IMG/VR virus record: IMGVR_UViG_3300032893_000101
Span: 1-44,510 of that record
Source of the DNA: a virus
Reading direction: 5' to 3' (one strand)
DNA: 44,510 nucleotides
Under the pieces are notes generated by a model that was not told the DNA's origin, searched no databases, and saw only the letters and a list, made by a program, of their open reading frames with translations. The first letter of the stretch is position 1, and each line of letters begins with the position of its first letter. This document shows positions 1 to 44,510 of the stretch, one piece after another. The position numbers and the translations under genes are program-made.

Positions 1-127
1 GCTCACGCCGGCGGCGCAGGTTTATTCCGGCACGCTGGCGAACTTCAAGGAAGGCACGGCCACGCCGGGCAGCGGCACGAGCTTTGCCAGCATGTGCGCG
101 AGCAGCTATATCCAGCGCAAGGGGCCG
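1..127. repeat. Left copy of 127-bp terminal direct repeat (circular join)
   Basis: Bases 1-127 are identical to 44384-44510. The capsid reading frame leaves the right end and continues in frame at base 2 of the left end. An exact 127-base overlap equals a common assembler k-mer size, so I read this as the overlap of a circular contig and not as a biological terminal repeat. The unique length is then 44,383 bp. Confidence 0.95.
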
Positions 128-535
128 CTGACGATGGACGCGTTCCTGGGCATTTACCTGAAACAGGCGTTCACGCAGTTCACCACCTACAGCGAGGACA
201 AGGCGAACTACACGAGTGTGCGCCAGTTCCAGCGGCCGGGCGACGAAAAGACGCTGACGGCGACGATTGACCAGCTGGTGACGGACACGGGCGTGGTGCG
301 GCTGCACGCGAGCAGCTATCTGCGCAAAAACACGACCACCGGCGCGGACACGGCTTACACGCACCGGAGCGGCATCGTGGTGGACATGGACATGATCGGG
401 CTGGCCTACACGCGCCTGCCGCGCATTGTGCCGCAGGAATACAAGGGCGGCGGCCCGCGCGCGATCTGCGACGCGATCGCGCTGCACATGTTCGACAATC
501 CGCTGGGAGCGATGAAGATGGAAATCAGTTCCTAA
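1..535 (+). CDS. Major capsid protein, 3' part (joins 43884-44510)
   Basis: This is the C-terminal 177 residues of the capsid gene. In-frame codons start at base 2, and joining to the segment that starts at 43884 gives a 344-residue protein. The joined N-terminus (TPYTSMLAKRTKP, then PHSWQGEVYPD) resembles the SU10/DUF5309 family of HK97-fold capsid proteins, in which a TPF-type motif is followed by an aromatic E/D segment. The placement directly after a scaffold-like gene and before a decoration-like gene is the normal head-module order. The family call is from memory. The protein forms the icosahedral shell. Confidence 0.8.
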   Translation, partial: LTPAAQVYSGTLANFKEGTATPGSGTSFASMCASSYIQRKGPLTMDAFLGIYLKQAFTQFTTYSEDKANYTSVRQFQRPGDEKTLTATIDQLVTDTGVVRLHASSYLRKNTTTGADTAYTHRSGIVVDMDMIGLAYTRLPRIVPQEYKGGGPRAICDAIALHMFDNPLGAMKMEISS

Positions 536-656
536 ACCGCGAACCACGCGAAATACACGAACAAAGACCAAAACAAACAAAAACATTTCTCACGCAAAGG
601 CGCCAAGACGCAAATTAAAAGCAAAAACAAACGAAACATTTAACCAGGAAAATACA
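536..656 (+). repeat. Spacer made of dispersed host-type repeats
   Basis: The gap between capsid and decoration genes holds one copy of the ACCGCGAACCACGCGAAATA element followed by an ACGCAAAGGCGCCAAGACGC-type element and A-rich sequence. Related copies lie at 1685-1715, 8140-8170, 32280-32347, 34440-34500 and 41585-41645. I see no gene here. The A-rich end, just before the ATG at 657, may help translation initiation because there is no clear Shine-Dalgarno sequence. Confidence 0.6.
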
Positions 657-1100
657 ATGAGAGTTAATCCATTATTCACAGAGGAAGCGGCCTTCGCGGA
701 CGCGGACCATTTCGTGGACATCACCTACGCGGACCTGACCGGGACGGGCAACACGCAGACGCTGCCCATCCTGACCAATTACGCGAACGCCACGGGCGTG
801 AACGTGATCGGCGCGCGGCTGATCACGCCGTTTGTCTCCAGCGACGGCACGCTGGTAAGCACGGCGTTCACGATCGGCGACGCCGGGAGCGCCACGCGTT
901 ACCTGGCCAGCACGGAGACGAACGCGGCGGGCAGTTACATCACCGAAAGCGTGGGCGCGCTGAGCATCCCGCACATTGACACGGCGGACACGGTGGTGAA
1001 TGCCTACGTGACGGCCACGGCGGCCAAGGTGCTGAGCACGCACACGGCAGGCGTGCTGCGGGTGTTCCTGCAATTCAAGGACGGCCGCGCACCGCAGTAG
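657..1100 (+). CDS. Putative head decoration / capsid-associated protein
   Basis: The product is 147 residues, rich in Thr, Ala and Val, with no signal peptide or membrane segment and an apparently all-beta composition. It lies 121 bp after the capsid gene and is followed by two hairpins. That position is typical of decoration or head-stabilisation proteins, which bind the outside of the capsid after expansion. No family motif is recognised; the role is inferred from position and composition. Confidence 0.55.
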   Translation: MRVNPLFTEEAAFADADHFVDITYADLTGTGNTQTLPILTNYANATGVNVIGARLITPFVSSDGTLVSTAFTIGDAGSATRYLASTETNAAGSYITESVGALSIPHIDTADTVVNAYVTATAAKVLSTHTAGVLRVFLQFKDGRAPQ

Positions 1101-1107
1101 GCAGTTT

Positions 1108-1201
1108 CCGGCGGCAACGACACCGCCGGGGTTGAAGAGGCGAGTGGTTAGGTTCCCGGGCGCCGGACGGTCATGGGAGTTTCCGGCCGGCGCCCGGTTT
1201 T
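1108..1201 (+). terminator. Double hairpin with T-run, end of the head transcription unit
   Basis: CCGGCGG (1108-1114) pairs with CCGCCGG (1123-1129) across an 8-nt loop. Then CCGGGCGCCGG (1156-1166) pairs perfectly over 11 bp with CCGGCGCCCGG (1187-1197), followed directly by TTTT (1198-1201). The second hairpin has the form of an intrinsic terminator. It sits after the capsid and decoration genes, where high transcript levels usually need to be limited. Confidence 0.7.
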
Positions 1202-1206
1202 GACAA

Positions 1207-1647
1207 ATGAAGCCGCAATACGAACTCAAAGACAGCGTGGCCGAGGACCGGCAGGTGCTCAAGATCCTCGCCGGCTTTGAACAGCTCCGACGGCTGGAGG
1301 CGCGGCGCGAGTTTGCGGCGATCGCGCGGCGCGGCCGGGACCGGGTTTTCCTGAACGCCGGCGGCATGGGCGGCGAGCTGCGCAGCCAGGTGCACGCGGC
1401 CAGTTTCCATTACTGGGGCCAGCGACTGGGGTATCAGTGCTGGAATGACCCGCAATTCTGCCGCGAATATCTGCGTGACAATGAGTATGCAAGGGTGAAA
1501 AGCCGGCCGCGAAACCCCACAGTAAGCATGGCGGCGAGGGCGCCGTGGGCACCCATCGGAACGGCGGCGAGGGCGCCGCGGCCACCGGCAAGGCGGGGGG
1601 TGAATTTGAGCGGGGCCAATTTCAACGGGCTAAAATTGGCAAACTGA
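1207..1647 (+). CDS. Hypothetical late protein with repeat-derived C-terminal tail
   Basis: The product is 146 residues. The first ~95 look like ordinary coding sequence: a charged helical start, then GGMGGELRSQ and an aromatic-rich FHYWGQRLGYQCW stretch. The rest (from about residue 108) is built from two copies of the GAGGGCGCC dispersed repeat (1530-1551 and 1563-1585), read here in a frame giving MAARAPWAP and TAARAPRPP. The functional protein may end near residue 100, with the repeat having extended the frame. Start ATG at 1207 lies just beyond the terminator T-run with no clear RBS. Function is unknown. Confidence 0.5.
   Translation: MKPQYELKDSVAEDRQVLKILAGFEQLRRLEARREFAAIARRGRDRVFLNAGGMGGELRSQVHAASFHYWGQRLGYQCWNDPQFCREYLRDNEYARVKSRPRNPTVSMAARAPWAPIGTAARAPRPPARRGVNLSGANFNGLKLAN
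1530..1585 (+). repeat. Pair of dispersed GAGGGCGCC palindrome-core repeats (copies 1-2)
   Basis: Copies at 1530-1551 (imperfect: GTGGGCAC end) and 1563-1585 share the core GGCGGCGAGGGCGCC plus GCGGCCAC. They are spaced 33 bp apart. The same element occurs as pairs in the terminase (33287-33342) and scaffold (42636-42700) genes. Confidence 0.85.
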
Positions 1648-1721
1648 TTTTTAGACAGAATTAACAGAAGCAACAGAATTCAATTTAACCGCGAACAACG
1701 CGAAATACACAAACCAAAAAA

Positions 1722-2243
1722 ATGAAAACAAAACAAAACATCATCGGGCTGGCGGCCGTCGCGTTGCTGGCGTTATTCACCATTGAAACCGTCAATGCCA
1801 AGGATTGGACTTATGTGACGAACGCGCTGGCGCCGGCACTCACCAATTGCGTGCAGATCGTGGGCGGGACCGCCATCGCGGACAGCAACAGTGTGGCGGG
1901 GACGGCGTTCGAGATCCCGCAGAACGTCGCCTGGAGCATCCTGATTCCAAACAATTGCTGGACGAACGGCGGGGGCACCACGCCGCCGGTGAACAACAGC
2001 AACACGGTGTATTACCTGAGCTTCAGCCCGCTGTCAGCCGCGGCCAACACGGGTAATACGACGGCGACGGGAAACATCCTGGCGCTGGGCGTGAATGAGA
2101 ACGGCACGAACGGCTGCGCGGCGGGAACCAATTTCATGCCCGGCGCGTTGAGCGGTTACCGCACCGGCAAGATCACGCGCGTGACGACGGGCAGCACGAA
2201 CAACGTCTATACGCCGTATTGCATCATCGGCAGTTTCCAGTGA
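1722..2243 (+). CDS. Secreted hypothetical protein in virion module
   Basis: The 173-residue product starts with a textbook Sec signal peptide: MKTKQN, then a hydrophobic core to about residue 20 and a likely cleavage after NA in TVNA-KDW. The mature part is rich in Asn, Thr and Gly with four Cys (CVQI, NNCW, NGCA, YCII), consistent with a disulphide-stabilised beta protein outside the cytoplasm. It sits between capsid and adaptor genes. A virion protein with a cleavable export signal is unusual; it may instead act in the periplasm or at the cell surface. No family recognised. Confidence 0.65.
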   Translation: MKTKQNIIGLAAVALLALFTIETVNAKDWTYVTNALAPALTNCVQIVGGTAIADSNSVAGTAFEIPQNVAWSILIPNNCWTNGGGTTPPVNNSNTVYYLSFSPLSAAANTGNTTATGNILALGVNENGTNGCAAGTNFMPGALSGYRTGKITRVTTGSTNNVYTPYCIIGSFQ

Positions 2244-2253
2244 GGGGCATGAA

Positions 2254-2293
2254 GCGTTGAATCGTTACATCGTTGAATCGTTGAATCGTTGAA
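2254..2293 (+). repeat. Tandem octamer repeat, 5 units of (T/G)CGTTGAA/TCGTTACA
   Basis: Five consecutive 8-bp units (GCGTTGAA, TCGTTACA, then three TCGTTGAA) lie in the 64-bp gap between 2243 and the ATG at 2308. Closely related tracts occur inside coding sequence at 3834-3897 and 7544-7575. Confidence 0.9.
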
Positions 2294-2307
2294 TTGGGCA
2301 AAAACAA

Positions 2308-3396
2308 ATGCGAACGGTCACTTACCAAAGTGTGTTGTGGGGCGCGGCCCGGCTGCTGGGCCTCGACCCCACACGCGATCTGAACGGCCAGACCGCGGCG
2401 CGGTTGACGGAATACATCAACCGCGCCGTGAGCAAGGGCTGGCGCTTTGGCCAGTGGCCGGAATGGACGCTGACGGAGCAGCGCTATTTCCGCCCGGAAT
2501 ACGACGCCACCGAGGCGGTGCCCGCGCCCACGGCCGCCGCGCCGCAGGAACGGTATTACATCGCCGCCGACCGCTACTATCAGGCGCTGCAGGCCAGCAC
2601 GGGACAGTTGCCGGCCACGCTGCAGCCGGACGGGACCTATCTGGAAAATTCCGCCTACTGGGCGGAATGCCATCCGAGCTACCAGGCCGCGGACTGGGCG
2701 GCGGGCGTGCAGTTTGGCGTGGGCGAAGGCAGCGGGCTGCCCTGGCAATGCCGGAATCCGCAGGACGGCCTCTATTACCAGTGCATTGCGGCGCACACGG
2801 CCGGCGCGACGTTCGACGCCAGCAAGTTTGGCGTGCTCACGCCGTTCCAGCGTTTCATTGATTACAACCAGACGGGCGAGACGCCCATCTGGGAGGCGCC
2901 CAGCGTGTGCGCGAGCCGGCGGGATCCGCGCGTGTTCCCCGGCAACCCATGGACGATCAGCACGGGCCGCAACGACCGGGGCATCACGTTTCCCGGCTGC
3001 ACGGTGAACGTGGTGTGGCTGCGGTTCTGGGGCGCACCGCCGGTGTTCACCAGCACGAGCTTTTCCAGCACGACGGCCTACGCCGCCGGCGTGACGATTT
3101 ACGACCCGACCACGGGCGATTGCTGGACCAGCACGGCGGCGACGACGGCCGGCCAAAGCCCCAGCAGCACGCCGGCCAAGTGGAGCAAGGTGGAGTTTCC
3201 GTTTGTATTGAGCGCCTACGCGAAGCGGATGGCGCAGGCGGATGTTTTGCGCGACCAGAAGCAGACGAGCCGGGCGCAGGACGAGCAGCTGGCCGCCGAG
3301 GACGAATTGCAGGATGAGCTGGACAAGGCGCTGGACGGGCAGGGCATTTACGAGAGCGCCACGGTGATGACGGCGCCATCGCCAGGGATTTGGTGA
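2308..3396 (+). CDS. Putative head-tail adaptor (connector) with carbohydrate-binding-like inserts
   Basis: The 362-residue product has a helical N-terminus (about 1-60, including QSVLWGAARLLGLDP, INRAVSKGW and PEWTLTEQRYF) of the kind seen in podovirus adaptors and T7 gp11-like tail tubular proteins, which join portal to tail. The helical segment at the end (AYAKRMAQADVLRDQ to DELDKAL) would close that core. Between them are up to three small modules with the WxxGxxY and YY-C/W-S-A-TxAG pattern of CBM5/12-like chitin-binding folds (about 85-130, 130-185 and 245-295). The adaptor call rests on position and N-terminal pattern. It lies in the late operon upstream of the tail fibres. Confidence 0.5.
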   Translation: MRTVTYQSVLWGAARLLGLDPTRDLNGQTAARLTEYINRAVSKGWRFGQWPEWTLTEQRYFRPEYDATEAVPAPTAAAPQERYYIAADRYYQALQASTGQLPATLQPDGTYLENSAYWAECHPSYQAADWAAGVQFGVGEGSGLPWQCRNPQDGLYYQCIAAHTAGATFDASKFGVLTPFQRFIDYNQTGETPIWEAPSVCASRRDPRVFPGNPWTISTGRNDRGITFPGCTVNVVWLRFWGAPPVFTSTSFSSTTAYAAGVTIYDPTTGDCWTSTAATTAGQSPSSTPAKWSKVEFPFVLSAYAKRMAQADVLRDQKQTSRAQDEQLAAEDELQDELDKALDGQGIYESATVMTAPSPGIW

Positions 3397-3430
3397 GACA
3401 GAATTAACAGAATTAACAGGATTAAAACTT
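3397..3430 (+). repeat. Dispersed AGACAGAATTAACAGAATTAA spacer repeat
   Basis: The whole gap between two late genes is one copy of the A/T-rich element AGACAGAATTAACAGAAT with an extra AACAGGATT unit. Other copies fill gaps at about 1653, 7502, 34438 and 34950. They always start within a few bases of a stop codon. Confidence 0.8.
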
Positions 3431-3817
3431 ATGGGACTACGCAACATCAGCATCAAAGGGGCGGACGATTACGCCAGCAACAGCAGCAGCGGCCATTACG
3501 TGCCCACCCTGCAGGTGTGCCCGGTGACCAGCAAGGCCTACAAGGTGAACATCTATTGCAAGACCGGCGCCACGCAGCCGCTTTACCTGTGGCTGATTGA
3601 CGACGCGGCCGGGAGCGCCAACAGCGTGGACCCGAAACACGTGCGGCCGCTGCTTGCCGGCCTGAGCGACACGTGGGACCTGGGGCCGGGCGGCAGCCTG
3701 TTCAAGAAGGGGATTTACGCCGTCATTGCCACCAACGAACCGGCCGATCCAACCACCAAGCCGACCGCGGCCGGCAACGACCAGGCGATCGTGACGGTGG
3801 ATTTCAACAACTCTTGA
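3431..3817 (+). CDS. Hypothetical structural protein
   Basis: The product is 128 residues without signal peptide or membrane segment, beginning MGLRNISIKGADDY. Alternating polar and hydrophobic stretches (KAYKVNIYCKTG, PLYLWLIDDAAG, KKGIYAVIATNE, QAIVTVDFNN) suggest a small beta sandwich. It is the only gene between the adaptor and the collagen-like fibre and ends 1 bp before the next ATG, so translation is probably coupled. Likely a minor virion or tail protein; not recognised. Confidence 0.5.
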   Translation: MGLRNISIKGADDYASNSSSGHYVPTLQVCPVTSKAYKVNIYCKTGATQPLYLWLIDDAAGSANSVDPKHVRPLLAGLSDTWDLGPGGSLFKKGIYAVIATNEPADPTTKPTAAGNDQAIVTVDFNNS

Positions 3818-3818
3818 T

Positions 3819-4637
3819 ATGAAACCGACTACATCGTTACAGCGTTACAGCGTTACATCGTTGCATCGTTACATCGTTGCAGCGTGGCAGCGGTGCATTG
3901 TGGCGGGGTTGCTGCTCACTCTAGGCGTCTGGAGTGGCTGGGCGCAGCCCAGCCCGTCCCGCGGCACGAACATCTTTGTCTTTGTCACGCCGGCGACGGT
4001 GATCGCCAGCAACACGCTGCCGCTGGATTCCGGCGCGACGCCATCGGTGTCGGTCACGGGCACGAATGTGCAGGTGTGGCAGTGGAGCGCGCCGACCAAC
4101 GCCCTGATTTTGATGACCAACCCGGCGACCGTGGCGGCGGGCGGAACCCCGACCGCGGTCAATGTGGGCACGACCAACCATCCCGTCTGGCAATTGGGAT
4201 TGGTGACGGGCGCGACCGGCGCGACGGGCGCGACCGGCGCGACGGGCGCCAAAGGCGACACGGGGGCAAAGGGCGACACGGGCGCGACCGGGGCCACCGG
4301 ACCCGCCGGCCAGGGCTCGGTGCTGACCAACATTTTCACCGGCATCGCCACGGCCAAGCAGACCAAATCCGTGGGAGCGGGCCATGTGTTTCTGGGGGCG
4401 TATCTCACCTGCACATCCAGCGACGGCGGACTGTCCACCGGCGACACCATTGATTACCGGGCGGCCTGGGATGCCTCCTACTCCGAGCAGTATTTCTACG
4501 CGGGCATTGACGCGTCCGGGAACCTGTATGAAGGCTCGGTAAACACGGACCCGGCCGTGGCCAAGATCACGTTCAACGGGGCGCGGAACAACGTGACTGC
4601 GTGGAGTCATTTCAGCCTGACGGTTTTGTATCAATGA
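3819..4637 (+). CDS. Collagen-like tail fibre with signal/anchor segment
   Basis: The 272-residue product has three parts. The N-terminus (about 5-30) is an octapeptide repeat (TSLQRYSV, TSLHRYIV, AAWQRCIV) encoded by an 8-bp DNA repeat, followed by a hydrophobic stretch AGLLLTLGVWSGWAQ that looks like a signal peptide ending in AQ. Residues about 130-165 are collagen-type Gly-X-Y triplets (GATGATGAKGDTG...GPAG), which trimerise fibre shafts. The C-terminal ~105 residues form a globular head with Tyr-rich beta segments, the presumed binding tip. It overlaps the next gene by ATGA. Probable fibre; why a fibre would be exported is open. Confidence 0.65.
   Translation: MKPTTSLQRYSVTSLHRYIVAAWQRCIVAGLLLTLGVWSGWAQPSPSRGTNIFVFVTPATVIASNTLPLDSGATPSVSVTGTNVQVWQWSAPTNALILMTNPATVAAGGTPTAVNVGTTNHPVWQLGLVTGATGATGATGATGAKGDTGAKGDTGATGATGPAGQGSVLTNIFTGIATAKQTKSVGAGHVFLGAYLTCTSSDGGLSTGDTIDYRAAWDASYSEQYFYAGIDASGNLYEGSVNTDPAVAKITFNGARNNVTAWSHFSLTVLYQ
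3834..3897 (+). repeat. In-gene tandem octamer repeat, 8 units, encoding octapeptides
   Basis: Eight units of the form (T/G)CGTT(A/G)CA, the last two degenerate (GCGTGGCA, GCGGTGCA), run in phase. Because 8 nt x 3 = 24 nt, the translation repeats every 8 residues and supplies the positively charged region before the hydrophobic signal core. Confidence 0.9.
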
Positions 4638-5920
4638 AATGGGCAATCACATGGCTGTTGCTAGTGTGCGCGCTGGCCGCCGAGGGTCAGTATAACACGG
4701 ACGGTTACACTGCGACGACGAACGAGGTGCTGGACGGGCTGAACCAGACCAAGCCGGTGACTTCGTTCACGCTGGCGATCTGGTCACTGACGCACGGCGG
4801 CGGCGGCGGCAACACGAACAATGCCCATTCAGCCAGTTTTGCGGGTGTTGCAACCAATGCTTATTCTGCCAATACAGCGTCAAACTTAAATGCTTACGGA
4901 ACTTCGTTTGATATAGACGCAGGGGGAAACATAAATAGCTCTACTGTTGGTTCTTTTTCTATAAACAGCGGAGCAAATATATCACTCCTTACACCAATAG
5001 GGGCTGGATTTAGTGTTCAGGATGGTGCAAGCGGGACGGCGCAAATAACTGCCGGTTCTGGAAGTTGTGAAGTATTTGTAGATGGGCCGGGTGGGGTTTT
5101 AATATCACCTTCGGATGGTGGTGGACTGGATGTTGGAACATCAGGTCAATTCTCTTTTAACTCCCCAAATCACCCAAATGTTTTTGGTTTTGACAGTATA
5201 AAAGGAAACATGACGAATAACTTGGGTAACATCCAAATTGTTGGTTCCGGTTTGTTTATAGGGAATGGCAGTGGGTTGACGAATGTTGGCGCAATGTGGG
5301 CAACCAACGACCAGAATGGACGTGCGCTGACAAGCCTTGTCACCGCCAGCCTCACGAACGGGCTGGCGACGACGAATTTTGTGCTCACGCAGGAATCGTC
5401 TGGAGCGACGACATTCAATGGGGCGTTTAACGGCAACGGCGGTGGATTGACCAACTTGGCGAACAGCATTCCTGCTGGCAACACGACGAATCTGCTCGCG
5501 AACATCGGTGGCACGGGCGCGACGGTGGCTATTCCTTGGAGTGGACTTCCTTCTGGTGGGAGCAGTTCATCTGCCCAAATGGTTGTAGTTCCAAGCGCCT
5601 TCCCCCAGTCAACAAATTGGGTTCCCAATTTAATTACTAATCACGGTGGTTCATTCGATTTGTTGCTTACCACCAACACAATCTTTATTATGCAGCCGAC
5701 AAATCAAAATCCTGGTGAAAATTGGCGGATTATTGTTCGTCAGGATTCTGTTGGAACTCATTCATTGAATTTTCAAACCAACTCAGCATGGCGTCCGACC
5801 ATTTTCGGGCAAATCCCAAATTTTCAAACCAACGCCAATGCGACGTGCGCAGACATTGAATGCGTAGTTGACCGAACCGGCACAAACACGTGGTTCTGGC
5901 TGACCCCACTCGGCCCTTAG
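4634..5920 (+). CDS. Tail-fibre-like protein with signal peptide and GNGSGLTN repeats
   Basis: I chose the ATG at 4634 because it overlaps the previous stop (ATGA) and gives a clean signal peptide: MKW, a hydrophobic core and cleavage after AAEG or nearby. The 428-residue product has a low-complexity beta body with fibre motifs GNGSGLTNVG and FNGNGGGLTNLA, seen from memory in Verrucomicrobia and Bacteroidetes surface and phage fibres. The end is Trp-rich (NTWFWLTPLGP). From about 4830 the DNA is much more A/T-rich than the rest of the genome, suggesting exchange of this receptor-binding block. Probable receptor-binding or side fibre. Confidence 0.6.
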   Translation: MKWAITWLLLVCALAAEGQYNTDGYTATTNEVLDGLNQTKPVTSFTLAIWSLTHGGGGGNTNNAHSASFAGVATNAYSANTASNLNAYGTSFDIDAGGNINSSTVGSFSINSGANISLLTPIGAGFSVQDGASGTAQITAGSGSCEVFVDGPGGVLISPSDGGGLDVGTSGQFSFNSPNHPNVFGFDSIKGNMTNNLGNIQIVGSGLFIGNGSGLTNVGAMWATNDQNGRALTSLVTASLTNGLATTNFVLTQESSGATTFNGAFNGNGGGLTNLANSIPAGNTTNLLANIGGTGATVAIPWSGLPSGGSSSSAQMVVVPSAFPQSTNWVPNLITNHGGSFDLLLTTNTIFIMQPTNQNPGENWRIIVRQDSVGTHSLNFQTNSAWRPTIFGQIPNFQTNANATCADIECVVDRTGTNTWFWLTPLGP

Positions 5921-5921
5921 C

Positions 5922-6692
5922 ATGAAAACCATTTTCACAATTCTGCTTTCTGCTTTCTGCTTTGTGGTTCTGGCTGGCCCATTTGGGCTTTCACCAAACC
6001 TGGAATCGGGGTTGGTTGGCTGGTGGAATTTTAATTCGTTTGCAATTGATTCATCAGGATATGGAAATAATTTAACCGCCATCGGCAGTCCTTTATATTA
6101 TCCTGGAATCGTTGGTGGGGCGGCTTCGCTAAATGGAACAAGCCAATACTTTCAAATTCCAAGTGCTTCGATTTGGAAACCCACAAACAGCATTACTTTG
6201 ACGGGGTGGTGGTGGGCGACAAATACGACGGGGTGGGACAAAATAATTGTTTGTGATTATCGCGCTAATGGAACATGGACAACTCCTTACAGCGCTTGGG
6301 ACATTTCTATTTCACAAGGAACCTCACAAGGCGCTCCAGTTAATAATTCGAGGCAGCCGGGGTTCGTTGTAGCTACCACCGGAGGAGTTTTGCATTATAT
6401 TTGTTCAACCAATGTATTTTCCACAAACCAATGGCATTTTGTGGCTGGAACCTATGATGGAACCAACTTAAATCTTTACATTGATGGAAAATCTGTTGCT
6501 GCGCCGGTCACCGTTACTGGGCCAATAGACTATGGAACCGGGACAAATGCTTCGATTGGTCGGGATTCTCAATACGTTTCCAGTCCGACAGAATATCTGA
6601 ACGGCATGATTGATGACGTTCGCGTTTACAACCGCGCCTTGGCCGCAAGCGAGATTCAACAGCTTTACAACGGAGGCTACGGAACGCCATGA
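5922..6692 (+). CDS. LamG/concanavalin-A-like jellyroll protein, secreted
   Basis: The 256-residue product opens with a signal peptide (MKTIFTILLSAFCFVVLAG). The hydrophobic core is encoded by a heptamer microrepeat (TTTCTGC, about 5940-5966). A single LamG_3-type jellyroll follows: GLVGWWNFN, DSSGYGNNLT, GGAASLNGTSQYFQIP, SITLTGWWW, QWHFVAGTYDGTNLNLYIDG and the closing MIDDVRVYNRALAASEIQQLY. Such domains bind glycans or proteins; here the protein is a likely receptor-binding or adhesin component. The A/T-rich DNA and typical Verrucomicrobia LamG signature suggest acquisition from a host. It overlaps the next gene by ATGA. Confidence 0.8.
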   Translation: MKTIFTILLSAFCFVVLAGPFGLSPNLESGLVGWWNFNSFAIDSSGYGNNLTAIGSPLYYPGIVGGAASLNGTSQYFQIPSASIWKPTNSITLTGWWWATNTTGWDKIIVCDYRANGTWTTPYSAWDISISQGTSQGAPVNNSRQPGFVVATTGGVLHYICSTNVFSTNQWHFVAGTYDGTNLNLYIDGKSVAAPVTVTGPIDYGTGTNASIGRDSQYVSSPTEYLNGMIDDVRVYNRALAASEIQQLYNGGYGTP

Positions 6693-6817
6693 ATCTACAA
6701 ACCCAACGTACTGGAAAACAAACCTTCCCCGTCGCCTTCGTTACATGGCTGCTGAATTTCGTGCCGGAAGGATGGCAGGATTGGAATGGGTTTCATTTTG
6801 GCAAACAAACACTATGA
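6689..6817 (+). CDS. Micro-protein, 42 aa, ATGA-coupled
   Basis: The ATG at 6689 overlaps the stop of the LamG gene (ATGA) and is preceded by GGAGG 15-11 nt upstream. It encodes a 42-residue peptide with an aromatic core (VTWLLNFVPEGWQDWNGFHF) and ends in another ATGA overlap. Support is positional: it is the first of five consecutive ATGA overlaps. Function is unknown; an amphipathic membrane-active peptide is possible. Confidence 0.45.
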   Translation: MNLQTQRTGKQTFPVAFVTWLLNFVPEGWQDWNGFHFGKQTL

Positions 6818-6918
6818 GCAACGGAGCACCATTAGCTGTTTTGGAAAGTAACCTACAAAACCTCGAACAGGTTGTCAACCTGCAAATTTCAACTTCTTGC
6901 ATTGTCGTCCAGAAATGA
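6814..6918 (+). CDS. Micro-protein, 34 aa, ATGA-coupled
   Basis: A 34-residue reading frame (MSNGAPLAVLESNLQNLEQVVNL...) starts in the stop of the previous gene and ends in an ATGA shared with the next. Its heptad-like Leu/Val spacing (VLESNLQNLEQVVNLQI) predicts a short coiled coil. Evidence for expression is only the overlap chain and the absence of gaps. Not recognised. Confidence 0.45.
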   Translation: MSNGAPLAVLESNLQNLEQVVNLQISTSCIVVQK

Positions 6919-7037
6919 CCAGCATTGATACCATCACCCATCTCCCAACTAACATGACCACCATTGACTCAATCATTTCGCAGTTGGAATCAGGCCATGT
7001 CGAGCAGGCTGACAAACATGAAGGAGAAATGGCATGA
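6915..7037 (+). CDS. Micro-protein, 40 aa, ATGA-coupled
   Basis: A 40-residue frame (MTSIDTITHLPTNMTTIDSIISQLESGHVEQ...) begins and ends in ATGA overlaps. It contains a near repeat (TSIDTI and TTIDSI) and an acidic helical end. A strong AAGGAG sits inside its 3' end and serves the next gene. Not recognised; probably a small soluble partner in the lysis or tail block. Confidence 0.45.
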   Translation: MTSIDTITHLPTNMTTIDSIISQLESGHVEQADKHEGEMA

Positions 7038-7267
7038 ATGGAACTGAGAAATGGGTATTTGGCGGGCTGTGCGCCGCGCTGATGGCCATGGGTGGCTACG
7101 GCCTGAATCAGATTGATTGCCTGAAAACACAGGTGAGCGATCTGCGGGCGCAACTGGCCCAGTATAACCAGAAGGTGGACGACATGATCAGCCACCGGGA
7201 AAACCGCGGCCAGGCGTCCAACACGACGAAGCTGGCCCAAACCAAAACAACGGAGATACAACCATGA
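7034..7267 (+). CDS. Single-TM coiled-coil protein, inner-membrane spanin-like
   Basis: The 77-residue product has one N-terminal membrane helix (about 7-24, WVFGGLCAALMAMGGYGL) followed by a coiled coil (LKTQVSDLRAQLAQYNQKVDDMI) and a polar tail. An N-in membrane anchor plus a periplasmic coiled coil beside a holin-like gene is the layout of an inner-membrane spanin. No overlapping outer-membrane lipoprotein partner is found here. RBS AAGGAG lies 8 nt before the ATG, which overlaps the previous stop. The alternative is an unknown membrane-anchored phage protein. Confidence 0.5.
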   Translation: MNGTEKWVFGGLCAALMAMGGYGLNQIDCLKTQVSDLRAQLAQYNQKVDDMISHRENRGQASNTTKLAQTKTTEIQP

Positions 7268-7503
7268 GCAGATTCATCCAAAACGCGTTGACGAACTGGA
7301 AAACCACCATCGCCGGCCTCGGCATGATTGTCGGCGGGGTCGTCCACCTGATTTACGGCATCCATGCCCACGGCCTCACGGAAAGCGATTGCACCACCAC
7401 GGTGCTGTCCATCCTGACCGGGGCGGGTCTGCTCGCGGCGGGGGATGCGGGGATTGCGCCGCCGACCAGCGGAGGGCCGACGGACAAGCAGCAGGGGAGT
7501 TGA
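7264..7503 (+). CDS. Putative holin, two transmembrane segments
   Basis: The 79-residue product has two hydrophobic helices (about 14-32, TIAGLGMIVGGVVHLIYGI; about 44-62, TTTVLSILTGAGLLAAGDAG) and a short polar C-terminus. The NWKTTIAGL start and LLAAGDA end are patterns common in small phage holins, which form the inner-membrane lesion that times lysis. It is the last of the ATGA-overlapped series, directly after the spanin-like gene. The call rests on topology, size and position. Confidence 0.6.
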   Translation: MSRFIQNALTNWKTTIAGLGMIVGGVVHLIYGIHAHGLTESDCTTTVLSILTGAGLLAAGDAGIAPPTSGGPTDKQQGS

Positions 7504-7530
7504 GACAGAATTAACAGAATGAACAAAATT

Positions 7531-8130
7531 ATGAAAAACAAAATCGTTACATCGTTGAATCGTTACATCGTTACATCGTGCCTCCTCTTGCTCCTTGGCT
7601 TAACGGCTGGGGCTCAGACCACCAACAACACAGCCGGCCCGCTCCAGCCTTCGCTCATGGGCGGCATTCAGCAGATCGGCGCGGCCTTCGAGTCGGCCAC
7701 CAACTGGGGCGTCGGTGTCGGTTATCTGCGAAGTCTTACGGGGAATTACAACATCGCCACGGCGGACGTGGTTTACAACGTGTCGGGCAATGTCGGCCTC
7801 GTCGTCGGTTACGAGGATTTATTCGGCACCGGCAAAAACCAGATTGATTCCGTAAAGGGCGGCGTGAGTCTGTCATTGCCGATGCATCCGCTGGCGTTCA
7901 TCGGCCAGCCTTGGGCGGCCAACATCGAGGGGACGCCGTTTGTGTCCGATTGCGTGGCGAGCGGCAACGGCGGGGTTGGCAATCTAGTGATTACCGGCAT
8001 TGCGTTCAAAACTACGACTTTTGCCAACTTCAAGCTGGAAGTAACACCCATGTATGAGAACCGGACGCAATCCAATGCGTATGGCCGGAATTTTGCGGGG
8101 GCGATGGTGTTTATCGTCAGGGACTTTTAA
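7531..8130 (+). CDS. Secreted beta-barrel-like (outer-membrane-type) protein
   Basis: I prefer the ATG at 7531 over 7519, since the earlier ATG lies in a spacer repeat. The N-terminus, MKNKIVTSLNRYIVTS then CLLLLLGLTAGAQ, is a signal peptide whose positively charged part comes from the octamer repeat. The ~170-residue mature part alternates polar and hydrophobic residues in strand-length runs (WGVGVGYLRSL, ATADVVYNV, VGLVVGYEDLF, VKGGVSLSLPM) and ends in aromatic FIVRDF, the usual terminal-Phe signature of outer-membrane barrels. It directly follows the holin-like gene. Possible roles are outer-membrane disruption at lysis or receptor masking; neither is shown. Confidence 0.55.
   Translation: MKNKIVTSLNRYIVTSCLLLLLGLTAGAQTTNNTAGPLQPSLMGGIQQIGAAFESATNWGVGVGYLRSLTGNYNIATADVVYNVSGNVGLVVGYEDLFGTGKNQIDSVKGGVSLSLPMHPLAFIGQPWAANIEGTPFVSDCVASGNGGVGNLVITGIAFKTTTFANFKLEVTPMYENRTQSNAYGRNFAGAMVFIVRDF
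7544..7575 (+). repeat. In-gene tandem octamer repeat, 4 units
   Basis: TCGTTACA, TCGTTGAA, TCGTTACA, TCGTTACA lie in tandem, then TCGTGCCT. They encode the IVTSLNRYIVTS part of the signal peptide, the same octapeptide frame as at 3834-3897. Confidence 0.9.
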
Positions 8131-8178
8131 CCGTAAAGATTCAACCGCGAACCACGCGAAATACACGAACGATAAGAC

Positions 8179-10881
8179 GTGAACAATCTCAAACCATCCG
8201 GGCCGCTGGACGACGTCGCCACGATTGGCGGCGATGTGGCGTTCATTGGGGTGGATGAGTTGAACGCGCCGCAGATGGTGGCCCCGGGCTATGTGTGCGG
8301 GGCCAGGAACAAGCGTTTCCGCTTTGGCAAATGCGCGGACCGCGAGGGCATCAGCCTGCTGCCGTGGTGCAAGGGCGACGGCACCACGCCCTTTGGCGAA
8401 GTTTACGGCGGCGGCGTGTTCTCGGATCCCAATGACGACCTGCTGACGCTGGGCGTCATCAACGAATGGATTTTGATCGCGGCGGACGGCGGGGTGTGGA
8501 AGACGCGGGCGAACCAGGCCGCCCGGCCGGTGCCGCTGCCGCTGGGCGTGACGCTCACGCGCGACACGTTCGCGCAGTTCATCCAGGCCAACGGCGCCAT
8601 CATCCTGCTGCGCGGGCTGAACACGCCGCCGCTGGCGTGCTACGACCTGAACGCCGGTTTTGTCACGATTGCGCAGGAAAACGTCTGGCCGGTGACGCTG
8701 GACGCGGCCACCAATCTGGTGACGCTGGCGGCCAACAACCTGGTGCTGGGCGATCCGGTGCAGTTCGCCGCGGCCACGGCGCCGCTGAATCCAAACCCGG
8801 ATTACACCTACGCGCTCCCGGCGGCCATCACCGCCGGGCAGACGTATTACACGGTGAGCACGCCCAACGCGGACACGTTCGGCATTTCCGCCACGCCGGG
8901 CGGCACGCCGCTCACGTGGAACACGTCCGGCACGGACCAGACGGTTTACGCCGCCACGGTGACGGTGCTGGACGGCGCGTTGCCCATCCCCAACGCCGCG
9001 TTCGGCCTGTTTGCGCAAAACCGGCTGTTTCTGATCAACGGCAAGGACACGCTGCTGGCCAGCGACATCGGGGATTTCACGCGTTACCAGCCGGCCACGA
9101 GCGTTTTCCGGGTGAACCAGGGCGACAGCTTCACGCTGCAGGCGCTCTACCTGTTCAACGAAAGCACGCTGATTTTGTTCGAGGACGGCGTGGTGCGGCA
9201 GGCGCAGGGGGTGACGGGCGACCTGAGCGGGGCGACCGGGCCGCTGAACGTGACGCAGAGCTACGGCATCGCCGCGCCGCGGGGCATCGCGGACGCCGGC
9301 ACGGACGTTTACTGGCTGTCCAGCGATTTGCGCATCGTGAACCTGCAGCTGACGCAGCTCAACCAGACGCAGGCCACGGACCAGGCCCTGAGCGATTTCC
9401 TCATCCAGACGTTTGGACGGATCAACGCGGCCTACAAGGACCGGGCGCGGCTGGCGGTGTTCGGCGGGCTGCTCTACTGCGCGCTGCCGCTGGATGACGC
9501 CGAGCTGGTGAGCACGGTGAACCGGCTGCCCGCCGGCCAGACCTACGAATTGAACACGCCCTACACGCTCACGGGCCTGACGCCCGGCCAGCGCTACCAG
9601 TGGCGGCAGGGCGCCAACGGCGGCACGCTGCTGAACGGCACGGAACTGCTGCGCGGCGAATGCGATTTCACCGCCCAGGGCACCAGCGTGGATTTGGAAC
9701 CGTGGTTTGGCCTGCCGGAGCAAACCTACCCGGTGACGGACCAGATTTACGCGGTGACGGCCGCGGGCGTGAACACGGCGGTGGCGGTGTATGATTTCAC
9801 CAAGCAGGCTTGGTGCGGCACGGACGAGGCGCCGGGCATCCTGTGCCCGGTGGACTGGCTCAAGCTGCACATCGGCGGCCGGCAGCGGCTGTGCTACATC
9901 GGGGCGGACGGCTGGCTGCACCTCTATGGCGACCAATACGATTACCAGTTTGAGGACGAGGCCATGCTGCCGGTCCCGGTGCCCTACGTGGACCTGTTTG
10001 CCGACCCGCTCTACAACAACGACCCGAGCGCGCAGATCGACCTCATCCAGGTGAACAACGGCACCTACATCCTCACGGCCAACCAGCCCGATAATTTGCA
10101 CGACGCCGGGCCGCCGGACGCAGGGACGTGGGGCATCAGCAGCGCGTATCTGGCCAACGGCAACCTGTGGCAGGACAGCGGCGGCCAGGGCGGATTCAAT
10201 CCGACCAGCACCTTTCCGTGGACCGCGCCGGACACCACGCCGGAACAGATCGGCGGCGGCGTGCGGTTCATCGCCACCAACGGCGCGCTGCCCAACATCC
10301 ACATCCAGACGCTGAACGCCATTTTCACGTATTACCAGGACCCGCATTCGGGCAACGCCATCCAGCCGGTGCCGATCGCCAGCTGGCTGCGCACGCGGGG
10401 TTATCCGTGCAGCCGGCTCATGACGGAGGCGAGCTACCAGAGCCTGAGCTATCAGGGCCGGCCGGAAAGCACGCGTTTCACCACGGCTGCGCTGGCGCTC
10501 CAAACGTGGGCGCCTAATTACACGATCAAGACCTACACGCAGGGGGCCGGCGACTGGACGACCTACGCGGAAAACCAGACGCGGAACCGGCTGAAATATT
10601 TCACGCACGGAACGCCGGACTGGGACCCGAGCAATGTGAACAACGATTACGGCGCGCCGAACCGGGAGGATTATTCCCACCAGTTCACGGGCGCGGGTTT
10701 GCTGCTGGGCGACGGCGTGAATTTTGACCAGCTGCAGGAAGGCGCGCACCGCGTGCCCGTGAGCGAGACGGGCCTGTGGATGCAGATTGATCTGGCGAAC
10801 AACAGCGGCCACCTCGAGGTGACCGCCGTGGCCATGGAAGCACAGGGCGGCCTGCAATTGAGCGGGCCGCAGGTGAAGTAA
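8179..10881 (+). CDS. Nozzle-like large tail protein
   Basis: The 900-residue product starts at GTG 8179, since no ATG precedes the conserved start. The central part (NRLFLINGKDTLLASDIGDFTRY, FRVNQGDSFTLQALYLFNESTLILFEDGVVRQ, GIAAPRGIADAGTDVYWLSSDLRI) has the propeller-like blade pattern of podovirus nozzle or stabilisation proteins (T7 gp12-like, P22 gp10-like), where each blade reports a value 'at' a flow or field step. It would form the distal end of the short tail, binding the adaptor above and fibres at the side. No tape-measure, sheath or tube genes are present, consistent with a podovirus tail. Confidence 0.65.
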   Translation: MNNLKPSGPLDDVATIGGDVAFIGVDELNAPQMVAPGYVCGARNKRFRFGKCADREGISLLPWCKGDGTTPFGEVYGGGVFSDPNDDLLTLGVINEWILIAADGGVWKTRANQAARPVPLPLGVTLTRDTFAQFIQANGAIILLRGLNTPPLACYDLNAGFVTIAQENVWPVTLDAATNLVTLAANNLVLGDPVQFAAATAPLNPNPDYTYALPAAITAGQTYYTVSTPNADTFGISATPGGTPLTWNTSGTDQTVYAATVTVLDGALPIPNAAFGLFAQNRLFLINGKDTLLASDIGDFTRYQPATSVFRVNQGDSFTLQALYLFNESTLILFEDGVVRQAQGVTGDLSGATGPLNVTQSYGIAAPRGIADAGTDVYWLSSDLRIVNLQLTQLNQTQATDQALSDFLIQTFGRINAAYKDRARLAVFGGLLYCALPLDDAELVSTVNRLPAGQTYELNTPYTLTGLTPGQRYQWRQGANGGTLLNGTELLRGECDFTAQGTSVDLEPWFGLPEQTYPVTDQIYAVTAAGVNTAVAVYDFTKQAWCGTDEAPGILCPVDWLKLHIGGRQRLCYIGADGWLHLYGDQYDYQFEDEAMLPVPVPYVDLFADPLYNNDPSAQIDLIQVNNGTYILTANQPDNLHDAGPPDAGTWGISSAYLANGNLWQDSGGQGGFNPTSTFPWTAPDTTPEQIGGGVRFIATNGALPNIHIQTLNAIFTYYQDPHSGNAIQPVPIASWLRTRGYPCSRLMTEASYQSLSYQGRPESTRFTTAALALQTWAPNYTIKTYTQGAGDWTTYAENQTRNRLKYFTHGTPDWDPSNVNNDYGAPNREDYSHQFTGAGLLLGDGVNFDQLQEGAHRVPVSETGLWMQIDLANNSGHLEVTAVAMEAQGGLQLSGPQVK

Positions 10882-10904
10882 CCGGCGCGCATGAAAGAAA
10901 ACAT

Positions 10905-11561
10905 ATGGCACTGACAACGAGCATAACGGTGGGGCGGCTGCTGCAGCGCAACGAGCTGGTGGACACGGCCAAGATCAACGCCATGGTCCGCGGCATCGTC
11001 ATCAACATCACCGGCAGCGTGGGCAGCAGCGACATCGCCGCCGGCGCGGTGAACGCCGCGGCCACCAGCGCGGACGCCTTCTGGTATGCGCCGGCCACCA
11101 GCAGCGCCGGGCTTTACACGGCGGTCTATGCCAACGCGGTGAGCAACTACGTGGACGGCATGTGGCTGAGTTTCAAGGCGGATGCGGCCTGCCCGGCCGC
11201 CCCGCAGTTCGACGCCGGCGCCGGCGCCAAGCCGCTGCTGAACAGCACGGGCGTGGTGCTGGGCAGCGCGGAGATTGCCGCCAACAACATCGTGACCGTG
11301 CGCTATAATTCCACGCTGTTGGCGGGCGGCTGCTGGGAGGTGATGAGCCGGAGCGCGATCGCCCCCATCGATTTTCCGTTTCGCGGGGCCGGCAGCCGCG
11401 GGCCCGGGGAGATCGGGCTGGTGCCCAAACCGCTGGCGGGACAGCAGGGCCTTTATCTGCGGGGCGACGGCACCTGGCAGGACGCCGTGGGCGACGCCGT
11501 GGACCAGATCGCGACCAACGCGGTGACGGAAAGCCTGTTTGCCGCGGCCCATTTCAGTTAA
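10905..11561 (+). CDS. Tail-associated structural protein
   Basis: The 218-residue product has an N-terminal segment (TTSITVGRLLQRNELVDTAKINAMV) with the look of a virion-attachment helix, then Ala/Ser-rich beta sequence ending in a QGLYLRGDGTWQDAV motif. 'LRGDGTW' motifs recur in phage fibre and base proteins. It follows the nozzle and precedes two small structural genes. Likely a fibre or tip component; not confidently assigned. Confidence 0.5.
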   Translation: MALTTSITVGRLLQRNELVDTAKINAMVRGIVINITGSVGSSDIAAGAVNAAATSADAFWYAPATSSAGLYTAVYANAVSNYVDGMWLSFKADAACPAAPQFDAGAGAKPLLNSTGVVLGSAEIAANNIVTVRYNSTLLAGGCWEVMSRSAIAPIDFPFRGAGSRGPGEIGLVPKPLAGQQGLYLRGDGTWQDAVGDAVDQIATNAVTESLFAAAHFS

Positions 11562-11595
11562 ACCAAAAACCAATGACGAAAGGAAAACACAGACT

Positions 11596-11994
11596 ATGAG
11601 CGCAAACGTAAATTTTGCCAGCACGCCCCGCAACAGCAGCGGGGTGATCAGCGCGGCCAACACAAACATGGACGGCACCGGCGGCACGCGGGTGGACATC
11701 TTTGTGGCCGGGACCAACGGCAGCCGGATTGACAGCGTGACCATCAAGGGCGCGCCGGCCACCTACAGCACGGCCTACAACGCGAACATCGTGCGGCTCT
11801 GGGTGTATGACGGCAGCAATACCTGGCTCATCCACGAGGAGGCGCTGCCGGCGGCCACGGACAACGGCACCAGCGTGATCAGCAACGAGGTGACGATCGC
11901 GTTGAACCTGCAATTGCCCACGGGCTACAAGCTGCAGGCCAGCACGCACGCGGCGCAGCAATACCACGTGCAGGCCATCGGAGGAGATTACTGA
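11596..11994 (+). CDS. Small structural protein, hypothetical
   Basis: I place the start at ATG 11596 (MSANVNFASTPRNSSG), preceded by AAAGGAAAA, and not at the longer 11539 frame that overlaps the previous gene. The product is 132 residues, beta-rich (RVDIFVAGTNGSRIDSVTIKG, IVRLWVYDGSNTWLIHEE, GYKLQASTHAAQQYHVQAIGGDY) with no signal peptide. This pattern occurs widely in phage genomes as an unnamed virion protein. It ends 2 bp before the next ATG. Confidence 0.55.
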   Translation: MSANVNFASTPRNSSGVISAANTNMDGTGGTRVDIFVAGTNGSRIDSVTIKGAPATYSTAYNANIVRLWVYDGSNTWLIHEEALPAATDNGTSVISNEVTIALNLQLPTGYKLQASTHAAQQYHVQAIGGDY

Positions 11995-11996
11995 CC

Positions 11997-12383
11997 ATGA
12001 ACCGGGGCGCATTTCGGAACGCGACGCGCGGCGAGTTCGTGAGCAAGTCCTATGCGCTGCCGGGCGGCGGCGTGGTGGCCAATGTCACGCACGGGCTGGG
12101 CGGCGTGCCCGACCGCTGTGAATGGCGGCTGGTGTGCCTCGCCAGCGAGGCCGGCTTCAGCATCGGCGACGAGGTGCTGGTGAGCGTCGCCAACGGCGGC
12201 CACCAGGCATTCACCGCCGGCGCGAACAACACCAACGTGTTTCTGGTGCTGGAAAAGAGCAGCAGCGGCACGGCGAATTTCAGCTGGGCCAGCAAAACGG
12301 ATGGCACCATGACGAGCATGACGCTGAGCAAATGGGCGGCCCGGTGCTACGCCTACCGCAACCATTACAAGGCCAACCTGTGA
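11997..12383 (+). CDS. Small structural protein, hypothetical
   Basis: The product is 128 residues with a good GGAGGAG sequence 13 nt before the ATG. Beta pattern ALPGGGVVANVTHGLGGVPDRCEWRLVCLASEAGFSIGDEVLVSV is typical of late phage proteins found beside fibres ('HGLG-VP' segments occur in fibre-tip domains). No catalytic motif is visible. It overlaps the next gene's GTG start. Confidence 0.5.
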   Translation: MNRGAFRNATRGEFVSKSYALPGGGVVANVTHGLGGVPDRCEWRLVCLASEAGFSIGDEVLVSVANGGHQAFTAGANNTNVFLVLEKSSSGTANFSWASKTDGTMTSMTLSKWAARCYAYRNHYKANL

Positions 12384-12844
12384 CCGAAACCCTCCAGACG
12401 CCGGCAGTGGACGCCCCCGACCGCGAGACGGCGGCCGCGGCGCTGCTGGCGCAGCTCGTGGCGTATTGCCACCGGCACGGGCCGCCCCACTGCTACCGCG
12501 ACTGGACGGCGCGGACCATCGAGGCCTACATCCTGCATCACATGCGGCAGGGCACGTTTGCCTGGGTGAAGCGGGAGACGGGAGAGGGAAGATGGAAGAT
12601 TGGGGGGTGCGGAATTGTGTGGCAGGGCAACGAACGATTCATCCGCGCCCGGATCAAGCTGGGGCTGGCGCCGTTTCACTGGCAGCCGACCGACCGGCAC
12701 GGCGACTGCCTGTTTCTGGAGGAGTTTGTCTGCACCGCGCCCGGCGCGCTGCGGACGCTGGCACGCTGTTTCAAGACGCGGTTTCCCCGGTGGCGCGAAT
12801 TGAAGCGGCTCACGCTCAAAAAGGAAAGGCTGGTTTATGTTTGA
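12380..12844 (+). CDS. Hypothetical virion-module protein
   Basis: A GTG at 12380 overlaps the previous stop (GTGA) and gives a 154-residue product. It contains a Trp/His-rich core (YRDWTARTIEAYILHHM, GTFAWVKRETGEGRWKIGGCGIVW) and a basic end (RCFKTRFPRWRELKRLTLKKERL). The size and place just before the internal virion genes match a small gene found there in T7-like phages, some of which have an acetyltransferase-like fold, but I see no acetyl-CoA motif. It overlaps the next gene by 8 bp. Confidence 0.5.
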   Translation: MTETLQTPAVDAPDRETAAAALLAQLVAYCHRHGPPHCYRDWTARTIEAYILHHMRQGTFAWVKRETGEGRWKIGGCGIVWQGNERFIRARIKLGLAPFHWQPTDRHGDCLFLEEFVCTAPGALRTLARCFKTRFPRWRELKRLTLKKERLVYV

Positions 12845-13988
12845 ATTCAACGAGTTTGACCTGCGGACGTATCCGCGCGCCGCCAGCCGGCGGGAACGGT
12901 TTGAACCGCGCGCGGCCAAGGGCGGCAGCAGCGCGCCCCAGGCGCCGAGTTATTACAGCCAGATCACCGGCGAACTGGCCGGCAAGGCGCAGCTCGCGCC
13001 GCTGGTCTATGGCACCGAGGCCACCTACGACCCGCTCTACGCGGGCCTGAACAACCAGCTGCTCAACACCACGATGTTCGGATCGCCCGGCGGCACGGTG
13101 CCCATGCCGGGCATCAGCGGCGTTTCGGTGGACGGCGGCGGGAATGTGACGCTGAACGGCACGCCGATGCTGACCTACGGCACGGGCACGACGGCGGCGC
13201 CAGGCATCAGCAGCGCCGGCAACGGCTGGAACAACACCAACCGGACGGGACAATCCGCCCTGATGCGAAGTCTGGGCGTGCCCAATGGCGGTTACAACCG
13301 CGGCAACCTGCAGCCGAACCAGCCGGCGCCGGTGGCGCCCACGCTCAACCTGCCGTCATCGCCCGGCCTGCTGGGCATGGCCAGCCAGATCGGCACCACG
13401 CAGCGCCAGGGCAACATCAGCGACTGGAGCAACCTTTCGCCGCTGGCGCTCGCGGCCATCAAGGCCAGCAACCCGCAACTGGCGGGGTTGATTGACCAGA
13501 TGATGACGCAGAGCGGCAACGAATTGAATCTGGGCTCAAATTTGGATCCGGCCATGATGCGGCAGATGCAGCAGACCGTGCGCGCGCGGCAGGCGGGAAT
13601 GCTGGGCGGCACGGGCAACGCCGGGGATTACGGCGAGGCACTGGCGCTGGGCACGTTTGGCGAGAATCTGCGCCAGCAACGATTCCAGAACGCGGGCACG
13701 GCCGCCGGCATTTCCGGCAGTTACTACACGCCACAGCTCAACAACCTGATGACGCAGACTTACAATCCCTACGGCGCGCTGCAATTCGGCGCGGCGCAGA
13801 ACAGCGGCATCGGGCCGCGGCTGTTTGGCAGCGACATCAACGCGCAGCAGGCCTACAACCAGCAATACCAAGGCCAGCTGAGCGCCTATAATTCCCAACA
13901 GAACAACAACGCGGCATTGACGAGCGCGGGCATTTCCGGCGGCGTGGGGCTGGCGAGCGCCGGGCTGCTGGCAATGGCGCTGGCATGA
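12837..13988 (+). CDS. Putative internal virion (DNA-ejection) protein
   Basis: The 383-residue product begins MFEFNEFDLRTYP, with YDPLYAGLNNQLLN (about 60-75), a segment often seen in small ejection proteins of podoviruses. It continues Gln/Asn/Ala-rich and ends in a hydrophobic stretch (GVGLASAGLLAMALA) that could insert in the membrane. It precedes two larger probable core genes. Such proteins are packaged in the capsid and ejected to build a channel through the envelope. Assignment by position and composition. Confidence 0.5.
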   Translation: MFEFNEFDLRTYPRAASRRERFEPRAAKGGSSAPQAPSYYSQITGELAGKAQLAPLVYGTEATYDPLYAGLNNQLLNTTMFGSPGGTVPMPGISGVSVDGGGNVTLNGTPMLTYGTGTTAAPGISSAGNGWNNTNRTGQSALMRSLGVPNGGYNRGNLQPNQPAPVAPTLNLPSSPGLLGMASQIGTTQRQGNISDWSNLSPLALAAIKASNPQLAGLIDQMMTQSGNELNLGSNLDPAMMRQMQQTVRARQAGMLGGTGNAGDYGEALALGTFGENLRQQRFQNAGTAAGISGSYYTPQLNNLMTQTYNPYGALQFGAAQNSGIGPRLFGSDINAQQAYNQQYQGQLSAYNSQQNNNAALTSAGISGGVGLASAGLLAMALA

Positions 13989-13996
13989 GGTGATTT

Positions 13997-15214
13997 ATGA
14001 GCGACATTCCCATTCCCGAAAACCGGAGCGGCGAGATACTGGCGCAAGGCATCAGCGGCGCCACGTCCAATCTGGCGGACACCATCCTGCAACTGGGCCA
14101 GCTGCACAAGCAGACCAAGGCGTTTAGGACCATGGCAATTGATGGTTTAGGGATGGACCCCGATACCGTTGACAGAATGTCTCTCCCTGAACTTCAAGGG
14201 ACAATGCAGGGAATGGCGCTGAAATCCGCGCAGCAGGAACGGCAGGCAAATATTCAATACATGATGGAACATGGGAATTATTTCAGGCAACGCGGCCAGT
14301 TAGAAGCAGCTGATGCTGCCCGCGTGCAGGCCGGCCTTGACGCCAATAAGCGCGCGATGGCCGATATTGCCCAAGAAACGCAACTGCAACCGCAGCCGGG
14401 TTTTGGCGTGATTAATACAATGATGAACGGAGCAGTGCAACCTCAACTAGACAGAAACCGACTGTTGAACATCTACGCCAAGGAAGGCGCTTTGACACCG
14501 GACATGATGATGAAATTGTCCGGCATTGATGGAGAAAACGGATCCGAAATCAAATTTCAAGAAGACCCAGTTACCGGGCGCCGCTTTGGCACATTCGGCA
14601 AATCCATCATGGACTCCGGTATTGATCCCAAAATGATGCCAGCCGGAGGAGTCGTCCAAAGCATTTTGGACGAGGAAGGCAATGAGGTTGGCAAAGGAAC
14701 GATCAATCCAAAGACCGGCGCGATCCAAATTCTTTCGCATGGGCCAAAGACACTTCCGGCTGGATTTTCAAATGCGCTTTATGGAGCGGGAGGCGAGTTC
14801 AGTTCCGGGATCAAACAGCAATTTGATGCCGCCAAGGCCAATCTCGCCATGCCCGACGCCGACATTGCCGCCCGTCTGAAATCCACCAAGCCCGCGGACA
14901 TCGCGGCGTTCAAGGCGCGGAACAAAACCGCCTTGCAAAACGCGCAGACCAATGCGCAGCAGTTATTTGATCTGCATCAAAGCCAGGGCTATGGCACTCC
15001 AGATGTATGGAACAAGCTGTATTCCCAATTCGATTTGACACCCCCGGCAACGCCCAAGAGCACACCGGCATCATCTCGGGATGATGGCTCAACCGGCGCG
15101 GCTGGGGGTGTTGTCCAACGCATTAAAGTGGTCGATCCAACAGGTGGAATGTTCACGGTCCCAGCAAACCAACTCGATGCCGCTTTGAAGCAAGGCTACA
15201 AACAGGTGCAATGA
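13997..15214 (+). CDS. Putative internal virion protein
   Basis: The 405-residue product has RBS AGGTGA 5 nt before ATG 13997. It is mainly helical ([59 protein letters not shown]), Gln/Ala/Met-rich with no signal or membrane segment, and ends ATVP-type ([20 protein letters not shown]). It lies between the small ejection protein and the 1879-aa core protein, so a middle-sized ejection protein is the natural reading. The coding DNA is less G/C-rich from about 14100. Confidence 0.5.
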
Positions 15215-15253
15215 CGCTTGACAATGCCATCGTCCTATGTCATCAATTGAACT

Positions 15254-15421
15254 GTCAGCACGAGAATGCTGACTCGGCGTTCTTGGCGCGTCACCAACGC
15301 GAGCCGATTCACAACAAGAACCCCGAATGGAGTGCAGATAGGGAAACCCGCGTGGTGGCGGGGTCCCGACAAGGTTCTCGCCTTCTGCACTCCATTTGGA
15401 ATTCACCTGCGAGAACAGGTG
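15254..15421 (+). ncRNA. Candidate structured RNA with two identical CGAGAA hexaloops
   Basis: Three perfect stems lie in the otherwise gene-free 15215-15433. GTCAGCA/TGCTGAC (15254-15273) has loop CGAGAA. AATGGAGTGCAGA (15326-15338) pairs over 13 bp with TCTGCACTCCATT (15384-15396) and encloses CCCGC/GCGGG (15347-15362). CACCTG/CAGGTG (15404-15421) again has loop CGAGAA and ends 12 nt before the ATG at 15434. Identical loops on unrelated stems suggest a selected RNA fold or protein-binding site. A TTGACA at 15218 could be a -35 box, but no -10 box is seen at normal spacing. Confidence 0.5.
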
Positions 15422-15433
15422 GGAAAGACAACA

Positions 15434-15760
15434 ATGGCCAACCAAGCCAGAAAGACAGTGCAGATAAAGTTACAGGACAACGTCCTGACCGAATTAATGA
15501 CCCATGCCGAGAGCAAAGGTTATCTCAACGTGGAAGACTTCCTCGAATGTCTGGCCGCCAAATTCTGGCGGGAAAATGTGGGACGGAATGTCCCGGCCTT
15601 CAATGGCGAACAACGGTTGGAAATTACCGCTGTCCAAGTTCAAGCGTTCGAAGTGCGTCGACAGGCGGAAGCGAAACGGATTGGCGTCGGCACGCGCAGC
15701 ATCAGTGTTTTCATTGGCCGCGAGCTGCTATACGAGCGCGCGGTCGTCGCACCTGTATGA
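15434..15760 (+). CDS. Hypothetical 108-aa protein upstream of HNH endonuclease
   Basis: I start at ATG 15434, after the last hairpin, since the upstream extension to 15266 would translate the structured RNA. The product begins [18 protein letters not shown] and is helical ([30 protein letters not shown]), with a pattern loosely like a small DNA-binding or regulatory protein (a beta strand VQIKL followed by two helices, as in ribbon-helix-helix proteins). Its stop overlaps the endonuclease start (ATGA), so the two form a unit. Confidence 0.5.
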
Positions 15761-16245
15761 AAACCATCCCATTGTCCAAAGGCAAAGTGGCGCTGGTAGA
15801 TGATGCTGTTTATGAATTTCTAAACCGAGTCAAGTGGCATTTGTCATCCAGCGGTTATGCGGTCGCAACCGTTCATTGTTTTGGAACCTGCTATGAAATT
15901 CAAATGCACCGGGTCATAATAATGGCACCGCCCGGAATCCAAGTTGATCACAAAGATAGCGACAAATTGAATTGCTGTGGAAATAATTTACGCTTTACTG
16001 ACCGTGCTGGAAACAGCCAGAACCGCCGCCTGCAAAAGAACAACAGCACTGGATACAAAGGTGTATATTATTATGATTACAAAGGCACTTGCACCGCCAG
16101 ACCGTGGAAGGCACGAATAACGATCAAAGGAAAATTAACGTGGCTTGGAGCTTTCGAAACACGCGAAGAGGCGGCACGAGCCTACGACAAAGCCGCCAAG
16201 AAATTCTTTGGCGAATTCGCTGTTCTCAACTTTCCTGACGAATGA
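15757..16245 (+). CDS. HNH homing-type endonuclease with AP2 domain
   Basis: The start ATG 15757 overlaps the previous stop. The 162-residue product has an HNH nuclease core (MHRVIIM ... [18 protein letters not shown], His, Asp-His and Asn residues in the usual order, about 50-90) and a C-terminal AP2/ERF-like DNA-binding domain (GYKGVYYYD ... [43 protein letters not shown]). This fusion is typical of free-standing phage homing endonucleases, which nick or cut a cognate locus in related phages. Lower G/C DNA and the position between two core-protein genes suggest an inserted mobile unit. ATGA overlap with the next gene. Confidence 0.9.
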
Positions 16246-19200
16246 CCCTGGATTTACAACCTGTGCTGGATCTGCAGCCGGCGGAAGACGCGCCGGGCGC
16301 CACGCCTAAACTCGACCTGCAGCCGGTCACCGCGCCGCAAATCACGGACCCCAACGCCCAACTGGCGCAAAGAGTGTCCACCCTGGGCCGCGGCGGTCCA
16401 ACCTTGTTTGGCGGTCATGACGCGCCGGATTTATCGCAGTTCATGGAGATGGCCACGACGCCGGCCATTGCCATCCCGCGCATTCCCCAGCAGAAAGGCA
16501 AGCTGGCCCAACTCAGCGCCGGCACGGTGAATGCCCTGATGGGCATCCCCGAATTCGTGGAAAGCCCGCTGGGCCTGCTCACACTGCCGCTGGGCGCCAG
16601 CGGCGCCGCCGGACGCACCGCACTCACCAAGGGCTTTGGCGCATGGATGGCCACCCAGGTGCCCGGCGCGTCCACGGAAGCCGGACGCCAGAGCGTGGAA
16701 GGCACGTTACAGCAGGCCACGGAGGCGGACGTGAACATGGGCGCCAGCGTGGTGCTGCCGGCACTGCCAGTGCTGACGAAAGAAAAAGGCACGCCAGCTC
16801 AAGCGACTGAAACCAAGCCGGAGACGGTTTCCGAATTTGGCGGCGAGGCGGAAGTTCCGCCAGCCCAGCCCAAGCCATTGGACTTGCAGCCGGTCTCCCG
16901 AGAACCCGGAACCGAGACGCCAGCCCCCAATCCGCCCCCACCATCCGTGCAGCCGGAGGTGGCAAAAGCCGTGCTGGAGGCAAAAGGTAACGGTATAGAT
17001 TTGCAGCCGGTGCCCGCAAAGGCGGAAATCAGCCTCAAGGCCGGTGAGGATTCGCCGTTCCCGGAAAGCGTGGATACGCTGAACCATCAGCTGGACCTGC
17101 TGCGCGCCGGCAAACGCCAGGCCGTGCTGTTCACGCCGGGCGAGGAAGTGCCCCAGTGGGCGCTCGACAGCGACCAATACGACACGCACACCACGCCGGC
17201 AGGGACGTTCCTGTATGACGCCGCCGAGTTGACCAAGGACCAGCTCGATGACGCCGTGAAGAACAACACCGTGGGCCGCGTGCTGGGTTACGGGATTGAT
17301 GCCAAGCCGGCCGCGGCGGACATCATCGGCGCCGTGACCGTGCGGGACGCGAAAGGTGTGGAGAAGCAAAGCGTGCTGACGGATGCGAAGAACCTGCCGG
17401 GCGTGCTCAAGGCCGCGCAGGCGATCGCCGGGGAAGGCGACTCCGTGCGTCTGGAGGATCCGCAGGAGACGATTGCCCGGCGCGTGCAGGCCGCCGCGCC
17501 CAAGCCCACGGCGCTGACCGAGCGCCAGCGGATGGCCGAGGAAGCCATTGACGCGATGAATGAACTGCGCCAGCAGAAACAAGAAAGCGAGAAACAAAAT
17601 GCCACTATCGAAGGGAATCAGCGGGGCGGCGTTCCGCCACAACGTGAAGACGGAAATGCGGGCGGGACGGCCGCAGAAACAGGCGCTGGCGATCGCCTAC
17701 AGCGTGAAACGCCGGAGCCAGCGACGGAAGAAGCGTTAGCCGGATTGCCCTTGGGCGAACGGCCGCCGGACATCCTGGACTGGATTGCGGACAATTACCG
17801 GCGCGGCGTGCGGCCCAGCAGCGCGGAGGATTACGGCGATTACGTGCGCGCGGCCACCGGCGCGAGCCGGGACCTGCTCAAGCTCACCAAGGGCGAGCGC
17901 GGCGACCGGGTGCTCAAGGAAATGCACGACCAGGGCCAGTGGCTGCGCATCGAAAATGAGGACCAGCTTTACCAGGCCATGAACGACGCCGCGCAGGCCC
18001 GCAAGGGCTGGGCGGAACAGGAGGCGGCCATCAAAGCCGCGCCGGATATTTTTGCGAAGCTCGATGGCCTCAAGCTGGAAACCAACGGCCAGCTCCATGC
18101 CTTTGGCCTGCTGCCGGAGGCGTGGAACACGCTGATTGATTTTGTGAAGCTGGGCGTGCGCGGCGGCATGGCCATCGCCGACGCGGTGCAGTTTGCCATC
18201 GGCAAATTCAAGGCACAGTTCCCGGACCAGCAATTTGACGAGGCCGGCGCCGCGGACCATTTGCGGCAGAACATCCGGACCAGCGCAACCGGGGACAAGC
18301 TGGTGCAGCAGCAGACCACACCGGACGAGGTGAAAGCCGCCGTGCGGCAATATGTGTTTGAACGCGCACCGCACCAAACCGCCGAGAACACGGCGAATGG
18401 ATTGCTGGCGCATTACGGCATTGAGACGGCACAGGATTTGTGGCGCGGAAGCTGGCCGGAACTGCCCGGCGACGTGCGCGCCAAGCTCATTGGCGCGGTT
18501 GCCCGGCAGTTGCGTCTCGAGGCCCAACACGCCCGGACCGCCGGCCGCACCGCCGAGGCCGCCGCATTGGCCCAGCGCGAGGGCGCCTGGTGGAATGAAG
18601 TGCTGCCCAGGAACACGGAGCTGGGCCAATACATCAGCGCGCTCAACGGCATCACGGACGCCAGCCCGGAGGGTTACGTGGCCAAGGTGAAGCAATCCCT
18701 GGACAGCGACGCACAGGAGACGCTGGACCGCCAGCGCAACGTGACCACGACCATGAAGGCCGCGCTCGATGCCGGCCGGGCCGAGGGCATCGAGGCCGTG
18801 CGGCAGGATCCTGAGGTGAACACCGCGGCGCGCAAGGCGGTGGACGAGCACATTTTGACACAGGCAGGCGACGGGGCGTCGCCGCTACATCAGGCCGTCG
18901 TGATGGAAATGGCGGGACCATGGAGCGAAAGCCCGGCCATCATGGCCGCCGTGCGCGAACAGGTGCGCAGCAAGGCGGACGAACTGCTGAACCGCTCGCC
19001 ACGGCCGGCCGGGTTCACTCCGGCACAACATCTGCGGCAGATCCTTGATGACCTGGCCCAGCGCGCCGCCGGAATCTTTGCCGGCCACATCCAGGGGAGC
19101 GAACCCGGCCTTTCCATCGTGGACAAGCTGCAGCAGCGGCTGGGCATTGACAAACCCACGGCGCAAAAGCTGGCCACGCAGTTGAGCAAGGAATGGGACC

Positions 19201-21881
19201 GGCGATTGGAAGAAGCCAAGAAAGCACTCAATCAAAGGCTGATAAACGCCCGCGCGAAATTCAAAATGCTGCAGAAGTTTGAAGACCACACGGCAGCGGA
19301 GAAACGCGCGCTGGCTGCAGCGTCCAAAACGGTTCGCGAAGCGGCCGTGCGAGCTGCGCAGGCGGAAAACGCCAGGCGTGTGGCTCAGGCATCAAAGCAA
19401 AGTGGTGAAGCGGAATCCGCCAGAGCGCAGGCAAAGGCCGCACAGGACGCTTTGGCTGCAGCTTCCAAGACAGTGCGCGAGGCGGCAGCCCGGGCCGCAG
19501 AAGCCGAAAACAAACAGCGCAGCCTGGAAGCGGAGATGAACACGTGGGCCTATGTCGACCGCGCGCTAGTCAAAGAGTTGCGCGCCCAACGCCAAAAGCT
19601 CGGTGATATCCTCCGCCAATCTGCCGCCGACCGGAACGACACCGGCAAGCACATTGCTGACAAAATTACTGATGGAACAAAATTCACCGGCCCAAAGGCC
19701 GACAAATTTAGAGCATTGCTCAAGTCTCGCTACGATGCTCTGGTGGCCGAGGCCCAACGCGTGAAGCTGGCCAGTTTGCAAAAGGCGGCCGTGGACGCCG
19801 CCAACAAGGCCAGCCAGCCCGCGCCAAGGATCCTCAAGCCCATGGAACGCGCCTTCCGCAAGCTGGTGGAGATTGACCGGCTGGCGCCGGTGGACGGCAA
19901 ACGGTTTTTCGAGGTGGTCAAGGACGCGCTCAAGCTGCCCCAGCTCACGGACGAGGACGCCGCTAAGTTGCGAGACGCCGTGCAGAAGGCCCAGGACATG
20001 CCGGACGGTTTTTTGCGCCAGCGCGCCATGGTGGACGTGATGAAGCTGGAAAGTAAAATCCGGGGCGACCAACGCTGGTGGAACAAGGGCATGGGCATGT
20101 TTTATGCCAACATGCTGAGCGGCCTGACGACCTACGCGAAAATCCCGTTTGAAAACCTGAACCTGTTCGTCGGCCACACGCTGCTGAATTATCTCACCCG
20201 GCCGGGCGAGCTGGTGCACCCGGCGGAATATGCCGCGGCCGTGGCCGGCGCGCTCAAGCGCGGCTACGCCAAAGGCGGATTGCAGGCCGCCGACACGTTG
20301 CGAACGGGCACGCTCACGGGCGTTTATGCCGTGCCCAAGCCGCCGGGACCAATGGAGCTGCAGCCGTTTGGCAAGCGCATGGAACCGTTGAATTTCTGGA
20401 AGTGGTTCACGCGCGCGATCGGCGTGGCGCACGAGGCCACTTTCAAACCGGCCTGGGAACTCAAGCAGACGATGCTGGCGCGGGAAGTGGCCCGCAACGA
20501 AGGCCTCGCCGGCAAACAATTGCAGCAGCGCGTGGCCGATTTGCTGGGGAACACGGACACCGTGTTTGCCAAGGCGCAGGCGCAGGCGTTGCAGGAACTG
20601 GCCGCGATCGGCAACAACAGCAGCCTGGACCTGGCCCGGCGCACGCGCGAGATCATCGAGCAGGGCCGCGAAGTGAACATGGAAGGCAGCACGGCCACCG
20701 CCCGGGATTACGCGCAGCGCGTGGCTTACCTGAACCCCAGCTACGGTTTTTGGGGCGCGATCGGCGACAACCTGGTTTCCGGCATTGAACGGCTGCGCAG
20801 CCAGTTTCCATTCCTCGGCGCCGGCGTTAAGTCGCAAATTCCATTTGTCAAAGTGGCCACCAACATTGTCAACGAAAAGCTGAACTGGACGCCGCTGGGC
20901 ATCCTGCGGGCCTGGCGCGGCAGCGGCAAGGGTGAGCTTTACGGCCGGCCGATCATGGACAGCAACGAAGTGCCTGAACTGTATGCCAAGGGCATCGCCG
21001 GCACGATCGCACTGGCCGGTTTGTGGGAATTGCGGGCACACGTCCACGGCGCCGGACCGGCCACGCCCCAGCAGCAGCGCCAGCTCATGGCCACCGGCTG
21101 GATCCCGCACAGCTTTGAGTGGAACGGCAAATTTTATTCCTACAACAACACGCCGCTGATGCTGCCGTTTGCCGTGATCGGGAACGCGGAGGATTTTTCG
21201 CGCTACGCGAAAGGCAACGACGACGAGGCAAGCACGCGCACCGCCTACGCGCTCAAGGGCGTGAGCGCGGACCTGCTGCAGCAGGGCTATCTGGACAGCG
21301 TGGGCAAGCTGCTGGAGGCCGTGGGCAATCGCAACGTGAGCGCCGGCGGCAGCCAGATGGAAAAGATTCTGGTGCGCACCGCCGGCACGGCCGTGATCCC
21401 CAACCTGCTGAACCAGGTGGACAAGGTGTTTGACCCTACCGTGCGCAGCCAGACCGGCCTGCAGGCGTTGCTGGCCAGCCAGGTGCCGTTTGTGCGTCGC
21501 GGCAATGACCCGGTGCTGAACGCGCTGGGCGAGCCGGTCACCAGCGCGCCGTTCCACTATTGGTTCAGCCAGGCCAGCCCGGACCCGCTCTGGCAGACGC
21601 TGGCCGCCCAGCACGTCACCGTGCCGGAACCCAGCCGGCAGTTGACCGTGGGCGACAAGCGGCTGGGCCCGGACTTCGTGCGCGCCATGACGCCGGACGA
21701 GCTTTACGAATTGACGGCCACCAGCGGCCCGATGATCCGGGCGGCGCTGGAGGCGCACCTGGGCGACGGCAGCACCTTCGATCTGGGCATGATGGAACCC
21801 GGCAAGGCCAAGGCCTACGTGGAAAAGGTGGCGGAACAGCAACGACAGACCGCCCTGCGCCAGATGAATCTGACCCCCTAA
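16242..21881 (+). CDS. Giant internal virion / ejection protein, 1879 aa
   Basis: The largest gene. The N-terminus carries repeated six-residue motifs: LDLQPV at 3, LDLQPA at 9, LDLQPV at 24 and about 211, IDLQPV at about 251, in Pro-rich linkers. A long coiled-coil region follows (about 980-1110) with a duplicated [11 protein letters not shown] segment (about 1023 and 1068). The last third ([91 protein letters not shown]) resembles the C-terminal region of phage polyvalent/core proteins (LPD38-like, from memory). It is the likely counterpart of T7 gp16. No transglycosylase or peptidase motif was recognised. Confidence 0.6.
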
Positions 21882-22177
21882 ACTCCGGGCGTTTGGAGTA
21901 GCACGGCAGGTATCAACGCCAACCGGCCCATTGATTTAAAATGGTTTACAACCATTCAGATTTTCTCCGTAGTCAGACGCTCTATCCAATTGAGCTATGG
22001 GTGCGGCAGGGATTGATTCTATTGCGGTTTACGCTGTTTGGAGTGGTTTTGCTGGCGTTTCTTAAGCATTCGGGCTGCCACTTTTTTGCACTTTTTGCTT
22101 CCCATTCTGTTCCATAGTGTGCAATAGTAGGCGCTGGCGCAGGTATCAGTTTTGGTATCAGCGCCGGAACCATTGCC
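21882..22177. other. attP: attP region: 5' half of tRNA-Arg(ACG) with flanking arm repeats
   Basis: On the minus strand, 22004 down to 21966 reads as 39 nt of a tRNA 5' half: acceptor GCACCCA, D-arm GCTCAATTGGATAGAGC, then anticodon stem and loop TCTGA CTACGGA (anticodon ACG). Homology to a tRNA stops there. Direct repeats GCAGGTATCA at 21906-21915 and 22139-22148, plus GGTATCAGCGCC at 22154-22165, flank it as probable integrase arm sites. The integrase starts 174 bp from the core. A TAGAAT box (minus strand, 22021-22016) lies 12-17 nt before the tRNA start and could drive the tRNA rebuilt after integration. No protein gene is seen in this stretch. Confidence 0.8.
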
Positions 22178-23476
22178 ATGAATGCCATCACTCCAAACAG
22201 ACTGGATCGCTCGCGCAAACGTAAATTGAGGTTGTTGAATGTCATCAAACGCGGCCGGATTTTTTATTTCAAGAAGCGCGCCGGCGCCACCTTGTTTTTT
22301 GAATCGCTCAGGACCGATGACGAGACGTTAGCCGTGGAGCGCGCAAAAGTCAAGGCGCAACAGCTGGTGGACGGCGAGCTGGCCCGGCTGCGCAAGGAAA
22401 AGAAGGCCGCATCGCTGGCGGATATTTTTGCCACGCATCAGCCGCCGGCCGGTCCGGACGGGCGCCGGCCCAAAATGCCGCGGTCGCTTTATTGCCAGTG
22501 CCAGGCGTTGCTGGGTGTCGTCAACATGGCAAAAGCGGAAAGCGGAAAGCGGAAAGCGGAAGAGATTTGCACGACGGAGCTGACGCCGAAGCTGGTGAGG
22601 GATTATCAGGACGCGATGCGCCGGCGGTATGAGCTGGAGTTGACGGACAAATTGGCGGCGCAGCAGCGTCGGCCAACCGCGGACGAGCTGGCGGATGCCC
22701 GGGACAAGGCGGACAGGTCGAGCAAATCGCTGTTCAAGCAGGCGAAGAATCTTTTTTGCAAGAAGCACGCGCGGGTGGAACGGTATCGGGAGCAGGGCTT
22801 GATCATCCCGGAGTGCGTGAAGGATTTTTGCGCGACCAAGGCGATCGGCTCGATGCGGAGCAAGGTGTATCTGCCGGCGGATGACGCGGCGCTGGAACGG
22901 ACGTTCACGGAAATCGAACAGGAGCCGCACGACGGGCCGGTTTACCGGCTGTTCTGGGCGGTGATTGCGATCGGCGGCCGGCGCGGCGAGGTGCTGGACA
23001 TGCGGGTGGAGGATTTTGCGGACCTGGACGGGCAGCTGTGGATCCGCGGCGGCCGGGGCAAGGACAAGCGGGAGATCCAGCTGCCGGTGATCAATTGCCC
23101 GGTGCATGCGTCGAGCAGCACGAAGCCGGTGGACGTGGTGCGGCGGTTGATTGCGGAGGCGAAGGCGGCGGGGCGCAGTTTTTTGTTCAACGGTTCAGAG
23201 CATTTCCGGCATGACGTGTTGAGCCGGCTGGTGAATGCCTGGCTGGCGGCGCGCGGCTGGCGGGATGAGAAGAAGTTGCACGCGTTGCGGGCATATGTGG
23301 GCAGTCTGCTTTACGCGAAGGATCCGCATCTGGCCAAGGATTATTTGCGGCACAAATCGCTGCTGACAACGGAGCAGTTTTACACGCATTTTTTCAAGCT
23401 GAAGGTGATTCCGAACATGCAGCTCGTGGCCCAACCGGCGACGAATGTAGTGCCGATGCTGAAGGCCGAAGGGTGA
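22178..23476 (+). CDS. int: Tyrosine recombinase (phage integrase)
   Basis: The 432-residue product has the catalytic set of the family: R268 in IGGRRGEVLDM, H368 and R371 in LHALRAY, H392 in LRHKSLL and nucleophile Y402 in TTEQFYTHFF. The N-terminal ~65 residues are basic (arm-binding-like), followed by a core-binding domain. A heptamer microrepeat (GCGGAAA, about 22531-22556) inserts AESGKRKAEE in frame near residue 120. It should catalyse attP x attB recombination at tRNA-Arg. Adjacent attP and a nearby Xis-like gene support this. It is not an IntI: the extra IntI-specific helix region is not recognisable. Confidence 0.92.
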   Translation: MNAITPNRLDRSRKRKLRLLNVIKRGRIFYFKKRAGATLFFESLRTDDETLAVERAKVKAQQLVDGELARLRKEKKAASLADIFATHQPPAGPDGRRPKMPRSLYCQCQALLGVVNMAKAESGKRKAEEICTTELTPKLVRDYQDAMRRRYELELTDKLAAQQRRPTADELADARDKADRSSKSLFKQAKNLFCKKHARVERYREQGLIIPECVKDFCATKAIGSMRSKVYLPADDAALERTFTEIEQEPHDGPVYRLFWAVIAIGGRRGEVLDMRVEDFADLDGQLWIRGGRGKDKREIQLPVINCPVHASSSTKPVDVVRRLIAEAKAAGRSFLFNGSEHFRHDVLSRLVNAWLAARGWRDEKKLHALRAYVGSLLYAKDPHLAKDYLRHKSLLTTEQFYTHFFKLKVIPNMQLVAQPATNVVPMLKAEG

Positions 23477-23512
23477 AGGCGGAAGTCCAGATGCTTGGAG
23501 TGCGCCGGCCAG

Positions 23513-23902
23513 TTATTTGACGGGTTGAAGATCAAGCGCAGGCGCGAAATTGTGCAGTTCAAACCAACCGGACACTATATTGGTGGTTCCCACACCTGCA
23601 CGGCCGTATTCCCAAGTTCGACCCGTAAGATGATCAATCTCAAACAATCCATCGTGCAGATTCCCAACAAGAGAATAACGCCCCGCTGAATTCAGGGTTT
23701 GCTGCAAATTGGTCCATTCATCCCACGCAATGTCAAGTTTGTCCTGCCGCGCAGAAGCGGAAATTTCCAAGGCCGATAAACGGGCGTCGAAGTTGGTTTG
23801 CCAGAAGTCGGGAATGGATGCTGATGATGACGCAGATTTGTGACAGCCGCAGACGAATAGCATTGCCGCAAAAAGGCACAAAAGACGCAAGGAGTTTTTC
23901 AC
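23513..23902 (-). CDS. Lipoprotein, probable lysogenic-conversion gene
   Basis: I start at GTG 23902, which gives MKNSLRLLCLFAAMLFVCGC, a normal lipoprotein signal with lipobox VCG-C. A TTG at 23938 overlapping the upstream stop is the alternative. The mature ~110 residues (HKSASSSASIPDFWQTNFDARLSALEISASARQDKLDIAWDEW...) begin with a helical segment and end with ALDLQPVK, repeating the LDLQPV motif of the 1879-aa core protein. It is convergent to the integrase, in the repressor transcription unit, so it is likely expressed from the prophage. Such genes often block superinfection; that role is inference. Confidence 0.65.
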   Translation of the reverse strand: MKNSLRLLCLFAAMLFVCGCHKSASSSASIPDFWQTNFDARLSALEISASARQDKLDIAWDEWTNLQQTLNSAGRYSLVGNLHDGLFEIDHLTGRTWEYGRAGVGTTNIVSGWFELHNFAPALDLQPVK

Positions 23903-23934
23903 GGCACAGGTCTGCACCAAGACACCGGGCCAAG

Positions 23935-24138
23935 TCAAGGATTTTTGGGAGGAGCAGGGGGAATTTCGCGCAAAATAAAATCGGGACGGTCCAGCAGATC
24001 GCGTCTGGCCAACTGAATCAAATACTGCGAACGGGTAAGACCCAACAGCCGGGCGCGCGTATCAATCTCTTCCAGTAACTCCTTGGTAAGACTGATACTT
24101 ACAGCAGTTTGATTAGGTCCGCGTCGGGGTCCACTCAT
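23935..24138 (-). CDS. Ribbon-helix-helix repressor candidate
   Basis: The 67-residue product has a CopG/Arc-type fold: strand TAVSISLTKELLEEI, helix DTRARLLGLTRSQYL, helix IQLARRDLL. Such proteins bind DNA as dimers through the paired strand. It is the first gene of the leftward unit (repressor, then lipoprotein) and is divergent from a second RHH gene. A good promoter lies just upstream with a transcript start about 5 nt before the ATG, and a conserved 9-mer overlaps that start. It is the best candidate for the lysogeny repressor, since no HTH-type CI gene is present. Confidence 0.75.
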   Translation of the reverse strand: MSGPRRGPNQTAVSISLTKELLEEIDTRARLLGLTRSQYLIQLARRDLLDRPDFILREIPPAPPKNP

Positions 24139-24142
24139 TGCT

Positions 24143-24179
24143 GTTTGGAGTTATAGCAAATCAACGTCTGGAGTGTCAA
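24143..24179 (-). promoter_or_regulatory. Leftward promoter with putative operators
   Basis: On the minus strand, TTGACA (24179-24174), an 18-nt spacer and TATAAC (24155-24150) form a near-consensus promoter. ACTCCAAAC (24151-24143) overlaps the -10 end and start point, and ACTCCAGAC (24175-24167) overlaps the -35 end. The predicted start is about 24143, leaving only ~5 nt before the ATG at 24138, so the mRNA would be almost leaderless. Confidence 0.7.
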
Positions 24180-24216
24180 ATTATTTCTTATCTTTTCTTC
24201 TTGCATCGTAGTAAGG

Positions 24217-24222
24217 TATAAT
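24217..24222 (+). promoter_or_regulatory. Rightward early promoter -10 box
   Basis: A perfect TATAAT lies 16 nt before the ATG at 24238, giving a leader of about 9 nt. The -35 region (TTTCTT or nearby) is weak, which suggests an activator or a strongly extended/AT-rich promoter. It faces the leftward promoter across a ~100-bp intergenic region. Confidence 0.6.
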
Positions 24223-24237
24223 ATACAGTGTGACGAA

Positions 24238-24417
24238 ATGAACGGCGAACAAGACAAGATTTCGGTGACGGTGACACTGCCGGAAGACCTCGTAAAAGAG
24301 GTGGATGCGCGTGCCGCCGAGTTGGACTTAAACCGTTCCCAATACTTTCGCCGACTGGTGCGCGCGGAGATCAAAAGCACCGCGAAAAAGCCAGAGGAAC
24401 AGGCGGTGGCGGCATGA
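24238..24417 (+). CDS. Ribbon-helix-helix regulator, 59 aa
   Basis: The 59-residue product (ISVTVTLPEDLVKEVDARAAELDLNRSQYFRRLVRAEI) is a clear RHH domain with a basic-acidic tail. It is the first gene of the rightward early operon, divergent to the other RHH gene. Known phage RHH pairs (for example Arc and Mnt in P22) act as opposing regulators; the layout here suggests the Cro-like partner of the leftward repressor. It overlaps the next gene by ATGA. Confidence 0.8.
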   Translation: MNGEQDKISVTVTLPEDLVKEVDARAAELDLNRSQYFRRLVRAEIKSTAKKPEEQAVAA

Positions 24418-24617
24418 CGTCACCGATTGCCAATCCGACGCGGACGAAGCGGAAGGCCCGGCTGCATATCGTGCTGGCACCGGATTGCGTGGCCGCGGCG
24501 CAGCGGCTCACCAAGGACGAACGCCGGAACATTTCCAATCTCATCGAGGTTTTGATCATCCGGGCAGATCGGGACAATCAACGCCGGCATAACCGCGGGA
24601 AAGGTGCCAAGCAATGA
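24414..24617 (+). CDS. Third RHH-like small protein
   Basis: The 67-residue product has a strand-helix-helix pattern (KARLHIVLAPDCVAAAQRLTKDERRNISNLIEVLIIRA) with basic termini. Its ATG overlaps the previous stop and its own stop overlaps the next ATG. Weaker as an RHH than its two neighbours, but the hydrophobic spacing fits. Probably a DNA-binding accessory regulator of the early operon. Confidence 0.6.
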   Translation: MTSPIANPTRTKRKARLHIVLAPDCVAAAQRLTKDERRNISNLIEVLIIRADRDNQRRHNRGKGAKQ

Positions 24618-24829
24618 ACGTGCCTTGCGACATCCAGCCGACGACGGAACGGCACATTGTGCGTTATGGCGGCTATGCGGTCCGGTTTGTGCACAGCGCC
24701 TGCGGGCTGGTTTATGAGCTGGTGGCGGATAAGGACGCCACGACGTTCACCAGCGAGGCCGCGGCCAACCAGGCGATCGGCAAATGGCACATCGCCGGCC
24801 GCGCTTACACGGAAAGGATTTCACAATGA
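24614..24829 (+). CDS. Early-operon small protein
   Basis: The product is 71 residues (ERHIVRYGGYAVRFVHSACGLVYELVADKDATTFTSEAAANQAIGKWHIAGRAYTERI), beta then helical, with ATGA overlaps at both ends and AAAGGTG 10 nt before the start. The layout is a small alpha/beta protein of a kind common in phage early regions. No family recognised. Confidence 0.6.
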   Translation: MNVPCDIQPTTERHIVRYGGYAVRFVHSACGLVYELVADKDATTFTSEAAANQAIGKWHIAGRAYTERISQ

Positions 24830-24957
24830 GTGCGAACCGCACCTGTCCTTCATTGATCAGCCGGTTGCAACGGATTTTCCGGCGGGAACGAAATCATCGC
24901 GGGCACCGGCTGGGCCGGTTGCTGGCGATCAGCAATGCGGTGAGACGACCGATTTGA
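24826..24957 (+). CDS. Basic micro-protein, 43 aa
   Basis: The ATG at 24826 overlaps the previous stop with AAAGGA 8 nt upstream. The 43-residue product is very basic (SRLQRIFRRERNHRGHRLGRLLAISNAVRRP), consistent with nucleic-acid binding. It ends in a TTGA overlap with the next frame. Support is the RBS and the overlap chain; function unknown. Confidence 0.5.
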   Translation: MSANRTCPSLISRLQRIFRRERNHRGHRLGRLLAISNAVRRPI

Positions 24958-25106
24958 GCGGGCTGCTGGCTGCCGTTATCGGCGGCCTAGCGTTCTTTGT
25001 ATCCAAACTGACTTACACGGGGCAAACAAGCCCCATGTTGTCCATAGACAAAAAGTTGCCGGCGGTGATTGCAAATTCAGCCGCCGGCAGCCAGCAGCCC
25101 GCATGA
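24954..25106 (+). CDS. Small membrane protein, 50 aa, TTG start
   Basis: A TTG at 24954 overlaps the previous stop (TTGA). The 50-residue product has one membrane helix at its very start (SGLLAAVIGGLAFFVSKL) and a polar tail ending QQPA. A single N-terminal helix in an early operon suggests a membrane-bound phage effector, such as a superinfection or cell-division target. The longer frame from 24657 is a shadow of the upstream genes. Confidence 0.45.
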   Translation: MSGLLAAVIGGLAFFVSKLTYTGQTSPMLSIDKKLPAVIANSAAGSQQPA

Positions 25107-25110
25107 ATTT

Positions 25111-25311
25111 ATGAAACATGCAGTGCACATCAGGCCGAGTTTCAAAGAGTGCGCGCAAAACGGTTATTATTTTTGCCGCGATTGCCAGCGCGTCGTGGAG
25201 CGCCGGGAGCATGATTACATGCCGGCCACATGCGCGGAATGCGGCTCGACGAAGTTGAATTATTATCCGCCGGTTATTGCAACCGATGCCAACATTTTTG
25301 CCAACAACTGA
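25111..25311 (+). CDS. Zinc-ribbon protein, 66 aa
   Basis: The product (MKHAVHIRPSFKECAQNGYYFCRDCQRVVERREHDYMPATCAECGSTKLNYYPP...) has two CxxC knuckles, CRDC and CAEC, spaced 18 residues apart, as in small zinc-ribbon folds. Start chosen at ATG 25111 because it follows the preceding stop by 4 nt. It overlaps the start of the next gene by 26 nt. Likely a nucleic-acid-binding accessory protein. Confidence 0.6.
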   Translation: MKHAVHIRPSFKECAQNGYYFCRDCQRVVERREHDYMPATCAECGSTKLNYYPPVIATDANIFANN

Positions 25312-25483
25312 GCGCCAGTGGAAGCTGGCCGAGATCGCCGCGCACCAGGGCACGTCCATTTGCACGGTGCGGCGCTGGACTAAACGGCGCGTGAACCGGC
25401 TCAAAACGAAGAAATTCGGGCATCGCACGGTGCGCGTGCCGGACAGTTTTTACGCAAGTTTTTTGAAGTCGCAGGAAGTATGA
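25286..25483 (+). CDS. Excisionase-like HTH protein
   Basis: The 65-residue product (WKLAEIAAHQGTSICTVRRWTKRRVNRLKTKKFGHRTVRVPDSFYASFL) matches the HTH_17/MerR-like winged-helix layout used by excisionases: helix-turn-helix with a VRRW recognition helix, then a wing ending in a strand (HRTVRV). ATG 25286 preferred, TTG 25277 possible. Its place downstream of the switch and its size fit an Xis that directs the integrase to excise. It overlaps the next gene by ATGA. Confidence 0.65.
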   Translation: MPTFLPTTERQWKLAEIAAHQGTSICTVRRWTKRRVNRLKTKKFGHRTVRVPDSFYASFLKSQEV

Positions 25484-26223
25484 ACGACGCATTGGCCTTG
25501 CAACCCGACGACGACGGCAAACAGCCGGCGTTGCCGGCATTGCTGCCGCCAGACGAGCTGGCCGCGGAAGTCTTTTTTGATAAATTGGAGCGAACCACGG
25601 GTGATTACACCGCAAGCCGGCTGCGCTCCAAACGTCCGGACGACTACAAACTAATCATCACGATGCTGGCCAACGGCTGGGGCAGCCAGAAGATCCAGGA
25701 CGAATTCCACCACGCCGGCAAGCAATTGTCCAAGAACACGGTCAAGGCCGTGCGCGCCATCGAGGGTGAAACGGTGGACCGGCTGCGTGAACGGCTGGCC
25801 GCCGAGTCTTTTTTAGCGGCTGATGACTATCGGGAAGCCGCCGTAACAATCCTGAATGAGATCATGTCGAATAAATTTCGCCGTGAGAAGCTGACGATCC
25901 GAGACGTGCAGTCCCTGGAAGTGGCCAGCGGCATCGCCACCCAGAATGGCCAGCTGCTTTCCGGCCTGCCAACCGCACGCGTGAGCATCGAAGATCTACG
26001 GCAGCCAGACCACGAGGATTTCAACCGGCAACTCGCAACGCTGCCCAAAGCTATTGACCTACCTGCAACCCATTTGATTGGGAAACCCGCTGGACAAAAA
26101 GAGGCCGCGCCGCCGGGCACCACGCCGAGCAGCACACCAACCACCACGCCGACGCCGGCCGCACCTGATCCGGCGGCTGCACCTGACTCGCAGTCAGACG
26201 GCAGCATGGAAAACACCCAATAA
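25480..26223 (+). CDS. Early protein with HTH-like segment
   Basis: The 247-residue product has a helical central part. KLIITMLANGWGSQKIQDEFHHAGKQLSKNTVKAVRAIEGE (about 52-92) looks like a resolvase-type helix-turn-helix ('G-S-x-x-I ... S-x-x-T-V'). A helical region follows (VDRLRERLAAESFLAADDYREAAVTIL), then a long Pro/Thr/Ala-rich tail. The DNA-binding reading is inferred; the role may be early transcription control. It lies just before the replication block. Confidence 0.55.
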   Translation: MNDALALQPDDDGKQPALPALLPPDELAAEVFFDKLERTTGDYTASRLRSKRPDDYKLIITMLANGWGSQKIQDEFHHAGKQLSKNTVKAVRAIEGETVDRLRERLAAESFLAADDYREAAVTILNEIMSNKFRREKLTIRDVQSLEVASGIATQNGQLLSGLPTARVSIEDLRQPDHEDFNRQLATLPKAIDLPATHLIGKPAGQKEAAPPGTTPSSTPTTTPTPAAPDPAAAPDSQSDGSMENTQ

Positions 26224-26224
26224 A

Positions 26225-26383
26225 ATGAAGCCATCCACGACACTGACACCCAATCTGACACCTGACGACCCTCTAAACGCGCACCGGGGAGGGGGGGGTT
26301 GCCGACGCGCGCGAGGGGGGGCGGGGGGGCGCGTTCTCGTTGGCGCACGGAAACTTTTGGGCAAAGGGGAAGTCCGGCGATGA
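26225..26383 (+). CDS. Small ORF containing long G-runs, 52 aa
   Basis: ATG 26225 follows the previous stop by 1 nt, and the frame ends in an ATGA overlap with 26380. The middle encodes GGGGCRRARGGAGGR from runs of 4+8, 7 and 7 G residues (26286-26298, 26315-26321, 26323-26329). The runs could slip or fold, so this frame may be phase-variable or not a protein gene at all. No function is recognised. Confidence 0.35.
   Translation: MKPSTTLTPNLTPDDPLNAHRGGGGCRRARGGAGGRVLVGARKLLGKGEVRR
26286..26329 (+). other. G-quadruplex-capable / slippage-prone G-run cluster
   Basis: GGGGAGGGGGGGG is followed within 45 bp by two G7 runs separated by one C. Four or more G-tracts on one strand can form a G-quadruplex. 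Runs of 7-8 G are also frameshift-prone. It lies about 500 bp upstream of the replication initiator gene. Confidence 0.6.
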
Positions 26384-26859
26384 GCGATACGCCCTTCATC
26401 TACGGCGAGGCGGAAATGGCCGCGGCGCTGGGGCTGCCGGTGCGGCTGCTGCAAAAAAACCGCACCAAAAAAATGGCCGCCGGCGCGGACTGGGACCTGA
26501 ACGGAAACCGGGTGGCCTACTCATCCGCCGGCGCCGGACAGGCGCTGCAACTGCTCGCCTACGAGCTGGAAAACAACCCCATCGGCCTGCCGGAATTGCT
26601 CGAAAAAAGCCGGCTGCGCGCGGAGGGCGAACTGCCGGAATTCAACGGCACGATCAAAAGATTCTGGCCCAATCCGCACCTGGTGGACTTCGAGCTACCC
26701 GATGGAAGCGTCGCCCGGGTGCGGGTGCAAACGACAAAAAACCTGCGGCCGGGCATGACGCTGCCACTGACGCGGACGGCGGACGGCACATTTGAACTCG
26801 CGGGGCGGCTGCCGCGCACGGTGCTGGCGGGAAGGAGGGGCGATGCGCGTGGAGCCTGA
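26380..26859 (+). CDS. Putative DNA-binding early protein
   Basis: The 159-residue product starts MSDTPFIYGEAEMAAALGLPVRLLQKNRTKKMAAGADWDLNGNRVAYSSAGAGQAL, a layout resembling phage DNA-binding domains with a short HTH ('ELA-LGLP-R-L-K-R') and a beta hairpin. The C-terminal half is beta-rich (PHLVDFELPDGSVARVRVQTTKNLRPGMTLPLTR). It overlaps the replication initiator by 17 nt. The function could be regulatory or accessory to replication. Confidence 0.55.
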   Translation: MSDTPFIYGEAEMAAALGLPVRLLQKNRTKKMAAGADWDLNGNRVAYSSAGAGQALQLLAYELENNPIGLPELLEKSRLRAEGELPEFNGTIKRFWPNPHLVDFELPDGSVARVRVQTTKNLRPGMTLPLTRTADGTFELAGRLPRTVLAGRRGDARGA

Positions 26860-27820
26860 ATTGCTGGTGCACAACAAGTTCAAACGCCTGAAGCGCATCG
26901 TGGGCGACGTGGCGATGGAGTGCATCATCACGATCTGGGCGCATTGCCAGAGCAACCAGCGCGGAGGCTGGTGGCCGGGAGCGGACGCCGAGTATGTGGA
27001 GATGCTGTGCAACTGGGAAGGGCAGGCCGGCGTGCTGTTCAAGGCGCTGGTGGAATGCGGCAAACCCAAGGCCGGTTTCATAGAGGTGGAAGAGGGTGGG
27101 CTGCGGATACACGACTGGGACGCGACGAATGCCAAATTCGTGGCCAACTGGCACAACGGAGGCAAGGGCGGAAGGCCGAAAAAAAAGGGTGAAAACCCAA
27201 CCGGAACCGAAGATGAAACTGGGTTACGACTGGGTTTAGGCACTGGGTCAACAGGTGGGTCTAAACGGACCGGACAGCATAACCCACGCAAAACCCACGC
27301 GAAACCCAACGGTAACCCAGTGGAAACCCACAGCAAACCCACTGAACTAAACTCAACTGGACTTGACTTAACTGAACTCAACTCACCTGAGAAACCCAAC
27401 GGTAACCCAGTGGAAACCCACGCGGAACCCAATCCTGAATTGGATTATGAAGCAGCCAAACGGCTGGTGGCGGTGCTGAACCAGATCACCGGCAGCAAGT
27501 TCGATCCGCCGCTGAACGGACTGGACCAGATCGTGGGGCGTTTGCTGGAGACCAACCGGGACGAGGCCGGCATAGAAAAAATGCTGCGCCGGCAGGCGAC
27601 GCTGTGGAAGGGCGACCCCAAAAGCCGGCAATGGCTGAAACCGGGCACGCTGTTCGGGGAAAAGTTCCACGATTATTACGGCCAGCGGGACCTGGCGATG
27701 AATTCAAAAACAAAAAGCCGTCCGCGGGCCGACGTGCTGGCGGAACTGGCCACGGCGCGGACCAGCGGCGCGCCGCCGGACGAGATTGCCAGCCTGGAAA
27801 ACGAGCTGGCCGCGGCATGA
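26843..27820 (+). CDS. Replication initiator with Phg_2220_C-type domain
   Basis: ATG 26843 has the best Shine-Dalgarno in the window (AAGGAGGGG, 2 nt spacer from the run). The 325-residue product has an N-terminal winged-helix-like domain (about 1-110), a repeat-rich linker (about 118-196) with two copies of KPNGNPVETH, and a C-terminal domain (LVAVLNQITGSKFDPPL ... IEKMLRRQATLWKGDPKSRQWLKPGTLFGEKFHDYYGQ) that matches my memory of PF09524, found in phage replication proteins. It should bind the origin and load the helicase encoded next. The linker DNA itself holds a candidate origin. Confidence 0.8.
   Translation: MRVEPELLVHNKFKRLKRIVGDVAMECIITIWAHCQSNQRGGWWPGADAEYVEMLCNWEGQAGVLFKALVECGKPKAGFIEVEEGGLRIHDWDATNAKFVANWHNGGKGGRPKKKGENPTGTEDETGLRLGLGTGSTGGSKRTGQHNPRKTHAKPNGNPVETHSKPTELNSTGLDLTELNSPEKPNGNPVETHAEPNPELDYEAAKRLVAVLNQITGSKFDPPLNGLDQIVGRLLETNRDEAGIEKMLRRQATLWKGDPKSRQWLKPGTLFGEKFHDYYGQRDLAMNSKTKSRPRADVLAELATARTSGAPPDEIASLENELAAA
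27195..27431 (+). other. Candidate origin of replication: ~15 ACCCA/TGGGT iterons
   Basis: In 237 bp the pentamer ACCCA occurs about eleven times on the plus strand, mostly as AACCCA, and TGGGT about four times. Two long direct copies of AACGGTAACCCAGTGGAAAC lie about 93 bp apart (27308 and 27401 region). An A/T-richer stretch (about 27345-27392) separates them. Iterons inside the initiator gene, between its DNA-binding and C-terminal domains, are the arrangement of lambda-type origins in gene O. Confidence 0.65.
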
Positions 27821-27837
27821 CTCCAAACGCCTGAACC

Positions 27838-29307
27838 ATGACATCAACCAATCCAGCGCCCGACCGACTGCCGCCGCATGACACCCGCGCCGAAATGGCG
27901 GTGCTCAGCTGCTGCCTGGGCGGCTCGCTGGCCGCAATGGAAGACGCGCCCGCGGCGTTCACGCGCTGCCGGGAACAATTCGGGGACGACGCGGTGTTTT
28001 ACGACCTGCGCCATCAACTGGTCTGGCACGCGATGCTTTACCTGCACGAAAAGGCCGGCGCGTTTGACATGATCACGCTGGGCACCGAGCTGCGCGCGCG
28101 CGGCAAACTGGAGGAGATTGGCGGGCATGCCTACCTGTCGGCAATCCAGGACGCCGCGGTGTCGCCGGCATTCCTGGAGAATTACATCGGGATTGTCTGG
28201 GAACGCTACATCGCGCGCCGGAAAATTGCGTATGACACGGAAGTGAACGCGCGGATCATGGAATCCGGCGAGCTGACGGAAAGCCACGTCGCGGTGATTG
28301 AAAACGAGCACGCGCAATGGAAGGCGCTGCTCACGCGCGGGGCGATCACGCCGAAAAACCTGTGCCCGCCGGCGCAATTCGGGGACGAGTATTACAACCA
28401 GTGGTTCAACCGGCAGGAGGAAACCTTTGGCTACCACCTGCCATTCGCGTTTCCGCTGCGCTACCGGCCGGCGGCAACGACGCTGATGACCGGGGACAAC
28501 GGGAGCGGCAAAAGCTCGATGCTGTGCCTGCAAAGCATCGTGATCATGACGCAATTGCAACCGGGCGAAAAGCTGGTGATGGCCTCGATGGAAATGCCGC
28601 CGGAAGTGACGCTGTGGATCATGGCGCGGCAGCTCATGGGCGTGGGGAGCAAGCTGGAGGCGACGGACGAAAACAAAAGCCGCGTGGCGGGGGCACTGGC
28701 GTGGCTGAACGCGCGGATGCTGCTCTACAATTTCCTGGGGATCACGGACAAGCGGGACCTGATGCACGCGTTCCAATACGCGGCCGAGCACCAGAACGGG
28801 AAGTTTTTCGTGATTGACAACATGATGAAGGTGGGGATTGCGGACGACGACTACGCGGCGCAGGGCTTTTTCATCCAGCAGGTGTGCGATTTTGACCTGA
28901 AACAAAAGGCGCACACGATCGTGGTGGTGCACGAAAACAAGGGCGACGGCAGCACGAAACAAAAGGTGCGCGGGAGCAAGCAGCTGACGGACGCGCCGGA
29001 CAACGTGGTGAAGATGGAGCGCAACGAGGACAAGGCGACCAAGCTGGCGGAACTGAAGGCCGAGGAAAAGGCGTTTCCGGACAACCTGCAGAAAAAGGCG
29101 GACATCGCGGAGGCGCGGGGAAAGCTGGCCAACCAGTGGGACAGCAAGTTTGTGCTGTGCAAGCAGCGCTGGCCGGGCGCGCGGCAGAACGGCAGCGCGT
29201 GGCTCTATTTCCACCACGAGAGCCTGCAATTTCACGAGGAACCGAACAAAGGGGCGTTTGAATACGCCGAAATCCGCGGAACAAAACACAAAACACAAAA
29301 CACATGA
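27838..29307 (+). CDS. Replicative DNA helicase, DnaB type
   Basis: The 489-residue product has a DnaB-like N-terminal helical domain (about 15-150: EMAVLSCCLGG, DLRHQLVWHAMLYLHEK, IGGHAYLSAIQD) and a RecA-type ATPase. Walker A is GDNGSGKSS with K225, and Walker B is KFFVIDNMMKVG, followed by HTIVVVHENKGDGSTKQKVRGSKQLTDAPDNVV, the sensor and DNA-loop region of DnaB and T7 gp4 helicases. It unwinds the fork after loading by the initiator upstream. ACTCCAAAC (27820-27828) lies just before the ATG. It overlaps the next gene by ATGA. Confidence 0.92.
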   Translation: MTSTNPAPDRLPPHDTRAEMAVLSCCLGGSLAAMEDAPAAFTRCREQFGDDAVFYDLRHQLVWHAMLYLHEKAGAFDMITLGTELRARGKLEEIGGHAYLSAIQDAAVSPAFLENYIGIVWERYIARRKIAYDTEVNARIMESGELTESHVAVIENEHAQWKALLTRGAITPKNLCPPAQFGDEYYNQWFNRQEETFGYHLPFAFPLRYRPAATTLMTGDNGSGKSSMLCLQSIVIMTQLQPGEKLVMASMEMPPEVTLWIMARQLMGVGSKLEATDENKSRVAGALAWLNARMLLYNFLGITDKRDLMHAFQYAAEHQNGKFFVIDNMMKVGIADDDYAAQGFFIQQVCDFDLKQKAHTIVVVHENKGDGSTKQKVRGSKQLTDAPDNVVKMERNEDKATKLAELKAEEKAFPDNLQKKADIAEARGKLANQWDSKFVLCKQRWPGARQNGSAWLYFHHESLQFHEEPNKGAFEYAEIRGTKHKTQNT

Positions 29308-29594
29308 AAAAAACCAACACAAAAACACCGCTCGTCATCACCACCGCCCACCGTGGCGTTTTCTTCGGTTACGGCGAGGTCACCACTGACAAAACCATCC
29401 GGCTGGAAAACGCGCGAATGTGCGTTTACTGGTCCAGCGATTGCAAAGGGATCGTGGGATTGGCGGCAACGGGCCCAACGAAAAGTTGCAAGATAGGTCC
29501 TGCGGCACCCGCCATCACGATCCAGGACGTAACTTCAATCATGGAAGCCACCAAAGAAGCGGAGGCCGCATGGAATTCACAGCCTTGGAATTAA
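29304..29594 (+). CDS. Small conserved phage protein (DUF6948-like)
   Basis: The 96-residue product (PLVITTAHRGVFFGYGEVTTDKTIRLENARMCVYWSSDCKGIVGLAATGPTKSCKIGPAAPAITIQDVTSIMEAT) matches, from memory, a widespread phage family of unknown function (DUF6948-like), a small beta protein with the HRGVFFGY and MCVYWS signatures. It overlaps the helicase stop by ATGA and the glycine-repeat gene by 25 bp. Commonly found beside a Gly-rich repeat protein. Confidence 0.7.
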   Translation: MKKTNTKTPLVITTAHRGVFFGYGEVTTDKTIRLENARMCVYWSSDCKGIVGLAATGPTKSCKIGPAAPAITIQDVTSIMEATKEAEAAWNSQPWN

Positions 29595-30226
29595 ACGGCT
29601 CCGGCGACGGCTCCGGCTTCGGCTACGGCTACGGCTCCGGCTCCGGCGACGGCTACGGCTACGGCGACGGCTACGGCTCCGGCTACGGCTCCGGCTACGG
29701 CTCCGGCTACGGCTCCGGCGACGGCTACGGCTACGGCTCCGGCTACGGCGACGGCGACGGCTACGGCTCCGGCTCCGGCGACGGCTCCGGCTTCGGCTCC
29801 GGCTTCGGCTCCGGCTTCGGCTCCGGCTACGGCTACGGCTACGGCTCCGGCGACGGCTCCGGCGACGGCTACGGCGACGGCTACGGCTCCGGCTCGGAAA
29901 AAACAAACTACATCGCCGCAGTGCTGGCACCGCACGCGGCAAATTATCCAGAACACAAAATCTGTTTCTGGCGCAGCAAGAAAGACAACACGCCGGCCAA
30001 TGGAGGCCACGGAACAGTAGCCAAGGAAGGTTTCACGGAAACCATCACCGGCCCGCTGCGGATCTGCACGGAGAAAGCACTTCACGGCACAAACAATCCC
30101 AAGAAATGGAAAGGGGAGAAGTTGTGGATTGTCGCCTTAAAAAATCCCGTGCAACAGGACGACGACAAATTCGCCTCACTCACAAGAACCTTCATCAAAG
30201 ACCTGGGGAATTGCCCCTGGGCATAA
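29570..30226 (+). CDS. Glycine-rich hexanucleotide-repeat protein
   Basis: I start at ATG 29570 (MEFTALELN, RBS-like GCGGAGG 6 nt upstream) and not at 29420. Residues 10-109 are exactly 50 Gly-X pairs with X = Ser, Tyr, Asp or Phe. The C-terminal ~109 residues are ordinary sequence (EKTNYIAAVLAPHAANYPEHKICFWRSKKD ... RICTEKALHGTNNPKKWKGEKLWIVALKNPVQQDDDKFASLTRTFIKDLG). The RICTEKALHGT/WKGEKLWIVAL part resembles a domain I have seen after similar repeats in other phages. Role unknown; the repeat could phase-separate or act as a flexible display. Confidence 0.7.
   Translation: MEFTALELNGSGDGSGFGYGYGSGSGDGYGYGDGYGSGYGSGYGSGYGSGDGYGYGSGYGDGDGYGSGSGDGSGFGSGFGSGFGSGYGYGYGSGDGSGDGYGDGYGSGSEKTNYIAAVLAPHAANYPEHKICFWRSKKDNTPANGGHGTVAKEGFTETITGPLRICTEKALHGTNNPKKWKGEKLWIVALKNPVQQDDDKFASLTRTFIKDLGNCPWA
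29597..29896 (+). repeat. 50-unit hexanucleotide repeat (GGC + TCC/TAC/GAC/TTC)
   Basis: Exactly 300 bp of the form GGCNNC, with every second codon one of TCC, TAC, GAC or TTC and every glycine encoded by GGC. Absence of other glycine codons indicates recent slippage-type expansion and not slow protein-level selection. The length is probably variable between isolates. Confidence 0.95.
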
Positions 30227-30252
30227 AACCAAACCACAATTACTCCAAACGT

Positions 30253-32019
30253 ATGAACGAACCAAACCAAACGAACCAAGGCATGCTCAAGCGGGTGCCA
30301 CTGGACAGCATCATGCTGGGCAAAACCAACCCGCGCAAAAACTTCAACGGTCCGGAATGGCCGGAATTTGTCGCGAACATCAAAGAGCACGGCGTGATCC
30401 AGCCGGGCGTGGCGCGACCGATCCGGGACGAGCACAAGCAGGACAGCGGCATGGTGGAACTGGTGATCGGCGAGCGCCGTTTCCGCGCCAGCCGCGAACT
30501 GAAACGCCCGGACATGCCGCTCATCATCCGGGAACTCAGCGATGAACAGGCCGTGGAACTGCAGCAGGTGGAAAACCTGCAGCGGGAGGACCTGACGGCG
30601 CTGGAGGAGGCGCAGGGCTACGCGGACTGGGTGAAACGGCTGGTGACAAACAAAACCTGCCCGACGGTGGAGCTGGCGGTGGAATACATCTGCGGGAAGA
30701 TCAACCGCAAGCGCAGCAGCGTGTTCAACCGGATGGCGCTGCTGAAACTGGCAGCGCCGGTGGCCGCCGCGCTGCGCGCGGGAACGATCGACGCGAGCAA
30801 GGCGGGACTGCTGGCGCAAATCCCGGACCCAAAATTGCAGGAAAAATGCCTGAAGGAATTCATGGGGGGAACGTGGCGCGGCCCGATGAGTTTCCGCCAG
30901 GCACAGGAGCATCTGGCGGAAGAATACCGGGTGAGCCTGAAGGACGCGCCGTTTGCGCTGGATGCGGATTTCGGCCGTCCCGCCGGCGGCGTTTTCCTGT
31001 GCCCGTCCAATGGCGCGGACAAGCTGGTGACGTGCAAGGATTGCCGGCTGCGCAGCGGAAACATGGCGAAGGAATACCCGGATTTTGCCAAGACGCCGAA
31101 CATCTGCACGAATCCGCCCGGCTACAAACTGAAAGTGCAGATGCACACGGACGCGACGTTGAGCCGGGCCAAGAGCGAGGGGCGGCGGATCCTGCCGGCA
31201 AAGGAATATGAAAACCACGGCCATCAGTTCAAAGAAAAAAAGGACACGTGCTACGACGATCCAAAGGGCCGGTCGTTTGGCACGCTGGCCAAGGCGGCCA
31301 ATATCACGCCGGCGATGACAGTTAATTGCGAAGGCGCGGCGGTGGAAGTGTTCACGCCGGAGGACGTGGCGAAGATCAAGGCGGCGAACAAAATCCGGGC
31401 ATCGTATTCCAGCGGCGGCTATTCCAGGCGCGACCTGGCAGCGCAGAAAGCGCGACAGGCAAAGGAAAAGTTAATGACGGCCACGCTGGCAACGGCGATC
31501 CCAAAAATCCTGGACAAGCTGGCGCCGAACGGCGTGCTGGATTCGCGCCTGTGGTCATTGCTGGCGCAGCGGACCTATGACTCGTTAAGCATTGACCGCC
31601 ACGATTTCACGGCGAAACGGCTGGGAATTTCCAAACGCGTGAATGATTCGCGCGGCGCGCTGGAAAAATACATGAAACAGCACACGTCACCGGCCGATTG
31701 CGCGCGGCTGGTGGTGGAATTGTTGCTGCTGTCCAACGCCAACGGGGGCGGATGGCATGAAGTGAAATGGGACAGCCACGTGCTGGCGGCGGCCAAGCTG
31801 GCCGGCGTGGACCTGCAAAAATTGATGGAAAAATCTTTGCCACAAAAGAACACAAAGGGCGCAAAGGAAAAACCGGCCAAAGCGGCCAAAATGGCGGCGC
31901 AGCAGCACCGCCCTACCACAAAACCCAACCTGATGAGCGCCGCGAACCGGGCCAAGATTGCCGCGGCAGCGCGGGCGCGCTGGGCAAAGGTGAAGGCGGC
32001 AACCAAGAAAGGAAAATAA
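30253..32019 (+). CDS. ParB-like nuclease/partition protein, large
   Basis: Start ATG 30253 (MNEPNQTNQGMLKRVPLDSIMLGKTNPRKNF). The 588-residue product has a ParB N-terminal domain with the GERRFRAS box (about 76), the ELSDEQAVELQQVENLQREDLTALEEAQGY segment and a helix-turn-helix. Middle Cys-rich parts (CKDCRLRSGN, ICTNPPGYKLKV) match the zinc-like segment of phage/plasmid ParB proteins. The C-terminus is strongly basic (AAARARWAKVKAATKKGK). A dispersed repeat (31900-31918) is read in frame as AAQQHRP. It may act in partition of a low-copy circular form, or in gene control. No ParA is seen. Confidence 0.8.
   Translation: MNEPNQTNQGMLKRVPLDSIMLGKTNPRKNFNGPEWPEFVANIKEHGVIQPGVARPIRDEHKQDSGMVELVIGERRFRASRELKRPDMPLIIRELSDEQAVELQQVENLQREDLTALEEAQGYADWVKRLVTNKTCPTVELAVEYICGKINRKRSSVFNRMALLKLAAPVAAALRAGTIDASKAGLLAQIPDPKLQEKCLKEFMGGTWRGPMSFRQAQEHLAEEYRVSLKDAPFALDADFGRPAGGVFLCPSNGADKLVTCKDCRLRSGNMAKEYPDFAKTPNICTNPPGYKLKVQMHTDATLSRAKSEGRRILPAKEYENHGHQFKEKKDTCYDDPKGRSFGTLAKAANITPAMTVNCEGAAVEVFTPEDVAKIKAANKIRASYSSGGYSRRDLAAQKARQAKEKLMTATLATAIPKILDKLAPNGVLDSRLWSLLAQRTYDSLSIDRHDFTAKRLGISKRVNDSRGALEKYMKQHTSPADCARLVVELLLLSNANGGGWHEVKWDSHVLAAAKLAGVDLQKLMEKSLPQKNTKGAKEKPAKAAKMAAQQHRPTTKPNLMSAANRAKIAAAARARWAKVKAATKKGK
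31900..31918 (+). repeat. Dispersed GCAGCAGCACCGCCCTACC repeat, coding copy
   Basis: This 19-mer is identical to 43851-43869, which forms part of the hairpin before the capsid gene. Here it lies in the ParB-like gene near its C-terminus, in frame. Confidence 0.8.
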
Positions 32020-32020
32020 G

Positions 32021-32266
32021 ATGGACGCGAAATCGAATGAGAACCCGGCGCTGCCGGCGTTTGAACAGGGCCTGAACCAGTTGTGCGGGGACGCACTGAC
32101 GGGCGGCGTGCCGTTCGCCACGATCGTGGCGCTGCTGGAAGTGAGCAAGCTGGACGTGGTGGATTTGTGGTGCCAGCAGGTGCGGCAGGGCGACGTCTCG
32201 CCGCAAATGAAGGAACCGCTGATTGTGCCGTTCCGGGGCGTGACACCACCGCCAAACGGAGGTTAA
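32021..32266 (+). CDS. Small protein upstream of terminase
   Basis: The 81-residue acidic product (MDAKSNENPALPAFEQGLNQLCGDALTGGVPFATIVALLEVSKLDVVDLWCQQVRQGD) is helical. It starts 1 bp after the ParB-like stop. Position before the large terminase is where small terminase subunits lie, but the length and lack of an obvious HTH leave this open; a small regulatory protein is as likely. Confidence 0.55.
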   Translation: MDAKSNENPALPAFEQGLNQLCGDALTGGVPFATIVALLEVSKLDVVDLWCQQVRQGDVSPQMKEPLIVPFRGVTPPPNGG

Positions 32267-32347
32267 CAGCAAAAGGAATTTTCACGCAAAGACGCAAAGG
32301 CGCAAAGAAATGAAAAATTAACCGCGAACCACGCGAAATACACGAAC
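32267..32347 (+). repeat. Spacer of dispersed host-type repeats before terminase
   Basis: The 81-bp gap contains ACGCAAAGACGCAAAGGCGC and a complete ACCGCGAACCACGCGAAATA element, ending just before the ATG at 32348. No other feature is seen. Confidence 0.7.
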
Positions 32348-34438
32348 ATGGCCAAGCCTTTCACACCCACGCCGCATCCGGTGCTCGGTCTGCCGACACC
32401 GGCGCAGATGGCCGCGCTGGGACAGGAGGCGTGGGCCAAATTGATGCTGGAGCGGGAACAACGCATCCAAAGGGAACGGAACGAACCGTTCCCGCACTGG
32501 TATGAACCGCCGATCTGGAAGGTGTGCGACGCGTTGCTGGGGTTTCCCTGGGTGGACGCGGACTGGGCCCGGCGGATGCGCGAGCACCTGGGCTTTCCCA
32601 CGCCGGTGAAGATACTGCTCATCAACGGCGGGAATCGCGGCGGGAAATCGGAATACGCCAGCGACCGGGTAATGCGCGTGCTGCGCACGTTGCGGAATTA
32701 CCGGGACAGCGCGGGCGAGCCGCCGCGGGCCTGGTGCCTGCACAGCACGCTGCCGATGAGCCGGCAATACCAGCAGCCGCTGTTCTGGAGCTATCTGCCG
32801 GCGGAATTGCGCGCGAAGGATTACAAGACGCGGGTGACCTACATCGCCTACAAGCAAAAAACGGGGTTCAGCGAGGAAAACTTCGTGCTGCCGGACGGGG
32901 CGGATTGCGTGTTCAAGGCCTACGAACAGGACCGGCGCGGGATCGAGGGCGGCAACGTGGACATCATCTGGCCGGACGAGCTGGTGCCCAGCGACTGGGT
33001 GGAGACGATGGACCTGCGCATCGCGGAAAAGGGCGGATGGATGATCATCACGTTCACGCCGGTGGATGGCTACACGGAGACGGTGCGGCTGTTCCAGGAC
33101 GGCGCGGAGGTGGTGAAGGAAAGCACGGCGTTCCTGCTGCCCAAGGACGGCGGCCCGGCCGACGAGGCGCGGGCGCTGGGGTTGACGGAGGCCGAACTGG
33201 AGGAGGTGAAGCGCGCGGACGCGGAGAAACGGGCGAGCATCGTGCCGCAAAGCAGGCCGGAAAACTGTAATAGATGGATTGAGGGGGGCGGCGAGGGCGC
33301 CGCGGCCACACTGCAAAAGGGCGGCGGGGGCGCCGCGGCCACCAGCGGAATGGACATCAACCCGGTGAACAGCGGGCAGATGGCGATTCCGGCGGGGCGG
33401 GAATTTGAGACGGTGCCACGGGTGCTGAAATGCGTGAGCCAGAACGCCGAGCAGCAGCGCGCATGCGTGTTTTTCCACACGAGCGACAATCCCTACGGCA
33501 ACCCGAAAAGCGTGTGGAGCACGATCGCGGGCAAGAGCGCGGATTTCAAGCGGGAACGGTTTTACGGGATCGCCACGAAGAATTTCAGCGCGCGGTTTCC
33601 CAAGTTCAACGTGAAGGTGCACGTGGTGCGGCCGGACCAGATTCCCCAGACGAAACCGGAAACGATCCAGGAACGGTTCATGGACAGCCGGTTTGCCAGC
33701 ACGCCGAAAATGGAGCGGGACCGGCCGGTGACGCTGATCGAGGAGTTTGCGGACCTGAACCTGCATTTCACGCCGACGCCGGGCGACGACATCGAGGAAG
33801 GGGTGCAACTGATCCAGGACGCGCTGGCGTATGACGACAGCCGGCCGGTGGACTTTTTCAACCAGCCGCGCCTGTTCATCAGCAACGAATGCCAGAACAT
33901 GATTTACGCGCTGACGACGTGGACGGGTTACACGAAGGAGGGCCGGCGCAACATGGAAGGCGCCACGAAGGATCCGATTGATCTGCTGCGCTATTTTTTC
34001 CTGAGCGACTGCGGCTATCTGGGCGGGAATGGAACCAACTATCTTTTTGTGGACCCGGCCGGGCGGAATTTCTTCATGGCGTGGTTTCGGGTGACGGCGC
34101 GGGCGGCCTACGTGGTGCGGGAGTGGCCGGGCAATTATGTGATCCCGGGCGTGGGTTTGCCGGGGCCGTGGGCGCTGCCGGATGGAAAGCATCCGGACGG
34201 CAAGCGCGGTCCGGCCCAGAAGGCCTTTGGCTGGGGACACATGGATTACAAGCGGGAGATCGCCCGGCTGGAGGGCTGGCCGAAGCCGCCGGACCTGGAC
34301 GATGCGGGCCTGACCAAGGAACGGCGGGATGAATTGGAAACGGAATGGCAGCCGGCCGAGCCGGCGGAAACGCCCGTGCCGGAGGAAGAAGAGGAGCCGG
34401 AGAGCGAATTTGTGGAGGCACCAAAACATTATTATTAG
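32348..34438 (+). CDS. terL: Terminase large subunit with permuted nuclease order
   Basis: The 696-residue packaging motor has an ATPase with Walker A NGGNRGGKSEY (K100) and Walker B VDIIWPDEL (D210, E211). In the nuclease, the segment normally holding the first catalytic Asp (YLFVDPAGRNFFMAWF, D569) comes after the segments with the second (RFMDSRFAS, D446) and third (KDPIDLLRYFF, D542/D545). In relatives as I remember them, D1 lies between HVVRPDQIP and the D2 strand. A dispersed-repeat pair (33287-33342) inserts a Gly/Ala-rich linker near residue 314-332. It cuts and translocates DNA into the capsid with the portal. Confidence 0.9.
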   Translation: MAKPFTPTPHPVLGLPTPAQMAALGQEAWAKLMLEREQRIQRERNEPFPHWYEPPIWKVCDALLGFPWVDADWARRMREHLGFPTPVKILLINGGNRGGKSEYASDRVMRVLRTLRNYRDSAGEPPRAWCLHSTLPMSRQYQQPLFWSYLPAELRAKDYKTRVTYIAYKQKTGFSEENFVLPDGADCVFKAYEQDRRGIEGGNVDIIWPDELVPSDWVETMDLRIAEKGGWMIITFTPVDGYTETVRLFQDGAEVVKESTAFLLPKDGGPADEARALGLTEAELEEVKRADAEKRASIVPQSRPENCNRWIEGGGEGAAATLQKGGGGAAATSGMDINPVNSGQMAIPAGREFETVPRVLKCVSQNAEQQRACVFFHTSDNPYGNPKSVWSTIAGKSADFKRERFYGIATKNFSARFPKFNVKVHVVRPDQIPQTKPETIQERFMDSRFASTPKMERDRPVTLIEEFADLNLHFTPTPGDDIEEGVQLIQDALAYDDSRPVDFFNQPRLFISNECQNMIYALTTWTGYTKEGRRNMEGATKDPIDLLRYFFLSDCGYLGGNGTNYLFVDPAGRNFFMAWFRVTARAAYVVREWPGNYVIPGVGLPGPWALPDGKHPDGKRGPAQKAFGWGHMDYKREIARLEGWPKPPDLDDAGLTKERRDELETEWQPAEPAETPVPEEEEEPESEFVEAPKHYY
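33287..33342 (+). repeat. Pair of dispersed GAGGGCGCC repeats in terL (copies 3-4)
   Basis: Copies at 33287-33309 and 33320-33342, 33 bp apart, are read in frame as GGEGAAAT and GGGGAAAT, adding about 20 residues between the ATPase and nuclease parts. Confidence 0.9.
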
Positions 34439-34502
34439 ACAGAATTAACAGAATTGACCGAATTAACCGCGAACCACACGAAATACACAAAGGACCAAAA
34501 CG
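34439..34502 (+). repeat. Spacer of dispersed repeats
   Basis: It combines the AGACAGAATTAACAGAAT element with an ACCGCGAACCACACGAAATA copy and ends 1 bp before ATG 34503. Confidence 0.7.
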
Positions 34503-34697
34503 ATGCGCGGCTATTATGCAAAATATAACCGGTTTCGGGAGGCGGAAGCGATCATGCGGCAGATGCGGCCGGTGCGGTCGCGGGAGGAAACGGCGCAATT
34601 GCTGGGCTGCACGCAGCAGAATGTGCGCCTGATAGAAATGCGCGCGCTGACCAAGCTGGTCAAACGGCTGCGCGAGCGAGTGCAGTTTGAAATCTGA
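34503..34697 (+). CDS. Sigma-70 region-4-like mini-protein
   Basis: The 64-residue product consists almost only of a sigma-region-4-type HTH: SREETAQLLGCTQQNVRLIEMRALTKLVKRLRE. 'E-x-A-x-L-G-x-T-x-x-x-V-x-x-I-E-x-R-A-L-x-K-L' is the signature of the -35 recognition helix. There is no region 2. Such fragments could bind RNA polymerase beta-flap or -35 DNA and redirect transcription to late genes. It is placed just downstream of terL and upstream of the portal. Confidence 0.7.
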   Translation: MRGYYAKYNRFREAEAIMRQMRPVRSREETAQLLGCTQQNVRLIEMRALTKLVKRLRERVQFEI

Positions 34698-34700
34698 CTT

Positions 34701-34949
34701 ATGCCGGTGATATCCGACAACGCGGGGATGGAAAAGGCGATGGCGGCCGAACAGCGGTTTGCCGCCCGGCTGAAGGCCTGCGGCGTGCGGGACAAGCTCA
34801 ACTACCGGCTGGGCGAGGTGGAGACGATCACGCAATTCTCGCGGGAGGCGCTGCTGAAGATGAAGCGCGCCGGCTGCCTGAATCCGTGGCGGCCCGCCGG
34901 ATACAACTGGGATTGCTACCGGCGGGACGAAGTGAAGGGGCTGCTTTAG
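34701..34949 (+). CDS. Small HTH-like protein
   Basis: The 82-residue product has a helical N-terminus (EKAMAAEQRFAARLKACGVRD) and a segment LGEVETITQFSREALLKMKRAGCLNPWRPAGYNWDCYRRDEV that fits an excisionase/MerR-like HTH with a hairpin wing. It starts 3 bp after the sigma-like gene, and the two may form a regulatory pair. Not identified further. Confidence 0.55.
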   Translation: MPVISDNAGMEKAMAAEQRFAARLKACGVRDKLNYRLGEVETITQFSREALLKMKRAGCLNPWRPAGYNWDCYRRDEVKGLL

Positions 34950-34978
34950 ACAGAATTAACAGAATTATACAGAATTTT

Positions 34979-35227
34979 ATGAAAACATTGAGAAAAGGAA
35001 ATAAAAGGTCACGTTGGTATGTTGGGCTGGTTTTGACCTGCGAACGTTGCAACGAACAGGTGGAATTGGAAGCCGACGACTGGACCGCCATAGACATCGC
35101 CATCGCACAAGATGGCTTGATTTATAATTGCCGGAATTGCGGAACGAAAATCATTTACAACAACACAACCCAAGCGGCCGGCACCGGGTCCGGCGCGGCG
35201 GTTGAACCAACAACAAAAAGACCATGA
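34979..35227 (+). CDS. Zinc-ribbon protein
   Basis: The 82-residue product (RKGNKRSRWYVGLVLTCERCNEQVELEADDWTAIDIAIAQDGLIYNCRNCGTKIIYNN...) has CERC and CRNC knuckles, 25 residues apart, around an acidic helix. Basic N-terminus. It overlaps the portal start by ATGA. Likely nucleic-acid- or protein-binding accessory; function unknown. Confidence 0.55.
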   Translation: MKTLRKGNKRSRWYVGLVLTCERCNEQVELEADDWTAIDIAIAQDGLIYNCRNCGTKIIYNNTTQAAGTGSGAAVEPTTKRP

Positions 35228-37494
35228 CCATAGACACAACATCACAAACAGTGGTTGCCAACCCGGATGACCGGCAAGCTGCCGGCGGCGATTCTTTGGC
35301 GATCGTGGAACAGGACGGCGGGGCGCTGGAATTGTCCAAGGAGGAACTCACGAAGTTCAAGGACGAGATCAACAGCATCGCCAAGAGCGGGCGGTATCTC
35401 GTCCACGCGCGGCGCTGGGCGGCCGAACGGACGCGGTTTGCGCTGTGGGACGGCCAAAGCCCGGACGGGCGCAAGCACAAGGACAACAACGACGGGCGGC
35501 CGGCGTTTCCGTTCGAGGGGGCCAGCGACGTGCGCTACCGGCTGGCGGACATGATTGTGAATGAGCGGGTGCTGGTGCTCACGGCGGCGGCCATGCGCAA
35601 CCTGCCGCGCGTGTCCGCGCTGGACAGTTTCAACCAGCCGCTGGGCACCAAGCTGACGACGCTGCTGAAGTGGGTGATCAAAAACCAGCTGGGCAGCCAG
35701 TATCTGCGCGAGATCGTCAAAGTGGCGCAGTATCAGGAGGCGGACAGCCCGGCCGGCGCGGTGCTGGGGGTGTGGTGGGACCAGGAATGGGCGCTGGAGC
35801 TGGCGACGGTGGACACGCAGCAGCTGGGCCAGGTGCTGATGACGCCGCGGGCGCAGGGCGGCTACGGACTGGCGCCGGAACAGATGAACCAGCTGGACGC
35901 GCAATTGCAAAACCCGGACCAAGACGCGGAAAGCGCGGGCTTTTTGCAACAGCTCATCCCGTCGCTGAGCGCCAAGCGGGCCAAGCAGGTGATTGCGGAT
36001 TTGCGCGAGAAGGGCACGGCGGAATTTCCGCGCCCCTACAAACGTCTGGACCAGCCGTGCCTGTGCGGTTACCGGCTGTTCGAGGACATCTTTTTCCCGG
36101 CCAACACGACGGACGTGCGCAAGCGGGCACGGCTGCAGATCATCCGCGAATGGGTGGCGGAAGTGGACGTGCGGGCGCGCGTGGTGACGGACGATTACAC
36201 GCAGGAGTTCGTGGACGAGGTGCTGCAGCACGAGGCGCAGAGCGCGTTTCCCGAATACGAGCGGCACGAGGTGACGGGCGAGTGGACGCCGGTGAGCATG
36301 ACGGAGATGCAGGAATTGCACAAGGGCGAGTATGAGCTGCTGACGGTGCTGTTCCGGGCGACCAACGACGACAACATCCCGGGCATCTATTATTTTGTGA
36401 TGCACCATCAGGTGGATTTCGCCGCCAAGGCGCGCGAGCTGCTGGATTACAGCCACGGGGAATATCCGCTGACGTGGTTCGGCCGGGAGATCCTCGGGAA
36501 CCGGCTGCTGGACAGCCGGGGCGTGCCGGAGCTGGTGAGCACGGACCAGAACGCGCTCAAGCTGCACGTGGACGCGTTCAACGACAACGTGACGCTTTCC
36601 ACGCTGCCCAACATCAAGGTGCCGCGCCGGCGCAGCAAGCTGAGCCTGGTGATCAAGCCGCTGGGCATCATCAAGGAGGACCGGCCGGGCGACGTGAGCT
36701 GGATGCAGCCGCCGCAATATCCGGCCGGGAGCGAGAAGCAGCAGGCGCTCATCAAGGCGCGCGTGGACGAGTTTTTCGGGCGCATCAGCGAGACGGTGCC
36801 GCCGACGCTCACGCAACTGCATCAGCAGGGCATGGTGATGAATTTCCTCATCAGCCTGGCGGACGCGCTCAAGCAGCTGCTGCAGCTGTGCCAGCAATAC
36901 ATGCCGGACGACGTGCTGGCCAAGATCACGGGCGACGACGGCCAGCCGATCGCACACAGCCGGGACGAGATCCAGGGGCAGTTCAACGTGGAGCTGGAGT
37001 TTGACCCGGCCAACATGGACATGAGCTATTTCCAGCAGATTGCGGAAATGATCATCAAGGTGCTTTCGATTGACGTGCTGAACGTGAGCCAGCGGGACCA
37101 GATTGTGCAATGGTTCTTTGCGACGATCAGCCCGACGATGGGCCAGCGCTGGGTGCGGCCGGTGCAGGCGGCGCAGCAAAGCGAGGAGGACGACGAGGTG
37201 AACAACCTGGTGAAGATGCAGAACGGCATCGAGCCGCCGATGCTGGCCGAGGGCATCAACGCGCCGTTGCGGTTGCAGGTGCTGCAGCAGCGGACGCAGA
37301 TGAACCCGGAGATCCTGCAGAACCTGAAATCCAAGCCGGTGAACATGGAGATCTTCACGCGGCGGGTGCAGTATCTGCAAAACCAGATCCAGCAGCTCAA
37401 GAACGCGCAGATCGGGCGGCAGGTGGGGCAGCCGGCCTTGCAACAGCCGGGGCAGCCGGGGGCGGGAATTGCGGGGATGCTGGGGAATGGGTGA
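35224..37494 (+). CDS. Portal protein
   Basis: The 756-residue product is of podovirus portal size. It contains the acidic start (LSKEELTKFKDEINSIAKSGRYLVHARRWAAERTRFALWDG), WPFEGASD-type segment (PAFPFEGASDVRYRLADMIVNERVLVLTAAAM), a wing with YFVMHHQVDF and GREILGNRLLD, and a helical end with Gln-rich coiled coil (RVQYLQNQIQQLKNAQIG). The dodecameric portal is the DNA entry channel and docks terminase and adaptor. Gene order terL then portal is standard, but then an accessory cassette array intervenes before scaffold and capsid. Confidence 0.85.
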   Translation: MTIDTTSQTVVANPDDRQAAGGDSLAIVEQDGGALELSKEELTKFKDEINSIAKSGRYLVHARRWAAERTRFALWDGQSPDGRKHKDNNDGRPAFPFEGASDVRYRLADMIVNERVLVLTAAAMRNLPRVSALDSFNQPLGTKLTTLLKWVIKNQLGSQYLREIVKVAQYQEADSPAGAVLGVWWDQEWALELATVDTQQLGQVLMTPRAQGGYGLAPEQMNQLDAQLQNPDQDAESAGFLQQLIPSLSAKRAKQVIADLREKGTAEFPRPYKRLDQPCLCGYRLFEDIFFPANTTDVRKRARLQIIREWVAEVDVRARVVTDDYTQEFVDEVLQHEAQSAFPEYERHEVTGEWTPVSMTEMQELHKGEYELLTVLFRATNDDNIPGIYYFVMHHQVDFAAKARELLDYSHGEYPLTWFGREILGNRLLDSRGVPELVSTDQNALKLHVDAFNDNVTLSTLPNIKVPRRRSKLSLVIKPLGIIKEDRPGDVSWMQPPQYPAGSEKQQALIKARVDEFFGRISETVPPTLTQLHQQGMVMNFLISLADALKQLLQLCQQYMPDDVLAKITGDDGQPIAHSRDEIQGQFNVELEFDPANMDMSYFQQIAEMIIKVLSIDVLNVSQRDQIVQWFFATISPTMGQRWVRPVQAAQQSEEDDEVNNLVKMQNGIEPPMLAEGINAPLRLQVLQQRTQMNPEILQNLKSKPVNMEIFTRRVQYLQNQIQQLKNAQIGRQVGQPALQQPGQPGAGIAGMLGNG

Positions 37495-37594
37495 AGAGGG
37501 GAAACATCGAACATTCAACATTCAACGCTGAACATCGAACGACACGAGATAAGCGACCCTGGAATTGGAACAATCAAAACCAAAAACAAAAAAC
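37495..37594 (+). repeat. GAACATTCAACATT-type repeats and left end of the attC array
   Basis: From 37501 a GAACATTCAACATTCAACG-type repeat precedes the first attC half-site, ATCGAAC at 37534-37540. No gene is seen here. Confidence 0.6.
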
Positions 37595-37746
37595 ATGCAA
37601 ACTTACAACTGCTGTAAATGTGGCAAGCCGGTTGAATCTGAGCTTAACCTTGATAGGTCTCTCACAATTCTCTGTTTTGATTGTTACAATGGAAGGGCGA
37701 CCGAAGGGAGACCCGCAGGGTTCGCTTCATCGACCGGTTCAGATTC
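37534..37746 (+). other. attC-like site 0
   Basis: R'' ATCGAAC (37534-37540) and L'' GATAAGCGACCC (37548-37559) face L' GGGTTCGCTTCATC (37718-37731) and R' GTTCAGATTC (37737-37746). L'' and L' pair except for two unpaired bases. The L''/L' pair is nearly the same as that of site 3. It overlaps the start of the gene at 37595. Confidence 0.6.
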
Positions 37747-38044
37747 CGCCGCGCCTAGCGTCCAGACACCGCCGGTCGTCGCGGAGCCTGTGGCAAATCC
37801 AAAACTGTCGAGCATGGGAAAGGAAGATGAGCCAGTCGATTTATCTCGTGTCGTTCAGCCTCCGGTAAGCGGTTCGGCCTGCGTCTGGGCGCAGAGTTAC
37901 GATTCAGATTCATGGGACACAGGCTGCGGCAATGCGTTCACCATCAATGATGGAACGCCGAAAGAAAACCAAATGGCTTTTTGCTGCTTTTGCGGTCGAA
38001 AACTAAATGAACGCCTTGTTCAGCCTCAAAAACGAATTTTATGA
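37595..38044 (+). CDS. Zinc-ribbon protein with attC-derived segment
   Basis: Start ATG 37595 (MQTYNCCKCGKPVES). The 149-residue product has an N-terminal knuckle pair (CCKC, CFDC) and a C-terminal zinc ribbon typical of small phage proteins (CVWAQSYDSDSWDTGCGNAFTINDG ... MAFCCFCGRKLNERLV). Between them, GRPAGFASSTGSDSAAPS is encoded by the attC site 0 crossover region, so this looks like two genes fused through a recombination site. Compare the similar PQGFASTGGSAPS in the gene at 39098. It overlaps the next gene by ATGA. Confidence 0.6.
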   Translation: MQTYNCCKCGKPVESELNLDRSLTILCFDCYNGRATEGRPAGFASSTGSDSAAPSVQTPPVVAEPVANPKLSSMGKEDEPVDLSRVVQPPVSGSACVWAQSYDSDSWDTGCGNAFTINDGTPKENQMAFCCFCGRKLNERLVQPQKRIL

Positions 38045-38486
38045 GAACCACAAAAATAACAATCGGTAGACTCTACAACCTCGGCAACTACGAGCATATA
38101 CGCTACGAGATTTCCGTGGAAATCGGCGAAGGCCAGAGCGCGGCGACCGCGATAACCGGCCTCGAAAATATCCTGACCGCCCTCAATCCGACAATGCCTC
38201 CCGGTGTGTTGAGTGACCGACAAATCGAGGACGCCAAAGAGAGGATAAAGAAAGTCGAAGCGAAACCCGACAATGAAGTGGCAGAGCGCCACGGGAAATG
38301 CAAGGCGCTCGTCATCGCAGAAGCGCAAAAGAAACTCGATGCCGCCATCGTAAAGACGACCAAGTGGAATGCCACACAACGCCTCGCGCGCCGGATGCTC
38401 GACGACCTCGGCGGCGCTGAAAAGTTCGTGGATGCCAAGCAAAATTGGGACAATGACTACTACAACGACGACTTTTGAGGCTGAAC
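38018..38486 (+). other. Cassette 1 (strongest terminal match)
   Basis: GTTCAGCCTCAAAA (38018-38031) is matched by TTTTGAGGCTGAAC (38473-38486), 14 bp, as cassette ends should be. The gene at 38041 lies inside. The alternative left end is R' of site 0 (37737), with a weaker GTTCAG/CTGAAC match, so the left limit is uncertain. Confidence 0.6.
38041..38478 (+). CDS. Conserved phage protein in cassette 1
   Basis: The 145-residue product begins TTKITIGRLYNLGNYEHIRYEISVEIGEGQSAATAITGLENILTAL, a start I recall from many phage proteins of unknown function. An Asp/Lys-rich helical body follows (LSDRQIEDAKERIKKVEAKPDNE) and an acidic end. Its stop lies 8 bp before the AAC triplet of the cassette end. 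No enzyme motif is seen. Confidence 0.7.
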   Translation: MRTTKITIGRLYNLGNYEHIRYEISVEIGEGQSAATAITGLENILTALNPTMPPGVLSDRQIEDAKERIKKVEAKPDNEVAERHGKCKALVIAEAQKKLDAAIVKTTKWNATQRLARRMLDDLGGAEKFVDAKQNWDNDYYNDDF

Positions 38487-38607
38487 GCCGACATCAGGCA
38501 CGGCGGGTAATGCCTGAACCAATCGAACCAAACCAAATATGAAAAGACTCAAATCAATCGTAGTGGCAACGGCACTAGCCGTTGCCTGCATGGAGTTGTT
38601 AAGCGGC
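38479..38607 (+). other. attC-like site 1
   Basis: R'' GGCTGAAC (38479-38486) and L'' CATCAGGCACGGC (38492-38504) face L' GCCGTTGCCTGCATG (38578-38592) and R' GTTAAGCGGC (38598-38607). L'' and L' pair except for two bases bulged from one side. A further hairpin TCAGGCA/TGCCTGA forms within the left part. Confidence 0.7.
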
Positions 38608-38736
38608 TGCTCAACAATCCACGGTGACTACAAAACCACAACCTTAGCGGGAGGAGCATACAAGCGTGTCTCGACTGGCTATGGTGAGACGGTGCAACTC
38701 AACCTGCTCTGGATTCCGGTCTATAAAGACTACTAG
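38539..38736 (+). CDS. Lipoprotein completed across the attC crossover point
   Basis: The 65-residue product has a signal (KRLKSIVVATALAVACME) and lipobox LLSG-C, then STIHGDYKTTTLAGGAYKRVSTGYGETVQLNLLWIPVYKDY. The signal part is encoded inside site 1, while LLSGC and everything after begins exactly at R' (GTTAAGCGGC), the left end of cassette 2. So the lipoprotein is made only with this attC/cassette combination. The 41-residue mature lipoprotein could act as a small outer-membrane protein; function unknown. Confidence 0.6.
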   Translation: MKRLKSIVVATALAVACMELLSGCSTIHGDYKTTTLAGGAYKRVSTGYGETVQLNLLWIPVYKDY

Positions 38737-38865
38737 CCGCTTAACGTGGAGCCAAGCTGCCGTGCGGGGCAAGGCTCTCCAAAGTAAAATGAACCAACAA
38801 ACCAAAAACCAACCGCCTCGGCTGAAGGGACTCGCACGGTCAGCTTCGGCGAATTGTTAGGCATC
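38736..38865 (+). other. attC-like site 2
   Basis: R'' GCCGCTTAAC (38736-38745, matching cassette 2 start GTTAAGCGGC), L'' AAGCTGCCGTGCG (38754-38766), L' CGCACGGTCAGCTT (38833-38846) and R' GTTAGGCATC (38856-38865). L'' and L' pair perfectly with one extrahelical T, the diagnostic attC feature. R'' and R' fit RYYYAAC and GTTRRRY. Confidence 0.85.
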
Positions 38866-38868
38866 ATC

Positions 38869-39054
38869 ATGGAACTTTTTATCAAACTATCATTCTGGCT
38901 GGGCGTCGTGTGCTTCACCATCCGCATCATCGAGATGGCAGTCCGCGAATGGCCAGAGGAACGCAAACCAAAATCACTCGGCCAGCACGTCGCGGAAACA
39001 ATTCTTGGCGTCGCTGTCACAATCTGGGCTGGCATCTTGCTCTACGGACATTGA
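38869..39054 (+). CDS. Two-helix membrane protein, cassette 3
   Basis: ATG 38869 is the first ATG after R' (an in-frame TTG at 38854 overlaps the site). The 61-residue product has two membrane helices (about 3-20, LFIKLSFWLGVVCFTIRI; 43-59, ETILGVAVTIWAGILLY) with a basic loop. The cassette runs from GTTAGGCATC (38856) to GATGCCTAAC (39053-39062), 10 bp matched; the stop codon lies at its right edge. Compact single-gene cassette in the normal integron style. Function unknown. Confidence 0.6.
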   Translation: MELFIKLSFWLGVVCFTIRIIEMAVREWPEERKPKSLGQHVAETILGVAVTIWAGILLYGH

Positions 39055-39055
39055 T

Positions 39056-39246
39056 GCCTAACAGACCAAGTTAAGCGACCCCGAAAGGACAAACCAAATG
39101 AAATGTTCAAGGTGCTGTAAAAGAATCCGAAACGGAAAATACAAACGGGATACGTGCTTTGGTGGTTACATGCATTTGGTTTGTCCTGTAGGGGCAAGCG
39201 CAGCGCAGACCCCGCAGGGGTTCGCTTCAACGGGTGGTTCCGCGCC
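39056..39246 (+). other. attC-like site 3
   Basis: R'' GCCTAAC (39056-39062) and L'' GTTAAGCGACCCC (39070-39082) face L' GGGGTTCGCTTCAAC (39217-39231) and R' GTTCCGCGCC (39237-39246). L'' and L' pair except for two bases. An extra 15-bp inverted repeat (39060-39074 with 39315-39329) suggests a second, inverted half-site within cassette 4, so the right limit is less certain. Confidence 0.65.
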
Positions 39247-39634
39247 GTCGCTCGCGGCCAAGCTCCAAGGTCCAACCGAGGCTCTGGGTGCAACTCATGG
39301 TGAAACACCCGTTGTTAACTTGGTCTGTTCCGCGCCGGTGGAGCGTTCCGGCGGGACGGTTGAGTATATCAGCGGCGTAGATGGTTTGACATACAAAATC
39401 GAGAAATTCTTTGTCGGTTACAACGAGGTTCAAATGGAAGTAACTCTTTGTAACCCTCTTTTTTACCGAGATGGTTGCCTCTGGTTTGGGCCGTTTCAAC
39501 CGCCGGATTCTGGCCAGTGCAACGGCCAGAAAGCGACAAGCTCGCTGAAAGGGCGAAAGGGAAAGCGAGCGACGGCGCGGAACGATGGAGCCAAGCTGCG
39601 TGCTCCCGGCATAACCGACAACCCAAAATCCTGA
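39098..39634 (+). CDS. Read-through ORF across site 3 into cassette 4
   Basis: The 178-residue frame starts with a zinc-finger-like piece (MKCSRCCKRIRNGKYKRDTCFGGYMHLVC) inside site 3, crosses R' as GSAPSL, and continues through cassette 4 (39237-39583) with VDGLTYKIEKFFVGYNEVQMEVTLCNPLFYRDGCLWFGPFQPPDSG, and on into site 4. Cassette 4 is bounded by a perfect 19-bp match (GTTCCGCGCCGTCGCTCGC and its complement at 39565-39583). A GTG at 39338 could start a cassette-only protein. Function unknown. Confidence 0.5.
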   Translation: MKCSRCCKRIRNGKYKRDTCFGGYMHLVCPVGASAAQTPQGFASTGGSAPSLAAKLQGPTEALGATHGETPVVNLVCSAPVERSGGTVEYISGVDGLTYKIEKFFVGYNEVQMEVTLCNPLFYRDGCLWFGPFQPPDSGQCNGQKATSSLKGRKGKRATARNDGAKLRAPGITDNPKS

Positions 39635-39701
39635 ATATGGCAAATTACATTGACAAACCTGAAAGCGTAATCACGTCAGCTTCGGCGACTTGTTATGGCG
39701 C
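39574..39701 (+). other. attC-like site 4
   Basis: R'' GGCGCGGAAC (39574-39583), L'' AAGCTGCGTG (39593-39602), L' CACGTCAGCTT (39672-39682) and R' GTTATGGCGC (39692-39701). The L''/L' pair has a single extrahelical T at the same place as in site 2, and both share GGAGCCAAGCTG and CAGCTTCGGCGA. Confidence 0.85.
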
Positions 39702-39906
39702 ATCACCCTCAATCGCAGAACTGCGCCAAAATCAAGACGTGAAAATTTCCGAAGCTGTCCGGCTGCAATATGGTGAACCAGTCGAGAATGACGGCGAATG
39801 TGACCAATGCTTCGCCAAAGGTCTGCCAGTGTGGGCAAGCCTAAACATAGACGGTGACTGGATTGGACTTTGTGCCAGATGTATCAACGAAAACAATGCG
39901 CCATAA
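39637..39906 (+). CDS. Zinc-knuckle protein, cassette 5
   Basis: ATG 39637 lies in site 4; the frame crosses R' as TCYGAS and continues SPSIAELRQNQDVKISEAVRLQYGEPVENDGECDQCFAKGLPVWASLNIDGDWIGLCARCINENNAP. The CDQC and CARC pairs suggest a small zinc-binding fold. The cassette ends are GTTATGGCGC (39692) and GCGCCATAAC (39898-39907), 10 bp matched; the stop lies in the R'' triplet. The start codon is uncertain. Confidence 0.55.
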   Translation: MANYIDKPESVITSASATCYGASPSIAELRQNQDVKISEAVRLQYGEPVENDGECDQCFAKGLPVWASLNIDGDWIGLCARCINENNAP

Positions 39907-40035
39907 CGATGGAGCCATGCCATGAGCGATAAACCTCCAATCCGCCGCCGCAGGAATCCTGCGCGTCTACCAGCCAAAAGAGCCGCCAAGCCCAAGGGCG
40001 TAAAGCTCATTGGCATCGGCGACTTGTTATCTGGC
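39898..40035 (+). other. attC-like site 5
   Basis: R'' GCGCCATAAC (39898-39907), L'' GATGGAGCCATGCC (39908-39921), L' GGCATCGGCGACTT (40012-40025) and R' GTTATCTGGC (40026-40035). L'' and L' pair with one bulged base and share the GGAGCC and CGGCGACTT elements of sites 2 and 4. Confidence 0.85.
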
Positions 40036-40260
40036 GTCAAAGCTCTCACTCATCCGAACTATCACAAGCTGAATCTCGCCGAGGGAAGAAACGACCGACT
40101 GCTGCACGCTGTCCTATGCGCGTATGCTAAACATCATCTGGACTGCCCCGATATCGGATGGGAGCAGCTTGGTGACATCCTCCACAACGCCATCTGCAAT
40201 GAAATTGGTGATGACAAATACATCGCGTGGGGCAAGCGAATAACTGGAGACACACAATGA
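39922..40260 (+). CDS. Cassette 6 protein 1, read-through of site 5
   Basis: ATG 39922 starts inside site 5. The first ~35 residues (PPIRRRRNPARLPAKRAAKPKGVKLIGIGD) are attC-encoded and strongly basic; LLSGVKALTHPNYHKLNLAEGRNDRLLHAVLCAYAKHHLDCPDIGWEQLGDILHNAICNEIGDDKYIAWGKRITGDTQ is cassette-encoded. A TTG within the crossover could also start it. The conserved-looking helical HAVLCAYAKHHL/WEQLGDILHNA part suggests a small phage protein of unknown function. It ends in an ATGA overlap with the next. Confidence 0.55.
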   Translation: MSDKPPIRRRRNPARLPAKRAAKPKGVKLIGIGDLLSGVKALTHPNYHKLNLAEGRNDRLLHAVLCAYAKHHLDCPDIGWEQLGDILHNAICNEIGDDKYIAWGKRITGDTQ

Positions 40261-40715
40261 CCGTAGCCTTCCTGCAAAATATGTGGGTCAAGAACCCGGA
40301 GAGAGTGCGTGCTGACATCCAGCGCCATGGTGAAGGATTTCGGCTCCGATTTATGAAGTATGCGCTCTTCGCGGGATGTGTGACGGGCCGCCGACTTAAA
40401 GCCGCCTTCGGCGACCTCTGTGATGAAATCGTGTGGGAGGAAACGACGCGCGAAATCGCGGGCGACCCAAAGACCATCTTCCCGGCGCAGCCTGACCACA
40501 TTCGCGCCGTGCTCGAAAAATACAAACCGGATGTGGTGTTGACGTTCGGGGCAATCGCTCGACTCGTCGTGCTTCCCTTATGGAGTGGCCGCCTGATAGC
40601 CGCGCCCCATCCCGCTGCGAGACAACCAGACACCATAGCCAAACTACAAGCTGCCGCCGCCGAACTGCGGAAGGTCAAGCCAGATAACGATGCCGGTGAG
40701 CGGCGCGAGAATTAA
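40257..40715 (+). CDS. Conserved phage protein, uracil-DNA-glycosylase-like fold candidate
   Basis: ATG 40257 overlaps the previous stop. The 152-residue product (MTVAFLQNMWVKNPERVRADI ... FAGCVTGRRLKAAFGDLCDEIVWEETTREIAGDPKTIFPAQPDHIRAVLEKYKPDVVLTFGAIARLVV ... RLIAAPHPAAR) is a phage protein type I recall from many genomes. The order VVLTFG..., then a His-Pro near the end (APHPAAR) resembles the active-site layout of uracil-DNA glycosylases, but that is tentative. It lies in cassette 6 (GTTATCTGGC 40026 to GCCAGATAAC 40679-40688), the longest cassette, with its last residues in site 6. Confidence 0.65.
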   Translation: MTVAFLQNMWVKNPERVRADIQRHGEGFRLRFMKYALFAGCVTGRRLKAAFGDLCDEIVWEETTREIAGDPKTIFPAQPDHIRAVLEKYKPDVVLTFGAIARLVVLPLWSGRLIAAPHPAARQPDTIAKLQAAAAELRKVKPDNDAGERREN

Positions 40716-40790
40716 CCATGACATCCACTTTAGCCAACGACAAACGAGAGGGCGTATCCCGCGTCCGCTCCACTGGCTTGTTGGACTGCC
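40679..40790 (+). other. attC-like site 6
   Basis: R'' GCCAGATAAC (40679-40688), L'' GATGCCGGTGAGCGGCGCG (40689-40707), L' CGCGTCCGCTCCACTGGCTT (40760-40779) and R' GTTGGACTGCC (40780-40790). L'' and L' pair along most of their length with two bulged bases. Confidence 0.8.
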
Positions 40791-40969
40791 CGAATTGCGG
40801 CATCCAACCAAAACTGGAAACAACCGGAATCGTATCTGCCTACTGGCTTCAATGCTCTAAGTGCGGCAAAGACGGTGAGGCATACTTCAATCCAAGCCAA
40901 GCAAGAGGAGCGTGGAATGCAATGGTATCTAGGCAGTCCAACGACCGAACTGAGGCACGCCGCCAATGA
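40718..40969 (+). CDS. Lar-like zinc-ribbon protein, cassette 7
   Basis: The frame opens at ATG 40718 in site 6, but the recognisable domain starts at the crossover: LLDCPNCGIQPKLETTGIVSAYWLQCSKCGKDGEAYFNPSQARGAWNAM. CPNC, CSKCG and the closing A-x-x-AWN are the Lar/restriction-alleviation-like zinc ribbon common in phages and prophages. TTG codons at 40778 and 40781, overlapping R', could be the true starts. The cassette is bounded by GTTGGACTGCC and GGCAGTCCAAC (40932-40942). It may modulate host restriction; that is inference. Confidence 0.65.
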   Translation: MTSTLANDKREGVSRVRSTGLLDCPNCGIQPKLETTGIVSAYWLQCSKCGKDGEAYFNPSQARGAWNAMVSRQSNDRTEARRQ

Positions 40970-41132
40970 CTACCGAGAACCAGAAACCCCGCTGCCCGGC
41001 CTGTGGTGGAACCGGCCTAGTGCCATACCCAGGCCGATACGTCAAAACGCCAGTGCTCTGCTCAACCTGCAAGGGCAGCGGCGACAAACCGGAGGCGCAA
41101 TCGGCGTTGTCTCCAGTGAGTTTGTTAGGTGC
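40932..41132 (+). other. attC-like site 7 (contains a DnaJ-type zinc finger frame)
   Basis: R'' GGCAGTCCAAC (40932-40942), L'' GACCGAACTGAGGCACGCCG (40943-40962), L' CGGCGTTGTCTCCAGTGAG (41102-41120) and R' GTTAGGTGC (41124-41132). L'' and L' pair over ACTG, GAG and CGCCG blocks with bulges. At about 200 bp it is longer than usual attC sites. Confidence 0.7.
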
Positions 41133-41298
41133 GGTCGTGGAAATCAAAATGATAGGCTACGATGGCCGATGGTTCGTAGTCCGCGAAGAAGGCAAGAAAA
41201 TCTGGGTGCAGCGCCCGCAAGACTTCAAACCTAAATGGGTCTGGCGGCGATATGCCAAAATCATCGAAAGCCAACAAGCACCTAACAATAGAATATGA
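40966..41298 (+). CDS. Zinc-finger/cassette 8 fusion protein
   Basis: The 110-residue frame begins with a DnaJ-like zinc finger (RCPACGGTGLVPYPGRYVKTPVLCSTCKGSGDKPE) encoded inside site 7, then crosses R' as SLLGAVV and enters cassette 8: EIKMIGYDGRWFVVREEGKKIWVQRPQDFKPKWVWRRYAKII. The two parts look like independent modules joined by the recombination site. TTG 41122 at the crossover or GTG 41134 could start the cassette part alone. The cassette ends at GCACCTAAC (41278-41286). ATGA overlap with the next gene. Confidence 0.55.
   Translation: MTTENQKPRCPACGGTGLVPYPGRYVKTPVLCSTCKGSGDKPEAQSALSPVSLLGAVVEIKMIGYDGRWFVVREEGKKIWVQRPQDFKPKWVWRRYAKIIESQQAPNNRI
41278..41286 (+). other. Terminal attC half-site (array right end)
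   Basis: GCACCTAAC matches cassette 8 start GTTAGGTGC (41124-41132) in inverse. No matching L'/R' half follows within the next few hundred bases, so ordinary phage sequence resumes here. Confidence 0.7.
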
Positions 41299-41579
41299 CG
41301 CAGTGCATGCACGAATCGGGTTTCTTACGGCGGCGTAACCGGCGGCAGGATAAGCGGGAACGCATGTTGCGCAAAATGGCCAATTGGCGCGCCGCCAAAG
41401 CCCGGATCCGACAGGAACGGATTGATGCCGGGCTGCTGGAGCCCGAGCCGAAACGGGTGCGGTATTATCGCTTCGAGTTTGGCGTGCGGAACAAAATGAC
41501 CGGCGAGACGGCCTGGCACGATCTGGTGAGCGTGCGCCACGCCGGCCGGGCGCTGGGGCTAGTCTTGAAATATTTATGA
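41295..41579 (+). CDS. Basic hypothetical protein
   Basis: The 94-residue product is strongly basic at its start (SGFLRRRNRRQDKRERMLRKMANWRAAKARIRQERIDAGLL), then beta (KRVRYYRFEFGVRNKMTGETAWHDLVSVRHAGRALGLVLKYL). It starts in an ATGA with the last array gene but uses the G/C-rich codons of the phage backbone. Nucleic-acid binding is plausible. Not recognised. Confidence 0.55.
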   Translation: MTQCMHESGFLRRRNRRQDKRERMLRKMANWRAAKARIRQERIDAGLLEPEPKRVRYYRFEFGVRNKMTGETAWHDLVSVRHAGRALGLVLKYL

Positions 41580-41646
41580 CGATGATTTAACCGCGAACAA
41601 CACGGAATAGCACGCAAAGACGCAAAGACGCAAAGAAACACGAACA
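41580..41646 (+). repeat. Spacer of dispersed host-type repeats
   Basis: It contains an ACCGCGAACAACACGGAAT-like copy and ACGCAAAGACGCAAAGACGC just before ATG 41647. No gene is seen. Confidence 0.7.
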
Positions 41647-41880
41647 ATGACGAAATCCGAAGCATGGAAAATGGCGATGGAGTTCATCAAGGCCCAGCCG
41701 GGGCTGGAGGAAATTTATTCCCATGAACTTATCCGGCATTATCTCGCCCAAGCCGGATTTTCACTGACCGGGGGAATTTCCGTGGAGCAAGACCGCACAT
41801 TCAGAACGCTGACAGATAATACGACGGGCGATTGGTGGGAAGTGCCCGACAAACAAACACTCATCAATTTATTATCATGA
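41647..41880 (+). CDS. Hypothetical protein
   Basis: The 77-residue product (MTKSEAWKMAMEFIKAQPGLEEIYSHELIRHYLAQAGFSLTGGISVEQDRTFRTLTDNTTGDWWEVPDKQTLINLLS) has a helical start and a beta C-terminus, with no membrane segment. It overlaps the next gene by ATGA. Likely an accessory head-operon gene; not recognised. Confidence 0.55.
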   Translation: MTKSEAWKMAMEFIKAQPGLEEIYSHELIRHYLAQAGFSLTGGISVEQDRTFRTLTDNTTGDWWEVPDKQTLINLLS

Positions 41881-42272
41881 ACTGGAAATTTTGGAAAACC
41901 GAAGAATCTGGCACGGGGCATCCGGCATTTGGCCGACGCATCCAAATGATTGAAAAGGCACGGGCACCCAAACAAACGCCATTGCCCGGATTGCCCGGCG
42001 AGGAGGCGCGCGAGGCGAGCTACCTGAAGGCGCCGGACAATGATCTGTTCCTGGCCGTGCTGGCGGATCTGCAGGAGTTTGCCGTGGAGGTGAGCGACCG
42101 CGGGCTGGACATGAACCTGACCAACGACCAGCTGCGCTGGCACATGGGCGGCAGCGACGCGCTGCTGGAATTCCTCGAGAAATTGCAGGCCCGCGAACGC
42201 GACGCCCGCCTGACCCAAGCGCAGATCGAGGCCAAAAAGGCGGAAGAGCAGCCCGCAGATGACGCGGATTGA
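41877..42272 (+). CDS. Hypothetical head-module protein
   Basis: ATG 41877 overlaps the previous stop. The 131-residue product is helical and acidic at the end (LFLAVLADLQEFAVEVSDRGLDMNLTNDQLRWHMGGSDALLEFLEKLQARERDARLTQAQIEAKKAEEQPADDAD). It precedes the scaffold by about 100 bp and could be a small head-assembly factor. A GGAGTTGGAA tandem repeat lies after it (about 42297-42318). Confidence 0.55.
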   Translation: MNWKFWKTEESGTGHPAFGRRIQMIEKARAPKQTPLPGLPGEEAREASYLKAPDNDLFLAVLADLQEFAVEVSDRGLDMNLTNDQLRWHMGGSDALLEFLEKLQARERDARLTQAQIEAKKAEEQPADDAD

Positions 42273-42374
42273 CGCAGACTTAACGGCATGAAAGTTGGAA
42301 GGAGTTGGAAGGAGTTGGCCGGAGTGCGAACCTGATTGATTGCAGATGCCCGCGCTTTGACGGAAAAGCGGGGC

Positions 42375-43763
42375 ATGTTCAAATCACATCTGCTGCGCGC
42401 AACCGGGGCCGCAACCGAAGACGGGGGATCCACCACCGCCACCGTTCCAGCCAAAACATCCGTCACCACCCCCACCCTGCTGGGCACCGCCGACGTGGAC
42501 GATGCCCTGGCCTTCATCCCCGATTTGCCGGCGCATCTGCAGCCCAAGCCGAAGGCCGAAGTGAGAAGTGCGAAGGGTGAAGAGCCGACCGCGGAGGAAA
42601 AGAACAATGCGGGCGGCAGAGGCACCAAAGCAGATGGCGGCGAGGGCGCCGCGGCCACCGATGAAAAAGCGGAAAAGGGCGGCGAGGGCGCCGCGGCCAC
42701 GAAAAAGCCGGAATTCACCGAGGACCAGCAGGCGTGGCTGGACTTGCGCGCCAAGGCGACCACAGCCGAGGAAATCGCCCAGCTCGACAAGGACATGCCG
42801 GAATTTGACGAGGCGCAGGTGGCCTGGATCAACGCCGAAGCCGACCGGGCGGAAAACGACGAAAGCGGAAAGCGGAAAGCGGAAACAAATGCGCCGGAGT
42901 TTACCAAGGAACAAAAGCCCTACGTGGACAAATTGACGGCGGAACTGGCCGAGACCAAAACCAAGCTGGCCGCGGCGGACTCCAAACGCGCGGAGTTGGA
43001 AGCCGATTTGCAAAAGGCGCAGGCCGGCGCCAAGCCGATCGCCGGCAACCTGCATCCGCTGGCGCTCACGGACGATCCCAGGGAGATTGACGCCTACGAA
43101 AAGGGGCTGGAGGAGTTCATCGCCTGGGGCCGGGCCAACTGGGACGGCAGCGAGGCGGTGGAGGCCAGCGGCGACACGCCGGCCCAACCGGCCTACAGCG
43201 CCGCCCAGATCCGCAAGGCGGTGACGGCGCGCGAGGCCGAGCTGCGCAAGCTCATCCCCGCCGCGCGCGAGACGCTCAAGGCGCGCCAGGCCGAACAGGC
43301 CGAGGCCCGCGCCACCTATCCCGCCACGTTCGACCCGCAGCAGCCGCTGGGCAAGGTGACGGAAGCCCTGCTCAAGGACTGGCCGGTGCTCAAAGCGATG
43401 CAAAACCACCGGCTGGTGATCGGCGACGCGATCGCCGGCGAACAGCTGCGCTACGCGGCCTTTGGCGACAAGGACGGCCCGAAGATTTCCCAGGACGCGG
43501 CCAAAACCCTGTTGCAGGCGGTGCCGGCGCTGGGCGGTTTGCTGCCGCAGCTCAAGGCGATCGCGGAGGGCAAGGTGAAAACCAAGGCGGCCAAACCGGG
43601 CGCGCTGCGCATTCCGGTGCGGCCCCCCAAGGGCACGCCGGGCGCGCCCAGCCGCGTGGCGGTGAGCAAGCCGGCGGAAAAGGGGCCGGACGTGAACAAG
43701 TTCATCAAGCTGAAGGACGGGCCGGGCGGCGAGATGGCCGCGCTGGCGGAAGCGCTGGGGTAA
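42375..43763 (+). CDS. Putative scaffolding protein
   Basis: I choose ATG 42375 (MFKSHLLRATGAA); a TTG at 42336 would add 13 residues. The 462-residue product is acidic, Ala/Glu/Lys-rich and helical (DKLTAELAETKTKLAAADSKRAELEADLQKAQ coiled coil; AREAELRKLIPAARETLKARQAEQAEARATYPATF), with disordered Gly/Ala segments, and ends just before the capsid gene: the standard place and composition of a phage scaffold. Two dispersed repeats (42636-42700) encode GGEGAAAT segments, and a GCGGAAA microrepeat encodes SGKRKAET. It guides capsid assembly and is then lost. Confidence 0.75.
   Translation: MFKSHLLRATGAATEDGGSTTATVPAKTSVTTPTLLGTADVDDALAFIPDLPAHLQPKPKAEVRSAKGEEPTAEEKNNAGGRGTKADGGEGAAATDEKAEKGGEGAAATKKPEFTEDQQAWLDLRAKATTAEEIAQLDKDMPEFDEAQVAWINAEADRAENDESGKRKAETNAPEFTKEQKPYVDKLTAELAETKTKLAAADSKRAELEADLQKAQAGAKPIAGNLHPLALTDDPREIDAYEKGLEEFIAWGRANWDGSEAVEASGDTPAQPAYSAAQIRKAVTAREAELRKLIPAARETLKARQAEQAEARATYPATFDPQQPLGKVTEALLKDWPVLKAMQNHRLVIGDAIAGEQLRYAAFGDKDGPKISQDAAKTLLQAVPALGGLLPQLKAIAEGKVKTKAAKPGALRIPVRPPKGTPGAPSRVAVSKPAEKGPDVNKFIKLKDGPGGEMAALAEALG
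42636..42700 (+). repeat. Pair of dispersed GAGGGCGCC repeats in scaffold gene (copies 5-6)
   Basis: Copies at 42636-42658 and 42678-42700, 42 bp apart, both read in frame as GGEGAAAT. Confidence 0.9.
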
Positions 43764-43883
43764 AGCGGAAAGCGTAAAGCGGAAAGCGAAAACGAATTTT
43801 AATTTTGCCGTTACCGGGGCGGCAGGTTGGAAAACAAACAATGCGGCGGTGCAGCAGCACCGCCCTACCGAAAGAAAAAACAA
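43764..43883 (+). promoter_or_regulatory. Scaffold-capsid gap with hairpin
   Basis: After a GCGGAAA microrepeat (about 43765-43788), GGCGGTGC (43845-43852) pairs with GCACCGCC (43857-43864) across loop AGCA, 20 bp before the capsid ATG (43884). It may act as an attenuator, an mRNA-stability element or a processing site for the highly expressed capsid gene. The hairpin contains the 19-mer that recurs in the ParB-like gene. Confidence 0.55.
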
Positions 43884-44510
43884 ATGCAAGCGTTTGAACA
43901 AGACCTGACCGGCAAGCGGCAGTCGCTGGCCGACATCATCGCGAACATCCAGACGACGACCACGCCGTATACCTCGATGCTCGCGAAACGGACCAAGCCC
44001 GTGAACCAGCCGCACAGCTGGCAGGGCGAGGTGTATCCGGACGTGGACAGCAAGGGCGTGCCGGACGGCAAGGACGTGCAGAAGTTCGACACCGTGCCGC
44101 GCTACCTGCTCCAGTGCTACAGCCAGAAGTTCTGGCGCAACCCGGCGGTGTCCGATTTTGCGGACGAGGCGGAAATCGCGGGGGCGAGCGGCGGCGAAAT
44201 GGCGCGGCAGAAGGCCATCGCCATGATCCTGCTCAAGCGCAAGCTGGAGCAGCAATGCCTGAGCGCGGATGATACGGCGGCCAACGCGCCGGCCACGGAC
44301 CCGGAACAGGGTTACACCACGCGCGGGGCGTTCTCCTGGATCAGCAGCACGGCGCAAACGACGTTCCCGGTGCCGTCGCAGCTGCTCACGCCGGCGGCGC
44401 AGGTTTATTCCGGCACGCTGGCGAACTTCAAGGAAGGCACGGCCACGCCGGGCAGCGGCACGAGCTTTGCCAGCATGTGCGCGAGCAGCTATATCCAGCG
44501 CAAGGGGCCG
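43884..44510 (+). CDS. Major capsid protein, 5' part (joins 1-535)
   Basis: ATG 43884 begins the capsid gene (MQAFEQDLTGKRQSLADIIA, then TTTTPYTSMLAKRTKPVNQPHSWQGEVYPDVD). The frame runs off the window end and resumes in the overlapping left end to stop at 535. The segment FWRNPAVSDFADEAEIAGASGGEMARQKAIAMILLKRKLEQQCLS is the helical part typical of DUF5309-like capsids. The A-rich AAAGAAAAAACAA leader replaces a clear Shine-Dalgarno. Confidence 0.85.
   Translation, partial: MQAFEQDLTGKRQSLADIIANIQTTTTPYTSMLAKRTKPVNQPHSWQGEVYPDVDSKGVPDGKDVQKFDTVPRYLLQCYSQKFWRNPAVSDFADEAEIAGASGGEMARQKAIAMILLKRKLEQQCLSADDTAANAPATDPEQGYTTRGAFSWISSTAQTTFPVPSQLLTPAAQVYSGTLANFKEGTATPGSGTSFASMCASSYIQRKGP
44384..44510. 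repeat. Right copy of 127-bp terminal direct repeat (circular join)
   Basis: Identical to bases 1-127 over the full length, see the left copy. Its presence, with the capsid frame crossing it, shows the map is circular. Confidence 0.95.

Follow-up and report, generated by a model that had tools for sequence, protein, structure and literature searches.

The window analyzed here, the 44,510-bp IMG/VR virus record IMGVR_UViG_3300032893_000101, probably contains a mobile integron array, with eight cassettes and as many attC sites, that lacks an integrase and belongs to a phage-specific class of cassettes with reversed genes. The record encodes a fragment of an SU10-type major capsid protein (PF17236, above cut-off) as well as DnaB and ParB families, which places the attC array within a phage genome, as in the phage CALINs described by Qi et al. 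(2023; PMC9892861); its terminase is recognized weakly by HMM. The "portal" and "scaffold" labels given in a preliminary description of this DNA to the genes flanking the array were inferred from position only and received no HMM support, and the portal-position and terminase-like proteins of the window have no relatives among viral_contigs. The record also holds a gene for a protein of the phage integrase family, a tyrosine recombinase (22178–23473), and, adjoining a helicase gene, an ORF (29420–30226) with a long glycine/tyrosine/aspartate-rich repeat (GSGDGYGYGDG).

Ten inverted GTT.../...AAC matches of at least 9 bp are present in 37400–41400, compared with a mean of 0.18 (maximum 2) in 300 shuffles, and the cassettes therefore have the inverted ends and G/TT cores of integron cassettes, as the preliminary description proposed. 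The L''/L' arms with extrahelical bases that it reported are likewise present in the window sites, and fold. An Rfam scan of the window gave no family at the gathering score, and no attC family was found in Rfam; a window-independent covariance model (R1) was therefore built from 26 attC sites in genome_contigs loci, nearly all from Verrucomicrobiota, of which two or three training rows (L113) turned out to derive from a viral contig, G028, and none from the window. R1 contains 22 pairs, and its covariation score was equaled in 0 of 500 shuffles. Scored at every window position, R1 recovered exactly eight sites, all on the plus strand between 37534 and 41130, with E-values from 2.3e-10 to 4.6e-3 (modest for sites c and f), the next best match anywhere having an E-value of 0.39 (Table 1). 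A covariance model search, which the preliminary description had put forward as a check, thus places every site within the region it named, which opens where the first attC begins (37534) and closes where the last cassette stops (41286). A generic attC scanner using the arms alone was dropped as noisy, its shuffle scores lying near those of the window, and the pattern CAGCTTCGGCGANTTGTTR was dropped after three unrelated chance matches (L001–L003).

No match to the integron integrase model TIGR02249 was found in the whole 44.5-kb record, in agreement with the earlier claim of a phage-borne attC array without IntI. With eight R1 matches within about 4 kb, where two or more attC sites suffice, and no integron integrase nearby, the array is a CALIN, a cluster of attC sites lacking an integrase; of the intI and attI of a complete integron, it has no IntI and an end that is attI-like by resemblance only.

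Table 1. Features of the array, 37534–41296. The strand given for attC sites is that of the canonical top strand (minus); R1 matches and genes lie on plus. E, R1 E-value.
Feature	Coordinates	Strand	Details
attC site 0	37534..37744	-	E 3.6e-5; start codon of ORF1 (37595) inside, frame reads through
cassette 1	37738..38486	+	Remainder of ORF1 (37595-38044; C-terminus phrog_10312-like) and ORF2 (38041-38478)
attC site a	38480..38604	-	E 2.5e-8
cassette 2	38598..38745	+	11-bp inverted end match; ORF3 38539-38736, start within attC a
attC site b	38739..38862	-	E 2.3e-10; folded; two extrahelical bases
cassette 3	38856..39062	+	11-bp inverted end match; ORF4 from 38869
attC site c	39056..39243	-	E 4.6e-3; folded; longer nested alternative to 39333
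cassette 4	39237..39583	+	19-bp inverted end match; ORF5 39098-39634, start within attC c after AAAGGA
attC site d	39577..39698	-	E 2.2e-5
cassette 5	39692..39907	+	12-bp inverted end match; ORF6 39637-39906, start within attC d
attC site e	39901..40032	-	E 1.7e-5
cassette 6	40026..40688	+	10-bp inverted end match; ORF7 39922-40260, ORF8 40257-40715
attC site f	40682..40786	-	E 7.9e-4
cassette 7	40780..40942	+	11-bp end match; ORF9 40718-40969, Lar restriction-alleviation family (PF14354 above cut-off)
attC site g	40936..41130	-	E 5e-6; arms almost the same as those of a site in phage contig G001; L005 1138-1169 is 93.8% identical over 32 bp
cassette 8	41124..41286	+	9-bp inverted end match; ORF10 40966-41298, CXXCXGXG-like motifs
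array end	41280..41296	-	Place of attI and intI in IntI-bearing relatives (G028, G041 junctions); no IntI here

At seven of the eight window sites, an ATG in the attC begins a reading frame that continues past the site and into the cassette. Gene ends across the viral arrays cluster at two set positions, one being the TAA of the YTAAC core and the other a stop that lies 12 bases beyond it. The phage unit is therefore made up of attC with the start, the gene body, and stops provided by the next attC, an arrangement that mirrors the host unit, where the gene precedes attC. Median cassette length is 265 bp in the viral arrays versus 386 bp in Verrucomicrobiota hosts. A long nested attC form is common to three sites (window 37540–37853, window 39056–39333, and L005 3640–3935), in which the inner attC arms are accompanied by an outer perfect arm pair that differs between sites. 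The loop contains a Zn-ribbon reading frame, and the core sequence that follows (GTTC...) is found twice, at the ends of the inner and the outer arms.

Pfam families above cut-off on the reversed strand comprise Lar (PF14354) in the window and, in its relatives, N6_N4 methylase, C5 methylase, PAPS reductase, R2K ATP-grasp, and sigma-70 region 4; Lar and the methylases may point to counter-defence. A relative of ORF8 (58% identity) is an attC cassette in L245/L246, viral contigs with 16 attC sites, while another (43%; L248) lies in a contig without clear attC sites, as does a non-cassette relative of ORF2 in a further phage contig (L244). The cassette genes thus resemble ordinary phage accessory genes.

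Integrons are regarded as bacterial gene-shuffling devices, with cassettes that face so as to be read from an attI promoter, and classical attC sites (VCR, aadA1) carry their extra bases in L'' of the top strand. Applied to the window, this rule makes minus the top strand of the attC sites, while the genes are on plus. The sites of the preliminary description are real; their orientation is opposite to that of the genes, and the reversal relative to host integrons had been missed. The assignment of polarity rests also on the geometry of host integrons, where arms of the same type adjoin IntI in the usual arrangement, and on ORF occupancy. In host arrays the gene lies opposite the R1 strand (usual polarity) in 41 of 44 cassettes and on it (reversed) in three, one of which (L113) is actually the phage contig G028; in viral arrays 32 are reversed versus 8 opposite (host versus viral, Fisher 2e-12). 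A codon model trained without the contig being scored called 85 of 111 viral cassettes reversed, one usual, and 25 unclear, the calls by both approaches resting on ORF length and codon statistics of short, GC-rich cassettes. This viral set comprised the window, 12 other viral contigs with arrays, and four that also encode IntI. Both measures are given since host cassettes are resolved less well by the codon model (27 usual, 6 reversed) than by ORF occupancy. The published phage integrons TJE1, Shewanella M16-3, and Rctr41k, scored as controls, are not reversed. In the window and its relatives, then, attC is not at the 3' end of the gene as in cassettes of usual polarity. A few cassettes look reversed in three Verrucomicrobiota MAG contigs from genome_contigs (L030, L054, L074), which may come from phages and have been binned with the host, or may hold captured phage cassettes; in four IMG/VR contigs with IntI (L173, L191, L213, L196) the cassettes look usual in polarity, and these could be host contigs or other phage integrons.

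The arm common to sites b and d, RGCTYCGGCGAMTTGTTAKG, used as an exact-pattern query, identified 53 stretches of genome_contigs, almost all from Verrucomicrobiota, and 20 of viral_contigs. A true IntI above the TIGR02249 cut-off is encoded in 11 of the 19 motif-bearing genomes, in several cases on the contig that carries the attC motif, implying that this type of attC arm is a feature of Verrucomicrobiota integrons; a host phylum whose integrons have matching arms, for which the preliminary description had suggested looking, is thus supported. Judged by its attC type, the window phage probably infects Verrucomicrobiota. The spacer at 37500–37545 (aacattcaacattcaacgctgaac) resembles, at 85% over 40 bp, a sequence close to IntI in a Verrucomicrobiota genome (G021; L112), which is consistent with such a host.

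Twelve further viral contigs, taken at full length, hold 3 to 18 attC sites each. Matches to terminase, portal, or major capsid identify G001, G022, G023, G026, G027, G028, G029, and G032 as phages, and the head genes of these eight contigs are unrelated to one another. One unit is shared by G001 and G030 (cassette identical at 648 of 655 positions, left attC at 121 of 123, right attC at 93 of 101), two contigs that are otherwise unrelated, including in the sequence outside the common unit. G029 and G032 have a 171-bp cassette in common at 100% identity and are also related elsewhere.

At least five phages encode IntI (G028, G038, G040, G041, G042). In G028, which has portal and terminase genes, an IntI with the integron-specific insertion adjoins reversed cassettes and scores 263.6 bits with TIGR02249, just below the cut-off of 265; the IntIs of G040, G041, and G042 are about 60% identical to it. 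In G038 (terminase, portal, capsid, primase), a row of at least 14 attC sites whose cassettes are reversed is followed immediately by the gene for an IntI above the cut-off. In G028 and G038, the two with clear arrays beside IntI, cassettes and intI point in the same direction. In the IntI tree, G028, G040, G041, and G042 form one supported clade, while G038 falls among Verrucomicrobiota IntIs. The preliminary description presumed that a host integrase serves the array: a host IntI able to act in trans is indeed available, given its presence in motif-bearing genomes, but the phage-encoded IntIs of sister arrays mean that it is not the sole candidate.

CALINs and complete integrons have been described in phages, and recombination of their attC sites shown (Qi et al., 2023; PMC9892861), so that the presence of an array alone is not new; the preliminary description had called attC arrays in phages rarely described. 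Those elements resemble the window in having attC arrays with or without IntI and small same-strand genes, some for DNA modification; two of them that were re-tested, TJE1 and Shewanella M16-3, have usual polarity, in contrast to the reversed window class, which recurs in a group of phages of Verrucomicrobiota type carrying as many as 18 sites. The sedentary chromosomal integrons of Verrucomicrobiota share with the window class the attC arms, extrahelical bases, and attC direction relative to IntI/attI, but have usual polarity, longer cassettes, and an IntI. In the reverse integron of Treponema denticola, intI is turned toward attI and gene/attC polarity is usual (PMC3607928, PMC7691350); intI and cassette genes have the same direction there, as in G028 and G038, but in the relatives of the window it is the genes that are turned, with intI in its usual place. 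The window itself, with no intI and reversed polarity, is not a reverse integron. Virus Rctr41k (KX853513, a GenBank virus; L242 4680–9977) likewise combines IntI with an attC array, but in the reverse-integron layout and with usual polarity; it does not appear in the tables of Qi et al. that were examined (PMC9892861). Searches of open-access papers turned up no description of a cassette class with reversed polarity.

Other explanations of the array were considered. An ordinary CALIN copied from a host integron, with no special polarity, would agree with the existence of phage CALINs (PMC9892861) and with the match between window attC arms and host integrons. Polarity is, however, reversed in the window and its relatives and not in hosts, TJE1, M16-3, or Rctr41k, which largely refutes this origin, and no window cassette was found at the DNA level in the host arrays, or the phage arrays, compared; we regard it as unlikely. 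It is also quite unlikely that the hairpins serve to control translation or transcription and only look like attC, with nothing recombining. The start codons and read-through frames in seven of eight sites and the clustering of stops at fixed site positions could be explained in this way, but inverted cassette ends, G/TT cores, and extrahelical bases play no part in translation, a cassette is precisely common to the unrelated phages G001 and G030, and true IntI adjoins such arrays.

The genome's own tyrosine recombinase is a very unlikely agent of cassette movement despite its membership of the phage integrase family: it has no TIGR02249 match, is at most 26% identical to any IntI, and forms a very long branch outside them, and was rejected as an integron integrase. 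Misassembly of a bacterial integron onto a phage is conceivable for IMG/VR contigs, which are metagenome assemblies, and several arrays do lie at contig ends; the window array, however, is internal with same-strand genes on both sides, 12 further viral contigs carry arrays, most of them with phage hallmark genes, and the polarity differs from that of bacterial integrons, making a chimera the most improbable of these explanations.

As read from the sequences, the array is best interpreted as part of a phage-adapted cassette pool that IntI from the host or a phage would move and that phage operon transcription would read. The mobile unit would have attC 5' of the gene, often with the start codon in its loop, and would receive its stops from the next attC arm. 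IntI, acting in trans from a host chromosomal integron or a co-resident phage integron, would fold and recombine the attC bottom strand (here the gene sense strand), and units would be gained, lost, or swapped at G/TT. No close relative of the window phage was found, and hence no gain or loss was seen in the window array itself. Because the genes are reversed, they would be read by phage operon transcription toward the attI/intI end and not from an attI promoter. The likely pay-off would be fast exchange of small accessory genes, e.g., for anti-restriction and DNA modification.

We lean, with some reserve, toward the broader proposal that Verrucomicrobiota phages keep an integron system of their own, with a reversed-polarity pool, phage IntIs of at least two lineages (G028/G040/G041/G042 and G038), and a reversal that isolates phage from host pools, since the promoter of a host integron would read a captured phage cassette in antisense. 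The reversed polarity is the new part, and finding it both here and in no fewer than a dozen other viruses suggests that phages operate a gene-capture system of this kind for themselves. If so, phages would use integron recombination as a gene-shuffling system of their own, probably for counter-defence genes, and the reversed phage class makes the isolation of phage and host cassette pools by polarity a testable question.
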